Assembly: GCA_021824125.1 (NCBI GenBank)
Contig: JAKALO010000001.1
Span: forward strand, 93,486 to 148,041
From: Deltaproteobacteria bacterium
GTDB lineage: Bacteria > Desulfobacterota > Deferrimicrobia > Deferrimicrobiales > Deferrimicrobiaceae
Reading direction: 5' to 3'
DNA length: 54,556 nucleotides
Shown here in pieces: positions 1 through 54,556 of this stretch. The notes under the pieces were generated by a model. It made no database searches, was not told the origin of the DNA, and saw nothing but the letters and a program-made list of their open reading frames with translations. The stretch's first letter is position 1; the number at the start of each line of letters is the position of its first letter. Both the position numbers and the translations under genes were made by a program.

Positions 1-98
1 CAGGTTCATTCCTCCCCCCCCCCCCCAAACACGGCGAAACTGCTTCTTCAGGGTTTCTTGTCGGAAGATCGGGGAGGAAACCTTAACAAAAGTAGCGG

Positions 99-127
99 TT
101 GGTTTTCGACGGTCCCAAGTGTATAAG
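99..127 (+). promoter_or_regulatory. Possible promoter of tRNA-Leu
   Basis: A -10-like TATAAG (122-127) lies 17 nt after a weak -35-like TTGGTT (99-104), about 55 nt before the tRNA. The -10 matches the sigma70 consensus at 5 of 6 positions and the -35 at only 3 of 6. The rest of 1-181 shows no gene; it carries a run of 13 C (14-26). Confidence 0.35.
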
Positions 128-181
128 AAAATACTGCGGGCGGTCCCGGGAGAGCCTATTTACCGGGGCGCCCCATCCGGC

Positions 182-268
182 GCCGGAGTGGTGGAACTGG
201 CAGACGCGCGGGACTCAAAATCCCGTGTCCGCAAGGACGTGGGGGTTCGACCCCCCCCTCCGGCACCA
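182..268 (+). tRNA. tRNA-Leu (anticodon CAA)
   Basis: This 87-nt class II tRNA carries leucine and reads UUG codons. The acceptor stem GCCGGAG (182-188) pairs with CTCCGGC (258-264), followed by A and an encoded CCA (266-268). The anticodon stem CGGGA/TCCCG encloses the loop CTCAAAA, with anticodon CAA at 216-218. A long variable arm with its own stem (GTCC/GGAC) precedes the T arm (GGGGG, TTCGACC, CCCCC), as expected for leucine. It stands alone and is followed by a strong terminator hairpin. Its 3' half is repeated in inverted orientation just downstream. Confidence 0.97.
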
Positions 269-340
269 GCGAAATCCAAAGGGCCAGGACAAAATCCTGG
301 CCCTTATCATTTTCGCTGGTGCTCATGGGGGGGGTCGAAC
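245..340. repeat. Large palindrome: inverted copy of the tRNA-Leu 3' end
   Basis: The 14 bases at 245-258 (T loop and 3' T stem of tRNA-Leu) are perfectly complementary to 327-340, and 265-274 (CCA end plus flank) to 311-320. The 6 bases between these arms mostly do not match (259-264 against 321-326). The terminator hairpin sits at the centre. The right arm reads on the minus strand like a degenerate tRNA 3' end finishing in CACCA, but no tRNA body follows it. Confidence 0.8.
281..311 (+). terminator. Rho-independent terminator of tRNA-Leu
   Basis: A perfect 9-bp stem GGGCCAGGA (281-289) / TCCTGGCCC (295-303) with loop CAAAA is followed by a T-rich stretch (TTATCATTTT). It lies 12 nt after the tRNA 3' end. 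Confidence 0.8.
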
Positions 341-414
341 GGGCGAGGGGCGCCGACCGAATAGTGAGGATCAGCCCGACCTTGCGGAGCGCATCAGGCG
401 GGCGAGTTAAGGAA

Positions 415-723
415 TCAGAATCTGGTTGCGCGGATGAGCAGTTCCTGGTGGGGTTTCAGGTCGCCCTCCTCCGCACGCACGAGACGGTAGAAGGCGCAGT
501 TGAAACAGGTCTCCATCTTCTGGGCGAATTTTCCGCTGGCCATCCCCTCGACGCACTCGGTTCCGGCGATGACCCAACAGGCACGGCCGGCGTTTATCCC
601 CCCGTGCACGCCGTCCAACCTGTTTTCGGTCGCGGCCGAGCATACGTTCCCGTTAGTGCTTGCGGGACCACGGTTGCACCGCATCACTTCCCAGCAATTC
701 CTCTTCGAATTTTCTTTATCCAT
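415..723 (-). CDS. Two-CW-type cysteine-rich small protein
   Basis: The 102-residue product carries seven cysteines (C10, C16, C28, C49, C57, C73, C76) and two Cys-Trp units, NCWEVMRC and ACWVIAGTEC. This matches the pattern I know from small 'two-CW' proteins and modules of deltaproteobacteria, where the cysteines probably bind zinc or an iron-sulfur centre. There is no signal peptide or membrane segment, so it should be cytoplasmic. The ATG at 723 lacks a strong ribosome site, and an AT-rich stretch upstream (724-780) may hold its promoter. It stands alone with no operon partner. The family assignment rests on the CW spacing only and the function is unknown. Confidence 0.65.
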   Translation of the reverse strand: MDKENSKRNCWEVMRCNRGPASTNGNVCSAATENRLDGVHGGINAGRACWVIAGTECVEGMASGKFAQKMETCFNCAFYRLVRAEEGDLKPHQELLIRATRF

Positions 724-810
724 ATTTGATAACGCCTACTGTACCTTATTTTAATGAATTTATTTCAATTTAATGGATGGCTTGATATCGGGGGCGGAAA
801 ATGCGTGCGG

Positions 811-1251
811 TCAGGAGGCGGATCGTGCATGAGAACCATTGAAATCGTCAAGGAAAGTCCCGGTTGTGGTTTTAGGCGATTCATCCTTGAATCCCGACTT
901 GTAATTGGTGCTTTTCCCGTCGACATGGACGATATACCGGTCGACGTTTTTACCGAGTAACCTTTCCGGCAACCAGCACACCGGTATGTAATCGTTCATG
1001 CGACGATTGTTTCTGACCACAACGCCACCGTGATTTCCCCTGTCCACCCGGAATTCCCCGCGTTCCGACAGGCGATACTCCACTCCATAGTTGGACCCTT
1101 CGGGGACATGGAACCTCAACCTGTAGAGGGACAGCGACCTGACGCGTGGGGGGGTTTTTACCGAGACCGTTCCACCCTGGATGAATATCGTTTGCGAGGC
1201 GGGAGTCGGGATCAGAAATCCCCTGATACCCTCAACGATGGCGTTTAACAT
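811..1251 (-). CDS. Hypothetical protein, unrecognised
   Basis: This 146-codon frame starts with ATG at 1251, preceded by a modest AGGT about 10 nt upstream. I recognise no family. The product is basic, rich in short beta-like stretches (for example FHVPEGSNYGVEYRLSE) and in Asn, Arg, Gly and Val. It has a single Cys and no signal peptide or transmembrane segment. The last 30 or so residues are Ser/Thr/Lys-rich and probably disordered. Base composition is less GC-rich than the surrounding core genes, which could mean recent acquisition. Shorter plus-strand frames overlap it, but their products look like noise. That it is a real gene is likely but not certain. Confidence 0.5.
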   Translation of the reverse strand: MLNAIVEGIRGFLIPTPASQTIFIQGGTVSVKTPPRVRSLSLYRLRFHVPEGSNYGVEYRLSERGEFRVDRGNHGGVVVRNNRRMNDYIPVCWLPERLLGKNVDRYIVHVDGKSTNYKSGFKDESPKTTTGTFLDDFNGSHARSAS

Positions 1252-1494
1252 ATCCGGGTACCTAGCAATATTTGTTCCCGCACCGTGTTTTGTGCAACCA
1301 CTTAAAATATTACGCTATTATTTTTAAAAAGTCTCGCGCAATGACAACCTTTTTTTCTCCTTTCGAGAAAGAATTTTCCTCCCGTCCACCGGAATTGCTC
1401 ACCCTCCTCCCCGCATAAGAGAGGTGCAAACCGAAACAAAAAGTGCGAAAATTTCCGGGTCGGATGGCAAAACACTCCTTTGGGGGCGCAATTC
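1252..1494. other. AT-rich intergenic region between divergent genes
   Basis: These 243 bases lie between the unrecognised minus-strand gene and ilvE. They contain AT-rich tracts (about 1300-1330) suited to promoters in either direction, but no -35/-10 pair that I would assign with confidence. No ORF in it looks real. Confidence 0.5.
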
Positions 1495-2568
1495 ATGGAT
1501 ATTTCCGTTCACCTTGCGGCTGAATCACAGAGAAAGCGGAGGCCGGCCGACGATTCGTCCCTGGGGTTCGGGAAGATCTTTTCCGACCACATGTTCCTGA
1601 TGGAGTATTCGAACGGACCGGGTTGGCACAACGCGAGGGTGGTCCCGTACGGGCCGCTTTCCCTGGACCCCGCCGCCATGGTCCTGCATTACGGCCAGGA
1701 GATCTTCGAGGGACTCAAGGCATACCGCGGAGCCGGGGAATCGATCTGCCTTTTCCGCCCCAGGATGAACTTCGAACGGCTGAACCGATCCGCCGCACGC
1801 CTCTGCATGCCGGAAATCCCGCCGGATGACCAGATTGAAGCGGTATCGGCGCTCGTCCGCGCGGACCGGGACTGGATTCCGTCGTCCCGCGGCACCTCCC
1901 TGTACATCCGGCCGGTAGTGATGGCCACGGAACCCGCGCTCGGCGTCCGCCCGGCGGCGGAGTACCTGTATTTCATCATCGCAGGACCCGTGGGGAACTA
2001 CTATTCCAGGGGATTCGATCCGGTCCGGATCCTCGTGGAGCAGCGTTTCGTCCGGGCCGCGAGGGGCGGCGTGGGGGAAGCCAAGACAGGGGGCAACTAC
2101 GCGGCCAGCCTGCTCGCGGCGAAAAAGGCCAAGGAGAAGGGGTACGACCAGGTGCTCTGGCTCGACGCCGGACGACTGGAATACGTCGAGGAGGTCGGGA
2201 CTATGAACATCTTTTTCGTGATGGACGACGAACTCGTCACTCCTCCCCTCACCGGATCGATCCTGCCCGGCGTCACCCGGGATTCCGTTCTCCGACTCGC
2301 GCGTGAATGGGGATGGAAGGTTTCCGAACGCCCCATAGGCATCGAGGAGGTTCGAAAAGCGGCAGCCGACGGTTCGATGCGGGAGGTGTTCGGAACGGGC
2401 ACCGCGGCCGTCATATCCCCTGTCGGGTCCTTGAGCTACAAGGGGGAGGAGATCACTATCGGCGGCGGACGGATGGGGGAAGTGGCCGGGAAACTTTACG
2501 CCGAAATCACCGGAATTCAGTATGGCGAGGTGCCGGACCGTTACGGGTGGGTGCACAAGGTCGCCTGA
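1495..2568 (+). CDS. ilvE: Branched-chain amino acid aminotransferase
   Basis: This PLP enzyme transfers the amino group between glutamate and the 2-keto acids of valine, leucine and isoleucine, the last step of their synthesis. The 357-residue length and the sequence place it in the larger (eukaryote-like BCAT, about 360 aa) branch of fold-type IV aminotransferases rather than the 300-aa E. coli type. The catalytic lysine sits in GEAKTGGNYAAS (about K197), and the substrate-side motif HYGQEIFEGLKAYR is intact near residue 65. The ATG at 1495 is preceded by a GGGGG run at 1482-1486. An in-frame TTG at 1480 is possible but has no ribosome site. It is a single-gene unit. Confidence 0.93.
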   Translation: MDISVHLAAESQRKRRPADDSSLGFGKIFSDHMFLMEYSNGPGWHNARVVPYGPLSLDPAAMVLHYGQEIFEGLKAYRGAGESICLFRPRMNFERLNRSAARLCMPEIPPDDQIEAVSALVRADRDWIPSSRGTSLYIRPVVMATEPALGVRPAAEYLYFIIAGPVGNYYSRGFDPVRILVEQRFVRAARGGVGEAKTGGNYAASLLAAKKAKEKGYDQVLWLDAGRLEYVEEVGTMNIFFVMDDELVTPPLTGSILPGVTRDSVLRLAREWGWKVSERPIGIEEVRKAAADGSMREVFGTGTAAVISPVGSLSYKGEEITIGGGRMGEVAGKLYAEITGIQYGEVPDRYGWVHKVA

Positions 2569-2792
2569 AGGAATCCATTCGCGCCGAATGCCCACATCCA
2601 TTGCGCGTTTTTTACCAGTTTCGGAGCGCGATTCCACCGCCTTCCCGGCAACTGATTGAAATTTAAAGATGTAATAAGCTATGCCCCTTCTGGCACCGAC
2701 CTTGCTGTGAAGTGAACCGTAGCGGATGCGCAGCGTGGAATCGCGGCGTTTCCCTGCCCCTGGCCGGAGGGTTAACCAAATTTCACCCCCAA
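2569..2792. other. Intergenic region between convergent ilvE and yggU
   Basis: I see no gene here. The only structure is the long inverted repeat at its right end (2763-2805), listed separately. Confidence 0.6.
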
Positions 2793-2805
2793 TTAACCCT
2801 CCGGC
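2763..2805. terminator. Inverted repeat between convergent genes
   Basis: A perfect 13-bp inverted repeat (2763-2775 with 2793-2805, arm GCCGGAGGGTTAA) encloses a 17-nt loop. It lies between the ends of ilvE (plus) and yggU (minus). The TAA stop of yggU is inside the right arm. No T-run follows on either strand, so it may act as a bidirectional 3'-end stabiliser rather than a classic terminator. Confidence 0.5.
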
Positions 2806-3170
2806 ACCCCTTTCCCCGTAAGGTTCGACCCGACCCCATCGGCGCCCCGTGGCTTGACGCGTTGAGAAACTCGGGCCAGGCGCCGGGAAAGTTCCTCCTC
2901 CGTAAACCCGTGGATCCGTACGATTTTCCGTCTGCCGCGCAACCCGGTCACGAACTCCACCTGCCTGCGGGGGATTCCGAGCGTCCTCGAGAGAAACAGG
3001 ACAAGAGCCTCGTTCGCCCTGTTATCCAGGGGCGGCGCCGTGAGACGGATTCGAGCGAACCCTTCCGAAAAATCCGCCACTTCTTCCTTCGAGGAACGGG
3101 GCAGCACGTGAACGGAGAGCGTCGCGCAGGCGTTGGCCGGTGCTTTTTCCCCCTCCCGGGGCTTCTTCAC
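2793..3170 (-). CDS. yggU: YggU/DUF167 family protein
   Basis: The 125-residue product matches the small DUF167 (YggU) family through the segment ARIRLTAPPLDNRANEAL (about 40-57) and the following FLSRTLGIPRRQVEFVTG, where the family carries its conserved core. The molecular role of the family is unknown. The GTG start at 3170 overlaps the stop of yggT by four bases (GTGA), the arrangement usually seen for translational coupling. A longer in-frame reading upstream is possible but would run through yggT. About 20 residues at the C-terminus are beyond the usual domain, and the stop lies in an inverted repeat. The pairing with yggT, proC and yggS is widely conserved in bacteria. Confidence 0.85.
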   Translation of the reverse strand: MKKPREGEKAPANACATLSVHVLPRSSKEEVADFSEGFARIRLTAPPLDNRANEALVLFLSRTLGIPRRQVEFVTGLRGRRKIVRIHGFTEEELSRRLARVSQRVKPRGADGVGSNLTGKGVPEG

Positions 3171-3466
3171 GGGATCCTGCTTGCAAGGTCGAAGAGCGTC
3201 CTCACGAGGAATCGCTGGAGGAACATGACGACCACGATCGCGACCATCGGCGAGAAATCGATGCTTCCCGCCATCAGGGGGAACTTCCTGCGCAGGAACG
3301 AAAGGACAGGTTCCGTGATCGAGTAAAGGGCCCGCACTATCGGGTTGTACGGGTCGGGGTTGACCCAGGAGAGCACCGCCCGGATGATGAGCACCCACAT
3401 GTACGCCCAGAGGGCATAATCCAGTATCGTGGCGACGGCAACCACAAGGTTTCTCATGACGAACAT
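3167..3466 (-). CDS. yggT: YggT family membrane protein
   Basis: The 99-residue product is a small integral membrane protein with two hydrophobic stretches (about 6-26 and 68-90) flanking the family signature in VLSWVNPDPYNPIVRALYSITEPVL written as separate pieces: VLSWVNPDP and ITEPVLSFLRRKFP. The family is linked to osmotic tolerance and, in some lineages, to division. The ATG at 3466 follows a good site (GAGGAG, 6 nt upstream); a second ATG at 3457 is less likely. It follows proC after 10 nt and overlaps yggU. Confidence 0.88.
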   Translation of the reverse strand: MFVMRNLVVAVATILDYALWAYMWVLIIRAVLSWVNPDPYNPIVRALYSITEPVLSFLRRKFPLMAGSIDFSPMVAIVVVMFLQRFLVRTLFDLASRIP

Positions 3467-3476
3467 AGCCTTCTCC

Positions 3477-4283
3477 TCACGCCGAAAGTTCCCGGCATCG
3501 CTGCCAGGCCGCGAACACCGCGTCGATAACCGCGCCGCGAAAAGCGCCCCGTTCCAGCGCGGCGATTCCCGCCGCCGTCGTTCCGCCCGGCGAGGTGACC
3601 ATGTCCTTAAGCTGCCCGGGATGCCTCCCGGATTCCCGAACCATCCTGGCGGCCCCCTCCACGGTGGAGGACGCCAGGAGGATCGCCTCGTCCCTCCCCA
3701 TCCCGCTGCGGACCGCGCCGTCGGCAAGCGCCTCTATGAAGAGGAAAACGTAGGCGGGGCCGGAACCCGACAGGGCCGTCACGATATCGAGCATTTCCTC
3801 GCGCGCGAACTCGGCCACGGACCCGAAGGACGAAAAAATACCGCGGGCCATCGACTTCTGCTCGTCGGTGACGCCGGCCGCGAAGAAGATGCCCGTGCTC
3901 CCCATCCCCACCTGCGCGGGGGTGTTCGGCATCGCGCGCGCTACGCTGCCATCCTCCCCCAGCGCATCAAGGAAAAACCGTGTTTTCGCGCCCGCCGCGA
4001 TCGAGATGAAGAATTTTCCCCTTGTCTCCTCCCTCGGAATCTCCCGGAGCACTTCCGGCAGCGCCTGTGGCTTGACGGCGAACACGATCGTGTCGCCCGC
4101 GCGAAGCAGGTGCGTCAGCGTCGGCGAGCCGGCGACCCCGAAACGCCCGCAAAGCTCCTCGACCCTACCGGGACGGACATCCATCACGGAGATCTCGCCG
4201 GGCGGCAGCAGCTTCGCCCCCAGGATACCCCGGATCATCGCTTCCGCCATGTTCCCGGCCCCGATGAACCCCAATCCCTTCAT
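3477..4283 (-). CDS. proC: Pyrroline-5-carboxylate reductase
   Basis: This enzyme reduces 1-pyrroline-5-carboxylate with NAD(P)H, the last step of proline synthesis. The 268-residue length is typical. The N-terminal Rossmann motif GFIGAGNMAEAMIRG (5-19) is intact, followed by AVKPQALPEVL and the MPNTPAQVG segment. The C-terminal dimerisation domain carries the signature ALSGSGPAYVFLFIEALADG and TSPGGTTAAGI. It overlaps the end of yggS by four bases (ATGA). Confidence 0.96.
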   Translation of the reverse strand: MKGLGFIGAGNMAEAMIRGILGAKLLPPGEISVMDVRPGRVEELCGRFGVAGSPTLTHLLRAGDTIVFAVKPQALPEVLREIPREETRGKFFISIAAGAKTRFFLDALGEDGSVARAMPNTPAQVGMGSTGIFFAAGVTDEQKSMARGIFSSFGSVAEFAREEMLDIVTALSGSGPAYVFLFIEALADGAVRSGMGRDEAILLASSTVEGAARMVRESGRHPGQLKDMVTSPGGTTAAGIAALERGAFRGAVIDAVFAAWQRCRELSA

Positions 4284-4981
4284 CCCTGCCTCCTCGCGCG
4301 GCTCCCGAAGATGGCGGTCCCGACCCGGACCATCGTCGCCCCTTCCTCGATCGCGACCTCGAAATCGTTCGACATGCCCATGGACAGCTCGGTCATCCCC
4401 TCTCTCCCGGTCCCGGGACCCGAATGCCGTGCCAGAATCTCGCGAAGACGCGAAAAACCGGGACGGCTCTCCTCGGGGTCCTCAGTCATCGGCGGTATGG
4501 CCATGAGACCCGCCACGACGACACCATCAAGCCCCGCGGCGGCGGAAAGAAGATCCGGAAGCTCCTCCGGTGAAACCCCCGCCTTGCTCCCCTCGCCGGC
4601 GAGATTCACCTCGACGAGAACCGGCATCGTCTTCCCCGCCTCGACGCACCGGCGGGAGATGGCCGCCAGCAGGCCGGGTGAATCAACCGACTGTATCCAC
4701 CCGAAGAGGGAAACCGCCTTCCTGACCTTGTTCCCCTGGAGCTTTCCGATCAAGTGCCATTCGGCGTCGGGTACCCTCCCCGCTTTCCCCTCCGCCTCCT
4801 GGACGTAATTCTCGCCGAACACCCTCAAGCCCGCCTCGTATGCCTCGGCGACCCGTTCAGGGGGCTGGGTCTTGGTGACCGCGACCAGCCGGACCGCCGC
4901 GGGGGAACGGCCCGAACGCGCCGCCGCCCTGTCGATCCGCTCCAGGACCCGTGCCACGCGGTCCCTTATCGGCTCCTCCAC
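4280..4981 (-). CDS. yggS: YggS-type pyridoxal-phosphate homeostasis protein
   Basis: This protein of 233 residues has the fold III alanine-racemase barrel alone and binds pyridoxal 5'-phosphate through the lysine in RLVAVTKTQPPE (K37). Family motifs GENYVQEA, EWHLIGKLQGNK and LSMGMSNDFEVAIEEGAT (the phosphate-binding end) are all present. The known role is keeping PLP and 2-oxo acid/amino acid pools balanced rather than catalysis. It sits 4 bases downstream of maf and is coupled to proC by an ATGA overlap, a neighbourhood that recurs in many bacteria. Confidence 0.95.
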   Translation of the reverse strand: MEEPIRDRVARVLERIDRAAARSGRSPAAVRLVAVTKTQPPERVAEAYEAGLRVFGENYVQEAEGKAGRVPDAEWHLIGKLQGNKVRKAVSLFGWIQSVDSPGLLAAISRRCVEAGKTMPVLVEVNLAGEGSKAGVSPEELPDLLSAAAGLDGVVVAGLMAIPPMTEDPEESRPGFSRLREILARHSGPGTGREGMTELSMGMSNDFEVAIEEGATMVRVGTAIFGSRARRQG

Positions 4982-4985
4982 CGTC

Positions 4986-5615
4986 TCAGGGCTTCCTTTC
5001 GGCGAATTCGTACCACCCCGGTCCCTTGCCCGATACGGCCAGCAGCCCCGCCCGAAGCAGCATGGCGAGCGTCAGCGTCATGGGAAGGCCGACCACGTTG
5101 GTGAAGGAACCCGAGATCCGTTCGATCAGGAGGTTCCCCGACCCCTGCGCCGCGTAGGCCCCCGCCTTGTCGTCGCACTCGCCCGTCCTCGAGTATGCCG
5201 CGATCTCCTCCGCCGTGAGGTCCCGAAACCGGACACGGGTGGTCTCGCGCGCCTCGTCCCGATACCCGGACCCCGCAACGAGCAGACATACTGCAGTGTG
5301 CACCATGTGCTCGCGGCCCGCCAACAGGGAAAGCATGCGGCGCGCTTCCTTCCGGCCGGCAGGCTTCCCGAGTATATCCCCGCCCGCCACGACGATCGTG
5401 TCCGCGGAAAGGACGAACGCGGAAGGGTGGCGGAACGCAACCTCCTCCCCTTTTTCGCGGGCGGCCCGGCGAACGAACCGGAGGGGCGACTCCCCGGCCA
5501 GTGGAACCTCCTCGACCCGCGAGGGCACCACGCGGAACGGGACCCCGACCGCGCGTAGCAATTCCCGGCGGCGCGGGGAAGCGGATGCAAGTATCAGGCA
5601 CGGCGAAGGCGTCAC
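4986..5615 (-). CDS. maf: Maf-like nucleoside triphosphate pyrophosphatase
   Basis: Maf proteins hydrolyse non-canonical or dTTP/UTP-type nucleotides and influence septum formation. The 209-residue product begins with the family signature LILASASPRRRELL (7-20), continues with SADTIVV and GKPAGRKEA, and ends with the domain segment CDDKAGAYAAQGSGNLLIERISG. The start codon is GTG at 5615. A perfect TATAAT hexamer lies at 5624-5629 on the same strand, only about 8 nt before the start, so its transcript may have almost no leader. It leads the yggS-proC-yggT-yggU run. Confidence 0.93.
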   Translation of the reverse strand: MTPSPCLILASASPRRRELLRAVGVPFRVVPSRVEEVPLAGESPLRFVRRAAREKGEEVAFRHPSAFVLSADTIVVAGGDILGKPAGRKEARRMLSLLAGREHMVHTAVCLLVAGSGYRDEARETTRVRFRDLTAEEIAAYSRTGECDDKAGAYAAQGSGNLLIERISGSFTNVVGLPMTLTLAMLLRAGLLAVSGKGPGWYEFAERKP

Positions 5616-5623
5616 GGGACACC

Positions 5624-5629
5624 ATTATA
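5624..5629 (-). promoter_or_regulatory. -10 element upstream of maf
   Basis: The minus strand reads TATAAT here, a perfect -10 hexamer. Transcription from it should start about 5617, two bases before the GTG of maf at 5615. No convincing -35 box is visible 16-18 nt further upstream. Confidence 0.45.
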
Positions 5630-5659
5630 ACGGGACTGCCCGTGCGGCGACACCCTTCC

Positions 5660-5689
5660 TTGACCCGCGCGGACGTCCTGTGCTACAAG
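5660..5689 (+). promoter_or_regulatory. Probable promoter of yjbQ
   Basis: TTGACC (5660-5665, 5 of 6 matches) and TACAAG (5684-5689, 4 of 6) are separated by 18 nt and lie 22 nt before the yjbQ start. A ribosome site GGGAGAG follows at 5701-5707. Confidence 0.5.
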
Positions 5690-5711
5690 TGGGAAGCCGA
5701 GGGAGAGACAC

Positions 5712-6113
5712 ATGAATGTGAAAACGGTCACCGTTCGTACCGAAGCGGAACAGCAACTCGTCGACATCACGAGCACCGTGCGCCACGTGGTCCGCGAAAG
5801 CGGCGTCACGCGGGGCGCCTGCATGATCTTCATCCCCCACACCACGGCGGCGGTCACCATCAACGAAAACGCGGACCCGAACGTCCGGCGCGACCTCATC
5901 AACATCCTCGAGTCCATGGTTCCCAGCAAGGGTAACTACCTGCACACCGAGGGAAACGCGCACGCCCACGCGAAGGCGAGCCTGGTCGGCCCTTCCATCT
6001 CGTTGTTCGTCGAGGCCGGCCAACTGGTCCTGGGGACGTGGCAGGCGATCTTCCTGTGCGAATTCGACGGCCCCCGGACCCGGAACGTTCTCATCCGGGT
6101 CACACCCGCGTAG
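5712..6113 (+). CDS. yjbQ: YjbQ/UPF0047 family protein
   Basis: The 133-residue product is a YjbQ (UPF0047) protein. Members have been reported to have weak thiamine-phosphate synthase activity, but the physiological role is unsettled. The signature runs through FIPHTTAAVTINENADP (about 40-56), then the HTEGNAHAHAKAS histidine cluster and the terminal GPRTRNVLIRV. The ATG at 5712 follows GGGAGAG with good spacing; a GTG three codons later is unlikely. It is transcribed divergently from maf and convergently towards the radical SAM gene, 9 nt beyond its stop. Confidence 0.92.
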   Translation: MNVKTVTVRTEAEQQLVDITSTVRHVVRESGVTRGACMIFIPHTTAAVTINENADPNVRRDLINILESMVPSKGNYLHTEGNAHAHAKASLVGPSISLFVEAGQLVLGTWQAIFLCEFDGPRTRNVLIRVTPA

Positions 6114-6122
6114 CCTTTCCCG

Positions 6123-7823
6123 TCATCCCCGTAGAATCGTTTCGTACCGCTTGCGGAGGACCGCCCTCGGCAACCCCCCATCGACGACGTCCCAGGGGAA
6201 GTATTCGTCCGCGTCCTTTTCCCGGCAAACGACTTCGGAAAGGGGGACCGCTAAGCTTTCCGGGGACAGCTTGAGCCTTCCTTTCCGGACGTTGCGCAGG
6301 GCCTGTTCCACCCGCCGGTCCGAGAGCCCGAGGAACGCCTGCAGGACGGCCGACCGGGGGGCTTCGGGGTCGATCCGCACGTTCGGGATCGACCGCACGC
6401 AGGCGGCGATCCTTGCCTGGCGCAACGCGAGCTCCGCGTCGGAAGCCATGGGGGCCCATTGCAGCGGAGTAAACGGCTTTGGGACGAAGGGCGACAGGAC
6501 CACCGTAACGGTCCCCATCCGCCCAACCGCCCTGCACTCCTCGAGAATCGCCTTCCTGAATTCCCGGATGAAGCCTGCGGTCCCGTCGATCTCATCGTCG
6601 CGGCCGGCGCCCGGCACGCCCACCAGGAAATAAAGCTTGAACGAGACGATCCCCGCCCGCGCGAGCGTACCCGCCGCCGCGAGAAAGACCCGGTCCTTGA
6701 CCCGCTTGCCCAGGCGGGCGCGCAGGCGCTCGCTTCCGCACTCCGGGGCGAGCGCGACCGTGCGGTGTCCGCTTCGCTTGAGGATCTCCGCGACCTCTTC
6801 GTCCACGAGGTCCGCGCGGACCGACGCGGGCGACACGGATCCCCCGCGTGCCAGGATCTCCGCCGCAAGGTTCCGGAAGTGGGGCCAGTCGAGCACCGCG
6901 GCGCCGATCAACCCGATCTTACGGCGATGCGGCCAGGCGTCGTCGACGGCCGCTCGTACGTGCTCGAGGGGGAACTCGCGGAAATCGGGGCAGGCGTGGG
7001 CGGCGGCGCAGAATCCGCACATTTTGGGACAGCCCCGGGAGCTCTCGACGAGAGCCATTTTCCCCAGTTCCGCCCCTTCCGCGAGGATGGTCGGCAGGGG
7101 AGGGTACGAAGCGAGGGAGACCGTTTCGCGCACGACCCGTTTCGGGAATCCTGGGAGTCCGGAAAGCGCCCGCAGCCTCCCCTCCCTTCCCGGGTCGCCA
7201 CCGACGGGTTCCAGGTATTCGGGTACATAGCCTGCGGGGACGTACATGCCGGGGATGGCGGCGATGCTTTCCAGGTACCCCTTGTCATTGGGCCTGGGAT
7301 TTCCCTGGTCCAGCAGGGACTCCACGGCCCTTTCACCGTCGCCCACCACGACGGCGTCGGCAAAGACCCCGGCGGGCTCAGGGTTCAGGGATGCGGCGAA
7401 TCCTCCCGCGAGCAGCATGGGCGAAGGGTGGCCGGCCTCGACCCGGTCTCTTCGAAACGGCGAGACGCCTCCCCGTTCCAGTATCGACGGCAGGTTCAGG
7501 AGATCGTTCTCGTAGGAGAGCGAAAAGGCGACGACGTCGAACTCCTTGAGAGGGGCGCCGCTTTCCAGCGTCGACAAGGAGAGCGTTCCCCGGGAGAGAA
7601 TCCGCTCCTCCGCGGCGGAAGGGAGGAAGGCACGCTCGCACAGGGCGTCGGGCCTCGCGTTGATCCGGGCGTGAATCGAGAGAAAGCCCAGGTTCGACAT
7701 AGCGGCGCCGTACCGGTTGGGGTAGACCAGCGCGACCCGGAGCCTTCCGCCCCACTCCTTCCTTTTTGCCCCGACCTCGCGGGACATGACGGCGTCGCGG
7801 AGCTTCCGGAGCCCCCAGGACAT
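6123..7823 (-). CDS. B12-binding-like radical SAM protein
   Basis: The 566-residue product looks like the uncharacterised radical SAM family known as TIGR03960. An N-terminal B12-binding-type Rossmann region carries VYPNRYGAAMSNLGF (33-47) and the GGFAASLNPEP and VVGDGE segments. The [4Fe-4S] cluster cysteines lie in CPKMCGFC (C265, C269, C272). The C-terminal part has ECGSERLR and the PFVPKPFTPLQW motif typical of this family. The ATG at 7823 is chosen because a longer reading would run back into ftsZ; the gap to ftsZ is 29 nt. In many relatives it is fused to or followed by a DUF2344 domain, which is not present here. The substrate is unknown. Confidence 0.85.
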   Translation of the reverse strand: MSWGLRKLRDAVMSREVGAKRKEWGGRLRVALVYPNRYGAAMSNLGFLSIHARINARPDALCERAFLPSAAEERILSRGTLSLSTLESGAPLKEFDVVAFSLSYENDLLNLPSILERGGVSPFRRDRVEAGHPSPMLLAGGFAASLNPEPAGVFADAVVVGDGERAVESLLDQGNPRPNDKGYLESIAAIPGMYVPAGYVPEYLEPVGGDPGREGRLRALSGLPGFPKRVVRETVSLASYPPLPTILAEGAELGKMALVESSRGCPKMCGFCAAAHACPDFREFPLEHVRAAVDDAWPHRRKIGLIGAAVLDWPHFRNLAAEILARGGSVSPASVRADLVDEEVAEILKRSGHRTVALAPECGSERLRARLGKRVKDRVFLAAAGTLARAGIVSFKLYFLVGVPGAGRDDEIDGTAGFIREFRKAILEECRAVGRMGTVTVVLSPFVPKPFTPLQWAPMASDAELALRQARIAACVRSIPNVRIDPEAPRSAVLQAFLGLSDRRVEQALRNVRKGRLKLSPESLAVPLSEVVCREKDADEYFPWDVVDGGLPRAVLRKRYETILRG

Positions 7824-7852
7824 CGATTGCGCTCCCGGGGCCGCCCTGCGGC

Positions 7853-9016
7853 CTACTCTCCCCGGCGGCGCAGGAACGTCGGGATCTCGAACGTCTCCAG
7901 CGACTCCGCCTCGCCTTCCTTGTTGTCGATGACGGGGATGTCCTCGATGCGTTCCGGTGGCCTCTGCATCGAGGCCCGCAGGAACGCGGGCTTGTCCAGG
8001 TCCTCCTTCCCCACCAGCTTGATGGTCCGGCGCGGCCCCTTCCACAGGTTTTCGGCCACCCCCGGCTCGAATCCGGTCGCGATGACCGTCACTTTCAGCT
8101 CCTCCCCGAGCGAATCGTCGATGACGGTCCCGAAGATGATGTTCGCCTCGTCGTCGGCCTCCTGCTGGATCAGGCTGGCCGCCTCGTGGACCTCGCTCAG
8201 GGACAGGGACGCCCCGGCGGTGATGTTGATCAGCACGCCGCGCGCGCCACGGATCGACACGTCCTCCAGCAACGGGCTGGAGATCGCCTTCTCCGCGGCG
8301 GCGACCGCGCGGTTCTGCCCGGAGGCGCCGCCGGTCCCCATCAGCGCCACGCCCATCCCGGACATGATCGCCTTGACGTCCGCGAAGTCGAGGTTGATGT
8401 ATCCCGGCTTGGTCACCAGCTCCGAAATGCCGCGGACGGCCTGGAACAGCACCTCGTCGACCTTCCGGAACGCCTCCACGAACCGCATCTCCTTGCCCGC
8501 GATGAGAAGAAGCTTCTCGTTCGGGATCACGATTATGGTGTCGACGAGCGCCCGCAGGTCCTTTACACCCATCTCGGCCTGGCGCCGCCTCGTGGAACCC
8601 TCGAAGGTGAACGGGCGCGTCACCACGCCCACCGTCAGGGCGCCCACCTCCTTCGCGACCTCCGCCACGATCGGCCCTGCGCCGGTTCCGGTTCCCCCTC
8701 CCAGGCCCGCCGTGATGAAAACCATGTCGGCGCCGGTGAGCGCCTCGCGCAGCAGGTCCCGGTCCTCGAGGGCGGCCTGCCGTCCGACGTCGGGGTTCGC
8801 CCCGGCCCCCAGCCCCTTGGTGAGCCGGGCTCCCAGCTGGATCTTGAGCGGTGCGAGGTTCTTCGAGAGCGCCTGCGCGTCCGTGTTCGCCGCGATGAAC
8901 TCCACCCCGGAGAGCCCCTCCTCGATCATGGTGTTGATGGCGTTGCCGCCGCCGCCGCCCACGCCGAACACCTTGATGACCGCGTGGCAGCGGTTTTCCT
9001 CGACCAGAGTGAACAT
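7853..9016 (-). CDS. ftsZ: Cell division protein FtsZ
   Basis: FtsZ is the tubulin-like GTPase that polymerises into the Z ring at mid-cell. The 387-residue product has the glycine-rich [12 protein letters not shown] (17-28), the tubulin signature GGGTGTG (106-112) and the synergy-loop segment [13 protein letters not shown] variable linker follows, then the conserved C-terminal peptide [11 protein letters not shown], which binds FtsA and other partners. AAGGAG lies 7 nt before the ATG at 9016. It is the last classic division gene of the cluster, 25 nt after ftsA. Confidence 0.98.
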
Positions 9017-9041
9017 GTCAGTCTCCTTCCCTGATACGGGA

Positions 9042-10271
9042 TTAGAAATTATCCGTTATGAAGCGCTTGACCCGCTCGAACCAGCCGGCTTCACGGGCCT
9101 CTTCCCTGGCGGCCACGACTTCGGCCATGCTCGACCCGTAGAGCGCGAGACCCGCGGCGGTGGCGTAACACGGGCTGGAGACGACCTCCACGAGGCCCCC
9201 AACCCCGATCGGGGACCCTCTGCGCACCGGAAGCTGGAAGACCCGCTCCCCGAGGTCGGACAGTCCGTCAAGGAGGGAGCCGCCCCCGGTCAGGACCACT
9301 CCCGCGCCGAGATTTTCCTCGAATCCCGAACGCAGGATCTCCCTCCGAACGAGGCCGAAGATCTCCTCGGCGCGCGGCTCTATGATCTCGCTCAGGTACT
9401 GCCGGCGGATGGGACGGGGCTGCCGGCCGCCCACGCCCGGAAGTTCCACCAGTTCGTCCCGGCGGACCTTCTGGATCATGGCGCACCCGGAGGATGTCTT
9501 GAGCACCTCCGCGTCCGCCCATGGGACCTTGAGCCCGATCGCAACGTCCGAAGTTATGCTCGCCCCTCCCAGGGGGAGTACGAAGGTGTGACGGAGGGCG
9601 CTGTCGTAGAAGATGGCCATCTCTACCGTCCCCGCCCCGAAGTCGAGCAGGACGACCCCAACCTCCTTCTCCTCCGGCGTCAGGACCGCGTTGGCGGAGG
9701 CCAGCGGGCCGAGCACGATGTCGTCGATCGACAGCTCCGCCTTCTCGACGCACTTGACGAGGTTTTGCGTGCCGGGTACGTCGTCGGTCACCACGTGCAC
9801 GCGGGCGTCGAGCCGGATGCCGGTCATCCCCCGCGGGTCCTTGATCCCCCCCGTGTCGTCGACGATGAATTCCTGCGTCAGGACGTGGAGGACCTCCCGG
9901 TCGTTGGGCAGCTCCACGGCCTTGGCAAGTTCCAGGACACGGGCCACGTCCGCGTCGGTCACCTCCCGCTCGTTCCGGACCGAGATCGCCGCGTGGCTGT
10001 TGAACGACTTTATCAGCGGACCCGACACCCCGACGAAGACGGACCGTATCGAGAGCCCCGTCATTTTTTCCGCGTCGCCGACGCTCTGCTGGATCGACTT
10101 GACCGTGGCGTCCACGTTCACCACGGCGCCCTTGCGCATCCCGTCCGTGTCGGCCCTCCCCACTCCCAGGATTTCCAGGCCGTCCGGACCTTTCCTCGCC
10201 ACCACCGTGGCGACCTTGCTCGAACCGACGTCCAGTCCGGCGATCACCGGCCCCGAAACGGTTTCCATCAT
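9042..10271 (-). CDS. ftsA: Cell division protein FtsA
   Basis: FtsA is the actin-like ATPase that tethers FtsZ filaments to the membrane and recruits later divisome proteins. The 409-residue product starts its phosphate-1 loop at [10 protein letters not shown] (11-20), has [14 protein letters not shown] as phosphate-2 and [13 protein letters not shown] as the adenosine motif. The C-terminal [13 protein letters not shown] is an amphipathic membrane-targeting helix. Two ATGs abut (10271 and 10268); either overlaps the ftsQ stop and the second has the better distance to the GGGGG upstream. Confidence 0.96.
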
Positions 10272-11107
10272 TCCCCCGCCCGCACGAAGATGCGGCCCGC
10301 AGTTTTCAGATCGATGACGCTTCTCGCCTGGCCGAGGCTGGAGAGCTTGGGAATCGCCTCCTCGACCCTCCGCATCGCCTCGCCGAATTCCATCATCCCG
10401 ATCTTAAGCTGAAGGCCGGAGTCCCGGGTCACCAGCGTGTACCCCTCCTGCGCGTCGAAGTGGACCTCGGAGACGTTCCGACGCAGGACGCCCGACTCGG
10501 TGCAACGCAGGAGTTCCAGCGTCCGCTTCAGGTTCTGAAGGGTGACGGCGTCCCGCGCGTTGAGGTCGGCCGGGGAGAACCCGGTCACGATGGGGAAATT
10601 CTTGGGGTCGTAGGTGGTGAGCCTCTTGAAGATCGTCCCCTGCTCGTCCACGTAGTACAGCGCGTCGAGGTTGATCATGGCCAGGGGCCTGCGCTCCTCG
10701 ATTCGCACCACGAGCCGGTCCGGCAACGCTTTACGGACCGACACGCTCCGCACCCAGGGGTGGGAGAGCAGGCGACGCCCGATGTCCCTGGAAGACAGGG
10801 AAAAAATGTTCCCCTGCGGCGCTCCCGAGAGGATCCCGTAAACCTCGTCCCGCGTCACGTAGGCGCACCGGTTCATGTCGATGTCCCGGACCGAGAAGAG
10901 CCTGGAGTGGCCGAGCCAGGAGTAGGCCGCCGCCCCGCCCGCCGTTATCAGCACGATGGCCAGGACCGCCGCCGCGACCGGAAGCGCCTGCCGGAAATCG
11001 ATCCCGCCGGGGGAGGCGCCCTTCTCTTTTCCCTTCTTCCTTGCGGCGTGCGGCCTTTTCTTCGCCTTCCCGAGCGACTTCTTGTGGTACGCCTTGTACT
11101 CGATCAT
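10268..11107 (-). CDS. ftsQ: Cell division protein FtsQ
   Basis: FtsQ is the bitopic divisome protein that links early and late division proteins. The 279-residue product has a basic cytoplasmic N-terminus (about 1-35, Lys/Arg-rich), one transmembrane helix (about 42-65, VAAAVLAIVLITAGGAAA), and a periplasmic POTRA domain beginning near LFSVRDIDMNRC. The FtsQ/DivIB beta domain follows (ALYYVDEQGTIFKRL). The start ATG immediately follows the TAG of ddl with no gap, and the stop overlaps ftsA. Confidence 0.92.
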   Translation of the reverse strand: MIEYKAYHKKSLGKAKKRPHAARKKGKEKGASPGGIDFRQALPVAAAVLAIVLITAGGAAAYSWLGHSRLFSVRDIDMNRCAYVTRDEVYGILSGAPQGNIFSLSSRDIGRRLLSHPWVRSVSVRKALPDRLVVRIEERRPLAMINLDALYYVDEQGTIFKRLTTYDPKNFPIVTGFSPADLNARDAVTLQNLKRTLELLRCTESGVLRRNVSEVHFDAQEGYTLVTRDSGLQLKIGMMEFGEAMRRVEEAIPKLSSLGQARSVIDLKTAGRIFVRAGE

Positions 11108-12043
11108 CTATTTCCCGAGCCCCGCGTCGTCCAGTATCTCTTCGACGAGCTCGTCGAAGCTCATCCCGTCGAATTTCGCCGCTTTCGGAAGCAGGCTGGT
11201 CCCGGTCATCCCGGGGATCGTGTTCGCCTCCAGGAAGAACAGGTTGCCGGCGGGGTCCACCCGGTAGTCGAGGCGGGCCGCCCCCCGAAGCGAGAGAGCC
11301 GCCGCCGCCTTGCGCGTGCAGTCCGCCGCCCTCACGAGGATGTCCCGCTCCATCGGCACCGGGATCACGTATTCCGTCTGCCCCGACGTGTACTTGGATT
11401 GGTAGTCGTAGAAGCCGGAGCCGGACTTCGGGACGATTTCGATCGCCGGGAGCACTCTTCCGTTCAGTATCCCGACGGTTATCTCCCTCCCCGGTATGTA
11501 CGCTTCCACCAGGACGCGTTTGTCGAACTTCGCCGCCTCGGCCATCGCCCGCGCCCACCCTTCCGGCGAGCGGACGATGCTTACCCCCACGGTGGAGCCT
11601 TCCCGATCCGGTTTGACCACGAGTGGGAAACCGAACCCCGCGGGAGGGATCGAGGGATCCGGTTCCCCATCGTAGAGGGCGTCAGCGGCTACCGGGACGC
11701 CCGCGGAAACCGCCACGCGCTTGGTCAGGACCTTGCTCATCGAGAGCGCGGAGGCCGCTACGCCTGACCCGGTGTAAGGGATCCGCGCAAGCTCCAGGGC
11801 CCCCTGGATGCAGCCGTCCTCGCCGAACCGTCCGTGCAGCGCCAGGAAAGCCACATCCGCCCCCGAGTCCCGGATCGCCCCGAGCCAGTCCCCGCGGATG
11901 TCGATCTCACGGACCTGGTACCCGAGCCGCCGCAAGGCCGAAACCGCCGCCGCCCCCGTTCGAAGCGACACGTCCCGCTCGGAAGACTCTCCGCCGAGGA
12001 ACACCCCGACCGTCTTTCCCCTGTATCTTCCGCGCTCAGTCAC
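11108..12043 (-). CDS. ddl: D-alanine--D-alanine ligase
   Basis: Ddl joins two D-alanines with ATP to make the dipeptide that MurF adds to the peptidoglycan stem. The 311-residue ATP-grasp product has GVFLGGESSERDVSLRTG near the N-terminus, LHGRFGEDGCIQGALEL, the ATP-binding GFPLVVKPDREGSTVGV and the metal-binding FFLEANTIPGMTGTSL at the end. The GTG at 12043 is preferred; it overlaps murB by 8 nt. An in-frame TTG at 12070 would add nine residues and lengthen the overlap to 35 nt. Confidence 0.95.
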   Translation of the reverse strand: MTERGRYRGKTVGVFLGGESSERDVSLRTGAAAVSALRRLGYQVREIDIRGDWLGAIRDSGADVAFLALHGRFGEDGCIQGALELARIPYTGSGVAASALSMSKVLTKRVAVSAGVPVAADALYDGEPDPSIPPAGFGFPLVVKPDREGSTVGVSIVRSPEGWARAMAEAAKFDKRVLVEAYIPGREITVGILNGRVLPAIEIVPKSGSGFYDYQSKYTSGQTEYVIPVPMERDILVRAADCTRKAAAALSLRGAARLDYRVDPAGNLFFLEANTIPGMTGTSLLPKAAKFDGMSFDELVEEILDDAGLGK

Positions 12044-12932
12044 CGGCGGCGCCCCACAGCTTGACTTCAAGAGCGAGCATCACGCCCGCCTTGGACCGGA
12101 CCCGCTTCCTTCCCGTCTCTATGAGCCGCAGCGCATCGGAAGCGGTCGCGCGCCCCAGGTTCACCAGGAAATTGGCGTGCTTTTCCGAGAAGGCCGCGTC
12201 GCCTTCCCGGGCCCCTTTCATTCCGGCCAGTTCCAGAAGGTAGCCGGCGCTCTCCCGGTCGGCAGGGTTGCGGAAGGTGGACCCGAAGGTCCGCTCCCCC
12301 CAGGGCTGCGCGGCCCGGCGTTTCTCGTTGATCCGCTTCATGCGCTCGAACACCTGGTCCGGGACGCCGGAAGCGAGCCGGAAACCCACGCGGGAGACAA
12401 GCCCACGCACGGGGAATTCCGCTTCCCGGTACCCGAACCGGACATTGCGGGTCTCGAACCTGTGCAGGCTCCCCTCCATGTCCACGATCTCCACCCACTC
12501 GGCGATCTCTCCGATCGTGCGACCGAACGCCCCTGCGTTCATCGTCAGCGCGCCGCCGACCGTACCGGGGATCCCGGCCAGTTCCTCGACCCCGGAGAAC
12601 CCGGACAGGGCGCACAGCACCGCGAAACGAGGCAGCATCGTCCCTCCTTCCGCGATGACCGACCCCCCGGAGGAGAAGAGCATCTTCCCCATGTTCTTCT
12701 TGAGGCACAGCACCGTGCCGCGGACCCCTCCGTCGTGGACGAGGAGGTTGCTGCCCGCGCCCAGGAAACGGATTTCCCGCCCCTCCTCGCGCTCCGCCTT
12801 GAGGATCTCCTGGACCTCCTGCGCGGAGCGGGGGAACATCATCCGGTCGGCGTTCCCTCCGATCCCGATCGTCGTGAAGTCCCGCATCCTGGCGCCGAAC
12901 ACCTCTTCGATCTTTCCCGCCGATCCTGTCAT
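12036..12932 (-). CDS. murB: UDP-N-acetylenolpyruvoylglucosamine reductase
   Basis: MurB reduces the enolpyruvyl product of MurA to UDP-MurNAc with NADPH and FAD. The 298-residue length and sequence fit the shorter type II form. FAD-binding motifs are present: FLGAGSNLLV and GIPGTVGGALTMNAGAFG. The proton-donor serine lies in GSTFRNP, and the C-terminal EKHANFLVNLG segment is intact. The ATG at 12932, preceded by AAGGCGG, gives a 22-nt gap after murC; an upstream ATG at 12992 would overlap murC. Confidence 0.94.
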   Translation of the reverse strand: MTGSAGKIEEVFGARMRDFTTIGIGGNADRMMFPRSAQEVQEILKAEREEGREIRFLGAGSNLLVHDGGVRGTVLCLKKNMGKMLFSSGGSVIAEGGTMLPRFAVLCALSGFSGVEELAGIPGTVGGALTMNAGAFGRTIGEIAEWVEIVDMEGSLHRFETRNVRFGYREAEFPVRGLVSRVGFRLASGVPDQVFERMKRINEKRRAAQPWGERTFGSTFRNPADRESAGYLLELAGMKGAREGDAAFSEKHANFLVNLGRATASDALRLIETGRKRVRSKAGVMLALEVKLWGAAGD

Positions 12933-12954
12933 CCGCCTTGCCTTCGTCCGGGTG

Positions 12955-14322
12955 TTACCCGGAAAGTACGCGTTCTCCCAGTTTCCAGACATCGCCGGCC
13001 CCCATGGTCAGGAATATATCTCCCGTGCGAAGCCGCGGAACCACCTCCCCTTGCGCGTCCACGGCCTTGCCCGCATAGATAGCGGTTTTGTGCCCGTGCT
13101 CCCGGATCGCCTCGCACAGTGCGTCCCCGGAAGCCCCGGGTATCGGCTCCTCCCCGGCGGGATACACATCGAACACGAAGAGAAGATCCGCGTCGTTGAA
13201 CGCGGACAGGAAATCCCGGAAGAGCGCCTGGGTCCGCGTATACCGGTGCGGCTGGAAACCCACGACGATCCTCCTTTGCGGCCATACCTCCCGGGCCGCC
13301 GCCAGCGTGGCCCGAACCTCGGCGGGGTGATGGCCGTAGTCGTCCACCACGGTCACCCCGCCCCGCTCGCCCTTCACCTGGAACCTGCGCACAACGCCGT
13401 CGTATTCGGCCAGTCCCGCGCGAATCCGATCGAAGGGAATGCCGATCTCCCCCGCCACGGCCGCCGCGGCGAGGGCGTTGCTCACGTTGTGCCTGCCGGG
13501 GGCCTTCAGCGTCACCTCGCCAAGCGGCTCCCCGCGACGCAGCACCCGGAAACGGCTGGTCATCCCTTCGGGCACGATCCCGTCGGCCCGGTAATCCGCG
13601 TGGACCGCGAAACCGTAGGTGACGAACGTCTTGGTCACGGAAGGGATCAGTTCCTGAACGTTCGGATGGTCCACGCAAAGAACGGCGAACCCGTAGAAAG
13701 GGACCTTGTTGATGAAGTGGAGAAACGTTTCCTTGATCTGCCCGATGCCCGAATAGAAATCCAGGTGCTCCGGGTCTATGTTCGTCACCACCGCCACGGT
13801 CGGCGACAACCTGAGGAAAGATCCGTCGCTTTCGTCGGCCTCGGCGACGAGAAAATCCCCCTGCCCCAGCTTGGCGTTGGACCCGAGGCTGTTCAGCTTT
13901 CCCCCGACGACGGCGGTGGGGTCCCACCCGGCGGAGGCAAGGACCGTGGCCACCATCGAGGTGGTGGTCGTCTTGCCGTGGGTCCCGGCTATGGCGATCC
14001 CGTACTTCATCCGCATCAGTTCCGCCAGCATCTCCGCACGCGGGATTACGGGAATCTTCCGCCGGTGCGCCTCCGCAACCTCGGGGTTGTCCGCCTTGAC
14101 CGCCGAGGAGATAACCACGACGTGGCAGTCCTCCGGCACGTTTTCCGGCGCGTGCCCCACCCGGATCCCCGCTCCCAGGCCGGACAACCTGTCGGTGATG
14201 TCGGAACGCCGCAGGTCCGATCCGCTTATCCGGTACCCGAGGTTCAGGAGGAGTTCCGCGATGCCGCTCATCCCGATCCCGCCGATGCCCACGAAATGGA
14301 TCCGGAGCCCTTTCCTATACAC
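12955..14322 (-). CDS. murC: UDP-N-acetylmuramate--L-alanine ligase
   Basis: MurC adds L-alanine to UDP-MurNAc, the first stem-peptide step. The 455-residue product has the nucleotide-binding [16 protein letters not shown] (10-25) and the ATP P-loop GTHGKTT (113-119). It also has [10 protein letters not shown] and the C-terminal Mur ligase segment [16 protein letters not shown]. The GTG at 14322 gives the standard N-terminus and overlaps murG by 8 nt. A longer reading frame extends upstream but only within murG. Confidence 0.96.
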
Positions 14323-15418
14323 GGACAACCGCCCCTTTCCCGATCTCCCGGAGAGCCGACCGCATGATGTCCCCGGCCGCGCAAGGGCGGGAAAAACCCG
14401 CGGCCGCTTTTTCGGCGGCTTCCCGCCGGCCGGCGTCGAGGGCCCAGGAGGAGAGCGCCGCGAGCACCCGGTCTCCGGTCGCATCCTCCTGGCGCATCCA
14501 TATCCCTCCCCCGCCAGCGCAGAACTCCTCTGCGTTCTTCTCCTGGTGCCGGTCCGCGGCGAACGGGTAGGGGATCAGTACGCACGGCTTCCCGAAAAGC
14601 GCCGCCTCCGCTATGGAGAGCGCTCCCGCCCGCATCAGGACCGCATCGCACCGGAGGAACACCTCGCCGATCCGGTCGGTGAACGGGAACGGCTCTACCG
14701 GCAGCCCGCCCTCCCGGACCTCTTTTTCAACGTGATCGAAATCGGCCTCCCCCGTCTGCAGGAGAAACCGCATGTCGCGCCCTTCTTCCCTCACCCGTCT
14801 TCCCATCGCCAGGACCAGCCGGTTGATCGCGCGGGCGCCCTGCGACCCCCCCATGGCGAACACGGTGAATGTGGCGCGGGAATCCGCCTTCCCCGCCTTT
14901 GACGCCTCGACGATCTCCCGCCGGACCGGGTTCCCCGTCACTTCCACGCGGCCGGCCGGGAACCAGGGGGCCGCCCCCCCGAATCCCGCGTAGATCCGCT
15001 TCGCCATTCTTCCCAGGACCCGGTTCGACCTTCCGGGAACCGCGTTCTGCTCCTGCAGGAAGAGGGGGACGAATGTCAGGGCCGCCGCGACGGAAACCGG
15101 CACCGAGGCGTACCCGCCGACGCCGAACACGAGGTCCGGCCGGCGCCGCGAAAGGACCGAGACAGCAGCCGCGAACCCGCTCACCATCTTCCCCGCTCCC
15201 AGCAAGGCTTTCGCTCCCTTTCCAAGGACCTGCCCCGACGGGACGAAATCGATCTCGTATCCCAGCGCCGGGACCGCCCGTGCTTCGAGTCCGCCCTCGG
15301 TGCCGACGAAGGAGATGGAGCCTCCGGGGACCAGGGAGAGGAACGCCTCAGCAAGAGCTATCCCCGGAAAAACGTGTCCGCCAGTTCCTCCGCCCGCGAC
15401 GATCAGAGTCAGAGACAA
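14315..15418 (-). CDS. murG: UDP-GlcNAc:lipid I N-acetylglucosaminyltransferase
   Basis: MurG adds GlcNAc to lipid I on the inner face of the membrane, producing lipid II. The 367-residue GT-B product has the N-terminal GGGTGGH loop (9-15), [14 protein letters not shown] and the C-terminal donor-binding region around [20 protein letters not shown]. The start codon is TTG at 15418; no ATG or GTG gives a complete N-terminus. This start lies inside ftsW, so the two genes overlap by 71 nt. Confidence 0.95.
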
Positions 15419-16529
15419 AGGCTTCCGCCCCTTTCATGGAAATGTTGATCATCACACCCATAGCGGCGAGGTGGAGGATCAGGGAACTCCCCCCGTAGCT
15501 AAGGAACGGAAGCACCATCCCCTTGGGGGGAAGCATCTTCAGCCCGACCATCATGTTCATGAGGGCCTGTATGCCGATAACCGTCGACAGCCCCATCGCG
15601 AGATAACGCCCGAACAGGTCGCGGGCGCGACGGGCGATCCGGAACCCCACCCACACCAATATCAGGAAGCAGGCGCCCACTGCTACAACCCCCGCGAACC
15701 CGAGTTCCTCCCCGACCACGGAGAAGATGTAGTCCGTGTGGATCTCCGGCAGGTAATAAAGCTTCTGCTTCCCGGCCCCGATTCCCGTGCCGAGCAGTCC
15801 CCCGTTCGAGAACGCGATCAGGGATTGCACGACCGCATACCCGGCCGCCTGTGCCTGCGAGAAGGGATCGATGAAGGCTTCCAGCCGCTTGATGCGGTAC
15901 GGTTTCGAGGCGATCAGGTAAACGACCCCGATCAGTCCCACCACGAATCCCCCCGCCAGGAACTTCCAGGGAAACCCCGCGATGAACAGGAGCGCCAGGA
16001 GGGACGCGGTGATGACCACCGCCATGCCGAAGTCCGGCTCCTTGAGGATCGCGGCGACGAAGACCCCCATCACGACGAGCACCGGGAGGAAGGCCGAAAA
16101 CCCTTTCCTGGGGTTTTCCCCATTCCGGTCGATCACCCACGCGGCGAAGGCGATGAGTATGAACTTGGCGAGTTCCGAGGGCTGGAAGGTGAACGCGCGC
16201 AAGTTGATCCAGCGGGACGCGCCGTTCGCCGTGTGCCCGACCACGGGGATGAAGACCAGCAGGAGAAGCCCGAGCGTCCCGAGCACGAGCAACCAGATCC
16301 GCCGGCGGTAGAGGTCGTAGTCTATCCGCGTCAGCAGGACCGCCAGGGACGCCCCGAGCACGAGGAAAAGCACCTGCCGCTTGAAGAAATACGCCGAGTC
16401 GTTCCCGAGGCGCACGGACGAGCCCGCGGTCACGGAGGTGGCGCTGAAGACCACCACCACCCCGAGTACCGACAGGATCAGCGTGCAGAAGAACAGGATC
16501 AGGTTCTCATGCCTTTTGCCTATGTTCAT
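15348..16529 (-). CDS. ftsW: Lipid II polymerase/division protein FtsW
   Basis: FtsW is the SEDS-family glycan polymerase of the divisome. The 393-residue product has about ten hydrophobic segments. Family motifs include RWINLRAFTFQPSELAK, KEPDFGMAVVI, AYGYAVVQS-type sequence around the large loop, and GLKMLPPKGMVLPFLSYGGSS near the end. An arginine-rich tail of roughly 25 residues extends past the usual C-terminus and overlaps murG. The ATG at 16529 overlaps the murD stop (ATGA). Confidence 0.95.
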   Translation of the reverse strand: MNIGKRHENLILFFCTLILSVLGVVVVFSATSVTAGSSVRLGNDSAYFFKRQVLFLVLGASLAVLLTRIDYDLYRRRIWLLVLGTLGLLLLVFIPVVGHTANGASRWINLRAFTFQPSELAKFILIAFAAWVIDRNGENPRKGFSAFLPVLVVMGVFVAAILKEPDFGMAVVITASLLALLFIAGFPWKFLAGGFVVGLIGVVYLIASKPYRIKRLEAFIDPFSQAQAAGYAVVQSLIAFSNGGLLGTGIGAGKQKLYYLPEIHTDYIFSVVGEELGFAGVVAVGACFLILVWVGFRIARRARDLFGRYLAMGLSTVIGIQALMNMMVGLKMLPPKGMVLPFLSYGGSSLILHLAAMGVMINISMKGAEAFVSDSDRRGRRNWRTRFSGDSSC

Positions 16530-17872
16530 CCGGGAAGCTCCATCACTGCCCTCCGGAACGCTTCGCCTCGATCCTCGAAGTTCCTGAACTGGTCGAAGCT
16601 CGAGCAGGCGGGCGAAAGGATCACCACGTCCCCTTGCCGCGCGAGGGCCGCCGCGCGACGGATGGCTTCATCCAGGGTATCCACCGTCTCGAGCGGCGCC
16701 GTGCCCGACAGCTCCCGCTCCATCCTCCCGCGCGCCTCGCCGAAAAGCACCGCCGCCCGGCCCTTGCGGCGCAGGGGTTCCCGCAGCGGCCGGAAATCTA
16801 TACCCTTGTCCTTCCCCCCCGCGATCAGGACGACCGGCTCCGGGAAGCCCTCCAGGCACTTGAGGACCGCGCCGACGTTGGTGCCCTTCGAATCGTTGAA
16901 CCAGGATACGCCGCGTGCCGTCCGGACGAACTCCACCCGGTGCGGCAAACCCGGGAAGGCTGCGAGGACTTCCCGCACCGCCTCCGGCGGCACCCCGATC
17001 CGCCGCGCGGCCGCGATCGCCGCCATCGCGTTCTCCACGTTCTGCGTTCCGCGGATCCGCAGGAGCGTGCGGGGATACCGTTCCTCCCTGACCCCGCTCC
17101 GGTAGACCATCTCTCCCCCGTCCAGGAACACCCCTTCGGCCAGGGGACGGCTGATGGAGAACGGGACCATCCCGGCCCGTATCCTGCCCTTCCGGGCGGA
17201 GATCTCCGGGTCGTCGACGTTGATGACGGCGGCGTCGGCGCCGCCCTGGTTCCGGAAAAGGGCCATCTTCGCCTCCGCGTAGGCGGCGAAGTCTTCGTAC
17301 CGGTCGCTGTGATCCTCCGTGATGTTAAGGAGGACGGCTACCTTCGGGTGGAACGTGTCGATCGATTCCAGCTGGAAGCTCGACGCCTCCACCACGCCCC
17401 AGTCGAACGGCTTCCCCGCGGCTTCGGCAAGCGGCGTTCCGAGGTTGCCCCCGACGAACACCAGGGGAAACGCGCGGGAGACCATCTCCCCGAGGAGCGT
17501 GGTCACTGTCGACTTGCCGTTGGTCCCCGAGACGGCCGCCACGCTCCCACGGAACATTCTGAAGCCCAGCTCGATCTCGCCCCATACCGGGGCGCCCGAG
17601 CGGCGGAGCGCCTCGATGGGAAGCCTCGAAGCGGGAACACCGGGTGACAGGACGACGAGGTCGACCCCGACCGCCGCCCTCTCGTCCATTCGGCCGTTGA
17701 CGAACGCCACCCGCGGCGGGATCGCCGCGCCGAGCGACCGTTCCACCGCTTCCTTCGGGCGCTCGTCCAGCAGGGTCACCCGGGCCCCCTCCCGCAGAAG
17801 CAGGAGCGCCGCCGCCAGCCCCGATTTTCCGGCCCCGACAACGAAGATGCTTTTCCCCCCGAACGTCTCCAT
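16526..17872 (-). CDS. murD: UDP-N-acetylmuramoyl-L-alanine--D-glutamate ligase
   Basis: MurD adds D-glutamate to UDP-MurNAc-L-Ala. The 448-residue product begins with the Rossmann motif FVVGAGKSGLAAA (10-22), has the P-loop GTNGKST (116-122), the ITEDHSDRY segment typical of MurD, and the C-terminal FNDSKGTNVGAVLKCL and SPACSSFDQF motifs. The ATG at 17872 is two bases after the mraY stop, which fixes this start over the much longer frame that continues upstream. Confidence 0.96.
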   Translation of the reverse strand: METFGGKSIFVVGAGKSGLAAALLLLREGARVTLLDERPKEAVERSLGAAIPPRVAFVNGRMDERAAVGVDLVVLSPGVPASRLPIEALRRSGAPVWGEIELGFRMFRGSVAAVSGTNGKSTVTTLLGEMVSRAFPLVFVGGNLGTPLAEAAGKPFDWGVVEASSFQLESIDTFHPKVAVLLNITEDHSDRYEDFAAYAEAKMALFRNQGGADAAVINVDDPEISARKGRIRAGMVPFSISRPLAEGVFLDGGEMVYRSGVREERYPRTLLRIRGTQNVENAMAAIAAARRIGVPPEAVREVLAAFPGLPHRVEFVRTARGVSWFNDSKGTNVGAVLKCLEGFPEPVVLIAGGKDKGIDFRPLREPLRRKGRAAVLFGEARGRMERELSGTAPLETVDTLDEAIRRAAALARQGDVVILSPACSSFDQFRNFEDRGEAFRRAVMELPG

Positions 17873-17874
17873 GC

Positions 17875-18951
17875 TCACCGTATCTTGAGCGTGCTGATCG
17901 CCAGCAGCGCCAGGATGATCGAGATTATCCAGAACCGCACGATGATCTTCGGCTCCGGCCAACCCTTCAGCTCGAAGTGGTGATGTATCGGCGCCATGCG
18001 GAAGATGCGCTTGCGCGTCGTCTTGTAGGAGTACACCTGGAGGATGACGGAGAGGGCCTCCATGACGAAAACGCCGCCGACCAGCACCAGTACGATCTCC
18101 TGCTTCACCATTACGGCGACCACGCCCAGCGCCGCGCCTATGGAAAGGGAACCCGTGTCCCCCATGAACACCTGGGCGGGATAGGTGTTGTACCAGAGGA
18201 AGCCGATCCCCGCCCCCGCCATCGCTCCGCAGAAGATGGTCAGCTCCCCCGCCCCCGGCACGTACTGGATCTGGAGGTAGCTGGCGATCTTTATGTGGCC
18301 GGCGAGGTACGCGAACATCATGTAGGTCCCGGCCGAGATGATCGAGGGGCCGATCGCGAGACCGTCCAGGCCGTCCGTCAGGTTCACGCCGTTCGACGCC
18401 CCGACGATCACAAGTATGACGAAGGGGATGTAGAACATCCCGAGGCTCGGGTTGAGCTTTTTGAAGAACGGGATGCTCACCTTGTCCTGGATCCCGATGT
18501 CCAGGTATATGAGCGTCGCCGCGACGCCCGCCAGGGCCAGCTGGGAGAGGAACTTCTTCCGGGGGGAAAGCCCCTTCGAGTCCTTCCGGATGACCTTCTT
18601 GTAGTCGTCGACAAAACCGACCGTGCCGAACCCCACGGTCACGAAGACCGCGATCCAGATATAAGGGTTCCCGAGGTTCGCCCAGAGCAGGGTCGGGATC
18701 ACCGTGGCAAGGACTATCAGCAGCCCCCCCATCGTGGGCGTACCCTCTTTCGCAAGGTGCCGCTCCGGCCCGTCCCGGCGGATGGTCTGACCGATCTGGT
18801 GGGCGCCAAGCTCCCGGATAAGCCAGGGGGCAAGGACAAAGCACAGCAGGAGCGCCGTGATCGCCGCGTAGATGGTCCGGAACGTGATGTAACGGAATAC
18901 GTTGAAGAAGGAATAGTCCACGTGCAACGGGAAGAGGAGGTGATACAGCAT
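17875..18951 (-). CDS. mraY: Phospho-MurNAc-pentapeptide transferase
   Basis: MraY moves phospho-MurNAc-pentapeptide onto undecaprenyl phosphate to form lipid I. The 358-residue polytopic product has about ten membrane helices. Catalytic motifs are intact: FVDDYKK (the aspartate pair), [30 protein letters not shown] and the cytoplasmic [16 protein letters not shown] histidine loop. It begins 6 nt after the murF stop. Confidence 0.97.
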
Positions 18952-18957
18952 GGACTA

Positions 18958-20355
18958 TCAGGCCCATTCCCTTTCGATTTCGTTCGCGATTTCCTCGAGC
19001 CGCATCCCCCTGGATCCTTTCACCAGGATGACGTCCCCGTCCCGCAGCGTGTCCATGACCATCGTTTTCAGCCGATCCTTGTCCCCGGCGTGCGCAACCC
19101 TCCCCGGGTCCATCCCCCCCTCGAGCGCGCCCCGCGCTACCTGCGCCGCCTGCTCGCCGAACGTGAACAGGAAGTTCACACCGGCATCCGCGAGCATGTG
19201 GCCGATCCGGAAGTGGGAGGAGGCCGAAACCTCTCCGAGCTCAAGCATGTCGCCCAGGATGGCCACGCTCCGCCGGCCCCCGCGAAGGATACGCAGGTTC
19301 CGGATGGCGGCCTCCATCGACGCGGGGTTCGCGTTGTAGCTGTCGTCCAGAAGGAGCCCACCGCCTCGCAGCGGTACGGAATGGAACCTCCCCGGGGCGG
19401 AAGCGAAGGAGGAGAAGCCTTCCGCGAGCTCGGGCGGGCGCATCCCCAGGACGTAGGCCGCCGCCGTGGCCGCGAGCGCGTTCATCAGGTTATGCTCTCC
19501 CGTCACCGGCAGGGCGGAGGTGAATTCGCCGGAGGGGGTTCGCACCGCAATCCGCATCCCGCGGTCGTCCATCGAGAGTATCCGGCCCGAGAACTCGTTG
19601 AGGGCCACGCCGTAATAGGTCTTCCGCGCGCGGCATCGGCCCGCCTCCCGGACCACCCGCAGGTCGGTGGCGTTCACCACCGCATTGCCGGATTCCGGGA
19701 GGGCGCGGAACAGGTCCCCTTTCTCACGTGCCACCCCTTCCAGGGTCCCGAGTCCCTGCAGGTGGGCCGGGGCGATGTTCGTGATGATTCCGACATCGGG
19801 TGCGGCGATCTGGGCGAGGCGCGCGATCTCCCCCGGCTGGTTCGTTCCCATCTCCATCACCGCGACGTCGTGCTCGCCGGAAAGCGCCAGGAGCGCCAGC
19901 GGCATGCCGATCAGGTTGTTCCGGTTCCCGTGATTTTTGAGGACGTTCCTGCCGGAGGCGAGGAGCCCCGAAAGCATCTCCTTGGTGGACGTCTTTCCCG
20001 AGCTGCCCGTTATTCCCACGAGGGGGATCTGCCGCATCCGCTGCCGGTGGGCCTGCGCCAGGTCGCCGAGCGCCTCGACGGGGTTGCGGACGACAAAGAC
20101 GGGGTTTGCGGCAGGCACGGACTCCCGGACCCTGAGGGCGCCTTCCTCCGACACAAGGGCCGCGAGCGCCCCTTTCCGGAAACCCTCGACGACGAAATCC
20201 GCGCCGTCGACCCTTTCCCCGGGAAGGGCTACGAAGAGATCCCCCGGCGACACCTCCCGGCTGTCGGTCGTGACCTTGCCGATCGGCGTGCGCGGGGCGA
20301 TCGGACCGGTCGCCCGGATGGGATGGATCGCCCCGACGATCTCCTCCAGGGTCAT
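18958..20355 (-). CDS. murF: UDP-MurNAc-tripeptide--D-Ala-D-Ala ligase
   Basis: MurF adds the D-Ala-D-Ala dipeptide to the UDP-MurNAc tripeptide. The 465-residue product has TDSREVSPGDLFVAL (30-44), the P-loop GSSGKTS (117-123), KNHGNRNNLIGMPL and the C-terminal DDSYNANPASMEAAI. The ATG at 20355 is one base after the TAG of murE; the in-frame extension upstream lies within murE. Confidence 0.96.
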   Translation of the reverse strand: MTLEEIVGAIHPIRATGPIAPRTPIGKVTTDSREVSPGDLFVALPGERVDGADFVVEGFRKGALAALVSEEGALRVRESVPAANPVFVVRNPVEALGDLAQAHRQRMRQIPLVGITGSSGKTSTKEMLSGLLASGRNVLKNHGNRNNLIGMPLALLALSGEHDVAVMEMGTNQPGEIARLAQIAAPDVGIITNIAPAHLQGLGTLEGVAREKGDLFRALPESGNAVVNATDLRVVREAGRCRARKTYYGVALNEFSGRILSMDDRGMRIAVRTPSGEFTSALPVTGEHNLMNALAATAAAYVLGMRPPELAEGFSSFASAPGRFHSVPLRGGGLLLDDSYNANPASMEAAIRNLRILRGGRRSVAILGDMLELGEVSASSHFRIGHMLADAGVNFLFTFGEQAAQVARGALEGGMDPGRVAHAGDKDRLKTMVMDTLRDGDVILVKGSRGMRLEEIANEIEREWA

Positions 20356-20356
20356 C

Positions 20357-21853
20357 CTACCCGTCCGCGGCAAGTATTCCACGGACCGTTTCCCGGTCGT
20401 CGAACGGCAGATTCCGGTTCCCGATGATCTGTACATTTTCATGCCCTTTCCCGGCGATGGCCACCGTGTCTCCTGGCCTGGCAATGGAAAGCGCCCGTGC
20501 GATCGCCGCTTTTCTGTCCGGAATGACGAGGAAATACCCGTCGGACCACGTCACTTCTCCCTCGGCATCGAGTAACCCTTCCTCCCGAAGACCCGGAAGG
20601 ATGTCCGATATGATCGCGTCGGGGTCCTCGTTCCGGGGGTTGTCGGATGTCACCACGACGACGTCCGACCGTAGCGCCGCCACCTGCCCCATCTCCGGGC
20701 GCTTGGCCCGGTCCCGGTTCCCGCCGCACCCGAAGACGGTGATCAGCCGGCCGGAGCCCAGCCCCACGAGGGAGGATAGAACCCGGTTCATGCCTTCGGG
20801 CGTGTGGGCGTAGTCAACGAGGATGTGCAACCCCTTCGAGTTCGGGATTCGCTCTATCCTGCCGGGAACGCCTTTCAGGCGCTCCACCCCGGCGCGGACC
20901 GCGTCGGGGGGTACGCCCAGGAGGGTTGCGGCGGCGACGGCCGCCATGACGTTAGAGACGTTGTAATCTCCCACCAGACTAGTGCGCAATTCCAACCGGT
21001 TCCCCGCGACATCGAGCACGATTCGCGTTCCCTCCCACTTCATGTCCACCTCATGGGGAAACACGGAGCGATCCCGCAGGAAGCCATAGGTCATCGCCCC
21101 CGGGAACTCCCGCGACAGCCTGTTGCCGCCGGGATCGTCCGCGTTGATCGCCATGCCGGTGCGCTTCCCGCCTGCAGGGAGGTACTCCCGGAAGAACTTC
21201 GCCTTCGCCGCGAAGTAGGACTCCATGTCGCCGTGGTAATCCAGGTGGTCGTGGGACAGGTTGGTGAACACGCCGACGTCGAACCGGACCCCCGCGATCC
21301 TCCCCTGCGCGGCGCTGTGCGACGAGACCTCCATCAGCAGGTGGGTGGCGCCCCGAAGCGCCGCCTCCGCCATCACTTCCTGGAGTTCGTGGGGAAACGG
21401 GGTCGTGAGACCCGAGCGGAGAACCTCCCCGCCGACCCGATAGTTGATGGTTCCGATGACCGCGGTCCTGTGACCCGCCGCGGCCAGGATCGACTCCAGG
21501 ATGTAGGTGACGGTCGTCTTCCCGTTGGTCCCGGTCACCCCGACGACCGCGAGGCGGGCGGAAGGGTCGCCGTGGAGATTCGCCGCCACGGAGGGGAGCG
21601 CGGAAGCTGTGGAGGGGACCCGCACCGTCGGCAGCGGGGGGGAAGGGACCTCCCGCTCGACCAGCGCGGCCACGGCGCCGGACCTGCCCGCCTGCTCGAG
21701 GAACGCGTGCCCGTCGGCCCGCTCCCCGCGGACTGCAACGAACAGGTCGCCTTTACGGACTTTTCGGGAATCGATCGAAAGGCCGCCGATCTCCAGGGAG
21801 CCGTGCGGCGTCTCTTCCGCCGGAACATCTGCCAGGACCTTCGATAGCCTCAT
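20357..21853 (-). CDS. murE: UDP-MurNAc-L-Ala-D-Glu--meso-DAP ligase
   Basis: MurE adds the third stem residue. The 498-residue product has SIDSRKVRKGDLFVAV (27-42), the P-loop GTNGKTT (108-114) and the motif DNPRNEDP (404-411). In characterised enzymes DNPR in this position binds meso-diaminopimelate, so a DAP-type, Gram-negative-like peptidoglycan is expected. GAGAGG lies just before the ATG at 21853, and the gap to ftsI is 8 nt. Confidence 0.96.
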   Translation of the reverse strand: MRLSKVLADVPAEETPHGSLEIGGLSIDSRKVRKGDLFVAVRGERADGHAFLEQAGRSGAVAALVEREVPSPPLPTVRVPSTASALPSVAANLHGDPSARLAVVGVTGTNGKTTVTYILESILAAAGHRTAVIGTINYRVGGEVLRSGLTTPFPHELQEVMAEAALRGATHLLMEVSSHSAAQGRIAGVRFDVGVFTNLSHDHLDYHGDMESYFAAKAKFFREYLPAGGKRTGMAINADDPGGNRLSREFPGAMTYGFLRDRSVFPHEVDMKWEGTRIVLDVAGNRLELRTSLVGDYNVSNVMAAVAAATLLGVPPDAVRAGVERLKGVPGRIERIPNSKGLHILVDYAHTPEGMNRVLSSLVGLGSGRLITVFGCGGNRDRAKRPEMGQVAALRSDVVVVTSDNPRNEDPDAIISDILPGLREEGLLDAEGEVTWSDGYFLVIPDRKAAIARALSIARPGDTVAIAGKGHENVQIIGNRNLPFDDRETVRGILAADG

Positions 21854-21861
21854 TACCTCTC

Positions 21862-23835
21862 TCAGGATCCTCCAAAAGTCACGCTGCACTCCGTGCCGGG
21901 AACGAGGAGCCGGCCGGCGGCGGGAACCTGGTGCCTCGCAACCCCGGACCCCACCAGGTCGAGCTTCACCGAATAGCGCCCCATCACGTCGACGACCCTG
22001 CCCATGCTGAACCCCCGCAGGTCCGGCATGACCATCGCGCCTTCCGGCGCCCCCGAGGAAACCCGGGTCAGCTGCACCTCCCCGGGTTTTTGCGCCTCCT
22101 TTTCCTTCCGCGCCACGGCCCGCGTCACCGGCTCGGTCGGAGGGATTCCAAGGTAATAGGCGGTCTTGACCGCGATCTGGTTGAACGCCGGGGCCGCGAC
22201 CACCCCCCCGTACACCTGGCCCTTCGGCTCGTCGATCACCACCAGTATCATCAGTTCGGGATCCTGCAGAGGAAGGAACCCGACGAAGGACGAGACCCGC
22301 TTGTTCGGGGAATATTTCCCTGTCCCCACCTCGACCTTCTGCGCGGTTCCGGTCTTTCCGCCCACGGAGAACCCCTTGATCCGGGCCTGCGTCCCCGTGC
22401 CGTCCTCCTGGACGACCAGCCCCATCATCTCGCGCATCCGCTCCGAGGTCTTCGGGGATAGGATCCGCCGGAGTTCCTTCGGCTCCCCGCGGTAGACCAC
22501 TTTCCCCTCCGGGTCGCGTATCTCGCGCACGATGTAAGGCTTCATGATCTTTCCGCCGTTCACCACCGCCGACATCGCCGTGGCCATCTGTATCGGGGTC
22601 ACGGAGATCCCCTGGCCGAAGGAGACCGTGGCGCGTCGAATCCCGCCGAACCGGGCCCGCGGGGGGATAATCCCACCGACCTCTCCTATCAGCTCGATAC
22701 CGGTCTTGGTCCCGAAACCGAATGACCGGATCATGTCGTGGAAGCGGTCGGGGTCCATCCGCTCGCTGATCTTGGAGGCCCCGATGTTGCTCGAGTACTT
22801 GAGCACCTCGGGCACGGTCAGCCACCCTTTGCCGTGCGTGTCGTGGAGCACCCGGCCGGCGTACCTGTAGGAGCCGTTCTCGCAGAAGATACTGTCCGAG
22901 GTCTTGACGTTCCCCATCTCCATGGCGGCGGCCAGCGTGAACACCTTGAACGTCGAGCCCGGCTCGAACATGTCGGTCAGCGCGCGGTTCTTCCGGGCTT
23001 CCGGAGCCCCCCCGGCGACGGCGTTCGGGTTGTACGTCGGCAGGGTCGCCATGGCCAGGACCTCGCCTGTCTTCGGCCGCATCACCAGCGCGATACCCCC
23101 GCGGGCGTTGTGGCCTTCGACCGCTTCCCGGAGTTCGCTCTCCGCCAAGTGCTGCACGTTACGGTCTATTGTGAGCGACACCGAGTCCCCCCGGGAGTTG
23201 ACCGCCACTTCCGTCGTCGACGGGACGATGATGCGGCCGCGCGCGTCCCGCTCGCACATGAGGAAGGCCGGCTCGCCCTTCAGGTACTTGTCGAGGGATT
23301 TCTCGACCCCCTCGATCCCCGTGCTGTCCAGGTCGGTGAACCCCAGCAGCGAGGATGCGAGCTCCCGGTTGGGGTAGAACCTCTTCGGCTCCTCCACGAT
23401 CCCGATCCCGTCGTCCCCGCCTCTCTTGTCGGTCCCGACCGCCTCCCGTATTTCCCGGACGGCCTCCTCCGCCGAGGAGGACGGCATCTGGCGCTTGACC
23501 CAGAGAAAGCTCTTCTTCGAGGAAAGCAGCTTGCGGATCTCCGACACCGGGCGGGAGACGCGGCGGGCCAGGAGCTCGGCGACGGAGTCCGTGGATTTCA
23601 GCTTGTCCGGCTGGATGAAAATGGATTTCGTCGCTACGCTGACCGCCAGCTCGTTCCCGACCCGGTCCAGGATCGCCCCCCGCATGGGCACGAGGGGGAT
23701 CTTCACGGGGTACTGCCTGGCGCTCCGCTCCTGGATTCCCCGGACGCCCAGGATCTGGATGTGGAATGCCCGGAGCACGACGAGCATATAGACAGCCGCC
23801 AGCCCGCCGAGGATGATCCGGGCGCGGGGATTCAT
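21862..23835 (-). CDS. ftsI: Peptidoglycan transpeptidase FtsI (PBP3) with PASTA domain
   Basis: FtsI cross-links septal peptidoglycan in the periplasm. The 657-residue product has a single N-terminal membrane anchor (about 7-30) and the PBP dimer domain (about 50-215). The transpeptidase domain carries the catalytic S294 in GSTFK, SSN (348-350) and KTGTA (494-498). Its C-terminus holds one PASTA-like repeat (about 600-657), beginning at VMPDLRGFSMGRVVDV. A PASTA module is common in the FtsI of this kind of deltaproteobacterium but absent from E. coli FtsI. The start overlaps ftsL (ATGA). Confidence 0.95.
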   Translation of the reverse strand: MNPRARIILGGLAAVYMLVVLRAFHIQILGVRGIQERSARQYPVKIPLVPMRGAILDRVGNELAVSVATKSIFIQPDKLKSTDSVAELLARRVSRPVSEIRKLLSSKKSFLWVKRQMPSSSAEEAVREIREAVGTDKRGGDDGIGIVEEPKRFYPNRELASSLLGFTDLDSTGIEGVEKSLDKYLKGEPAFLMCERDARGRIIVPSTTEVAVNSRGDSVSLTIDRNVQHLAESELREAVEGHNARGGIALVMRPKTGEVLAMATLPTYNPNAVAGGAPEARKNRALTDMFEPGSTFKVFTLAAAMEMGNVKTSDSIFCENGSYRYAGRVLHDTHGKGWLTVPEVLKYSSNIGASKISERMDPDRFHDMIRSFGFGTKTGIELIGEVGGIIPPRARFGGIRRATVSFGQGISVTPIQMATAMSAVVNGGKIMKPYIVREIRDPEGKVVYRGEPKELRRILSPKTSERMREMMGLVVQEDGTGTQARIKGFSVGGKTGTAQKVEVGTGKYSPNKRVSSFVGFLPLQDPELMILVVIDEPKGQVYGGVVAAPAFNQIAVKTAYYLGIPPTEPVTRAVARKEKEAQKPGEVQLTRVSSGAPEGAMVMPDLRGFSMGRVVDVMGRYSVKLDLVGSGVARHQVPAAGRLLVPGTECSVTFGGS

Positions 23836-24170
23836 TTCACCTGGATCATCCTGTCCGTCTTCATGTCCACCATGCCCAGTTCGGTCCTGGCGATCGCCGC
23901 GATCCGTGCGGGGCTGCGAAGCGTCAGGATCTCGGTCTTCAGGAGGTCCTGCTGTTTCCGCAGGTTCCGCTGCTCTTCCAGGGACGTGGACACCGCGTAT
24001 CCCGTCCGGTAGTACTTGCCTGAGAGCCACACGTTGAGCAGGGCCACGGAAAGAATGAACATGAACAGGAGCGCAAGACGCCTACGCCTTGGAACGGCCG
24101 GGAACACCGGCGCCTCCTTCCGGATCTCCGTGATCATGCACACGCCGTTTCCAACAACTATTCTCTGCAT
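23832..24170 (-). CDS. ftsL: Cell division protein FtsL
   Basis: FtsL is a small bitopic protein that forms the FtsQLB complex. The 112-residue product has a basic cytoplasmic segment, one membrane helix (about 32-49, LALLFMFILSVALLNVWL) and a short periplasmic coiled coil (about 62-85, SLEEQRNLRKQQDLLKTE). The ATG at 24170 is preceded by an ideal AAGGAGG with 6-nt spacing and overlaps the rsmH stop by 13 nt; an internal ATG at 24137 has no site. Identity rests on position and architecture because sequence conservation is low. Confidence 0.85.
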   Translation of the reverse strand: MQRIVVGNGVCMITEIRKEAPVFPAVPRRRRLALLFMFILSVALLNVWLSGKYYRTGYAVSTSLEEQRNLRKQQDLLKTEILTLRSPARIAAIARTELGMVDMKTDRMIQVK

Positions 24171-25081
24171 GGATCCTCCTTCCGTCCGCAGATGCGGGCC
24201 GCCCGAAGCTTCGCGCTTCTGGCCCGCGGGTTTGCATGCACCTCCTCCGCACCCGGAACCACCGGTTTGCGGGTCAGGACCTCGAGCACCGCGTTTTCCC
24301 CGGCCGAACCGCCGCGGAAGGCAACCTTCACCATCCGGTCCTCCAGCGAGTGGAAGCTGATCACCGCAATCCTTCCTCCAGGAGCGAGATGCCCGGCGAA
24401 CCGGTCGAGGAAGGCCGAGAGCGAATCGAGCTCCCCGTTGACCGCGATCCTGAGCGCCTGGAACACCCGTGTCGCCGGATGGATGTCGCGCGGCCACGCC
24501 TTCCTGGGGATCGCCCTCTTCACGAGATCGGCCAGCCGGAGAGTCCGCTCGAGCGGCTCCCTCTCCCGCTGCGAAGCGATCGCCCTGGCGATGCGGCGGG
24601 AGAACCTTTCCTCCCCGAAGCGGTGGAAGATGTCGGCCAGCTCCTTTTCGGTCGCCCTGCGGAGGATGTCCCGGGCCGTTGGCGCGCGGGCCCCGGGGTC
24701 CCGCCTCATGTCCAGCGGGCCGTCCTCCCGGAACGAGAAGCCGCGGGAAGGGTCGTCCAGCTGGATCGAGGAGAGGCCGAGGTCGAGAAGCATCCCGTCG
24801 AACATCCTCCCGCCGGCCGCTCCCTTGACGGTTTCGAAGTCGGAGAAATCCGAGTGGGCCGTCCGGACGCATTCGAACCCTTCAAGTCGACCCGCGGCGA
24901 CGGCCAGCATCGCGGGGTCCGCATCCGCGCATACGAGGATCCCGCCCGGGCCGATCCTCGCCGCGATCTCCTCCGCGTGTCCTCCCGCGCCGACCGTGCC
25001 GTCCAGGAACACCTCGCCGGGGGCCGGGGAAAGCAGTCTCAACGTCTCCTGTAAAAGAACGGGGATGTGTGCCGCGTGCAA
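24158..25081 (-). CDS. rsmH: 16S rRNA (cytosine-1402-N4)-methyltransferase
   Basis: RsmH (MraW) methylates N4 of C1402 in 16S rRNA, in the ribosomal P site. The 307-residue product starts HIPVLLQETLRLL, has the SAM-binding FLDGTVGAGGHAEEIA (25-40), LLDLGLSSIQLDDPSRGFSF in two parts (LLDLGLSSIQ, DDPSRGFSF) and VISFHSLEDRMVK near the end. The start is TTG at 25081, four bases after the mraZ stop; there is no ATG or GTG that preserves the conserved N-terminus. Confidence 0.95.
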   Translation of the reverse strand: MHAAHIPVLLQETLRLLSPAPGEVFLDGTVGAGGHAEEIAARIGPGGILVCADADPAMLAVAAGRLEGFECVRTAHSDFSDFETVKGAAGGRMFDGMLLDLGLSSIQLDDPSRGFSFREDGPLDMRRDPGARAPTARDILRRATEKELADIFHRFGEERFSRRIARAIASQREREPLERTLRLADLVKRAIPRKAWPRDIHPATRVFQALRIAVNGELDSLSAFLDRFAGHLAPGGRIAVISFHSLEDRMVKVAFRGGSAGENAVLEVLTRKPVVPGAEEVHANPRARSAKLRAARICGRKEDPCRE

Positions 25082-25085
25082 CTCG

Positions 25086-25538
25086 TCAGAACTCGATCGA
25101 GGCGATCCGCTGCGCCAGGACGGGATCCTCCTGCCTCTTCTTCTCGAAGCGGGTGATCACATCCGTCCACCTGTCGACCGACCAGATCTCGAATCGCTTG
25201 ATCATCCCGATGATGACGATGTCCTTCTCCAGGCCCGCGTAGGCGCGCAGCGACGGCGGGATCAGGATCCTGCCCTGCTTGTCCGGGACGACCTCGACGG
25301 AGCCGCCGACGAAATACCGGAGGAAATCGTTGATGTCCTGATCGGTGCTCGGAAGCTTGGAGAGTTCCCGCTCGACCTTCTCCCATCCTTCCGCCGAATA
25401 TCCGTAGACGCAATTGTCGAAGTTCGTGATGATGAGCGATTCCTGGCCGGTATCCTTGAGAAGGTCGCGATAAGGGGAAGGGATGTTCACCCTGCCCTTC
25501 GGATCTATGGTATATTCGTGTCGTCCGCGGAAGATCAC
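25086..25538 (-). CDS. mraZ: Transcriptional regulator MraZ
   Basis: MraZ is the DNA-binding repressor of the division and cell-wall cluster and its first gene. The 150-residue product has two SpoVT/AbrB-like halves, each with the conserved DPKGRVNIP (12-20) and DKQGRILIP (about 86-94). The start is GTG at 25538 with no strong ribosome site, which may keep expression low. Its own operator, three 10-nt repeats, lies 12 nt upstream, so it is probably autoregulated. Confidence 0.96.
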   Translation of the reverse strand: MIFRGRHEYTIDPKGRVNIPSPYRDLLKDTGQESLIITNFDNCVYGYSAEGWEKVERELSKLPSTDQDINDFLRYFVGGSVEVVPDKQGRILIPPSLRAYAGLEKDIVIIGMIKRFEIWSVDRWTDVITRFEKKRQEDPVLAQRIASIEF

Positions 25539-25550
25539 GGCCGCACCAAG

Positions 25551-25580
25551 TTAACCCGCTGTAACCCACAGTAACCCACC
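25551..25580 (-). promoter_or_regulatory. MraZ operator (three direct repeats)
   Basis: The minus strand reads GTGGGTTACT, GTGGGTTACA, GCGGGTTAAC in succession: three repeats with exact 10-bp periodicity and a TGGG-type core in each. MraZ of E. coli is known to bind three such GTGGG-like boxes separated by 5 nt ahead of mraZ. The site lies between the predicted transcription start (about 25582) and the gene. Confidence 0.88.
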
Positions 25581-25588
25581 ATGTGGCA

Positions 25589-25616
25589 ATTTTAACCTTT
25601 AGAAGGGGTGTGTCAA
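25589..25616 (-). promoter_or_regulatory. Sigma70 promoter of the mraZ-ftsZ cluster
   Basis: The minus strand has a perfect -35 TTGACA (25611-25616), a 16-nt spacer and a -10 TAAAAT (25589-25594, 5 of 6 matches). Transcription would begin near 25582, directly before the MraZ boxes, so MraZ binding would block initiation or clearance. Confidence 0.8.
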
Positions 25617-25787
25617 GCAATTAATAAAAAAACCTTGCGGAAAACGGGTTTAAAAAAACGTTTTATAAGGCAGGAGATCTTTAAGGGCTAAATACTGCGT
25701 TTCATAAATACGATAACGTATCGGGAAAACAGCACGGAAGGCGCACGCAATGGGAGGGTCCGGCGGAGTCGCCGCAGCCCCCAAAAG
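25617..25787. other. AT-rich intergenic stretch upstream of mraZ
   Basis: This stretch contains A-runs and a small hairpin CGATA-ACG-TATCG (about 25711-25723). I see no gene. To its right begins the repeat element listed separately. Confidence 0.4.
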
Positions 25788-26030
25788 GGGGCTCGGCTGC
25801 GCCTGCCGGCGCCTGATACGCCTCGGAGGGGGGCGCAGTGAGGTACGCCCCAGTCGGGCATCCCGCCAGAAACGGCGAATCGGCCCTCTCCAAGCGCGGC
25901 CTCATCGACAACTGTCCCTTGAGGCCAGAAGCGCAGCCGTGCAGGTTCACCGCACGGCGAGCCACGAACGGAGTCACCCTCCGAGGCGGCGCAGCCGAAG
26001 GGGGTGTCCCGGAGGCGCAGCGACTTCCGG
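25788..26030. repeat. Dispersed repeat element, copy B
   Basis: The 76-bp core at 25955-26030 is nearly identical to the complement of 42232-42307; the two differ by about two substitutions and two compensating 1-nt indels. Weaker similarity continues to about 25840. A truncated inverted copy of the core lies to the left: 25793-25803 pairs with 25988-25998 and 25821-25830 with 25977-25986, so the element can fold into a long stem. A 73-codon plus-strand frame (25838-26059, GTG start behind GGAGGGGGG) spans it. Its product shares ARRATNGV and GVPEAQRLP with the frame of the other copy. It may be a small ORF or a non-coding mobile repeat; I cannot decide. Confidence 0.75.
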
Positions 26031-26041
26031 AGTCACAGTGC

Positions 26042-26072
26042 GGGGACGCTCCCCCGTGAGGAGAGCGTCCCC
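26042..26072 (-). terminator. Hairpin downstream of fumarase
   Basis: A perfect 10-bp stem GGGGACGCTC (26042-26051) / GAGCGTCCCC (26063-26072) lies 8 nt beyond the fumarase stop. No T-run follows on the minus strand, so termination strength is uncertain. Confidence 0.5.
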
Positions 26073-26080
26073 GCCGGTTC

Positions 26081-27694
26081 CTACCCCAGCTGCTTGAAGA
26101 AGTCGTTCCCCTTGTCGTCGACCAGGATGAACGCGGGGAAGTCCACCACCTCTATCTTGTAGATCGCCTCCATGCCGAGCTCGGGATACTCCAGCACCTC
26201 GACCTTCTTGATGTTCTCCTGTGCGAGCAGCGCCGCCGGGCCGCCTATGGAGCCCAGGTAGAAGCCGCCGTGCTTCTTGCAGGCGTCGGTGACCTGCTGG
26301 CTGCGGTTCCCCTTGGCGATCATGACGAGCGACCCCCCGTGCGACTGGAACAGGTCCACGTAGGAATCCATCCGGCCCGCGGTCGTCGGGCCGAAGGAGC
26401 CCGAGGGCATTCCCTTCGGGGTCTTCGCGGGGCCCGCGTAGTAGATGGGGTGGTCCTTCAGGTACTGCGGCATCCCCTTGCCTGCGTCCAGCCGCTCCTT
26501 GATCTTCGCGTGGGCTATGTCGCGCCCCACGATTATCGTTCCGGTAAGCGACAGCTGCGTGGTGACGGGGTGCTTCGTCAGCGTCGCAAGGATCTCCTTC
26601 ATCGGCTTGTTGAGGTCGATCCTGACCACGCCGTGCTCGTGCTTCTTCCGGTACTTCTCGGGGATGAAGCGCCCCGGGTTCCTCTCCATTTCCTCGAGCC
26701 AGATGCCGTCCCTGTTTATCTTAGCCTTGATGTTGCGGTCCGCGGAGCAGGATACGCCCATCGCGAGCGGGCATGAGGCGCCGTGGCGCGGCAGCCGTAC
26801 GACCCGGACGTCGTGGACGAAGTACTTGCCGCCGAACTGCGCGCCGTATCCGCACTTGTACGCGGCCGCAAGGATCTTCTTCTCCATCTCAAGGTCGCGG
26901 AACGCCTGGCCGCCCTTGTTTCCGGTTGTGGGAAGGCCGTCGAGGTACCCGGTGGACGCCAGTTTCACCGTCTTCAGGCACGCCTCGGCGGACGTCCCGC
27001 CCACCACGAACGCGAGGTGGTACGGGGGGCACGCCGCGGTGCCCAGCGTCTTCATCTTGTCGACGAGGAACTTCTCCAGGCTCGCGGGGTTCAGGAGCGC
27101 CTTGGTCTCCTGGTACAGGTAGGACTTGTTCGCGGAGCCGCCCCCTTTCGCGACGAAGAGGAACTTGTACTCCATGCCCTCCGTGGCGTACAGGTCGATC
27201 TGGGCGGGCAGGTTGCATCCGGAGTTCACCTCTTCGTACATGGTCAGGGGGACCGTCTGCGAGTAACGGAGATTTTCCTCGGTGTATGTCCTGAACACTC
27301 CCTTGGAGAGGAACTCCTCGTCCTTCGCGCCGGTCCAGACCTGCTGCCCTTTCTTCCCGACGATCGTCGCGGTCCCCGTGTCCTGGCAGAAGGGAAGGAC
27401 GAACTTGGCGGACACCTCGGCGTTGCGCAGCATCGCGACCGCCACCCCGCGGTCGTTGGGACTGCTCTCCGGGTCGTTGAGGATCGCCGCGACCTTCTCC
27501 TGGTGGGACGGACGCAGCAGGAAGGAAACGTCGCGCATCGCCTGGTTGGCCAGGAAGGCGAGCCCTTCCGGGGCCACCTTGAGCATCTCGACCCCGTCGA
27601 ACTTGACGACGGAGACGTGGTCCTTCGTCAACAGCCGGTACTTCGTTTCGTCCTTTCCCAGCGGGAAGGGGTCCTGGTAGGTAAACTCTGCCAT
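26081..27694 (-). CDS. fumA: Class I fumarate hydratase
   Basis: This iron-sulfur fumarase interconverts fumarate and malate in the citric acid cycle. The single 537-residue chain is the homodimeric FumA/FumB type rather than the split two-subunit form. The three cysteines expected to hold the [4Fe-4S] cluster are C103 (PFCQDTGTA), C222 ([10 protein letters not shown]) and C316 (GVSCSADRN). The C-terminal half (from about 370) contains the beta domain with [15 protein letters not shown]. The cluster is oxygen-labile, which fits an anaerobic life. AAGGAG lies 8 nt before the ATG at 27694. It is transcribed alone, after rnpB. Confidence 0.96.
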
Positions 27695-27717
27695 CGGTCC
27701 GCTCCTTTTTTGTTTTT

Positions 27718-27771
27718 GGGGGACATTCCTGATCCTGGATTTATCGAGTTTCTCGTTGAGGAGCGTCCCCC
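27718..27771 (-). promoter_or_regulatory. Structured leader of the fumarase gene
   Basis: GGGGGAC (27718-27724) can pair with GTCCCCC (27765-27771) across 40 nt that contain a smaller hairpin (CGAG-AAA-CTCG). It lies 23 nt before the start. Whether it is regulatory or a terminator of rnpB transcripts is unclear; an A-rich stretch, not T-rich, follows on the minus strand. Confidence 0.3.
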
Positions 27772-27800
27772 GAGGTGAACTGCGGGATGTCGAATAAATG

Positions 27801-28240
27801 TCCGAGGAGGCCGTAAGCCGGGTTCTGTGCGCGGCGGCGAACCGCCGCGTGACGGCCATTTCTCTAGGACGCGCGTTACCGCGCGCCTCCAGCGACCTGT
27901 ACCCGAGGGCCCCGGGCGGGCCGCCCTTCCGGTCCCGCCGGAAAACGGCGGGGCCGTCGCCCTCCTATTCGGTCTTGCTCCGGGTGGGGTTTGCCGTGCC
28001 AGGCCGGTCGCCCGGCCCGCGGTGAGCTCTTACCTCACCATTTCACCCTTACCCGCCTTCGCAGCGGCTTGCGCCGCCGCTTCGGCGGGCGGTATGTTTT
28101 CTGTGGCACTGTCCTCGGGGTCGCCCCCACCGGGGATTACCCGGCACCCTGCCCTGCGGAGCCCGGACTTTCCTCCCGCCCGCCTTCGCCATGGCTCTCG
28201 CCATGGCTACGGCGGACCGGCGGCCACCTGGCCTCCTCAG
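27801..28240 (-). ncRNA. rnpB: RNase P RNA (bacterial type A)
   Basis: This is the catalytic RNA that trims the 5' ends of tRNA precursors. Conserved landmarks read on the minus strand: GAGGAAAGTCCGGGCT near the 5' end (about 28160-28175), ACAGAA with the following ATAC in the P4-adjacent core, AGACCGAATAGGAGGGCGAC in the middle, and ACAGAACCCGGCTTA near the 3' end (about 27812-27826). The P1 helix is formed by GAGGAGGCC at the 5' end and GGCCTCCTC at the 3' end. The total length of about 440 nt is typical for type A. The 5' end overlaps the rnhA stop, so it may be processed from the rnhA transcript or use a promoter inside rnhA. Exact ends are estimated from P1. Confidence 0.95.
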
Positions 28241-28656
28241 ACTTTTTTGAAATGAGCGTCTATCGCGCGGTTCGCGAGGAGATCCGCCATTCCGTTCTCC
28301 TCGCGTCCCACGTGCAGTATACGCGCCGCCGGAAATCGCCGCAACCGCCGGGCCGCCTCGATAACCAGGGGTTTCAGGTGCTCCGACTTGACCTTGTAGA
28401 CCCCGTTCAGCTGCCGGACCAGCAGCTCGGAGTCGGACCTGACCGTTACGGAAGAAGGGGAAAGCTTTTCCGCCTCGTCGAGCGCGAGGAGCAGCGCGCG
28501 GTACTCCGCCACGTTGTTGGTGGTTTCCCCTATGTACTCGCAGAACTCGAGCCGGTCGGCAACCCCGTCGGTCTCGATCACCACCCCGATACCGGCCGGT
28601 CCCGGGTTTCCCCGGCTGGCGCCGTCGGTCCTGAGGGTGAGCGCCCGGCCCTTCAT
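28237..28656 (-). CDS. rnhA: RNase HI family protein
   Basis: This enzyme cleaves RNA in RNA-DNA hybrids. The 139-residue product is the short RVT_3-type form. It has RTDGASRGNPGPAG (9-22, first catalytic Asp), NNVAEYRALLLAL (Glu), VRSDSELLVRQL (second Asp) and ENGMADLLANRAI (last Asp). It lacks the basic protrusion of E. coli RNase HI. The ATG at 28656 overlaps the upstream stop (ATGA), and its stop overlaps rnpB. Confidence 0.92.
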   Translation of the reverse strand: MKGRALTLRTDGASRGNPGPAGIGVVIETDGVADRLEFCEYIGETTNNVAEYRALLLALDEAEKLSPSSVTVRSDSELLVRQLNGVYKVKSEHLKPLVIEAARRLRRFPAARILHVGREENGMADLLANRAIDAHFKKV

Positions 28657-29378
28657 TTCCCCGAGGGCTCCGCTTCCGGAGCCTCGTAATAAAGGATCCG
28701 GTTGCAGTTGGGGCAGGTGTGGATCCGGTCGTCCCGCTGCAGAAGGTTGAAGAGCTGGGGGGAGAGGTTCATGTGGCATCCCATGCAGGACTGGTTCCTC
28801 GCCGCGACGATCGCTATGCCGTCACGGCGGTCGAAGATCATCTCGAAGCGGCGTGCGAGGCCCTTGTCGATGCGCGACGCGATCTGGGCCTTCTTCGCCT
28901 CCAGGGCGCCGATCTCCCTGTCGAAGACCGACATCTTCGCGTCGATGTCGACCATCCGCGCGCGGTACTCGTCTCCCACCTCGTCGACCGCCGCCTTGTA
29001 CTCGGCCAGGCGCTTCTCCGACTCCTCGTAGCGGCCCATGACCGAAAGCAGTTCCTCCTCGCGCTGGGCGTTGATCCGCTTGGTCGCCTCGATCTCCTTG
29101 AGCATCGCGTAATATTCCTTGTTCGTCTTGATCGACATGAGCTTGGCCTTCGCCCGCTCGACCTTGTCGCGCTCCTCCTCGATTTCCCGCTCCTTCTCGC
29201 GGCGGTCCTTCTTCAGCTGCTCGAATTCCTGCTGCGCGGACAGGAACTTCGTCTCCCTCTCCTCGAAAAGCCCCTTGAGGTCGGCGACCTCGAGCGGCAC
29301 CTTTCTTTTCTCCGATTCCACGCTTCTCCCGCGGGTCATGATCTCCTGCAGGTCGATCAGGACCTTCACCTGTTCCAT
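28653..29378 (-). CDS. Coiled-coil protein with C4 zinc ribbon
   Basis: The 241-residue product belongs to the C4-type zinc ribbon family (zf-RING_7, formerly DUF164). Residues about 20-175 are a long, charged coiled coil, and the last 50 hold two CxxC pairs, SCMGCHMNL and HTCPNCNRIL, which should bind one zinc. Proposed roles in the family are nucleic acid binding or chaperoning, without firm evidence. Its position between a Nif3-like gene and rnhA is common in related genomes as I remember them. The ATG at 29378 overlaps the preceding stop by one base (TGATG). Confidence 0.87.
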   Translation of the reverse strand: MEQVKVLIDLQEIMTRGRSVESEKRKVPLEVADLKGLFEERETKFLSAQQEFEQLKKDRREKEREIEEERDKVERAKAKLMSIKTNKEYYAMLKEIEATKRINAQREEELLSVMGRYEESEKRLAEYKAAVDEVGDEYRARMVDIDAKMSVFDREIGALEAKKAQIASRIDKGLARRFEMIFDRRDGIAIVAARNQSCMGCHMNLSPQLFNLLQRDDRIHTCPNCNRILYYEAPEAEPSGK

Positions 29379-30529
29379 CAAGACGTATTCCCTCCCCTCC
29401 GTTCCCCGGGACGAAACGCCCTCAGGGGTTCCTCTTCCATGAAAACACGGATCGCGAGGCCCTTGCCGAACCTCCCCGCGAGCACTCTCCTGAATTCCGG
29501 CAGGATCCACTTCTCCGCCGAACCGTGCCCGACGTCGGCCACGGGCATCTCTCCCGCGGCGGCCTCGAGCGCCTGGTGATATTTCATGTCCCCGGTTACG
29601 AACAGGTCGGCCCCGGCCGACCGCGCCGCCCGCGCGAACTCCGATCCGCTCCCGGCGACGACCGCGATCCGCCGCACTTTCTTCGTCGTCGTCCCGGCGA
29701 CCCGGATCCAGGAAGGGCGGACTCTCCTGAAAATCTCCCCCAGAACGTCATCGAGGGACGCGGGTGTCTTCCGGTCTCCCACGGCGCCGACTCCGCCTCC
29801 GAGCGCGCCGCCCGCCAACGGGTATACGTCGATGGACGGCTCCTCGTAAGGGTGCGCGGCGCGTACGGCGGCGAGCACCTTGGGCAGCAGGCTGCGGGCG
29901 ACTACCGTCTCGAGCCGCACCTCGTCTACCCTCTCCTCCCTGCCGGCCCTCCCCTTAAAAGGACGGGCCCCGTCCGCGGGGAGAAAGGACCCCGACCCCG
30001 CCGTCCGGAACGAGCATCGGGAGTACGCGCCGACGCGCCCGCCGCCGGCCCCCGCTATCGCTTCCAGCGCGACGTCTGCGAACCCCGGCGGGACGAATAC
30101 GGCCACCTTGCAGGCGTCCGAAGGCTCTCCCGGGAGAAGCGGACGGATCCCGAAGAGCCCGATCCTGTGCGCCACGGCCCAGGACACGCCCCTTGGCGCG
30201 ACGTCGGCGTTGGTGTGGGCGGAGATCACCGCCACGCCCATGCCCGCCAGGGCGAAAGCGGCGGCCGAGGCCGTGTCGTCGGGGCGGATCGATTTCAGGG
30301 GGTTGTGGATAACCGGGTGGTGCGTGAGGAGAAGGTCGATTCGTGCACGCCGGCACAATGCAAGGACCGCGGGCGTGGCGTCCAGCGCGACGAGGACGGA
30401 CCTTACGGGCGCCCCGGGATCCCCGAGCAGAATCCCCACGTTGTCCCATTCGGCCCTGTGGGCGAAAGGAAAATGCTCATCGAGCGAACGCCATACGTCC
30501 CTGACCGCGATTCGGGCCCGGGGGCTCAC
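29378..30529 (-). CDS. Nif3-like dinuclear metal center protein
   Basis: The product of about 383 residues is a Nif3/YqfO (DUF34) protein, a hexameric toroid binding two metals; the function is debated (GTP cyclohydrolase-like or metal insertion). Motifs include WDNVGILLGDP, LLTHHPVIHNPLKS, SAHTNADV and the C-terminal DLFVTGDMKYHQALEA. Between them (about 155-270) lies the inserted PII-like/CutA-like domain of the long form. The start is uncertain: GTG at 30529 or 30538, or TTG at 30547. Confidence 0.88.
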   Translation of the reverse strand: MSPRARIAVRDVWRSLDEHFPFAHRAEWDNVGILLGDPGAPVRSVLVALDATPAVLALCRRARIDLLLTHHPVIHNPLKSIRPDDTASAAAFALAGMGVAVISAHTNADVAPRGVSWAVAHRIGLFGIRPLLPGEPSDACKVAVFVPPGFADVALEAIAGAGGGRVGAYSRCSFRTAGSGSFLPADGARPFKGRAGREERVDEVRLETVVARSLLPKVLAAVRAAHPYEEPSIDVYPLAGGALGGGVGAVGDRKTPASLDDVLGEIFRRVRPSWIRVAGTTTKKVRRIAVVAGSGSEFARAARSAGADLFVTGDMKYHQALEAAAGEMPVADVGHGSAEKWILPEFRRVLAGRFGKGLAIRVFMEEEPLRAFRPGERRGGNTS

Positions 30530-30550
30530 TCCACCCACTTTCCACAAACG

Positions 30551-30573
30551 AAAAAGGCACCGCCGCGCGGTGC
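30551..30573 (-). terminator. Rho-independent terminator after rpoD-tRNA
   Basis: On the minus strand GCACCG-CGCGG-CGGTGC is followed by CTTTTTCG. It ends the rpsU-rpoD-tRNA transcript and separates it from the Nif3 gene. Confidence 0.7.
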
Positions 30574-30633
30574 GTCCATGAAGATAATTCCCGGCTCGAT
30601 GGAAGCTTCCCGTCGCATCGAATCCGCAATATT

Positions 30634-30710
30634 TGGTGGGCCCACCTGGCCTCGAACCAGGGACCGACCGGTTATGAGCCGGTGGCTCTGACCAACTGAG
30701 CTATGGGCCC
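30634..30710 (-). tRNA. tRNA-Ile2 (CAU) or elongator tRNA-Met
   Basis: This 77-nt tRNA has acceptor stem GGGCCCA/TGGGCCC, an encoded CCA (30634-30636 complement) and anticodon loop CTCATAA with anticodon CAT (30674-30676). CAU can be methionine or, after lysidine modification by TilS, isoleucine for AUA. The acceptor pairs C4-G69 and C5-G68 are those by which E. coli TilS recognises tRNA-Ile2, so I favour isoleucine. It lies 88 nt after rpoD and is probably co-transcribed. Confidence 0.9.
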
Positions 30711-30798
30711 GAAAAAAACAGTTCCTGCCGTATTTCAGCATTTTTCCGTCAATACCCGCCATTGTCAACCGGCCCCCGCAACGCGCGGACCGTGCGTC

Positions 30799-32586
<1,788 letters not shown>

Positions 32587-32597
32587 TCCGCCTCACC

Positions 32598-34376
32598 TCA
32601 TATCCGCGTTCTGCGTTCAAGCATGAGCCGCTCCTTCTCGATCCTCGCGGCCTTCTGCGCCGTGAATTTCTCCTGCGACGATTCCGCGTCGCCCGCGGCG
32701 ACCGCGGCCTTGTGGGCTTCCCCGAGACGGGCGATCTCCCGGTCCAGCTTGCGGATCCGGAGACCCAGCACCACGTCCGGGTAGATACGCCGCGCGTCCA
32801 CGGCGGACATCTCAGCCCTTAGGATCTCCTCGGAGAGCCGCTTCCTCGCCTCCGGAGAAATCTCCTCGTCCAGCACCGCGCTGAGGTCCGTATCGTCCCC
32901 TTCCCCGGCGCGCCGGGACAGGCGGACGATCACATCCCTGATCTCCTCCCCCTCGATGTGCTCCAGCACCCCGTCCCGGCGGACTTCGACGATCAGGGAC
33001 GGGTCCCGGGACAGCAGCCGCAGTAGCATGTATTCCTCCGGCAGGCCGCCGGGCGTACTCCCGGGGATGTCGGGAGGTCGGTGGGACGCGGCCTCCTTTT
33101 TCCCCCGCAGCTGCTCCAGCACCGTCTCTTCCGGGAGGCCCGCCGTCCGGGCGATCTTCTGCACGTAAAGCCTCTGCTCCGCGGGTTCGGTGATCCAAGG
33201 GACGTACTTCCCCATGAGCCGAAGGTAAGAGAGCCTTCCGGAGATCTGCGAGAGATCGAATTTCCGTGCCGCGGCCCGCTCTATGTACTCCATCAGGGGA
33301 ATCGCCCCCGCGATCTTGTCCTGCAGCTCGCCCGCCCGCGTTTCCTTCGCCCAGTCGTCGGGATCCATCCCCTTGGGGGGAAACAGGACGAAGGGGCTCA
33401 CCCCCGCCGCGTACAACGGGCCTCCCGAACGCACGGACGACCTCTTGCCCGCCACGTCCCCGTCGTACAGTAAGATGACCGCATCCGACAGGCGCTTCAA
33501 TGTCCGGGCGTGGCTTTCCGTGAGGGAGGTCCCGCAGGTGGCCACGACGCACCGGACGCCTCTCTGCCACAGCCCGATGAGGTCCATGTACCCTTCGACC
33601 ACGACCACCCTCTTCTCGTTCCGGATGGCCGGAAGCGCCTGGAAAAGACCGTACAGCAGGGAACTTTTCCGGTAGAGCTCGGATTCCGGGGAATTCAGGT
33701 ACTTCGGGTTGGCGTCGGCAATCGCCCGCGCGCCGAATCCGCACACCCGCCCCCGTGCGTCCGTGACCGGAAATATCACCCGCCCCCGGAAACGCTCCCG
33801 ATACCCTCCTCCCTCTTCCGTGAAAAGAAGCCCCGCCTGCGCCGCCCGCCCGAGGTCGACGCCTTCACGCGCCAGTACGGCAAGCAGGTCCTTTCCTCCG
33901 CCCCCGTACCCGAGGAAAAACTCCTGGCCGGCTTCCGGGGTCACTCCCCTCCGCGCCAGGAACTCGCGGGCCGGCTTGCCCGACGGGGAAGACCGGAGAA
34001 GATCGCGGTAGGTCTCGGACGCCAGCCTCAGGATCCTGTAGAGGTCCTCGCCGGGACGAGGTTGATATCGACCGTTCTCGTACCTGACCGGAACGCCTAC
34101 CCGTTCCCCGAGGTCTTCGACCGCATCGGCGAAGGAAAGGTTCCGCGCCTTCATCAAAAAGTGAAAGACCGAACCGCCCTCTCCGCAGCCGAAGCACTTG
34201 AACGCCTGCCTCGCCGGGTGGACGAAAAAGGACGGCGTCTTCTCCCTGTGGAACGGGCACAGGCCCCGGAAGCTCGAGCCGCTGCGCGAAAGGGAAACGG
34301 TCTCGGACACGATCGTAACGATATCCGCCTTCTCCCGAATTTCGCGGATGGAACTTTCGGTTATGCGACCTCCCAC
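32598..34376 (-). CDS. dnaG: DNA primase DnaG
   Basis: DnaG makes RNA primers for replication. The 592-residue product has the CHCC zinc-binding domain (C40, H43, C61, C64) and the TOPRIM catalytic core with VVVVEGYMD (257-265) and LLYDGDVAGKR (302-312). The C-terminal helicase-binding region of about 150 residues follows. The start is GTG at 34376, preceded by GAGG at a 12-nt distance. A terminator lies between it and yqeY, so primase should be made at a lower level than S21. Confidence 0.95.
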   Translation of the reverse strand: MGGRITESSIREIREKADIVTIVSETVSLSRSGSSFRGLCPFHREKTPSFFVHPARQAFKCFGCGEGGSVFHFLMKARNLSFADAVEDLGERVGVPVRYENGRYQPRPGEDLYRILRLASETYRDLLRSSPSGKPAREFLARRGVTPEAGQEFFLGYGGGGKDLLAVLAREGVDLGRAAQAGLLFTEEGGGYRERFRGRVIFPVTDARGRVCGFGARAIADANPKYLNSPESELYRKSSLLYGLFQALPAIRNEKRVVVVEGYMDLIGLWQRGVRCVVATCGTSLTESHARTLKRLSDAVILLYDGDVAGKRSSVRSGGPLYAAGVSPFVLFPPKGMDPDDWAKETRAGELQDKIAGAIPLMEYIERAAARKFDLSQISGRLSYLRLMGKYVPWITEPAEQRLYVQKIARTAGLPEETVLEQLRGKKEAASHRPPDIPGSTPGGLPEEYMLLRLLSRDPSLIVEVRRDGVLEHIEGEEIRDVIVRLSRRAGEGDDTDLSAVLDEEISPEARKRLSEEILRAEMSAVDARRIYPDVVLGLRIRKLDREIARLGEAHKAAVAAGDAESSQEKFTAQKAARIEKERLMLERRTRI

Positions 34377-34415
34377 GTTACCCGCGGCCTCGGACCTACA
34401 CGTTCAGGTTCGGAC

Positions 34416-34449
34416 AAAAAAAGTCCCCGGCGAGCAGTTCGCCCGGGAC
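34416..34449 (-). terminator. Internal terminator between yqeY and dnaG
   Basis: On the minus strand GTCCCGGGCGA-ACTGC-TCGCCGGGGAC (an 11-bp stem with one mismatch) is followed by seven T. The E. coli rpsU-dnaG-rpoD operon is known to carry an equivalent terminator between rpsU and dnaG that lowers dnaG relative to rpsU. Confidence 0.8.
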
Positions 34450-34469
34450 GAGAAGGTTCTTGTCCCGCG

Positions 34470-34916
34470 TCAGCCGGAAAGCAGTCGTCGGACGACCTCG
34501 CTCACCATCTTTCCGTCGGCGCGGCCCGCAACCTTCGGCATCAGTTCCTTCATGACGCGGCCCATGTCGGACGGGGCACTGGCCCCGGCGGCGGCGATCG
34601 CTTCCCGCGCGAGGGAGGCTACCTCCTCCTCGGAAAGCCCCTTGGGCAGGTAGGCTTCCAGGATCGCGATCTCGCCCGTCTCCCGCTCCTCGAGGTCGGG
34701 CCGGTTCCCCTTCCGGAAATACTCGATCGACTCGCGGCGCCTCTTGACCATGGACGCGAGCGTCTTGAGGACCGCCTCGTCGGGAATGGGGCCTCTCGCC
34801 TCGATCTCCTTGTTCTTGATCTCGGCGAGCGCCATCCGCAAAGCAGAAAGGGCCAAGGAATTCTTCTCCTTGGCCGCTTTCTGCATGTCCTGCCGCAACC
34901 GGTCGGAAAGCCCCAT
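34470..34916 (-). CDS. yqeY: GatB/YqeY domain protein
   Basis: The 148-residue product is a stand-alone YqeY protein, homologous to the C-terminal tRNA-binding tail of GatB. It is all-helical with LSALRMALAEIKNKEIEARG near 20-40, RRRESIEYFRKGNRPDL and EIAILEAYLPKGLSEEEV. The function is unknown; its placement with rpsU and ahead of dnaG-rpoD is frequent in bacteria. It begins 3 nt after the rpsU stop. Confidence 0.93.
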   Translation of the reverse strand: MGLSDRLRQDMQKAAKEKNSLALSALRMALAEIKNKEIEARGPIPDEAVLKTLASMVKRRRESIEYFRKGNRPDLEERETGEIAILEAYLPKGLSEEEVASLAREAIAAAGASAPSDMGRVMKELMPKVAGRADGKMVSEVVRRLLSG

Positions 34917-34919
34917 CCG

Positions 34920-35117
34920 CTACCGGCTCATCTTCTTCATTTTTTTCAACGCGCGCTTCCTCGCCGCCAACGCCTTCTTCTTGCGCTTGACGCTCGGTTT
35001 CTCGTAATGTTCGCGTTTGCGGATCTCCGAAAGGATACCGGCTTTCTCGCACTGCTTTTTAAACCGTTTCAGGACGCTTTCAAAGGGCTCCTCTTCCTTC
35101 ACCCGGACGCCCGGCAT
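34920..35117 (-). CDS. rpsU: 30S ribosomal protein S21
   Basis: S21 helps the 30S subunit select the Shine-Dalgarno sequence. The 65-residue product has the usual [20 protein letters not shown] core, the [20 protein letters not shown] middle and a very basic tail ([12 protein letters not shown]). The ATG at 35117 gives the standard length; a GGGAAGGGG site lies about 11-19 nt upstream. It is the first gene of the macromolecular synthesis operon. Confidence 0.95.
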
Positions 35118-35164
35118 AAACTGATCACCCCTTCCCATGCCAACCTTATGCCGAAAATTATAGT

Positions 35165-35192
35165 ATTATATAGCACTTTCCCCGAAAGTCAA
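35165..35192 (-). promoter_or_regulatory. Sigma70 promoter of the rpsU operon
   Basis: The minus strand carries TTGACT (35187-35192, 5 of 6), a 16-nt spacer and a perfect TATAAT (35165-35170). Transcription should begin near 35158, about 40 nt before rpsU. Confidence 0.85.
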
Positions 35193-35216
35193 GGAAACAG
35201 GTTCCCGTTCCCTTAG

Positions 35217-35570
35217 TCAGCCCAACTGGTGCGCCAAGGACTTTCCGCCGATAAGGTGGAGGTGCAGGTGCGGAACGACCTGCCCCCCGTCCTCCCCGTT
35301 GTTGATGACGACCCTGTAGCCGGTTTCGGCGACACCCTTCTCATTAGCTATCTTCGCGGAAAGACGGAGCATTTTGCCCAAAATGCCCACGTCGTTCTTC
35401 CCCGCGTCATTCAGGTTCTGCATATGCTCCTTGGGGACGACCAGGATGTGAACCGGAGCCACGGGGTGGAGGTCCGGAAAGGCGATCAGGTCGTGGTCCT
35501 CGTAGATCGGCTGCGAAGGAACCTCCTTCCTGACTATCTTGCAAAAGATGCATTCTTCCGCCATGGTCAT
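35217..35570 (-). CDS. HIT family nucleotide-binding protein
   Basis: The 117-residue product is a HIT (histidine triad) phosphoramidase-type protein, similar to HinT. It has [20 protein letters not shown] (7-26), [13 protein letters not shown] and the catalytic triad [13 protein letters not shown] near the end. The two early cysteines resemble the zinc ligands of HinT-type proteins, although the usual histidine partners may differ. The ATG at 35570 overlaps the hisI stop (ATGA), so it is the tail of the his run. Confidence 0.93.
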
Positions 35571-35911
35571 TCCCTCCCGCGCCGCCAGGCGCTTCGATAA
35601 AAGCAGGTCCTCTCCCCCGTGTGGCACGCGGGGCCTTCCTGTCGCACCCGGTACAGCAGGGTGTCCACGTCGCAATCGTACCGCACTTCCTCCAGTTCCT
35701 GGAAGTGTCCGGACGTTTCCCCCTTGACCCACAGGGATTTCCGGGACCGGCTCCAATAGGTCGCCCGCCCCGTCTCGAACGCGTTCCTGATGGCGGATGC
35801 GTTGGCCCAGGCCACCATCAGCACCGTGTCGTCGGAGGCGTCCTGCGTCACTACCGGCACAAGGCCGCGTTCGTCGAATTTGACCGCCGCGATCAGTTCG
35901 TCCGCCGTCAT
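35567..35911 (-). CDS. hisI: Phosphoribosyl-AMP cyclohydrolase
   Basis: HisI opens the adenine ring of phosphoribosyl-AMP, the third step of histidine synthesis. The 114-residue product is the monofunctional form without HisE. Zinc and magnesium sites are visible in YDCDVDTLL (about 78-86) and [13 protein letters not shown] (about 93-105). [16 protein letters not shown] is the signature segment. Its start overlaps the hisF stop (ATGA). Confidence 0.95.
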
Positions 35912-36747
35912 GTTCCCTCTCGCGCCCCGGACCGGGGGAGCGCTTCCCTCTCGCCACCCGTCACGCGGCCGACCCCCCGGACGCCCGGCCGCACGGGAAT
36001 GCCGTTCCGTCGAAGATATTCCTTCGCATCTCCCACCGTGTGTTCGCAGTAGTGGAAGATAGAGGCCGCCAGCACCGCGTCGGCCCCTCCGGCCGACACT
36101 CCCTCCAGAAGGTGTTCGAGGCTTCCAACCCCGCCGGAGGCGATGACCGGGATCCCCACCCGTTCAACGACGGTCCGGGTCAGCGGGATGTCGTAGCCGT
36201 CACGCGTCCCGTCCCGGTCCATGCTCGTCAACAGGATCTCCCCGGCTCCCAGTTCCTCCATCCTCGCGGCCCATGCGACGGCGTCGATCCCGGTGGGGCG
36301 ACGCCCCCCGTGCGTGTAGACCTCCCAGTTCCCCGGCCGGCCGGGGACCGCGCGGGCGTCGATCGCGACCACCGTGCACTGGCTGCCGAACCGCTCCGCG
36401 GCCTGCCGGACGAACCCGGGATCCTCCACCGCGGCGGTGTTTATCGAAACCTTGTCGGACCCCGCGGAGAGAAGGTTCCGGATGTCCGACAGCGTCCGCA
36501 CCCCGCCGCCGACCGTAAGCGGCATGAACACCTGCTCCGCCGTCCTTCGGACGACGTCGATCAGGATGTCCCGGCGCTCGTTGGAAGCGGTGATGTCGAG
36601 GAAGACCAGCTCGTCGGCCTCCTCCTGGTCATACCTGCGCGCTATCTCCACGGGGTCGCCCGCATCCTTGAGGTTGACGAAGTTGACCCCCTTCACGACG
36701 CGGCCGTCCTTCACGTCGAGGCACGGGATGATCCGCCTGGCCAGCAT
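35908..36747 (-). CDS. hisF: Imidazole glycerol phosphate synthase subunit HisF
   Basis: HisF is the cyclase half of the enzyme that uses ammonia from HisH to form imidazole glycerol phosphate and AICAR. The 279-residue TIM barrel starts [20 protein letters not shown] (1-20), with catalytic D11 there and D131 near [10 protein letters not shown]. It also has [13 protein letters not shown] and [13 protein letters not shown]. Family members are usually about 255 residues. About 25 residues after FRRNG-type VRRNGIPVR are an Arg/Gly-rich extension with no counterpart I know. The ATG at 36747 is preferred to a GTG at 36762 that overlaps hisA. Confidence 0.94.
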
Positions 36748-36758
36748 CGTGTCAGCCC

Positions 36759-37490
36759 TCACTCCCTTTCCAGCCGAAGGGCCTCATGGAGGGAAATGGA
36801 GCCGTCGTAAAGGGCCCGCCCGATTATTACTCCCGTCACGCCTTCGCCTTCCATCGACCGTAGCTTCTCCACGTCCGCCAGCGTGGTCACCCCCCCCGAG
36901 GCGATCACGGGTGTCGCCAGACCTTTCGCGAACCCGCTGATGGCGCGGTGGTTGGGGCCCGCCATCATGCCGTCGCGGGCGATGTCCGTGTAGATGAAGC
37001 AGGAGATCCCGATCTTTTCCATCCGGCGGGCGAGGTCGACGGCGTCGACGCCGGTCGCCTCCACCCAGCCCCGGATCGCCACCAGCCCGTCCCTTGCGTC
37101 GATCGCCGCGGCGACCTTCCCCGGGTAGGCCTTCGTGATCCTGAGGACCTCCTCCGGATTGCGGACGACGGATGTCCCCAGGATGACCCGGGATACCCCC
37201 GAGCCGAGGTAACGGGAGGCTATGTCGAAGTTCCGGACCCCGCCGCCGATCTGGACCGGCACGTCCACCGCTGCGACGATCCGGCGTATGATCTCGAAGT
37301 TGACCGGCTTACCGAGGAATGCGCCGTCGAGATCCACCACGTGCAACCGGGTGGCCCCGGCTGCCGCGAACCGCTTCGCCGCCTCCAGGGGGGAGTCGTC
37401 GAACACGGTGGACTCCTCGGCGCGGCCCTGGCGCAGCCGGACCGCCTTGCCTCCCTGGATGTCGACAGCCGGGATCACCTGGAACGACAT
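36759..37490 (-). CDS. hisA: ProFAR isomerase HisA
   Basis: HisA isomerises the phosphoribosyl aldose to the ketose form (ProFAR to PRFAR). The 243-residue TIM barrel begins [17 protein letters not shown] (3-19), with the catalytic Asp in the AVDIQGG segment, and has the second Asp in [24 protein letters not shown] and [10 protein letters not shown] are the phosphate loops. GGGGGAGG precedes the ATG at 37490. Confidence 0.95.
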
Positions 37491-37500
37491 TTCCTCCCCC

Positions 37501-38163
37501 TCACGCCTCGCGGCACAGCCGCCCGAAATTGGCAAGGAGAGCGAGTCCCGCCACCTGGCTCTTCTCCGGGTGGAACTGCACCGCCAGGAGGTTTCCCTTC
37601 TCCACCCCCGACGTGAACTCGAGCCCGTAGGACGACCGGCATGCCGAAATTCCCGGTTCGCCCGGTTCCACGTAGTAGGAATGGACGAAGTAGAAGTAGG
37701 TGCCGGAGGGAATCCCCCGCAGCGCGGGGTGGTCCGTCGTGAATTCGACGCGGTTCCATCCCATGTGGGGCACCTTCAGCGAGGGACCGCCGCCGGGGCC
37801 TTCGGGCGACTTCATCCCCGACGGGAAGCGGACGACTTTCCCGGGGAAAAACCCGATCCCCTCGTGCTTTCCGAACTCCTCGCTCTCGGAGAACAGAACC
37901 TGCAGGCCAAGGCAGATGCCCAGGAACGGCCTGCCTTCGGCGAGAACGTCGTCCAGGAAGGGAAGTAGCCCCTGTCGCCGGAGGTTCCCCATGCAGTCGC
38001 GGAACGCGCCAACCCCGGGCAGCACGATCCCCCTGCACCGCGACAACTCTGCGCCGCTCCCGCTCACCAGCGTGGAAAACCCGAGCGACTCGAGCGCCTT
38101 GCCGACGCTCCGGAGGTTCCCCATGCCGTAGTCGACGATTCCGATCGCGTCCTTCCCGCTCAT
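37501..38163 (-). CDS. hisH: Imidazole glycerol phosphate synthase subunit HisH
   Basis: HisH is the glutaminase that delivers ammonia to HisF. The 220-residue class I amidotransferase has YGMGNLRSVGKAL (12-24), the oxyanion motif PGVGAF, the nucleophile C84 in GICLGLQ and the His-Glu pair in QFHPEKSQ (about residue 196-203). Its start overlaps the hisB stop (ATGA). Confidence 0.96.
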   Translation of the reverse strand: MSGKDAIGIVDYGMGNLRSVGKALESLGFSTLVSGSGAELSRCRGIVLPGVGAFRDCMGNLRRQGLLPFLDDVLAEGRPFLGICLGLQVLFSESEEFGKHEGIGFFPGKVVRFPSGMKSPEGPGGGPSLKVPHMGWNRVEFTTDHPALRGIPSGTYFYFVHSYYVEPGEPGISACRSSYGLEFTSGVEKGNLLAVQFHPEKSQVAGLALLANFGRLCREA

Positions 38164-38750
38164 CCCAGGACGCCCTTCGTCGACGGGACTCCCTTGACCC
38201 GCGGATTCAGGGAAACGGCCGCCGAAACCGCCCGCGCCAGGGCCTTGAAGACCGACTCGATCGTGTGGTGCGCGTTCGTCCCGTAGGGGACGTTGACGTG
38301 GACGCAGATGCCGGAAGACTGGGAGAACGCGCGGAGGAACTCCTCCACGAGTTCCACGTCGAAAACGCCGACCTTCTCGCTCTTGAGGGCGCAGTGGAAG
38401 ACGAGGTGTGGGCGCGCGGAGACGTCCACGCTTACGTTGGCCAGCGACTCGATCATCGGGACGCTCGCGAACGCGTAGCGCGTGATCCCCTCCATGTTGC
38501 CGAGGCTCTTGCGGAACGCCTCGCCGAGGCAGATTCCGACGTCCTCAACCAGGTGGTGGAAATCGACCCCGGTGTCTCCCTTCGCCTTGATCTCCAGGTC
38601 GAACCCGCCGTGGCGGGAAAAAAGGGCGAGCATGTGGTCGAAGAAAGGCACGGTCGTGGAGACCTTCCCATCCCCTGTCCCTTCGAGCCGGAGCGACAGG
38701 GCGATTTCGGTCTCCTTCGTCTTGCGGACGATCCTTGCTTCCCTTGGCAT
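38160..38750 (-). CDS. hisB: Imidazoleglycerol-phosphate dehydratase
   Basis: HisB removes water from imidazole glycerol phosphate to give imidazole acetol phosphate. The 196-residue product is the monofunctional form without the phosphatase domain. Metal-binding histidine motifs are FFDHMLALFSRHG (36-48), DFHHLVEDVG and NAHHTIESVFKA. The ATG at 38750 lies 5 nt after the hisD stop. Confidence 0.96.
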   Translation of the reverse strand: MPREARIVRKTKETEIALSLRLEGTGDGKVSTTVPFFDHMLALFSRHGGFDLEIKAKGDTGVDFHHLVEDVGICLGEAFRKSLGNMEGITRYAFASVPMIESLANVSVDVSARPHLVFHCALKSEKVGVFDVELVEEFLRAFSQSSGICVHVNVPYGTNAHHTIESVFKALARAVSAAVSLNPRVKGVPSTKGVLG

Positions 38751-38755
38751 CCGCT

Positions 38756-40045
38756 TCACGCCTCCCCTTTGATCCGTTCCAGTACGGCCTGCGCGTGGGC
38801 GGTCAGGCCTTCCTTCCCGGCCAGTCTCACTACGTGCGGCGCATCTGCCGTAAGCGCGCGAATCTGATATGATACCACATTCATCCTTTTCAGGAAGTCG
38901 GCCACCCCGAGAGGGGAGGAGAACCTCGCCGCTCCCCCCGTCGGGAGCGTGTGGTTGATCCCCGCCAGGTAATCGCCGACCGCCACCGGGCTGCAGGCCC
39001 CCAGGAAGACGGTGCCGGCGTTCCGTATCCGCTCCAGGACGCTCCATGGGTTCTCCACCATGAGGCTCAGGTGCTCCGGGGCGATGTCGTTGACCACCCC
39101 TATACCCTCCTTGACGTCGCCCACGAGGAAACCGCGGGCCCGCGCGAGCGACGCGGCGACGATCTCCCTGCGGGGAAGCTTGCTCGCCTGGCGAACGAGC
39201 TCCATTTTCACCTCGCGGGAAAGACGCCCGGAATCGGTCACCAATGCGACGAAAGCGTCCTCGTCGTGTTCCGCCTGCGACAGGAGGTCCGCCGCCACGT
39301 AGGACGCCTTCGCCGAATCGTCGGCGAGCACCACGAGCTCGCTCGGCCCAGCCAGCATGTCGATCCCCACGACGCCGAAGACCTGCCGTTTCGCCTCGGT
39401 CACATAGGCGTTCCCGGGCCCCGCGATGACGTCCACCCTGGGAACCGATTCCGTTCCGAAGGCAAGCGCCGCGATCGCCTGGGCGCCGCCGATCCGGTAG
39501 ATCTCGGAAACCCCCGCGATCCGCGCCGCCGCCAGGACCACGTCGGGGATCTTCCCTCCCGGTGCGGCGCAGGCCGCGACGATCTCGCCGACGCCGGCCA
39601 CGCGTGCCGGGATCGAGTTCATCAGCAGCGTCGAGGGGTAGGCGGCTTTCCCGCCCGGGACGTACACCCCGGCGCGGGCAACCGGCATCACGCGCTGCCC
39701 CAGGACGGCGCCCGGCATCTCCACGGTGTAGCCGGCCTGCGACTGGCTGGCGTGAAACGTTTCGATTCTCGAGGCGGCAAGGGACAGGGAGGCCTTCAGG
39801 TCGGCGGACACCCTCCGCCACGCGGCGTCCATCTCCCGGCGGGGAACGGCGAACCCTTTCCGGCCCGGGTCGAACCCGTCGAAGCGCAGCGTGTACTCCG
39901 CAAGCGCCGCGTCGCCCTCCGCACGCACCCGGGACAGGATCCCCGCAACCGCGGCGGCGACCTTCGACGATTCCGTTGTTCCACGCATCCCGGCTTCGGC
40001 CAGCATTTTCCGGAACGCCGCGGTACCGGATTTCACCCAGCGCAC
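38756..40045 (-). CDS. hisD: Histidinol dehydrogenase
   Basis: HisD makes the last two oxidations from histidinol to histidine with NAD and zinc. The 429-residue product has the signature PGGKAAYPSTLLMNSIPA, the NAD site around VIAGPGNAYVTEAKR, DMLAGPSELVVLAD, QAEHDEDA (zinc ligands) and PEHLSLM. The GTG at 40045 is chosen since GGAGGAG lies 7-8 nt upstream; a second GTG at 40036 is possible. It follows murA after 13 nt. hisG, which lies between murA and hisD in related genomes as I recall, is absent. Confidence 0.95.
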   Translation of the reverse strand: MRWVKSGTAAFRKMLAEAGMRGTTESSKVAAAVAGILSRVRAEGDAALAEYTLRFDGFDPGRKGFAVPRREMDAAWRRVSADLKASLSLAASRIETFHASQSQAGYTVEMPGAVLGQRVMPVARAGVYVPGGKAAYPSTLLMNSIPARVAGVGEIVAACAAPGGKIPDVVLAAARIAGVSEIYRIGGAQAIAALAFGTESVPRVDVIAGPGNAYVTEAKRQVFGVVGIDMLAGPSELVVLADDSAKASYVAADLLSQAEHDEDAFVALVTDSGRLSREVKMELVRQASKLPRREIVAASLARARGFLVGDVKEGIGVVNDIAPEHLSLMVENPWSVLERIRNAGTVFLGACSPVAVGDYLAGINHTLPTGGAARFSSPLGVADFLKRMNVVSYQIRALTADAPHVVRLAGKEGLTAHAQAVLERIKGEA

Positions 40046-40058
40046 GGTTTTTCTCCTC

Positions 40059-41330
40059 CTACTCTTTGACCCGGGAGATGCAGGCGCCCAGGGAAGAGAG
40101 CTTGTTTTCCAGCGACTCGTAGCCGCGGTCGAGATGGTATATGCGCAGCACCTCGGTGGTGCCCGGGGCGGCAAGCCCCGCGAGCACCAGGGAAGCCGAC
40201 GCCCGGAGGTCGGTCGCCATAAGCGGCGCCCCGGAGAGCGCGGACACGCCCTTGACCGCCGCGGTGTTCCCGGAGACGTCGATCCGCGCCCCCATCCGCC
40301 GCAGTTCGGCCACGTGCATGAACCGGTTTTCGAAAATCGTCTCCCGCACGATGCTGAACCCGTCCCCCAGGCACATGTAGGCCATGAACTGCGCCTGGAC
40401 GTCGGTGGGGAACCCGGGGTACGGTGAAGTCTCCACGTTCACGGAGCGGATCGGCCCCTCCCTCCGCACCCGCACGCCGCCGGGTACCGTGCTGATCTCC
40501 GCGCCGCTCTCGGCGAGCTTCTGGAGCACGGCGTCCATCGCGGAGGGGACAGCCCCCGAAACCGTCACGTCTCCCCCCGTGATGGCCCCGGCCAGGAGGA
40601 GCGTCGACGCCTCGATCCGGTCGGGGATCACTTCGTGGCGGACGCCGCGCAGCGCCGGGACCCCCCGCACCACGATCTCGTCGGAACCCTCACCCTCGAT
40701 GTCGGCGCCCATCGACCTGAGAGCGCCCGCGAGGCAGCAGACCTCGGGCTCCTGGGCGGCGTTTTTCAGGACGGTCGTCCCCTTGGCAAGGGTGGCCGCC
40801 ATCATGAGGTTCTCCGTGCCCGTGACGGTCTTCATGTCGAAATAGACGACGGCGCCGGAAAGGCGGGACGCCTCGATCTCCACGTACCCTTCGGACAGGG
40901 ACGCCTTCGCGCCCAGCAGCGAAAGCCCTTTGAGGTGCTGGTCGATGGGGCGGGCCCCGATCGCGCACCCGCCCGGAAGCGAGATCCTCGCCCTGCCGTG
41001 GCGGGCGACCAGCGGACCCAGCACCAGCACCGACGCGCGCATCGTCTTGACCAGGTCGTACGGGGCTTCCGGGTTCCGTATCCCGGACGGGTCGATCCTG
41101 ACGGCCTCGCGGCCGTCACCGCCGTCGCCGACCGTCTCCACGGACGCACCCATGTGCGCGAGGAGCTTCCCCAGCGTCGAAATGTCGCGCAGGCGCGGCG
41201 TCCCGGCGATCTCTATCGGGCCATCCGCCAGGATGGAAGCCGCCATGAGCGGGAGGACCGCGTTCTTGGCCCCCGAAACCCGGACGGTCCCGTCGAGCCT
41301 CCTGCCTCCCTGTATGACGAAGATGTCCAA
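40059..41330 (-). CDS. murA: UDP-GlcNAc 1-carboxyvinyltransferase
   Basis: MurA transfers enolpyruvate from PEP to UDP-GlcNAc, the committed step to peptidoglycan. The 423-residue product has [12 protein letters not shown] (20-31, catalytic K22) and [14 protein letters not shown] with the active-site C122; this cysteine means the enzyme should be sensitive to fosfomycin. [12 protein letters not shown], with the catalytic aspartate, and the C-terminal [10 protein letters not shown] are intact. It lies outside the mur cluster, after prmC. Confidence 0.97.
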
Positions 41331-41340
41331 ACCTGTCTCC

Positions 41341-42186
41341 TCAGGCCTTTATCCAGCGTGCGACGCGGTCCCGGCCCGCGAGATCCTTGAAAAGACCCGC
41401 GAAGCGAAGGGAACCGGAGCGCAGCCGCCCCACGGCCTCCCCCTGGGTTTCCCCGATCTCGCACCAGAGTTCGCCGCCGGGAGCCAGGCGCTCCCCCGCG
41501 CCGGCGACAAGATCCTTCAGGACGGCCAGACCGTCCGCCCCGCCAAGCAGCGCACCGGACGGCTCGTGGTCTCTCACTTCCGGGGGTAGGGAACGCCATT
41601 CCCCTTCGGAAACGTACGGGGGATTCGAAACCACTACATCAAAACGGTCCCCGCATTTCAAGGCGGAAGTTCCGTCCGCGCGCAGAAACCGTATGCGGCC
41701 GCCGACCCCGTGCCGCCGGGCGTTTTCCCGGGCGACCCGGAGCGCTCCTTGGGAAACGTCGGTCGCGATCCCTTTCGCCGCGGGAAGCTCGGCGGCGAGC
41801 GTGACGGCGATCGCCCCGCTGCCGGTTCCCACGTCCAGGAAACGTCCGCCGGGCGGTTTCCCGCGCCTCCACGAGTCGAGGACCTTTTCCACCAGCCCTT
41901 CGGTTTCGGGCCTCGGGATCAGGGTGTCCCGGGTGAGTAGAAACTCCCGCCCGAAAAAATCCCAGGCGCCGAGAATGTACTGGATGGGCTCGCCCGAGGC
42001 GCGCCGCGCGATCCACGAGCGCAACGGTCCCGCCAGGTCGCCCACCTCCCGGTCCCTCTCCGGGAACAGGCGCGAGCGCGGTACCCGCGCGAGCGCGGCC
42101 ACCAGGATCTCGGCATCCGCGGACCCCGCGACACCTGCGGCCGCCATCTCCCGCCGGCACAGGTCAAGCAGTTCGGAAATCTTCAT
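41341..42186 (-). CDS. prmC: Release factor glutamine methyltransferase PrmC
   Basis: PrmC methylates the glutamine of the GGQ motif of release factors. The 281-residue product has an N-terminal helical domain (about 1-80), the SAM-binding [16 protein letters not shown] (116-131) and the catalytic NPPY (188-191). [10 protein letters not shown] (91-100) is another family motif. In most genomes it follows prfA directly; here 332 nt of repeat DNA separate them. Confidence 0.94.
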
Positions 42187-42518
42187 GGCGACTCCATGTC
42201 ATAATTACGGCAACCTATCCAATCGTCAATACCGGAAGTCGCTGCGCCTCCGGGACTCCCCTTCGGCTGCGCCGCCTCGGAGGGGGGACTCCGTTCGTGG
42301 CTCGCCGGGCGGTCGTTCCCAAATCGCCCGTCTGCGCACCGGCCTCCAGGGCTCCGTTCCCGAAGAGGCCGTGCACCGAGAGGGTCGATGCGCCGCCTCC
42401 GGCGAGGCGCCCGACCGAGACGTACCCATGCGGTACGGTGAGGGAGGGCAACGATGCCGGGGCGGATGCAGCGGGCCTCGAATGCCGGGATCTGAGGGAA
42501 TGGAGCCCTGGAGGCCGG
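42187..42518. other. Non-coding insertion between prfA and prmC
   Basis: This 332-nt gap is filled by repeat copy A and by one arm of a 24-bp inverted repeat. I see no gene with a recognised product. Its AT-rich end (42190-42235) could provide the prmC start signals. Confidence 0.6.
42231..42451 (-). repeat. Dispersed repeat element, copy A
   Basis: Bases 42232-42307 are the near-identical complement of 25955-26030 in copy B. The weaker similarity extends to about 42440 and is clearest in a 78-codon minus-strand frame (42215-42451). Its product matches the frame of copy B in pieces such as SALS/STLS, NG/NC and ARRATNGV, with GVPEAQRLP near the end. Two compensating 1-nt indels in the core shift the frame briefly and restore it. 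A local hairpin (about 42389-42411) is present. Confidence 0.75.
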
Positions 42519-42519
42519 T
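42338..42519. repeat. 24-bp inverted repeat flanking part of the insertion
   Basis: Bases 42338-42361 and 42496-42519 are inverted copies with 23 of 24 positions matching (core CCGGCCTCCAGGGCTCC). The right arm ends at the prfA stop codon and the left arm lies inside repeat copy A, enclosing 134 nt. It could form a long stem in the prfA mRNA. Confidence 0.8.
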
Positions 42520-43586
42520 CAGCCGGCGCTTTTGAGCGCCTCGACCTGTGCGTTCGCGGTCAACGCGTCGATGAATGGGTCGAAGCCGCCGTTCAGCACC
42601 TGTGTCAACTGGTGGACGGTGAACCCGATGCGGTGGTCGGTCACCCGGCTCTGCGGGAAGTTGTAGGTCCGGATGCGCTCGCTCCTGTCCCCGGTCCCGA
42701 CCTGGGAGCGGCGCATGTCGGCCCGGCCGGCCTGCTGCTTTGCCAACTCGGCGTCGTAGAGCCGCGACCGGAGGATCTTGAGCGCCTTCGACTTGTTCTT
42801 GAGCTGCGACTTCTCGTCCTGGCACTGGACGACGAGGCCCGTGGGAACGTGCGTGATGCGGACCGCCGAATCCGTTGTGTTGACGCTCTGCCCGCCGGGG
42901 CCCGAGGAGCGGAACACGTCTATGCGAAGTTCGTCGGGGTTGATTTGAACGTCGACCTCCTCTGCCTCGGGCATCACGGCGACGGTGACGGTGGAAGTGT
43001 GGATCCGCCCGCCGGCCTCGGTGGCGGGGACCCGCTGGACCCGGTGTACCCCGCTTTCGTACTTCATCCGGCTGTAGGCGCCCTTCCCCTCGACCATTGC
43101 GATCACTTCCTTGGTCCCCCCCAGCCCGGTCTCGCTGTGGGACAAAACCTCGACCGTCCAGCCCTTGAGCCCGGCGTACATGGAGTAGGCGCGGAACAGC
43201 TCGGCCGCGAAGAGCGCCGCCTCGCCACCCCCGGCCCCCGCCCGGATCTCGATCAGGATGTTCTTCTCGTCGTTGGGGTCCTTGGGTAGGAGAAGGAGCC
43301 GGACCTCGGCGGTCAGCCGCTCCAGCTCAAAGGAGAGGCGGGACAGCTCCTCCCGGGCCATCGTCCGCATCTCGCCGTCCTTTTCGGACTCCAGGAGTTC
43401 CTGGTTCTCCGCGAGTTCTCGGGTCATTTTCCGGTACCGTTCGAAGGCATCGCGAAGCACGCGCAGCTCCGCCAGTTCCCTTCCGACTCTCTGCATCTCC
43501 CGGTTGTCCCCGACGACAGACGGGTCGCTCATCCGGCGTTCCAGGTCGTCAAAGCGGGCTGACACCGTTTTCAACTTATCCCACAA
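42519..43586 (-). CDS. prfA: Peptide chain release factor 1
   Basis: RF1 ends translation at UAA and UAG. The 355-residue product has the stop-codon recognition tripeptide PAT (187-189), within [16 protein letters not shown], and the catalytic GGQ (231-233) in [18 protein letters not shown]1 rather than RF2 is shown by PAT in place of SPF. The start codon is TTG at 43586 with GGAGG six nt upstream; it overlaps the preceding gene by 11 nt. Confidence 0.96.
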
Positions 43587-44535
43587 GGCACGCCTCCGTG
43601 TCCTTCGCGGGGACCACCCGCCTGAACGACGCGATAGCCACCTCTATCTGGGGTAGGTCCGGCTCGCGGGTGGTCAGGCGCTGCAGCAGGAGCCCTGGCG
43701 CGATGAGAACCCGGAAAAGCCGGGAATCCGTCTTCCTTGCCGACAGCCGAAGCGCCTCGTAGGAGATCCCGGCGATCGCCGGAAGCAGGACGAGGCGCAT
43801 AAGCGCCTTGACCCACAGTGAGCTCTCGTGCGGGATGAAGGAAAACACGACGATGCTGATCGCCATCACGAAGAGGAGGAAGCTCGTCCCGCAGCGAGGG
43901 TGGAGGCTCGAATACCCCGCGACCGTCTCCGGCGAGAGGTCCGCCTTCCGCTCGTATGCGTTAACCACCTTGTGCTCGGCGCCGTGGTACTGGAAGATGC
44001 GCCGGATATCCTTCATCATCGAGATCCCCATGATATAGCCGACGAACACGATCACCCTGATGACGCCGTCGACCAGGTTGAACGCTACAGCCCCCGACAA
44101 CGCCGGCAGGATGATCCCGATCCCGTTCGCGAGCAGAAGCGGGAGCCAGAAGAAAAGTCCGATTCCCAGGAGAAGCGCCAGCGCGAGCGCGCCGGCCATC
44201 GCGAGTCCGCTCCCCCCCTTGCCGCTTTCCGCCGTAGCCTCCGCCACGGCTCCGCGGTCCGCCGCTTCCGCGTCCTCCATCGCCTCGTCCGCCGAGTACT
44301 GGAGGGCGCGGTAGCCGATGACGAGCATGGCCGCCATGGTCACGACCCCGCGTAACAGGGGCAGCTTCGCCATCCTCTTCCTCGCGGGGCCCGTCGCGAT
44401 CCGGAAATCCTTCACGCGGATCTCGCCGCTCGCTCTTCGCACGGCGACGGCGTACATTTCCGGCCCCTTCATCATGACGCCCTCGATGACCGCCTGCCCC
44501 CCCAGGACAAGCTCCACGGGCTCCGTCCGGTTCAC
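43576..44535 (-). CDS. DUF1385 membrane protein
   Basis: The 319-residue product is a DUF1385 protein of unknown function. The start [20 protein letters not shown] is the family signature, and there are about five to six hydrophobic segments (the first long one about 110-135). The [12 protein letters not shown] segment and [14 protein letters not shown] are the other conserved motifs. The GTG at 44535 overlaps the thyX stop (GTGA). The gene usually stands next to prfA and rpmE in bacteria. Confidence 0.9.
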
Positions 44536-45227
44536 GTCGTCCCGCCCTTGAGCGCCGCGATCTCCCGCCGTACCCCTCCCGGGTCGCCGCAGGTCATCTT
44601 CCCCTCGGGGCAACGTCCGCGCACGCACCCCGGTCCCGAGGTCTCGAAAAGGAGCGGCGCCTTTTCGTTCGCAAGGACCAGCATTCTTTGAGCCATCTCC
44701 CGGATCTCCCACTGAGCGCGCCTGCAGATGCGAAGGGCGAAAAAGTGGTGCAGCTCCCGGGCGTTCATCGTGATCAGGATCTTGGTCTCCGTAGCGTTGG
44801 GCAGCACGAACCGCGCATCCTCCGCGGGGATCCCCGCGGCGAGCAGCTCCTTGTAGAGCGCCGCGCCGTTCTTCATGTGTTTCCCGAATTTCCCCAGCAA
44901 CGGGTTCCTCCCGATCGTCCCCGGGGTCACGTAGCCGAACGTGGCCGCCACGTACCTCTGGCTCTGCTGGGAGTAGGAGGCGATCCGGTGCCGCACCAGC
45001 TGGTGGGAGGTCGCGCGGGAGATCCCCTCCACGCCGTACGTGAACACCACGTGCTCCAGAACCGAGGCGTGCCCCATAGAGAGCACTCGCCGGACGAGCT
45101 TGCGGATGTCTTTCCGGGAAACGTCTTCCTGGAGGTCCGCGATCCTGGCCGGGGAGTAGCAGAGGCGGGCCGCCAGGGCGACCAGCCTCTCCGGCTCGGG
45201 GGTGTTCTGCAGAAGTACTACGTTCAC
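44532..45227 (-). CDS. thyX: FAD-dependent thymidylate synthase
   Basis: ThyX makes dTMP from dUMP using methylene-tetrahydrofolate and reduced FAD, without ThyA. The 231-residue product has the ThyX motif RHRIASYSQQSQRY (79-92). The serine that replaces the usual ThyA cysteine is present there. The C-terminal RPGCVRG-like GPGCVRGRCPEGKMTCGDP adds four cysteines beyond the usual end. The start is GTG at 45227, with no strong ribosome site. Confidence 0.95.
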   Translation of the reverse strand: MNVVLLQNTPEPERLVALAARLCYSPARIADLQEDVSRKDIRKLVRRVLSMGHASVLEHVVFTYGVEGISRATSHQLVRHRIASYSQQSQRYVAATFGYVTPGTIGRNPLLGKFGKHMKNGAALYKELLAAGIPAEDARFVLPNATETKILITMNARELHHFFALRICRRAQWEIREMAQRMLVLANEKAPLLFETSGPGCVRGRCPEGKMTCGDPGGVRREIAALKGGTT

Positions 45228-45250
45228 GGAATGGGAAACCGTGGGCTCCC

Positions 45251-45451
45251 TTACTGCTTCTCGTACTTCCGGTTGAACTTCTCGATGCGCCCGGCGGTGT
45301 CGATGAGCTTCTGCTTGCCCGTGAAGAACGGGTGGCAGTTAGAGCAGATGGCCACCTTGATCTCGGGCATGCTCGACATCGTCTCGAACGCGTTCCCGCA
45401 CGCGCACTTCACGGCGGACTTGACGTATTTCGGGTGTATTTTCTCCTTCAT
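45251..45451 (-). CDS. rpmE: 50S ribosomal protein L31
   Basis: L31 bridges the two ribosomal subunits. The 66-residue product is the zinc-containing (C+) form: CACG (C16, C18) and CSNC (C36, C39) supply four cysteines. [19 protein letters not shown] is the signature. Translation may respond to zinc in genomes that also have a zinc-free paralogue, which is not in this window. It follows rho after 24 nt. Confidence 0.97.
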
Positions 45452-45475
45452 GTTCCCTTCTCCCCTCTCAACGCG

Positions 45476-46723
45476 TCACGTGTTCATCGATTCCAGGAAA
45501 TCCTTGTTCGTCTTCGTCTTCGAGATCTTGTCGAGCAGGAACTCCATGCTCTCCGCGGGGGACAGCGGGGAAAGGAACTTCCGCAGGATCCACACTCGCT
45601 GGAGCACCGCCTTGTCGAGCAGTAGTTCCTCCTTCCGGGTCCCGGACTTGTTGATGTCGATCGCCGGGAAGATACGCTTCTCGGAGATCTTCCTGTCGAG
45701 GACCAGTTCCATGTTGCCGGTCCCCTTGAACTCCTCGAAGATCACCTCGTCCATCCGGCTCCCGGTCTCGATGAGCGCGGTCGCGATGATGGTGAGCGAC
45801 CCCCCCTCCTCGATGTTGCGGGCGGCCCCGAAGAAGCGCTTGGGCTTCTGGAGCGCGTTCGCGTCGACCCCGCCGGAGAGGACCTTCCCGGAGGGAGGAA
45901 CGACGGCGTTATAGGCGCGTGCCAGGCGCGTGATGCTGTCCAGCAGGATCACCACGTCCTTCTTGTGCTCCACGAGGCGCTTCGCCTTTTCGAGCACCAT
46001 CTCGGCCACCTGCACGTGCCGCTGCGCGGGCTCGTCGAAAGTGGAGGATATGACCTCGCCCTTGACGCTGCGCTGCATGTCGGTCACCTCCTCGGGCCGC
46101 TCGTCTATCAGCAGCACGATGAGGACGACCTCCGGGTGGTTTTTCGCCAGGGCGTTTGCGATGTTCTGCAGGATTATGGTCTTTCCGGCCCGGGGCGGCG
46201 ACGTGATCAGCGCCCGCTGCCCCTTGCCGATCGGGTCGACCAGGTCGATGATCCGGGTGGCGTAGTTGTCGGACACGTACTCCATCGTGAATTTTTCCTG
46301 AGGGTACAGCGGGGTCAGGTTGTCGAAGAGGATCTTGTCCTTGCTGATCTCGGGGTCCTCGGTGTTGATCTTCTCAACCTTGAGGAGCGCGAAGTAGCGC
46401 TCTTCTCCCTTGGGCGCCCTGATCTGCCCCGTGATGGTGTCGCCGGTGCGGAGCAGGAACCTCCGGATCTGCGAAGGTGACACGTAAATGTCGTCCGGAC
46501 CGGGGAGGTAGTTCGAGTCGGGGGACCGCAGGAAGCCGTATCCGTCGGGAAGAACTTCCAGCGTTCCCTCACCGGAGACGATGACCTCCTGGTCGGTCTG
46601 CGCCTGGAGGATGGCGAAGATCAGTTCCTGTTTCTTGAGCCCCGCCGCCCCGTCGACGTTGAGGCTCTTCGCGATCTCGGTCAGTTCGCCGATCCGCATT
46701 CCTTTCAAATCTTTCAGGTTCAT
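45476..46723 (-). CDS. rho: Transcription termination factor Rho
   Basis: Rho is the hexameric RNA helicase that ends transcription. The 415-residue product has the N-terminal Rho_N helical domain (about 1-45), the cold-shock-like RNA-binding domain with [20 protein letters not shown] (60-79) and the RecA-like ATPase with Walker [11 protein letters not shown] (175-184). Walker B lies in [16 protein letters not shown], and the Q-loop and R-loop ([19 protein letters not shown]) are intact. Position 178 is Arg where E. coli has Lys. Confidence 0.97.
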
Positions 46724-46826
46724 GCACGTTCTCCCGGAAAATAGGTCTTGGGGCCCTATGGGACAACCCGAGGCGATTATCGGTTAGAAAGACTCCGGCA
46801 GGTATTCCCGCTGAAGATACGGTTAC

Positions 46827-46856
46827 ATTTTCCGCCGGGCGGTTCCAACATGTCAA
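46827..46856 (-). promoter_or_regulatory. Probable promoter of rho
   Basis: The minus strand has a perfect -35 TTGACA (46851-46856), an 18-nt spacer and a -10-like GAAAAT (46827-46832, 4 of 6). It gives a leader of about 95 nt before rho. Confidence 0.55.
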
Positions 46857-46883
46857 GGAAAATAAGGCGGATGCGGGGTAAGC

Positions 46884-47873
46884 CTAGTCCTTGTAAACCG
46901 AGACGGCGTTCCCCCCCTTCCGCATCGATTCGTGAACCATCGATTCCACGACCGGGATGATGACCCTCTCCGTGTCCCCGTCCTTCGGGTACGTGGCCAC
47001 CCCGATCGCCAGCGTCAACCGGATCTTCCCCTGCGCCACGGGGGCGGCGCTCATCGAATCCGCGATCTTCCGCGCCGTCGCCCCGGCGTTGACCTTCGTC
47101 GTCCCGGGCATCACGACGTAGATGTTCCCCCCGGAACGGGATACGTAATCCACGTCGCGCAGGGAAGCCCGGATTCTCGCGGCCACTTCCGCGAGCGCCT
47201 TGTCCGCGGAAGTGTGCCCGTAAACCTCGTTCATCTCCCTGAGGTTACGGATCTTCAGGAACATCAGGCTCAGGGGGGTCCGAAACTTCTTCCCGCGGGT
47301 CAACTCGCGGTGGAGCACCTCGTGGAAGTACTTGAAGGTGAACAGGCCCGTCACCATGTCCACGTCGGGCACCCTTGAGATCTTCCCCCGAAGGGTCCGC
47401 ATCGCGAGGAACAGCGCCGATATCTGCGCGTATGCCCGGAAATCCTGCCGAATCTCCGGGGTAAAAAAGTCCTGCTTCGGGGAGTCGGCGACAAGGACAC
47501 CGAGCGTCTCCCCCTGCAGCCGGCAGGGGGACGCGTAGAGCGATTTGCAGTCGTGCTCCAGGCGGAAACCGGGGGTATTCGCCCGCGCCTCGCCGCCGGA
47601 GACCACGATCTCCCCCTTCAAGGCGGCGGCGACCAGGGGCAGGTCCTTCCGGGTGTACATCTCCTTGATGAAATCGCCCGAAAGGCCTCGCTGCGCGAAC
47701 ACGGAGACCCCTTTCCCCTCCGGTTCCATGGCGACCACCGAGGCCGACAGGAGGGGATAGTTCTCCGTAAGGAGACTCATCAGGTGGTTCGCCTGCTGCT
47801 CCTCGGAGTATTTCTTCTCCTGCCGCCCGAGGATCTCGTTCTCAATCTGGATGCGGGTTTTTTGCGGGCTCAT
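46884..47873 (-). CDS. GAF domain protein with degenerate GGDEF domain
   Basis: The 329-residue product has an N-terminal GAF-like sensor (about 38-160) and a C-terminal domain with the diguanylate cyclase fold (about 170-329). Key residues for catalysis are missing: the signature reads GGNIY (248-252) instead of GGDEF, and the metal-binding Asp pair is replaced in FLKIRNLREMNEVYGH. It therefore probably cannot make cyclic di-GMP and may instead bind a ligand or a partner. The ATG at 47873 follows AGGA; it overlaps pgeF by 32 nt. It is the last gene of the ribF run. Confidence 0.88.
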   Translation of the reverse strand: MSPQKTRIQIENEILGRQEKKYSEEQQANHLMSLLTENYPLLSASVVAMEPEGKGVSVFAQRGLSGDFIKEMYTRKDLPLVAAALKGEIVVSGGEARANTPGFRLEHDCKSLYASPCRLQGETLGVLVADSPKQDFFTPEIRQDFRAYAQISALFLAMRTLRGKISRVPDVDMVTGLFTFKYFHEVLHRELTRGKKFRTPLSLMFLKIRNLREMNEVYGHTSADKALAEVAARIRASLRDVDYVSRSGGNIYVVMPGTTKVNAGATARKIADSMSAAPVAQGKIRLTLAIGVATYPKDGDTERVIIPVVESMVHESMRKGGNAVSVYKD

Positions 47874-48636
47874 CGGGTGTCCTGTCCTGGGGAGTTGTGA
47901 ACTCACGGGAAAAGTCCCACTTATAGATAAAACTAAGCTGCCTGCCGGTCAAGGACTTTTCGCGCCGGAAGGAGTGGAACCGGGGGGAACACACCGTGCA
48001 GGGCCCCACCGCCTCCACGCGCCCCGGGGAGATCCCCGCGGCAAAAAGCGCCTCGAGGGCAATCTGCCGCAGGTCCGCGTGCCATTTCCCTTCCTCTCCC
48101 TTTCTTGCCAGGTGGCGGTCTCCCCCGGGACAGCCCCGGAGCAGCGAAGCCACCTCCTCCCCGATTTCATAGCAGCAGCCTCCGGCCGAAGGCCCCGCGG
48201 CCGCGACCAGCCCTCCGACCGCGGAACTCCCGAACCGCTCCGCGATGGCACGGACAGTCTCCCCGACGACTCCGGCGACCATCCCCCGCCAGCCGGCGTG
48301 GACCGCCGCGCACACCGGCAGATCCGGGTGGGCCAGCAGTATGGGGACGCAATCCGCGGTCCGCACGCCCACACCCGTCCCCGGCACCGCCGTCCAGAGG
48401 GCGTCCCCCTCGCGCCAGCGGCGCCCCGGGACGTCGCAATCGGTTTCCGCCATCTCCCGCACCGTCCCCGAGTGCACCTGGCGGAGGGTCCCCAGCCGGG
48501 AGGGCGGCACGGAAAAAACCTGCCGCAGCCGGTCCCGCGATCCCCGGCCGCGCACCGGGTCCACGCCGGTGAACGCGTGGTACACCCCCGGGACCGCCCG
48601 CAGCAGGGGCGATTGCACGAAGTACGGAAGGATCAC
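47842..48636 (-). CDS. pgeF: Peptidoglycan editing factor PgeF (YfiH, laccase domain)
   Basis: PgeF belongs to the multicopper-oxidase-like DUF152 family, recently associated with removing L-Ser from the peptidoglycan precursor and with purine nucleoside activity. The 264-residue product has LRQVHSGTV, TADCVPILL (catalytic Cys), HAGWRGMVAGVV (His) and GPSAGGCCYEIG. The GTG at 48636 overlaps the rluD stop (GTGA). About 20 residues at the C-terminus extend beyond the usual end, into the next gene. Confidence 0.9.
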   Translation of the reverse strand: MILPYFVQSPLLRAVPGVYHAFTGVDPVRGRGSRDRLRQVFSVPPSRLGTLRQVHSGTVREMAETDCDVPGRRWREGDALWTAVPGTGVGVRTADCVPILLAHPDLPVCAAVHAGWRGMVAGVVGETVRAIAERFGSSAVGGLVAAAGPSAGGCCYEIGEEVASLLRGCPGGDRHLARKGEEGKWHADLRQIALEALFAAGISPGRVEAVGPCTVCSPRFHSFRREKSLTGRQLSFIYKWDFSREFTTPQDRTPDEPAKNPHPD

Positions 48637-49598
48637 CGGGCTTCCCCGCACGCCTCGAGGACGGCGGCGCGGAACGCGGCGAACCCGGGCGGGTCCGCGA
48701 TTGTGAACTCCATCCGCTCCCCCGTGGCGGGATGCACGAACCCGAGCTGGAACGCGTGGAGGAAAAACCGGTCGACGACGACGGTCTTCCCTCCAGTTCC
48801 CTTCCCGAGGGGAACCTTCCTCGACCGGCCGTAGACGTCGTCCCCCACGATCGGGCACAAGAGCGAGGCGCAGTGGACGCGAACCTGGTGGGTCCGGCCG
48901 GTTTCAAGCCGGACCTCGAGGAGGGAGAAGGGACCGAACGACTCGACCACCCGGTAATGGGTGACCGCCTTTCTCCCCCCCCGCTCGAGAACCGCCATCT
49001 TCTTCCGGTGAACCGGGTGCCGTCCCATCCGCGTGGCGACCGTTCCGGCGGCGAGCGGCGGCTTCCCCCACACGACGCCGTGGTACCGCCGCAGCACCGA
49101 GGTGTGGGAGGAGAACTGCGCCGACAGGGCCGCGTGGGCCTCGTCTGTCTTGGCCGCCACCAGTATTCCGGAGGTGTCCTTGTCGAGCCGGTGCACGATG
49201 CCCGGCCGCGCGACCCCGCCGATGCCGGAAAGCCGGTCGGCGTGCGACAGCAGCACGTTTACGAGTGTTCCGCCCGGGTGGCCGTGAGCGGGGTGCACCA
49301 CCATACCTGCGGGCTTCTCCACCACGATCAGGTGCGCGTCCTGGAAAAGGATGCGCAGGGGGCGGTCTTCGGGGGCGAGATCGAGGGGGCGCGGGGGAGG
49401 AACGGACACCGTCACCGCCTCGCCCCCCTTCAGCCTGTCGGAGGCCCGGACGTCCCTCCCGCCCAGGCGCACCTTCCCCTCCCCGATCAACTGCTGGATC
49501 CGCGATCGGGAAAAACCCGGCAGGGCGTCGGACAGATACCGGTCCAGCCGCTCGCCCGCCTTTCCCGGGGGGACGGTGAGACGATGCGTCCTGGTCAC
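48633..49598 (-). CDS. rluD: RluD-type pseudouridine synthase
   Basis: This RluA-family enzyme converts uridines of 23S rRNA to pseudouridine. The 321-residue product has an N-terminal S4 domain (about 15-75), the catalytic Asp in HRLDKDTSG (about 136-144), and the motif LETGRTHQVRVH. The start is GTG at 49598. The exact target position cannot be read from the sequence. Confidence 0.92.
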   Translation of the reverse strand: MTRTHRLTVPPGKAGERLDRYLSDALPGFSRSRIQQLIGEGKVRLGGRDVRASDRLKGGEAVTVSVPPPRPLDLAPEDRPLRILFQDAHLIVVEKPAGMVVHPAHGHPGGTLVNVLLSHADRLSGIGGVARPGIVHRLDKDTSGILVAAKTDEAHAALSAQFSSHTSVLRRYHGVVWGKPPLAAGTVATRMGRHPVHRKKMAVLERGGRKAVTHYRVVESFGPFSLLEVRLETGRTHQVRVHCASLLCPIVGDDVYGRSRKVPLGKGTGGKTVVVDRFFLHAFQLGFVHPATGERMEFTIADPPGFAAFRAAVLEACGEAR

Positions 49599-49609
49599 GC
49601 TTCCGTCGG

Positions 49610-49876
49610 CTACCAGGCCTTCGAGGGAACGCGGCCCATCGGTTTTATCAGGACGTCCACCAGGGCCTCGTTGAAATGGTTCGTGCTGCGTTCGACCTCG
49701 GGATCGACCCTGCTCTGGTAGTAGTTCCTGCCCTCGTCGATCTCATCCTTCAGAAGATCGAACAGGATGTCCCGGGCGATGCCCTCCTCCACCTTCTTGG
49801 CGTTGTAGAGGGCAATGTCCGAAACGACCGCCCGGGCGATTCTTCGGGCCACATCAGAATCCTTTACAACCCCCAT
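49610..49876 (-). CDS. DUF507 family protein
   Basis: The 88-residue product matches DUF507, a small helical family of unknown function common in deltaproteobacteria and Aquificae. It is mostly charged helices (for example IARDILFDLLKDEIDEGRNY), with no membrane segment. GGGAGGGAG lies directly before the ATG at 49876. It lies 39 nt after the protease gene. Confidence 0.8.
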   Translation of the reverse strand: MGVVKDSDVARRIARAVVSDIALYNAKKVEEGIARDILFDLLKDEIDEGRNYYQSRVDPEVERSTNHFNEALVDVLIKPMGRVPSKAW

Positions 49877-49915
49877 ATTCTCCCTCCCTGGGCCGTATTG
49901 CCCGCTGGATTTCCG

Positions 49916-51298
49916 TCATCTCGTGCGAAACGCCACGTACACCTGCGCGCCCTCCCGCAGGACAAGGACGGAGACCATCCGGCCTGCCGGCTGGGCCGCT
50001 ACCGCCTTCCTGTAAGCATCCACGCCCGGCAACGACTCCCGGTTGACGCGCAGAAGGATGTCTCCCTCGCGGATCCCGCCCTCCCACGCGGGGCCCGAAA
50101 CGTCGACATACCCTGCCACGACGCCCGCCTCGATTCCCAGATTCCTCAAAGCCCTGGGGGGAATCCCCTCGACGGCAAGCCCCCAGGCGTCCACGGGCGC
50201 TTTCTGCGGCGTATGGCGGGTTTCCTGCCTGTCCATCTCGGCGACGACCACGTTCACCCTCGCGCGCTTCCCGGCGCGCAGGATATCCATGGGAACGGTG
50301 CTGCCTGGCGTCGCGGACGAGCCCTGCTTCTGGAACTCCTTGACCCCGGTCACCGGCTTCCCGCGGAAGGATGTGATGATGTCTCCCCCGCGCAGGCCCC
50401 CCGCCTCCGCCGGGCCGCCGGGAGCGACCCGGTTGACCAGGATCCCCTTCTCGCCCTTCGCGCCGAACGACTCCGCCAGGTCCGGGGTGAGCGCCTGGAT
50501 CCCGAGCCCGAGCCAGCCGCGCCGTACCGACCCGTTTCTCGCAAGCTCCTGTTCGATCGACATCACCGTGCCTATGGGAATCGCGAAACCGATCCCCTGG
50601 CCGGTGCTCACTATCGCCGTGTTGATCCCGATGACCTCCCCCCGGGTGTTTAGCAGGGGCCCCCCGGAATTTCCGGGGTTGATCGAGGCGTCGGTCTGGA
50701 TGAAGTCCTCTGTCGATTCCACGCCAAGGTCGGACCTGCCCGTCGCGCTGATCACCCCCAGCGTCACCGTGCTTTCCAGGCCGAAAGGATTACCGACGGC
50801 GATGGCCCACTCTCCGACCTTGAGGCGGGTGGAGTCGCCGAGAACCGCCACCGGAAGCTTGCCGGACGGCTGGATCCGCAGAAGCGCCACGTCCGTGCGG
50901 GCATCCGCCCCGACGACGCGGGCGGGGTACTCGGAGCGGTCCCAAAGCCGGACGATGATCTCGTCGGCGTCACGGACGACGTGCTCGTTGGTCACGATAA
51001 GCCCGTCTTCCGCGACGATCACCCCCGACCCGAGGGAGGTTTCCCCCCCGCTCGCGTTCTCCTCCATCATGTCCAGGTACTCCTGTATCAACTGGCGGTT
51101 CGCCCCGGGGGACAACCCTTTCACGCGCGGGAAGGCGGTGACGGTGCGTATGTTGACCACCGCCGGCACCGCGCGCTCGACCGCCTTGACGAAGGCCTGC
51201 TGCGCCAAGGCCGCGTCCCCTGCGGCCGTGGGGGCCGATCCGCCGCCGGAACACCCGGCCAGCAGGGCCATCACGCAAGCCACGACCAACGCCCTCAT
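49916..51298 (-). CDS. HtrA/DegP-type serine protease, lipoprotein
   Basis: The 460-residue product is a periplasmic trypsin-like protease with two PDZ domains. The N-terminus has a lipoprotein signal with a LLAGC lipobox (C16), so it should be tethered to a membrane. The catalytic triad is H106 (TNEHVV), D136 (RTDVAL) and S211 (GNSGGP). PDZ1 spans about 285-375 and PDZ2 about 385-460. DegP-type soluble proteases lack such a lipobox. The ATG at 51298 overlaps the ribF stop (ATGA). Confidence 0.93.
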   Translation of the reverse strand: MRALVVACVMALLAGCSGGGSAPTAAGDAALAQQAFVKAVERAVPAVVNIRTVTAFPRVKGLSPGANRQLIQEYLDMMEENASGGETSLGSGVIVAEDGLIVTNEHVVRDADEIIVRLWDRSEYPARVVGADARTDVALLRIQPSGKLPVAVLGDSTRLKVGEWAIAVGNPFGLESTVTLGVISATGRSDLGVESTEDFIQTDASINPGNSGGPLLNTRGEVIGINTAIVSTGQGIGFAIPIGTVMSIEQELARNGSVRRGWLGLGIQALTPDLAESFGAKGEKGILVNRVAPGGPAEAGGLRGGDIITSFRGKPVTGVKEFQKQGSSATPGSTVPMDILRAGKRARVNVVVAEMDRQETRHTPQKAPVDAWGLAVEGIPPRALRNLGIEAGVVAGYVDVSGPAWEGGIREGDILLRVNRESLPGVDAYRKAVAAQPAGRMVSVLVLREGAQVYVAFRTR

Positions 51299-52275
51299 CC
51301 CGCCGACCCCCCGGCGGCCGCGGAATCCGGGGCCCTTCCCCCGGGTTCGATCCTGTCGGGGAACCTGGCGCCCGCCGCGTACCGGACGTCCTTCTCTATC
51401 TGCCGGACCAGTTCCTCCACGCTCTTGAATTTCCGTTCATCCCGGATCCTGTCGCGAAAGTGGATCGCAACCTCCTGCCCGTAAAGGTCTCCGTGGAATC
51501 CCATGAGGTGCGTCTCGACCCCGAAAGAGTTCTCGCCGAACGTCGGGTTGAACCCGACGTTCGCCACGGCCCTGCGGCGCACTCCGGCCACCTCGGCCTC
51601 CACTATGTAGACGCCGGGGAGGGGGATCAGTTCCTGGGTGAACTGGATGTTGGCGGTCGGATACCCCAACTTCCTTCCCCGCCCGGCCCCCGCGACCACC
51701 ACCCCGGAAACCCGGTATGGCCGGGACATAAGTTCCTCCGCCTCCCGCACCCTGCCCGCCAGCAGCAGTTCGCGTATACGCGTCGAGCTGACGATCAGGC
51801 CGCCGCGGACCAGGGACGGGACGACCTCGACCTCGAACCCCAGCTCGCGGCCGATCCCGGCAAGCATCGCCGGGGAGCCGGAACGGTTCCTCCCGAACGT
51901 GAAGTCGTAACCGACTATCGCGTAACGGGCACGAAGCCTGAGTGCGAGGATCTCCCCGGCGAACTTCACCGGGTCCATCCGGCCGACCTCGCCGGTGAAG
52001 GACTCCACCACGAGGGCCTCGATCCCGAACCCGGCGATCCGCTCGGCCTTCTCCTCCAGGGAGGTGATCTCGTAAAAACGCGCCTTGGGGGAGAAGAACC
52101 GGACCGGGTGGGGGGAAAACGTGAGTGCGACGGGTGCGGTACCGGTGGATTTGGCCCTTGCGACCGTGCGGCGCAACAGCTCCTGGTGTCCGAGGTGGAC
52201 CCCGTCGAAGTTGCCGATGGTCACCGAAACCGCCGTCGCCGCGGAAAAAGCCGCGGAACCGTTGACGATCCTCAT
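51295..52275 (-). CDS. ribF: Bifunctional riboflavin kinase/FMN adenylyltransferase
   Basis: RibF phosphorylates riboflavin to FMN and adenylates FMN to FAD. The 326-residue product has an N-terminal nucleotidyltransferase domain with TIGNFDGVHLGHQELL (about 19-34), FSPHPVRFF, and GYDFTFGRNRSG and SSTRIRELL. The C-terminal kinase domain has GYPTANIQ and the GVYIVEAEV segment. The ATG at 52275 behind GAGGGAAG is chosen over an in-frame ATG at 52302. The last 15 residues are Pro/Ala/Gly-rich. It heads the run to the GGDEF-like gene. Confidence 0.94.
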   Translation of the reverse strand: MRIVNGSAAFSAATAVSVTIGNFDGVHLGHQELLRRTVARAKSTGTAPVALTFSPHPVRFFSPKARFYEITSLEEKAERIAGFGIEALVVESFTGEVGRMDPVKFAGEILALRLRARYAIVGYDFTFGRNRSGSPAMLAGIGRELGFEVEVVPSLVRGGLIVSSTRIRELLLAGRVREAEELMSRPYRVSGVVVAGAGRGRKLGYPTANIQFTQELIPLPGVYIVEAEVAGVRRRAVANVGFNPTFGENSFGVETHLMGFHGDLYGQEVAIHFRDRIRDERKFKSVEELVRQIEKDVRYAAGARFPDRIEPGGRAPDSAAAGGSAG

Positions 52276-52410
52276 CCGCTTCCCTCGTCTGCAGCCGGTC
52301 ATGCGCCCGATAATTTATGATACTATACCCGGATTCCGGCGGTGCGCCGCAATTATCAGCGGCCTTAGGGTGCGTGCCGCGCAAATGACGCCGGAACGGC
52401 GACCATTTGC
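52276..52410. promoter_or_regulatory. Divergent promoter region of ribF and lptF
   Basis: AT-rich bases at about 52310-52330 offer -10-like TATAGT on the minus strand (52323-52328) and TATGAT or TACTAT on the plus strand. No good -35 is visible for either, so assignment is tentative. No gene is seen in this region. Confidence 0.35.
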
Positions 52411-53544
52411 ATGAAAATAATACATAAATACGTTCTGGCGGAATCCGTCGGGCCATTCCTGATAGGACTGTTCACGTTCACCCTCGTCGTCCTGCTTCAC
52501 CGCTTCGCCCGCCTCGCGGACCTGGTCATCGCCAAAGGCGTCCCCACCCGGCTCGTGGGAAGGCTGCTTCTGGCACTTTTCCCCACATTCCTCGAGATCA
52601 CCCTTCCCGCCGCGTTGCTCCTTGCCGTACTCCTCGCATTGAGCAGGCTCGCATCGGACTCGGAGACAACGGCGCTTTGCACCGCCGGCATCGGGATGCG
52701 GGGGTTGGCCCCGCCGATCCTCGCCTTGAGCGGCGCGGCTTTCCTCGTCAGCCTCTTCATCGCCTGGAGCGGGATCCCGTGGGGCACGCGGCAATTGCAG
52801 GAGACCATCGCGCGTATCGTCTCCATCCGGGCAGGGGCCGGAGCGACGGAGCACGTCTTCCAGGAGATCTCCTCCGGCGTCCTCCTCTATCCGGACCGGG
52901 TCTCCGGAGACGGGACCCGGATGAGCGGCATCCTTCTGTCACAGCGCGTCGAAGGGCAGGATCCCCTGCTGGTATTCGCCAGGGAGGGGGAGTTCTTCCC
53001 GGAAAAAGAGGGGAGCTTCGTGAGGCTCTTTCTCAAGGATGGTACCATCCACCATGAAGACGACGCGGCCGGCGTGTACAGGACCGCCTCCTTCGGGCGC
53101 ATGGATTTCGTGCTCCCCCTCGGGCTTGCCGGGGCAGGCAACAGCGACGACCCGAAGCGGCTCACCCTCCCGCAGCTTTCCAGCAGGATCGACGCCGCGG
53201 GGAACGACGCCAAAGGGGCGACCTACCGGTACCACTTTCACCGGCGGCTTTCCCTCGCGGCCTCCTGCCTCGCGTTCGGGATGTTCGCCATACCGCTGGG
53301 CCTGTTGCAGCGGGCCAGGGGCAAATCGCACGCCTTCGCGATCACCGTCTTCGTTATCGTCTTCTACTACATGTTCCTCGCCGCCGGAGGAGGGATGGAG
53401 TCCCGGTCCCCCGCGGCCATGGTCCTCCTCCTCTGGCTTCCCAACGCCATCGTGCTCTCCCTCGCGTGCTGGTCCCTCTTGCGGTCGGAGTCGCGCATGA
53501 TCTCCATGCCCCCGCTGTTCGCACGCCCGCGGACAAGGAAATGA
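52411..53544 (+). CDS. lptF: LPS export permease LptF
   Basis: LptF is one of the two membrane subunits of the LptB2FG ABC transporter that extracts lipopolysaccharide from the inner membrane. The 377-residue product has three N-terminal membrane helices (about 15-35, 55-75, 95-120), a beta-jellyroll periplasmic domain (about 130-260) and three C-terminal helices. YKV-type start IIHKYVLAESVGPFLIGL and GTRQLQETI are typical. No strong ribosome site is visible before the ATG at 52411. It is followed by lptG with ATGA overlap. Confidence 0.9.
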   Translation: MKIIHKYVLAESVGPFLIGLFTFTLVVLLHRFARLADLVIAKGVPTRLVGRLLLALFPTFLEITLPAALLLAVLLALSRLASDSETTALCTAGIGMRGLAPPILALSGAAFLVSLFIAWSGIPWGTRQLQETIARIVSIRAGAGATEHVFQEISSGVLLYPDRVSGDGTRMSGILLSQRVEGQDPLLVFAREGEFFPEKEGSFVRLFLKDGTIHHEDDAAGVYRTASFGRMDFVLPLGLAGAGNSDDPKRLTLPQLSSRIDAAGNDAKGATYRYHFHRRLSLAASCLAFGMFAIPLGLLQRARGKSHAFAITVFVIVFYYMFLAAGGGMESRSPAAMVLLLWLPNAIVLSLACWSLLRSESRMISMPPLFARPRTRK

Positions 53545-54556
53545 CGATCCTCACCCGGTACCTGCTGAGGGAATTCTTCCGTATCGCGGCGGCCTGCATC
53601 CTGGGGTTCCTGGCCCTTTTCATGGTGATCGATTTCGTCGAGGCGGCGGACGAGTTCTTCCGGTACCACGCCACCCTGGGGGAGGTCCTCCGGTACTACC
53701 TGTTCCGCATTCCGAACGTGTTCTTCATGATCTCCCCGGTGGCGGTGCTGATGGCCGTCCTGATCACGGTTTCCCTCCGCGGCAGGGCCAACGAGTTCAC
53801 CGCCATGTTCTCCGTCGGGGTAAGCCCGCTCCGGGTGTTCGCCCCGCTCGTCGCGGGGTGCGCCCTCGTCTCGGCGCTTTCCCTGGGAAGCTCGGAGATA
53901 TTCGCGCCCGAGGCCAACCGCCTGGCGCGGGAAATCGCGAAGACGCGGATCAAGCCGGGGCGGGTCGCGGCGCAGTTCTCCCACAACCGGTACTGGCTCC
54001 GCGGGGATAACGCGATACTCTCCGCGCAGGTGGTGGACACGGCCGGCCGCGCGCTGCAAGGGTTCCAGTACCTCGAGGTCGATCGTGACTTCCGGCTCCT
54101 GCGGCGCATCGACGCGAGGGTGGCGGAATCGGCCGGCGTCGGAACGTGGACGCTTCGCGACGGGCGGGAGCGGCGATTCGACGGGGATCTGCAGGCCGTT
54201 CCGTTCGCGGAGAAGACATTCGGGTTCCGGGACACGATCCAGGGGTTCCTGGACGGAGAAACCCCACCGGAGGAGATGACCTACGAGAAGCTTTCCGGCT
54301 ATATCGGCGATTCGAAGGCGAAAGGATACGACGTACGCCGGTACGAGGTGGACCTGCACGCGAAGCTTTCTTACCCGCTCCTCAACATAATCGTCGCCCT
54401 GATCGCCATACCCCTCGCACTCCGCACGCCCCGCTCGGGAGGCGTATGGAGAAGCATCGGGGTGGGTCTCCTGGTCGGCTTCCTCTGCTGGATGGCCCTC
54501 TCCGCGTCGCTGTCACTGGGGCGGAGGGGGATGCTCCCCCCCCTCGTGGCCGCCTG
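53541..54556 (+). CDS. lptG: LPS export permease LptG (3' end beyond window)
   Basis: LptG is the partner of LptF in the LPS exporter. The frame begins with ATG at 53541 (ATGA overlap with lptF) and runs open for 338 codons to the window edge, with no stop. The start MTILTRYLLREFFRI is typical, with three membrane segments by residue 125, a periplasmic domain, and the C-terminal helix YPLLNIIVALIAIPLALRTP beginning near residue 280. Family members are about 355-380 residues, so only a short C-terminal piece is missing. Confidence 0.93.
   Translation, partial: MTILTRYLLREFFRIAAACILGFLALFMVIDFVEAADEFFRYHATLGEVLRYYLFRIPNVFFMISPVAVLMAVLITVSLRGRANEFTAMFSVGVSPLRVFAPLVAGCALVSALSLGSSEIFAPEANRLAREIAKTRIKPGRVAAQFSHNRYWLRGDNAILSAQVVDTAGRALQGFQYLEVDRDFRLLRRIDARVAESAGVGTWTLRDGRERRFDGDLQAVPFAEKTFGFRDTIQGFLDGETPPEEMTYEKLSGYIGDSKAKGYDVRRYEVDLHAKLSYPLLNIIVALIAIPLALRTPRSGGVWRSIGVGLLVGFLCWMALSASLSLGRRGMLPPLVAA

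Follow-up and report, generated by a model that had tools for sequence, protein, structure and literature searches.

Decayed Copies of a Probable Non-Autonomous Transposable Element in a Genome of the Deferrimicrobiaceae

Two similar cores of 76 bp, which lie in opposite orientation in the DNA examined here (54,556 nucleotides of contig JAKALO010000001.1, referred to as the window), are very probably parts of two decayed MITEs (non-autonomous transposable elements) that belong to one family. The copies of this element that are dispersed across the Deferrimicrobiaceae, a family of uncultured bacteria, constitute a real mobile element that encodes no protein, and the two copies in the window, A and B, would have been mobile as well, judging from their relatives. 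The family is set apart among MITEs by its target rule and by a mosaic palindromic interior. No published description of it was found in the papers searched, which lie mostly outside the subscription literature.

Copies of the Element and Their Ends

The preliminary description of this DNA was based upon the resemblance of the two cores, which alignment places at exactly 2 substitutions and two 1-nt gaps; a repeat search of the window confirmed their inverted orientation by three inverted matches of 27–31 nt (94–100% identity) and also recovered a partial inverted relative of the core at 25810–25833. In a similarity search of the 2.6 Mb draft genome, a 106 bp region around the core of copy B gave 18 matches with E ≤ 0.001, consisting of itself, copy A (E = 1e-28) and 16 others. 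The core is present in about 18 copies in the source genome and in 13 of 24 genomes of the family, with Deltaproteobacteria bacterium CSP1-8, FeB_35, CSMAG_819, and DeMMO2_54 among its carriers; the lineage probably corresponds to MBNT15/Deferrimicrobia. The presence of two inverted copies within one window could suggest that they arose by chance or through a local segmental duplication (25.9 to 42.2 kb), but this is exceedingly improbable, since copies are found genome-wide and in 12 other genomes and A is flanked by sequences unrelated to those around B. The core was also observed on two short contigs (5.8 and 6.9 kb) in bins of other groups, viz. Nitrospirae WY2.bin1 (L104) and Sulfuricaulis S40-5 (L116), which represent either mis-binned contigs or transfer.

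Side-by-side reading of the copies led to the recognition of a larger unit, in which the core forms part of an element of about 230–490 bp bounded by terminal inverted repeats (TIRs) GTGCTNCRYTTCATAAATACGG. The interval 25788–26059 originally outlined for copy B contains a real repeat, but it covers only part of the element, which begins on its TIR side at 25688 and shows homology to about 26039 (Table 1). Of the full copies, the best one (C204:37523-37750, loci L004/L043) has CATAAATACGGCAACGTATC at both ends, inverted relative to each other; this end is present 12 times in the genome, and the same pattern written backwards, as a control, not once. The TIRs of intact elements are about 22–34 bp long (GTGCTNCRYTTCATAAATACGGcaacgtatc), and the TIR GTGCTNCRYTTCATAAWTACGG was found in 20 of the 24 family genomes, against one match for its backwards control. 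In all, 54 TIR-paired elements of 74–580 bp were identified, a few of which are possibly one element counted in two overlapping loci. Copies A and B have each retained one TIR; as many copies of the core, including both of these, lack one or both TIRs, transposition by means of the TIRs is by itself insufficient to account for every copy.

Table 1. Parts of copies A and B and their neighbours in the window.
Feature	Position	Strand	Basis
Copy B, degenerate element that has lost its right TIR	25688–~26039	+	TIR match G000:C37:119173-119198; homology to L065/L004 up to ~26039
CTAA, left half of CTWAG target with TAA flanking triplet, copy B (right partner lost)	25688–25691	+	Sequence and CTWA/TIR rule
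Left TIR, copy B, ATACTGCGTTTCATAAATACGATAACGTATC	25692–25722	+	TIR matches
Extra arm, copy B, between GTGAGG and GCGCAG, common to L068 and L080	25838–25930	+	
Central hairpin, copy B: stem CCGTGC/GCACGG, loop AGGTTCACC	25937–25957	+	14 distinct stems with compensatory change
76 bp core, copy B	25955–26030	+	Similarity search and alignment
Neighbour of copy B: fumarase-like gene (3' end)	26081–27859	-	Name read from translation
Neighbour of copy B: mraZ-like gene	25086–25538	-	Name read from translation
Copy A, left TIR lost, between prfA and prmC	~42190–42525	-	Junction comparison and homology
Remaining TIR, copy A	42190–42220	-	
76 bp core, copy A	42232–42307	-	Alignment
Central hairpin, copy A: ACGGGC/GCCCGG, 15-nt loop	42305–42331	-	
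Extra arm, copy A	42329–42528	-	Repeat search and interior comparison
Neighbour of copy A: prfA	42519–43586	-	
Neighbour of copy A: prmC	41341–42186	-	

The cores had also been read as a family of small proteins sharing the residues ARRATNGV and GVPEAQRLP. In agreement with what was described, RRATNGV...GVPEAQRLP can be read in one frame in both window copies, where the two indels compensate each other and the frame is open, and copy B contains a GTG at 25838, behind a G-run, which opens a frame of 73 codons. However, the ARRATNGV frame meets a stop within 105 nt in 36 of 54 copies and the length of a C-run within the core varies from 4 to 7 nt among the copies, which together indicate that the frame is not kept; additionally, the lengths of the spacers are not multiples of three, and chance open frames are common in GC-rich DNA. 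This candidate was hence rejected, and its probability is negligible. The residues of A and B align in register because the two are copies of one DNA repeat, and the paired elements, in which the frame of the core is not conserved, have no coding capacity, as in MITEs. These observations are a warning that repeats of this kind can be mistaken for small genes in annotation.

Two further repeats were noted. A second dispersed string, GGGACGTTCYTWARAAC, is found near gene ends in L012, L014, L018, L019, L080, and other family loci, and in a by-eye comparison it resembles the GGGGWSAS-type ends of tyrosine-transposase elements (PMC3733652). Within a predicted minus-strand gene of the window, positions 32304–32371 hold three overlapping 32-nt copies with a spacing of 18 bp.

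Insertion Signature and Placement Among Genes

The TIR pairs carry a distinct insertion signature. An exact flanking duplication of 3 bp is present in 33 of the 54 pairs and absent in the other 21, and none shows a duplication of 2 or 4 bp, so that the target-site duplication is of fixed length, as is characteristic of MITEs. The duplicated triplet is TAA or TTA in 32 of the 33 cases, mostly within CTWAG, and CGG in the remaining one. With regard to their placement, among the 72 elements for which enough context was available only one falls within a predicted gene, compared with 158 of 234 random points, and at 8 of the 23 gene ends that face a TIR element its boundary is at most 1 nt away. 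When the flanks were joined to reconstruct 18 empty sites, 12 were intergenic, six fell on a stop codon and none was inside a gene; five of the seven CTWAG sites of the window lie inside genes, both of these counts being small. Gene calls were made with a codon-score caller written for this analysis and seeded with four recognised genes, due to which individual calls may be wrong. The longest ORF of the fumarase-like gene beside copy B starts within a bacterial RNase P RNA (27799–28239, minus strand), and the true start of this gene is therefore probably nearer to 27694.

A model that fits this signature is that a transposase supplied in trans would recognise the two TIRs of an intact, gene-less element and insert it at CTWAG, where cuts 3 bp apart would lead to the duplication of TWA (TAA or TTA). 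Since this triplet frequently serves as a stop codon, an element landing at a gene's end would leave the stop in place, which would allow elements to occupy operons and gene ends with the genes intact.

The junction between prfA and prmC, in which copy A is located, provides an orthologous site where the presence and absence of the element can be compared among relatives. In 15 of the 19 genomes in which this junction was resolved (three further loci were left out), the gap between the two genes is at most 16 bp. The gap is 332 bp in the source genome, due to copy A, and 171 bp in G010, where an independent TIR element that begins 1 nt beyond the TAA stop of prfA fills it; gaps of 695 bp and 68 bp were found in G006 and G017, respectively. 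Thus, the mobile repeat that had been offered as one alternative in the preliminary description has gained strong support from the many intergenic copies, the TIRs, the 3 bp duplications and the empty sites in relatives.

The TIR tip of copy A contains a GGAG (42195–42192) 5 nt before the ATG of prmC, which from its position is a possible ribosome-binding site for this gene. A promoter-like TTGACG-17-AATTAT match, which together with the GGAG is created by the TIR end, was also observed upstream of prmC (42195–42229). It is possible that this end of copy A influences the expression of prmC.

Folding and Mosaic Structure of the Interior

Most of the elements are predicted to fold strongly. On a rough scale (25 approximate dinucleotide shuffles for each sequence), 47 of 50 elements had a z-score below -2 with a median of -6.4, compared with a median of -0.2 for 30 control 200-mers of the window, and the scores of copies B and A were -4.4 and -5.4, respectively. 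The 76 bp core alone folds no better than its shuffles (z = 0.09), indicating that the folding signal requires the whole element. The central hairpin is found as 14 distinct stems, which average 5.29 of 6 Watson–Crick pairs as against 3.96 after shuffling of the right arms (at most 4.86 among 2000 shuffles). Similarly, 37 simple copies contain 6 pairs with change on both sides and 27 such cells, where the shuffle maxima were 5 and 13; the shuffle controls for both of these comparisons leave in the relatedness of the copies.

The strong folding, the compensatory changes in the stem and the location of some copies inside operons could also be explained by a structured RNA (an mRNA stabiliser, attenuator or terminator) that was dispersed by any means and kept for that role. 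This part of the earlier interpretation stands as far as structure is concerned, but the core occurs in both orientations relative to its co-directional neighbours (14:11), contrary to what a strand-specific RNA element would be expected to show. Further, no Rfam family matches the elements in the window, where only RNase P and one tRNA pass the covariance models, no terminator-like signal was detected in copy A and the one in copy B is at chance level, and the folding advantage is not found in the core alone. DNA repair or template switching can also preserve the pairing of palindromes; hence the reported pairing is no proof of an RNA and cannot tell one from DNA palindromes. A structured RNA kept for its function is, for these reasons, very unlikely.

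The interior of the transposable element is notable for the exchange of its parts. Among pairs of TIR-bearing elements, 305 are alike over at least 70% of their interior and 414 share it only partially. The interiors were grouped by coverage clustering, as single linkage merged nearly all of them because of their shared modules. The arms are swapped and inverted between copies at a constant position between GTGAGG and GCGCAG, where simple copies contain only a short linker. In copy A, the arm (query 6–192) aligns to L065 at 95% but in reverse, its core (170–332) aligning in the same orientation, and the tip of the arm (46–158) corresponds to most of the interior of a simple element of about 160–180 bp. 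This interior is enclosed by a 43-nt outer inverted repeat (42329–42371 and 42486–42528; 79% complementary). The arm in copy B is a different one, which L068 and L080 also possess. It would appear that the GC-rich interior between the TIRs folds as a long branched hairpin. The arms of this hairpin behave as modules, which copies have traded, inverted and nested, and recombination or template switching at the palindromes is the probable mechanism.

Relationship to Known Systems and Distribution Outside the Family

Bacterial MITEs, e.g., RUP, Correia/NEMIS, Nezha, QMITE2, and MITEAba12 (reviewed in PMC10969869; PMC2229807), are likewise short and gene-less, with TIRs, a target-site duplication, an intergenic location and would-be transcripts that fold strongly. 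QMITE2 is found mainly in 3' untranslated regions (PMC10969869), similar to the placement near gene ends seen here. In contrast to these AT-rich elements, which target TA, the present family is GC-rich, has CTWAG as its target with duplication of TWA, and contains a mosaic of swappable branched palindromes. No IS element is known to have these TIRs. Members of the IS5/IS1031 group duplicate TNA or TWA, and the TAA and TTA duplications observed here conform to this; the 3-nt site and its duplication are shared with this group and also with the eukaryotic Tourist-like MITEs of PIF/Harbinger. A 3-nt insertion site is documented for the IS1031 group of the IS5 family (PMC2516522). Unlike in that group, no transposase with the present TIRs was found, and it is the 3 bp TWA duplication that suggests a DDE enzyme of the IS5/IS1031 kind, by which the elements would be moved in trans.

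The search for such an autonomous partner, which was non-exhaustive, covered transposase loci and TIR flanks and yielded none. No TIR was present at any of 26 PF01609 (IS4/IS5 DDE_Tnp_1) loci, and 40 regions at apparently unpaired TIRs contained no TIR pair more than 600 bp apart; these TIRs are mostly solo ends or belong to short elements beside ordinary-looking genes.

The palindromic nature of the copies, their extragenic location near gene ends and the large number of cores without TIRs would also be expected for a REP-like palindrome spread as single-stranded hairpin DNA by a RAYT/TIRYT tyrosine transposase (a relative of IS200/IS605), with the TIR forming an outer shell of some copies. 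IS200/IS605 transposition is not known to make target duplications of the sharp 3 bp kind seen here. Y1_Tnp matches are present in 15 of the 24 family genomes, but the number of cores does not track them, as G010, G013, and G014 contain many cores and no Y1 match, and no Y1 gene is linked to the elements: in the examined flanks of 16 Y1_Tnp loci neither the TIR nor the core was found, except for one weak core-like string with 3 mismatches. REPs and BIMEs share with the present elements their composite mosaics and both orientations, and RAYT-like genes flanked by TIRs are known; however, REPs are GTAG-tagged units of 20–40 bp as against 74–580 bp here, and the RAYT/TIRYT systems differ from a family with TIRs, 3 bp duplications and no Y1 linkage (PMC3733652; PMC2817692). 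On balance, spread by such a transposase is unlikely.

Outside the family, 395 sampled genomes of the phylum yielded seven with one TIR match each, while plasmid and phage records gave only weak matches at chance level. In five of the seven (L369–L373, from other Desulfobacterota families), the TIR marks the ends of short elements whose inner palindromes or sequences are unrelated, for instance CCCTCCCCCTTGAAGGGGGAGGG and TGACAATAATCGTTTGTCA-type fold-backs. By eye, four of these are flanked on both sides by TTA (L370, L373) or TAA (L371, L372), and L369 lacks a duplication. Of the other two, L368 stops at the edge of its contig and L374 is one-sided. Lastly, the viral contig IMGVR_UViG_3300032173_000143 contains a 113 bp element (L375:1140-1252) with the family TIR and TAA on both sides, between genes that by eye are terminase-like and portal-like, an arrangement that suggests a possible vehicle between hosts. 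In the elements outside the family and in the viral contig, therefore, the ends are shared and the interiors differ. A more speculative proposal, which we consider doubtful, is that one TIR/TWA system extends across Desulfobacterota, and once into a viral contig, with palindromes as its cargo: entirely different fold-backs in different lineages and, in this family, a combinatorial set of arms, so that what spreads may be the palindromic arm and not the transposon. If true, this would be a two-level mobile system, in which a TIR carrier is combined with hairpin exchange, of a type absent from the papers searched.

With the work reported here, two repeats that were puzzling as a pair can be assigned to a defined family of mobile elements with a measurable target rule (CTWAG, with duplication of TWA), and the re-creation of stop codons upon insertion would provide a simple account of how these elements spare genes. 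The swapped palindromic arms constitute a rare data set for studying how bacteria come to have long hairpins, how the pairing of these is maintained and how they are exchanged.
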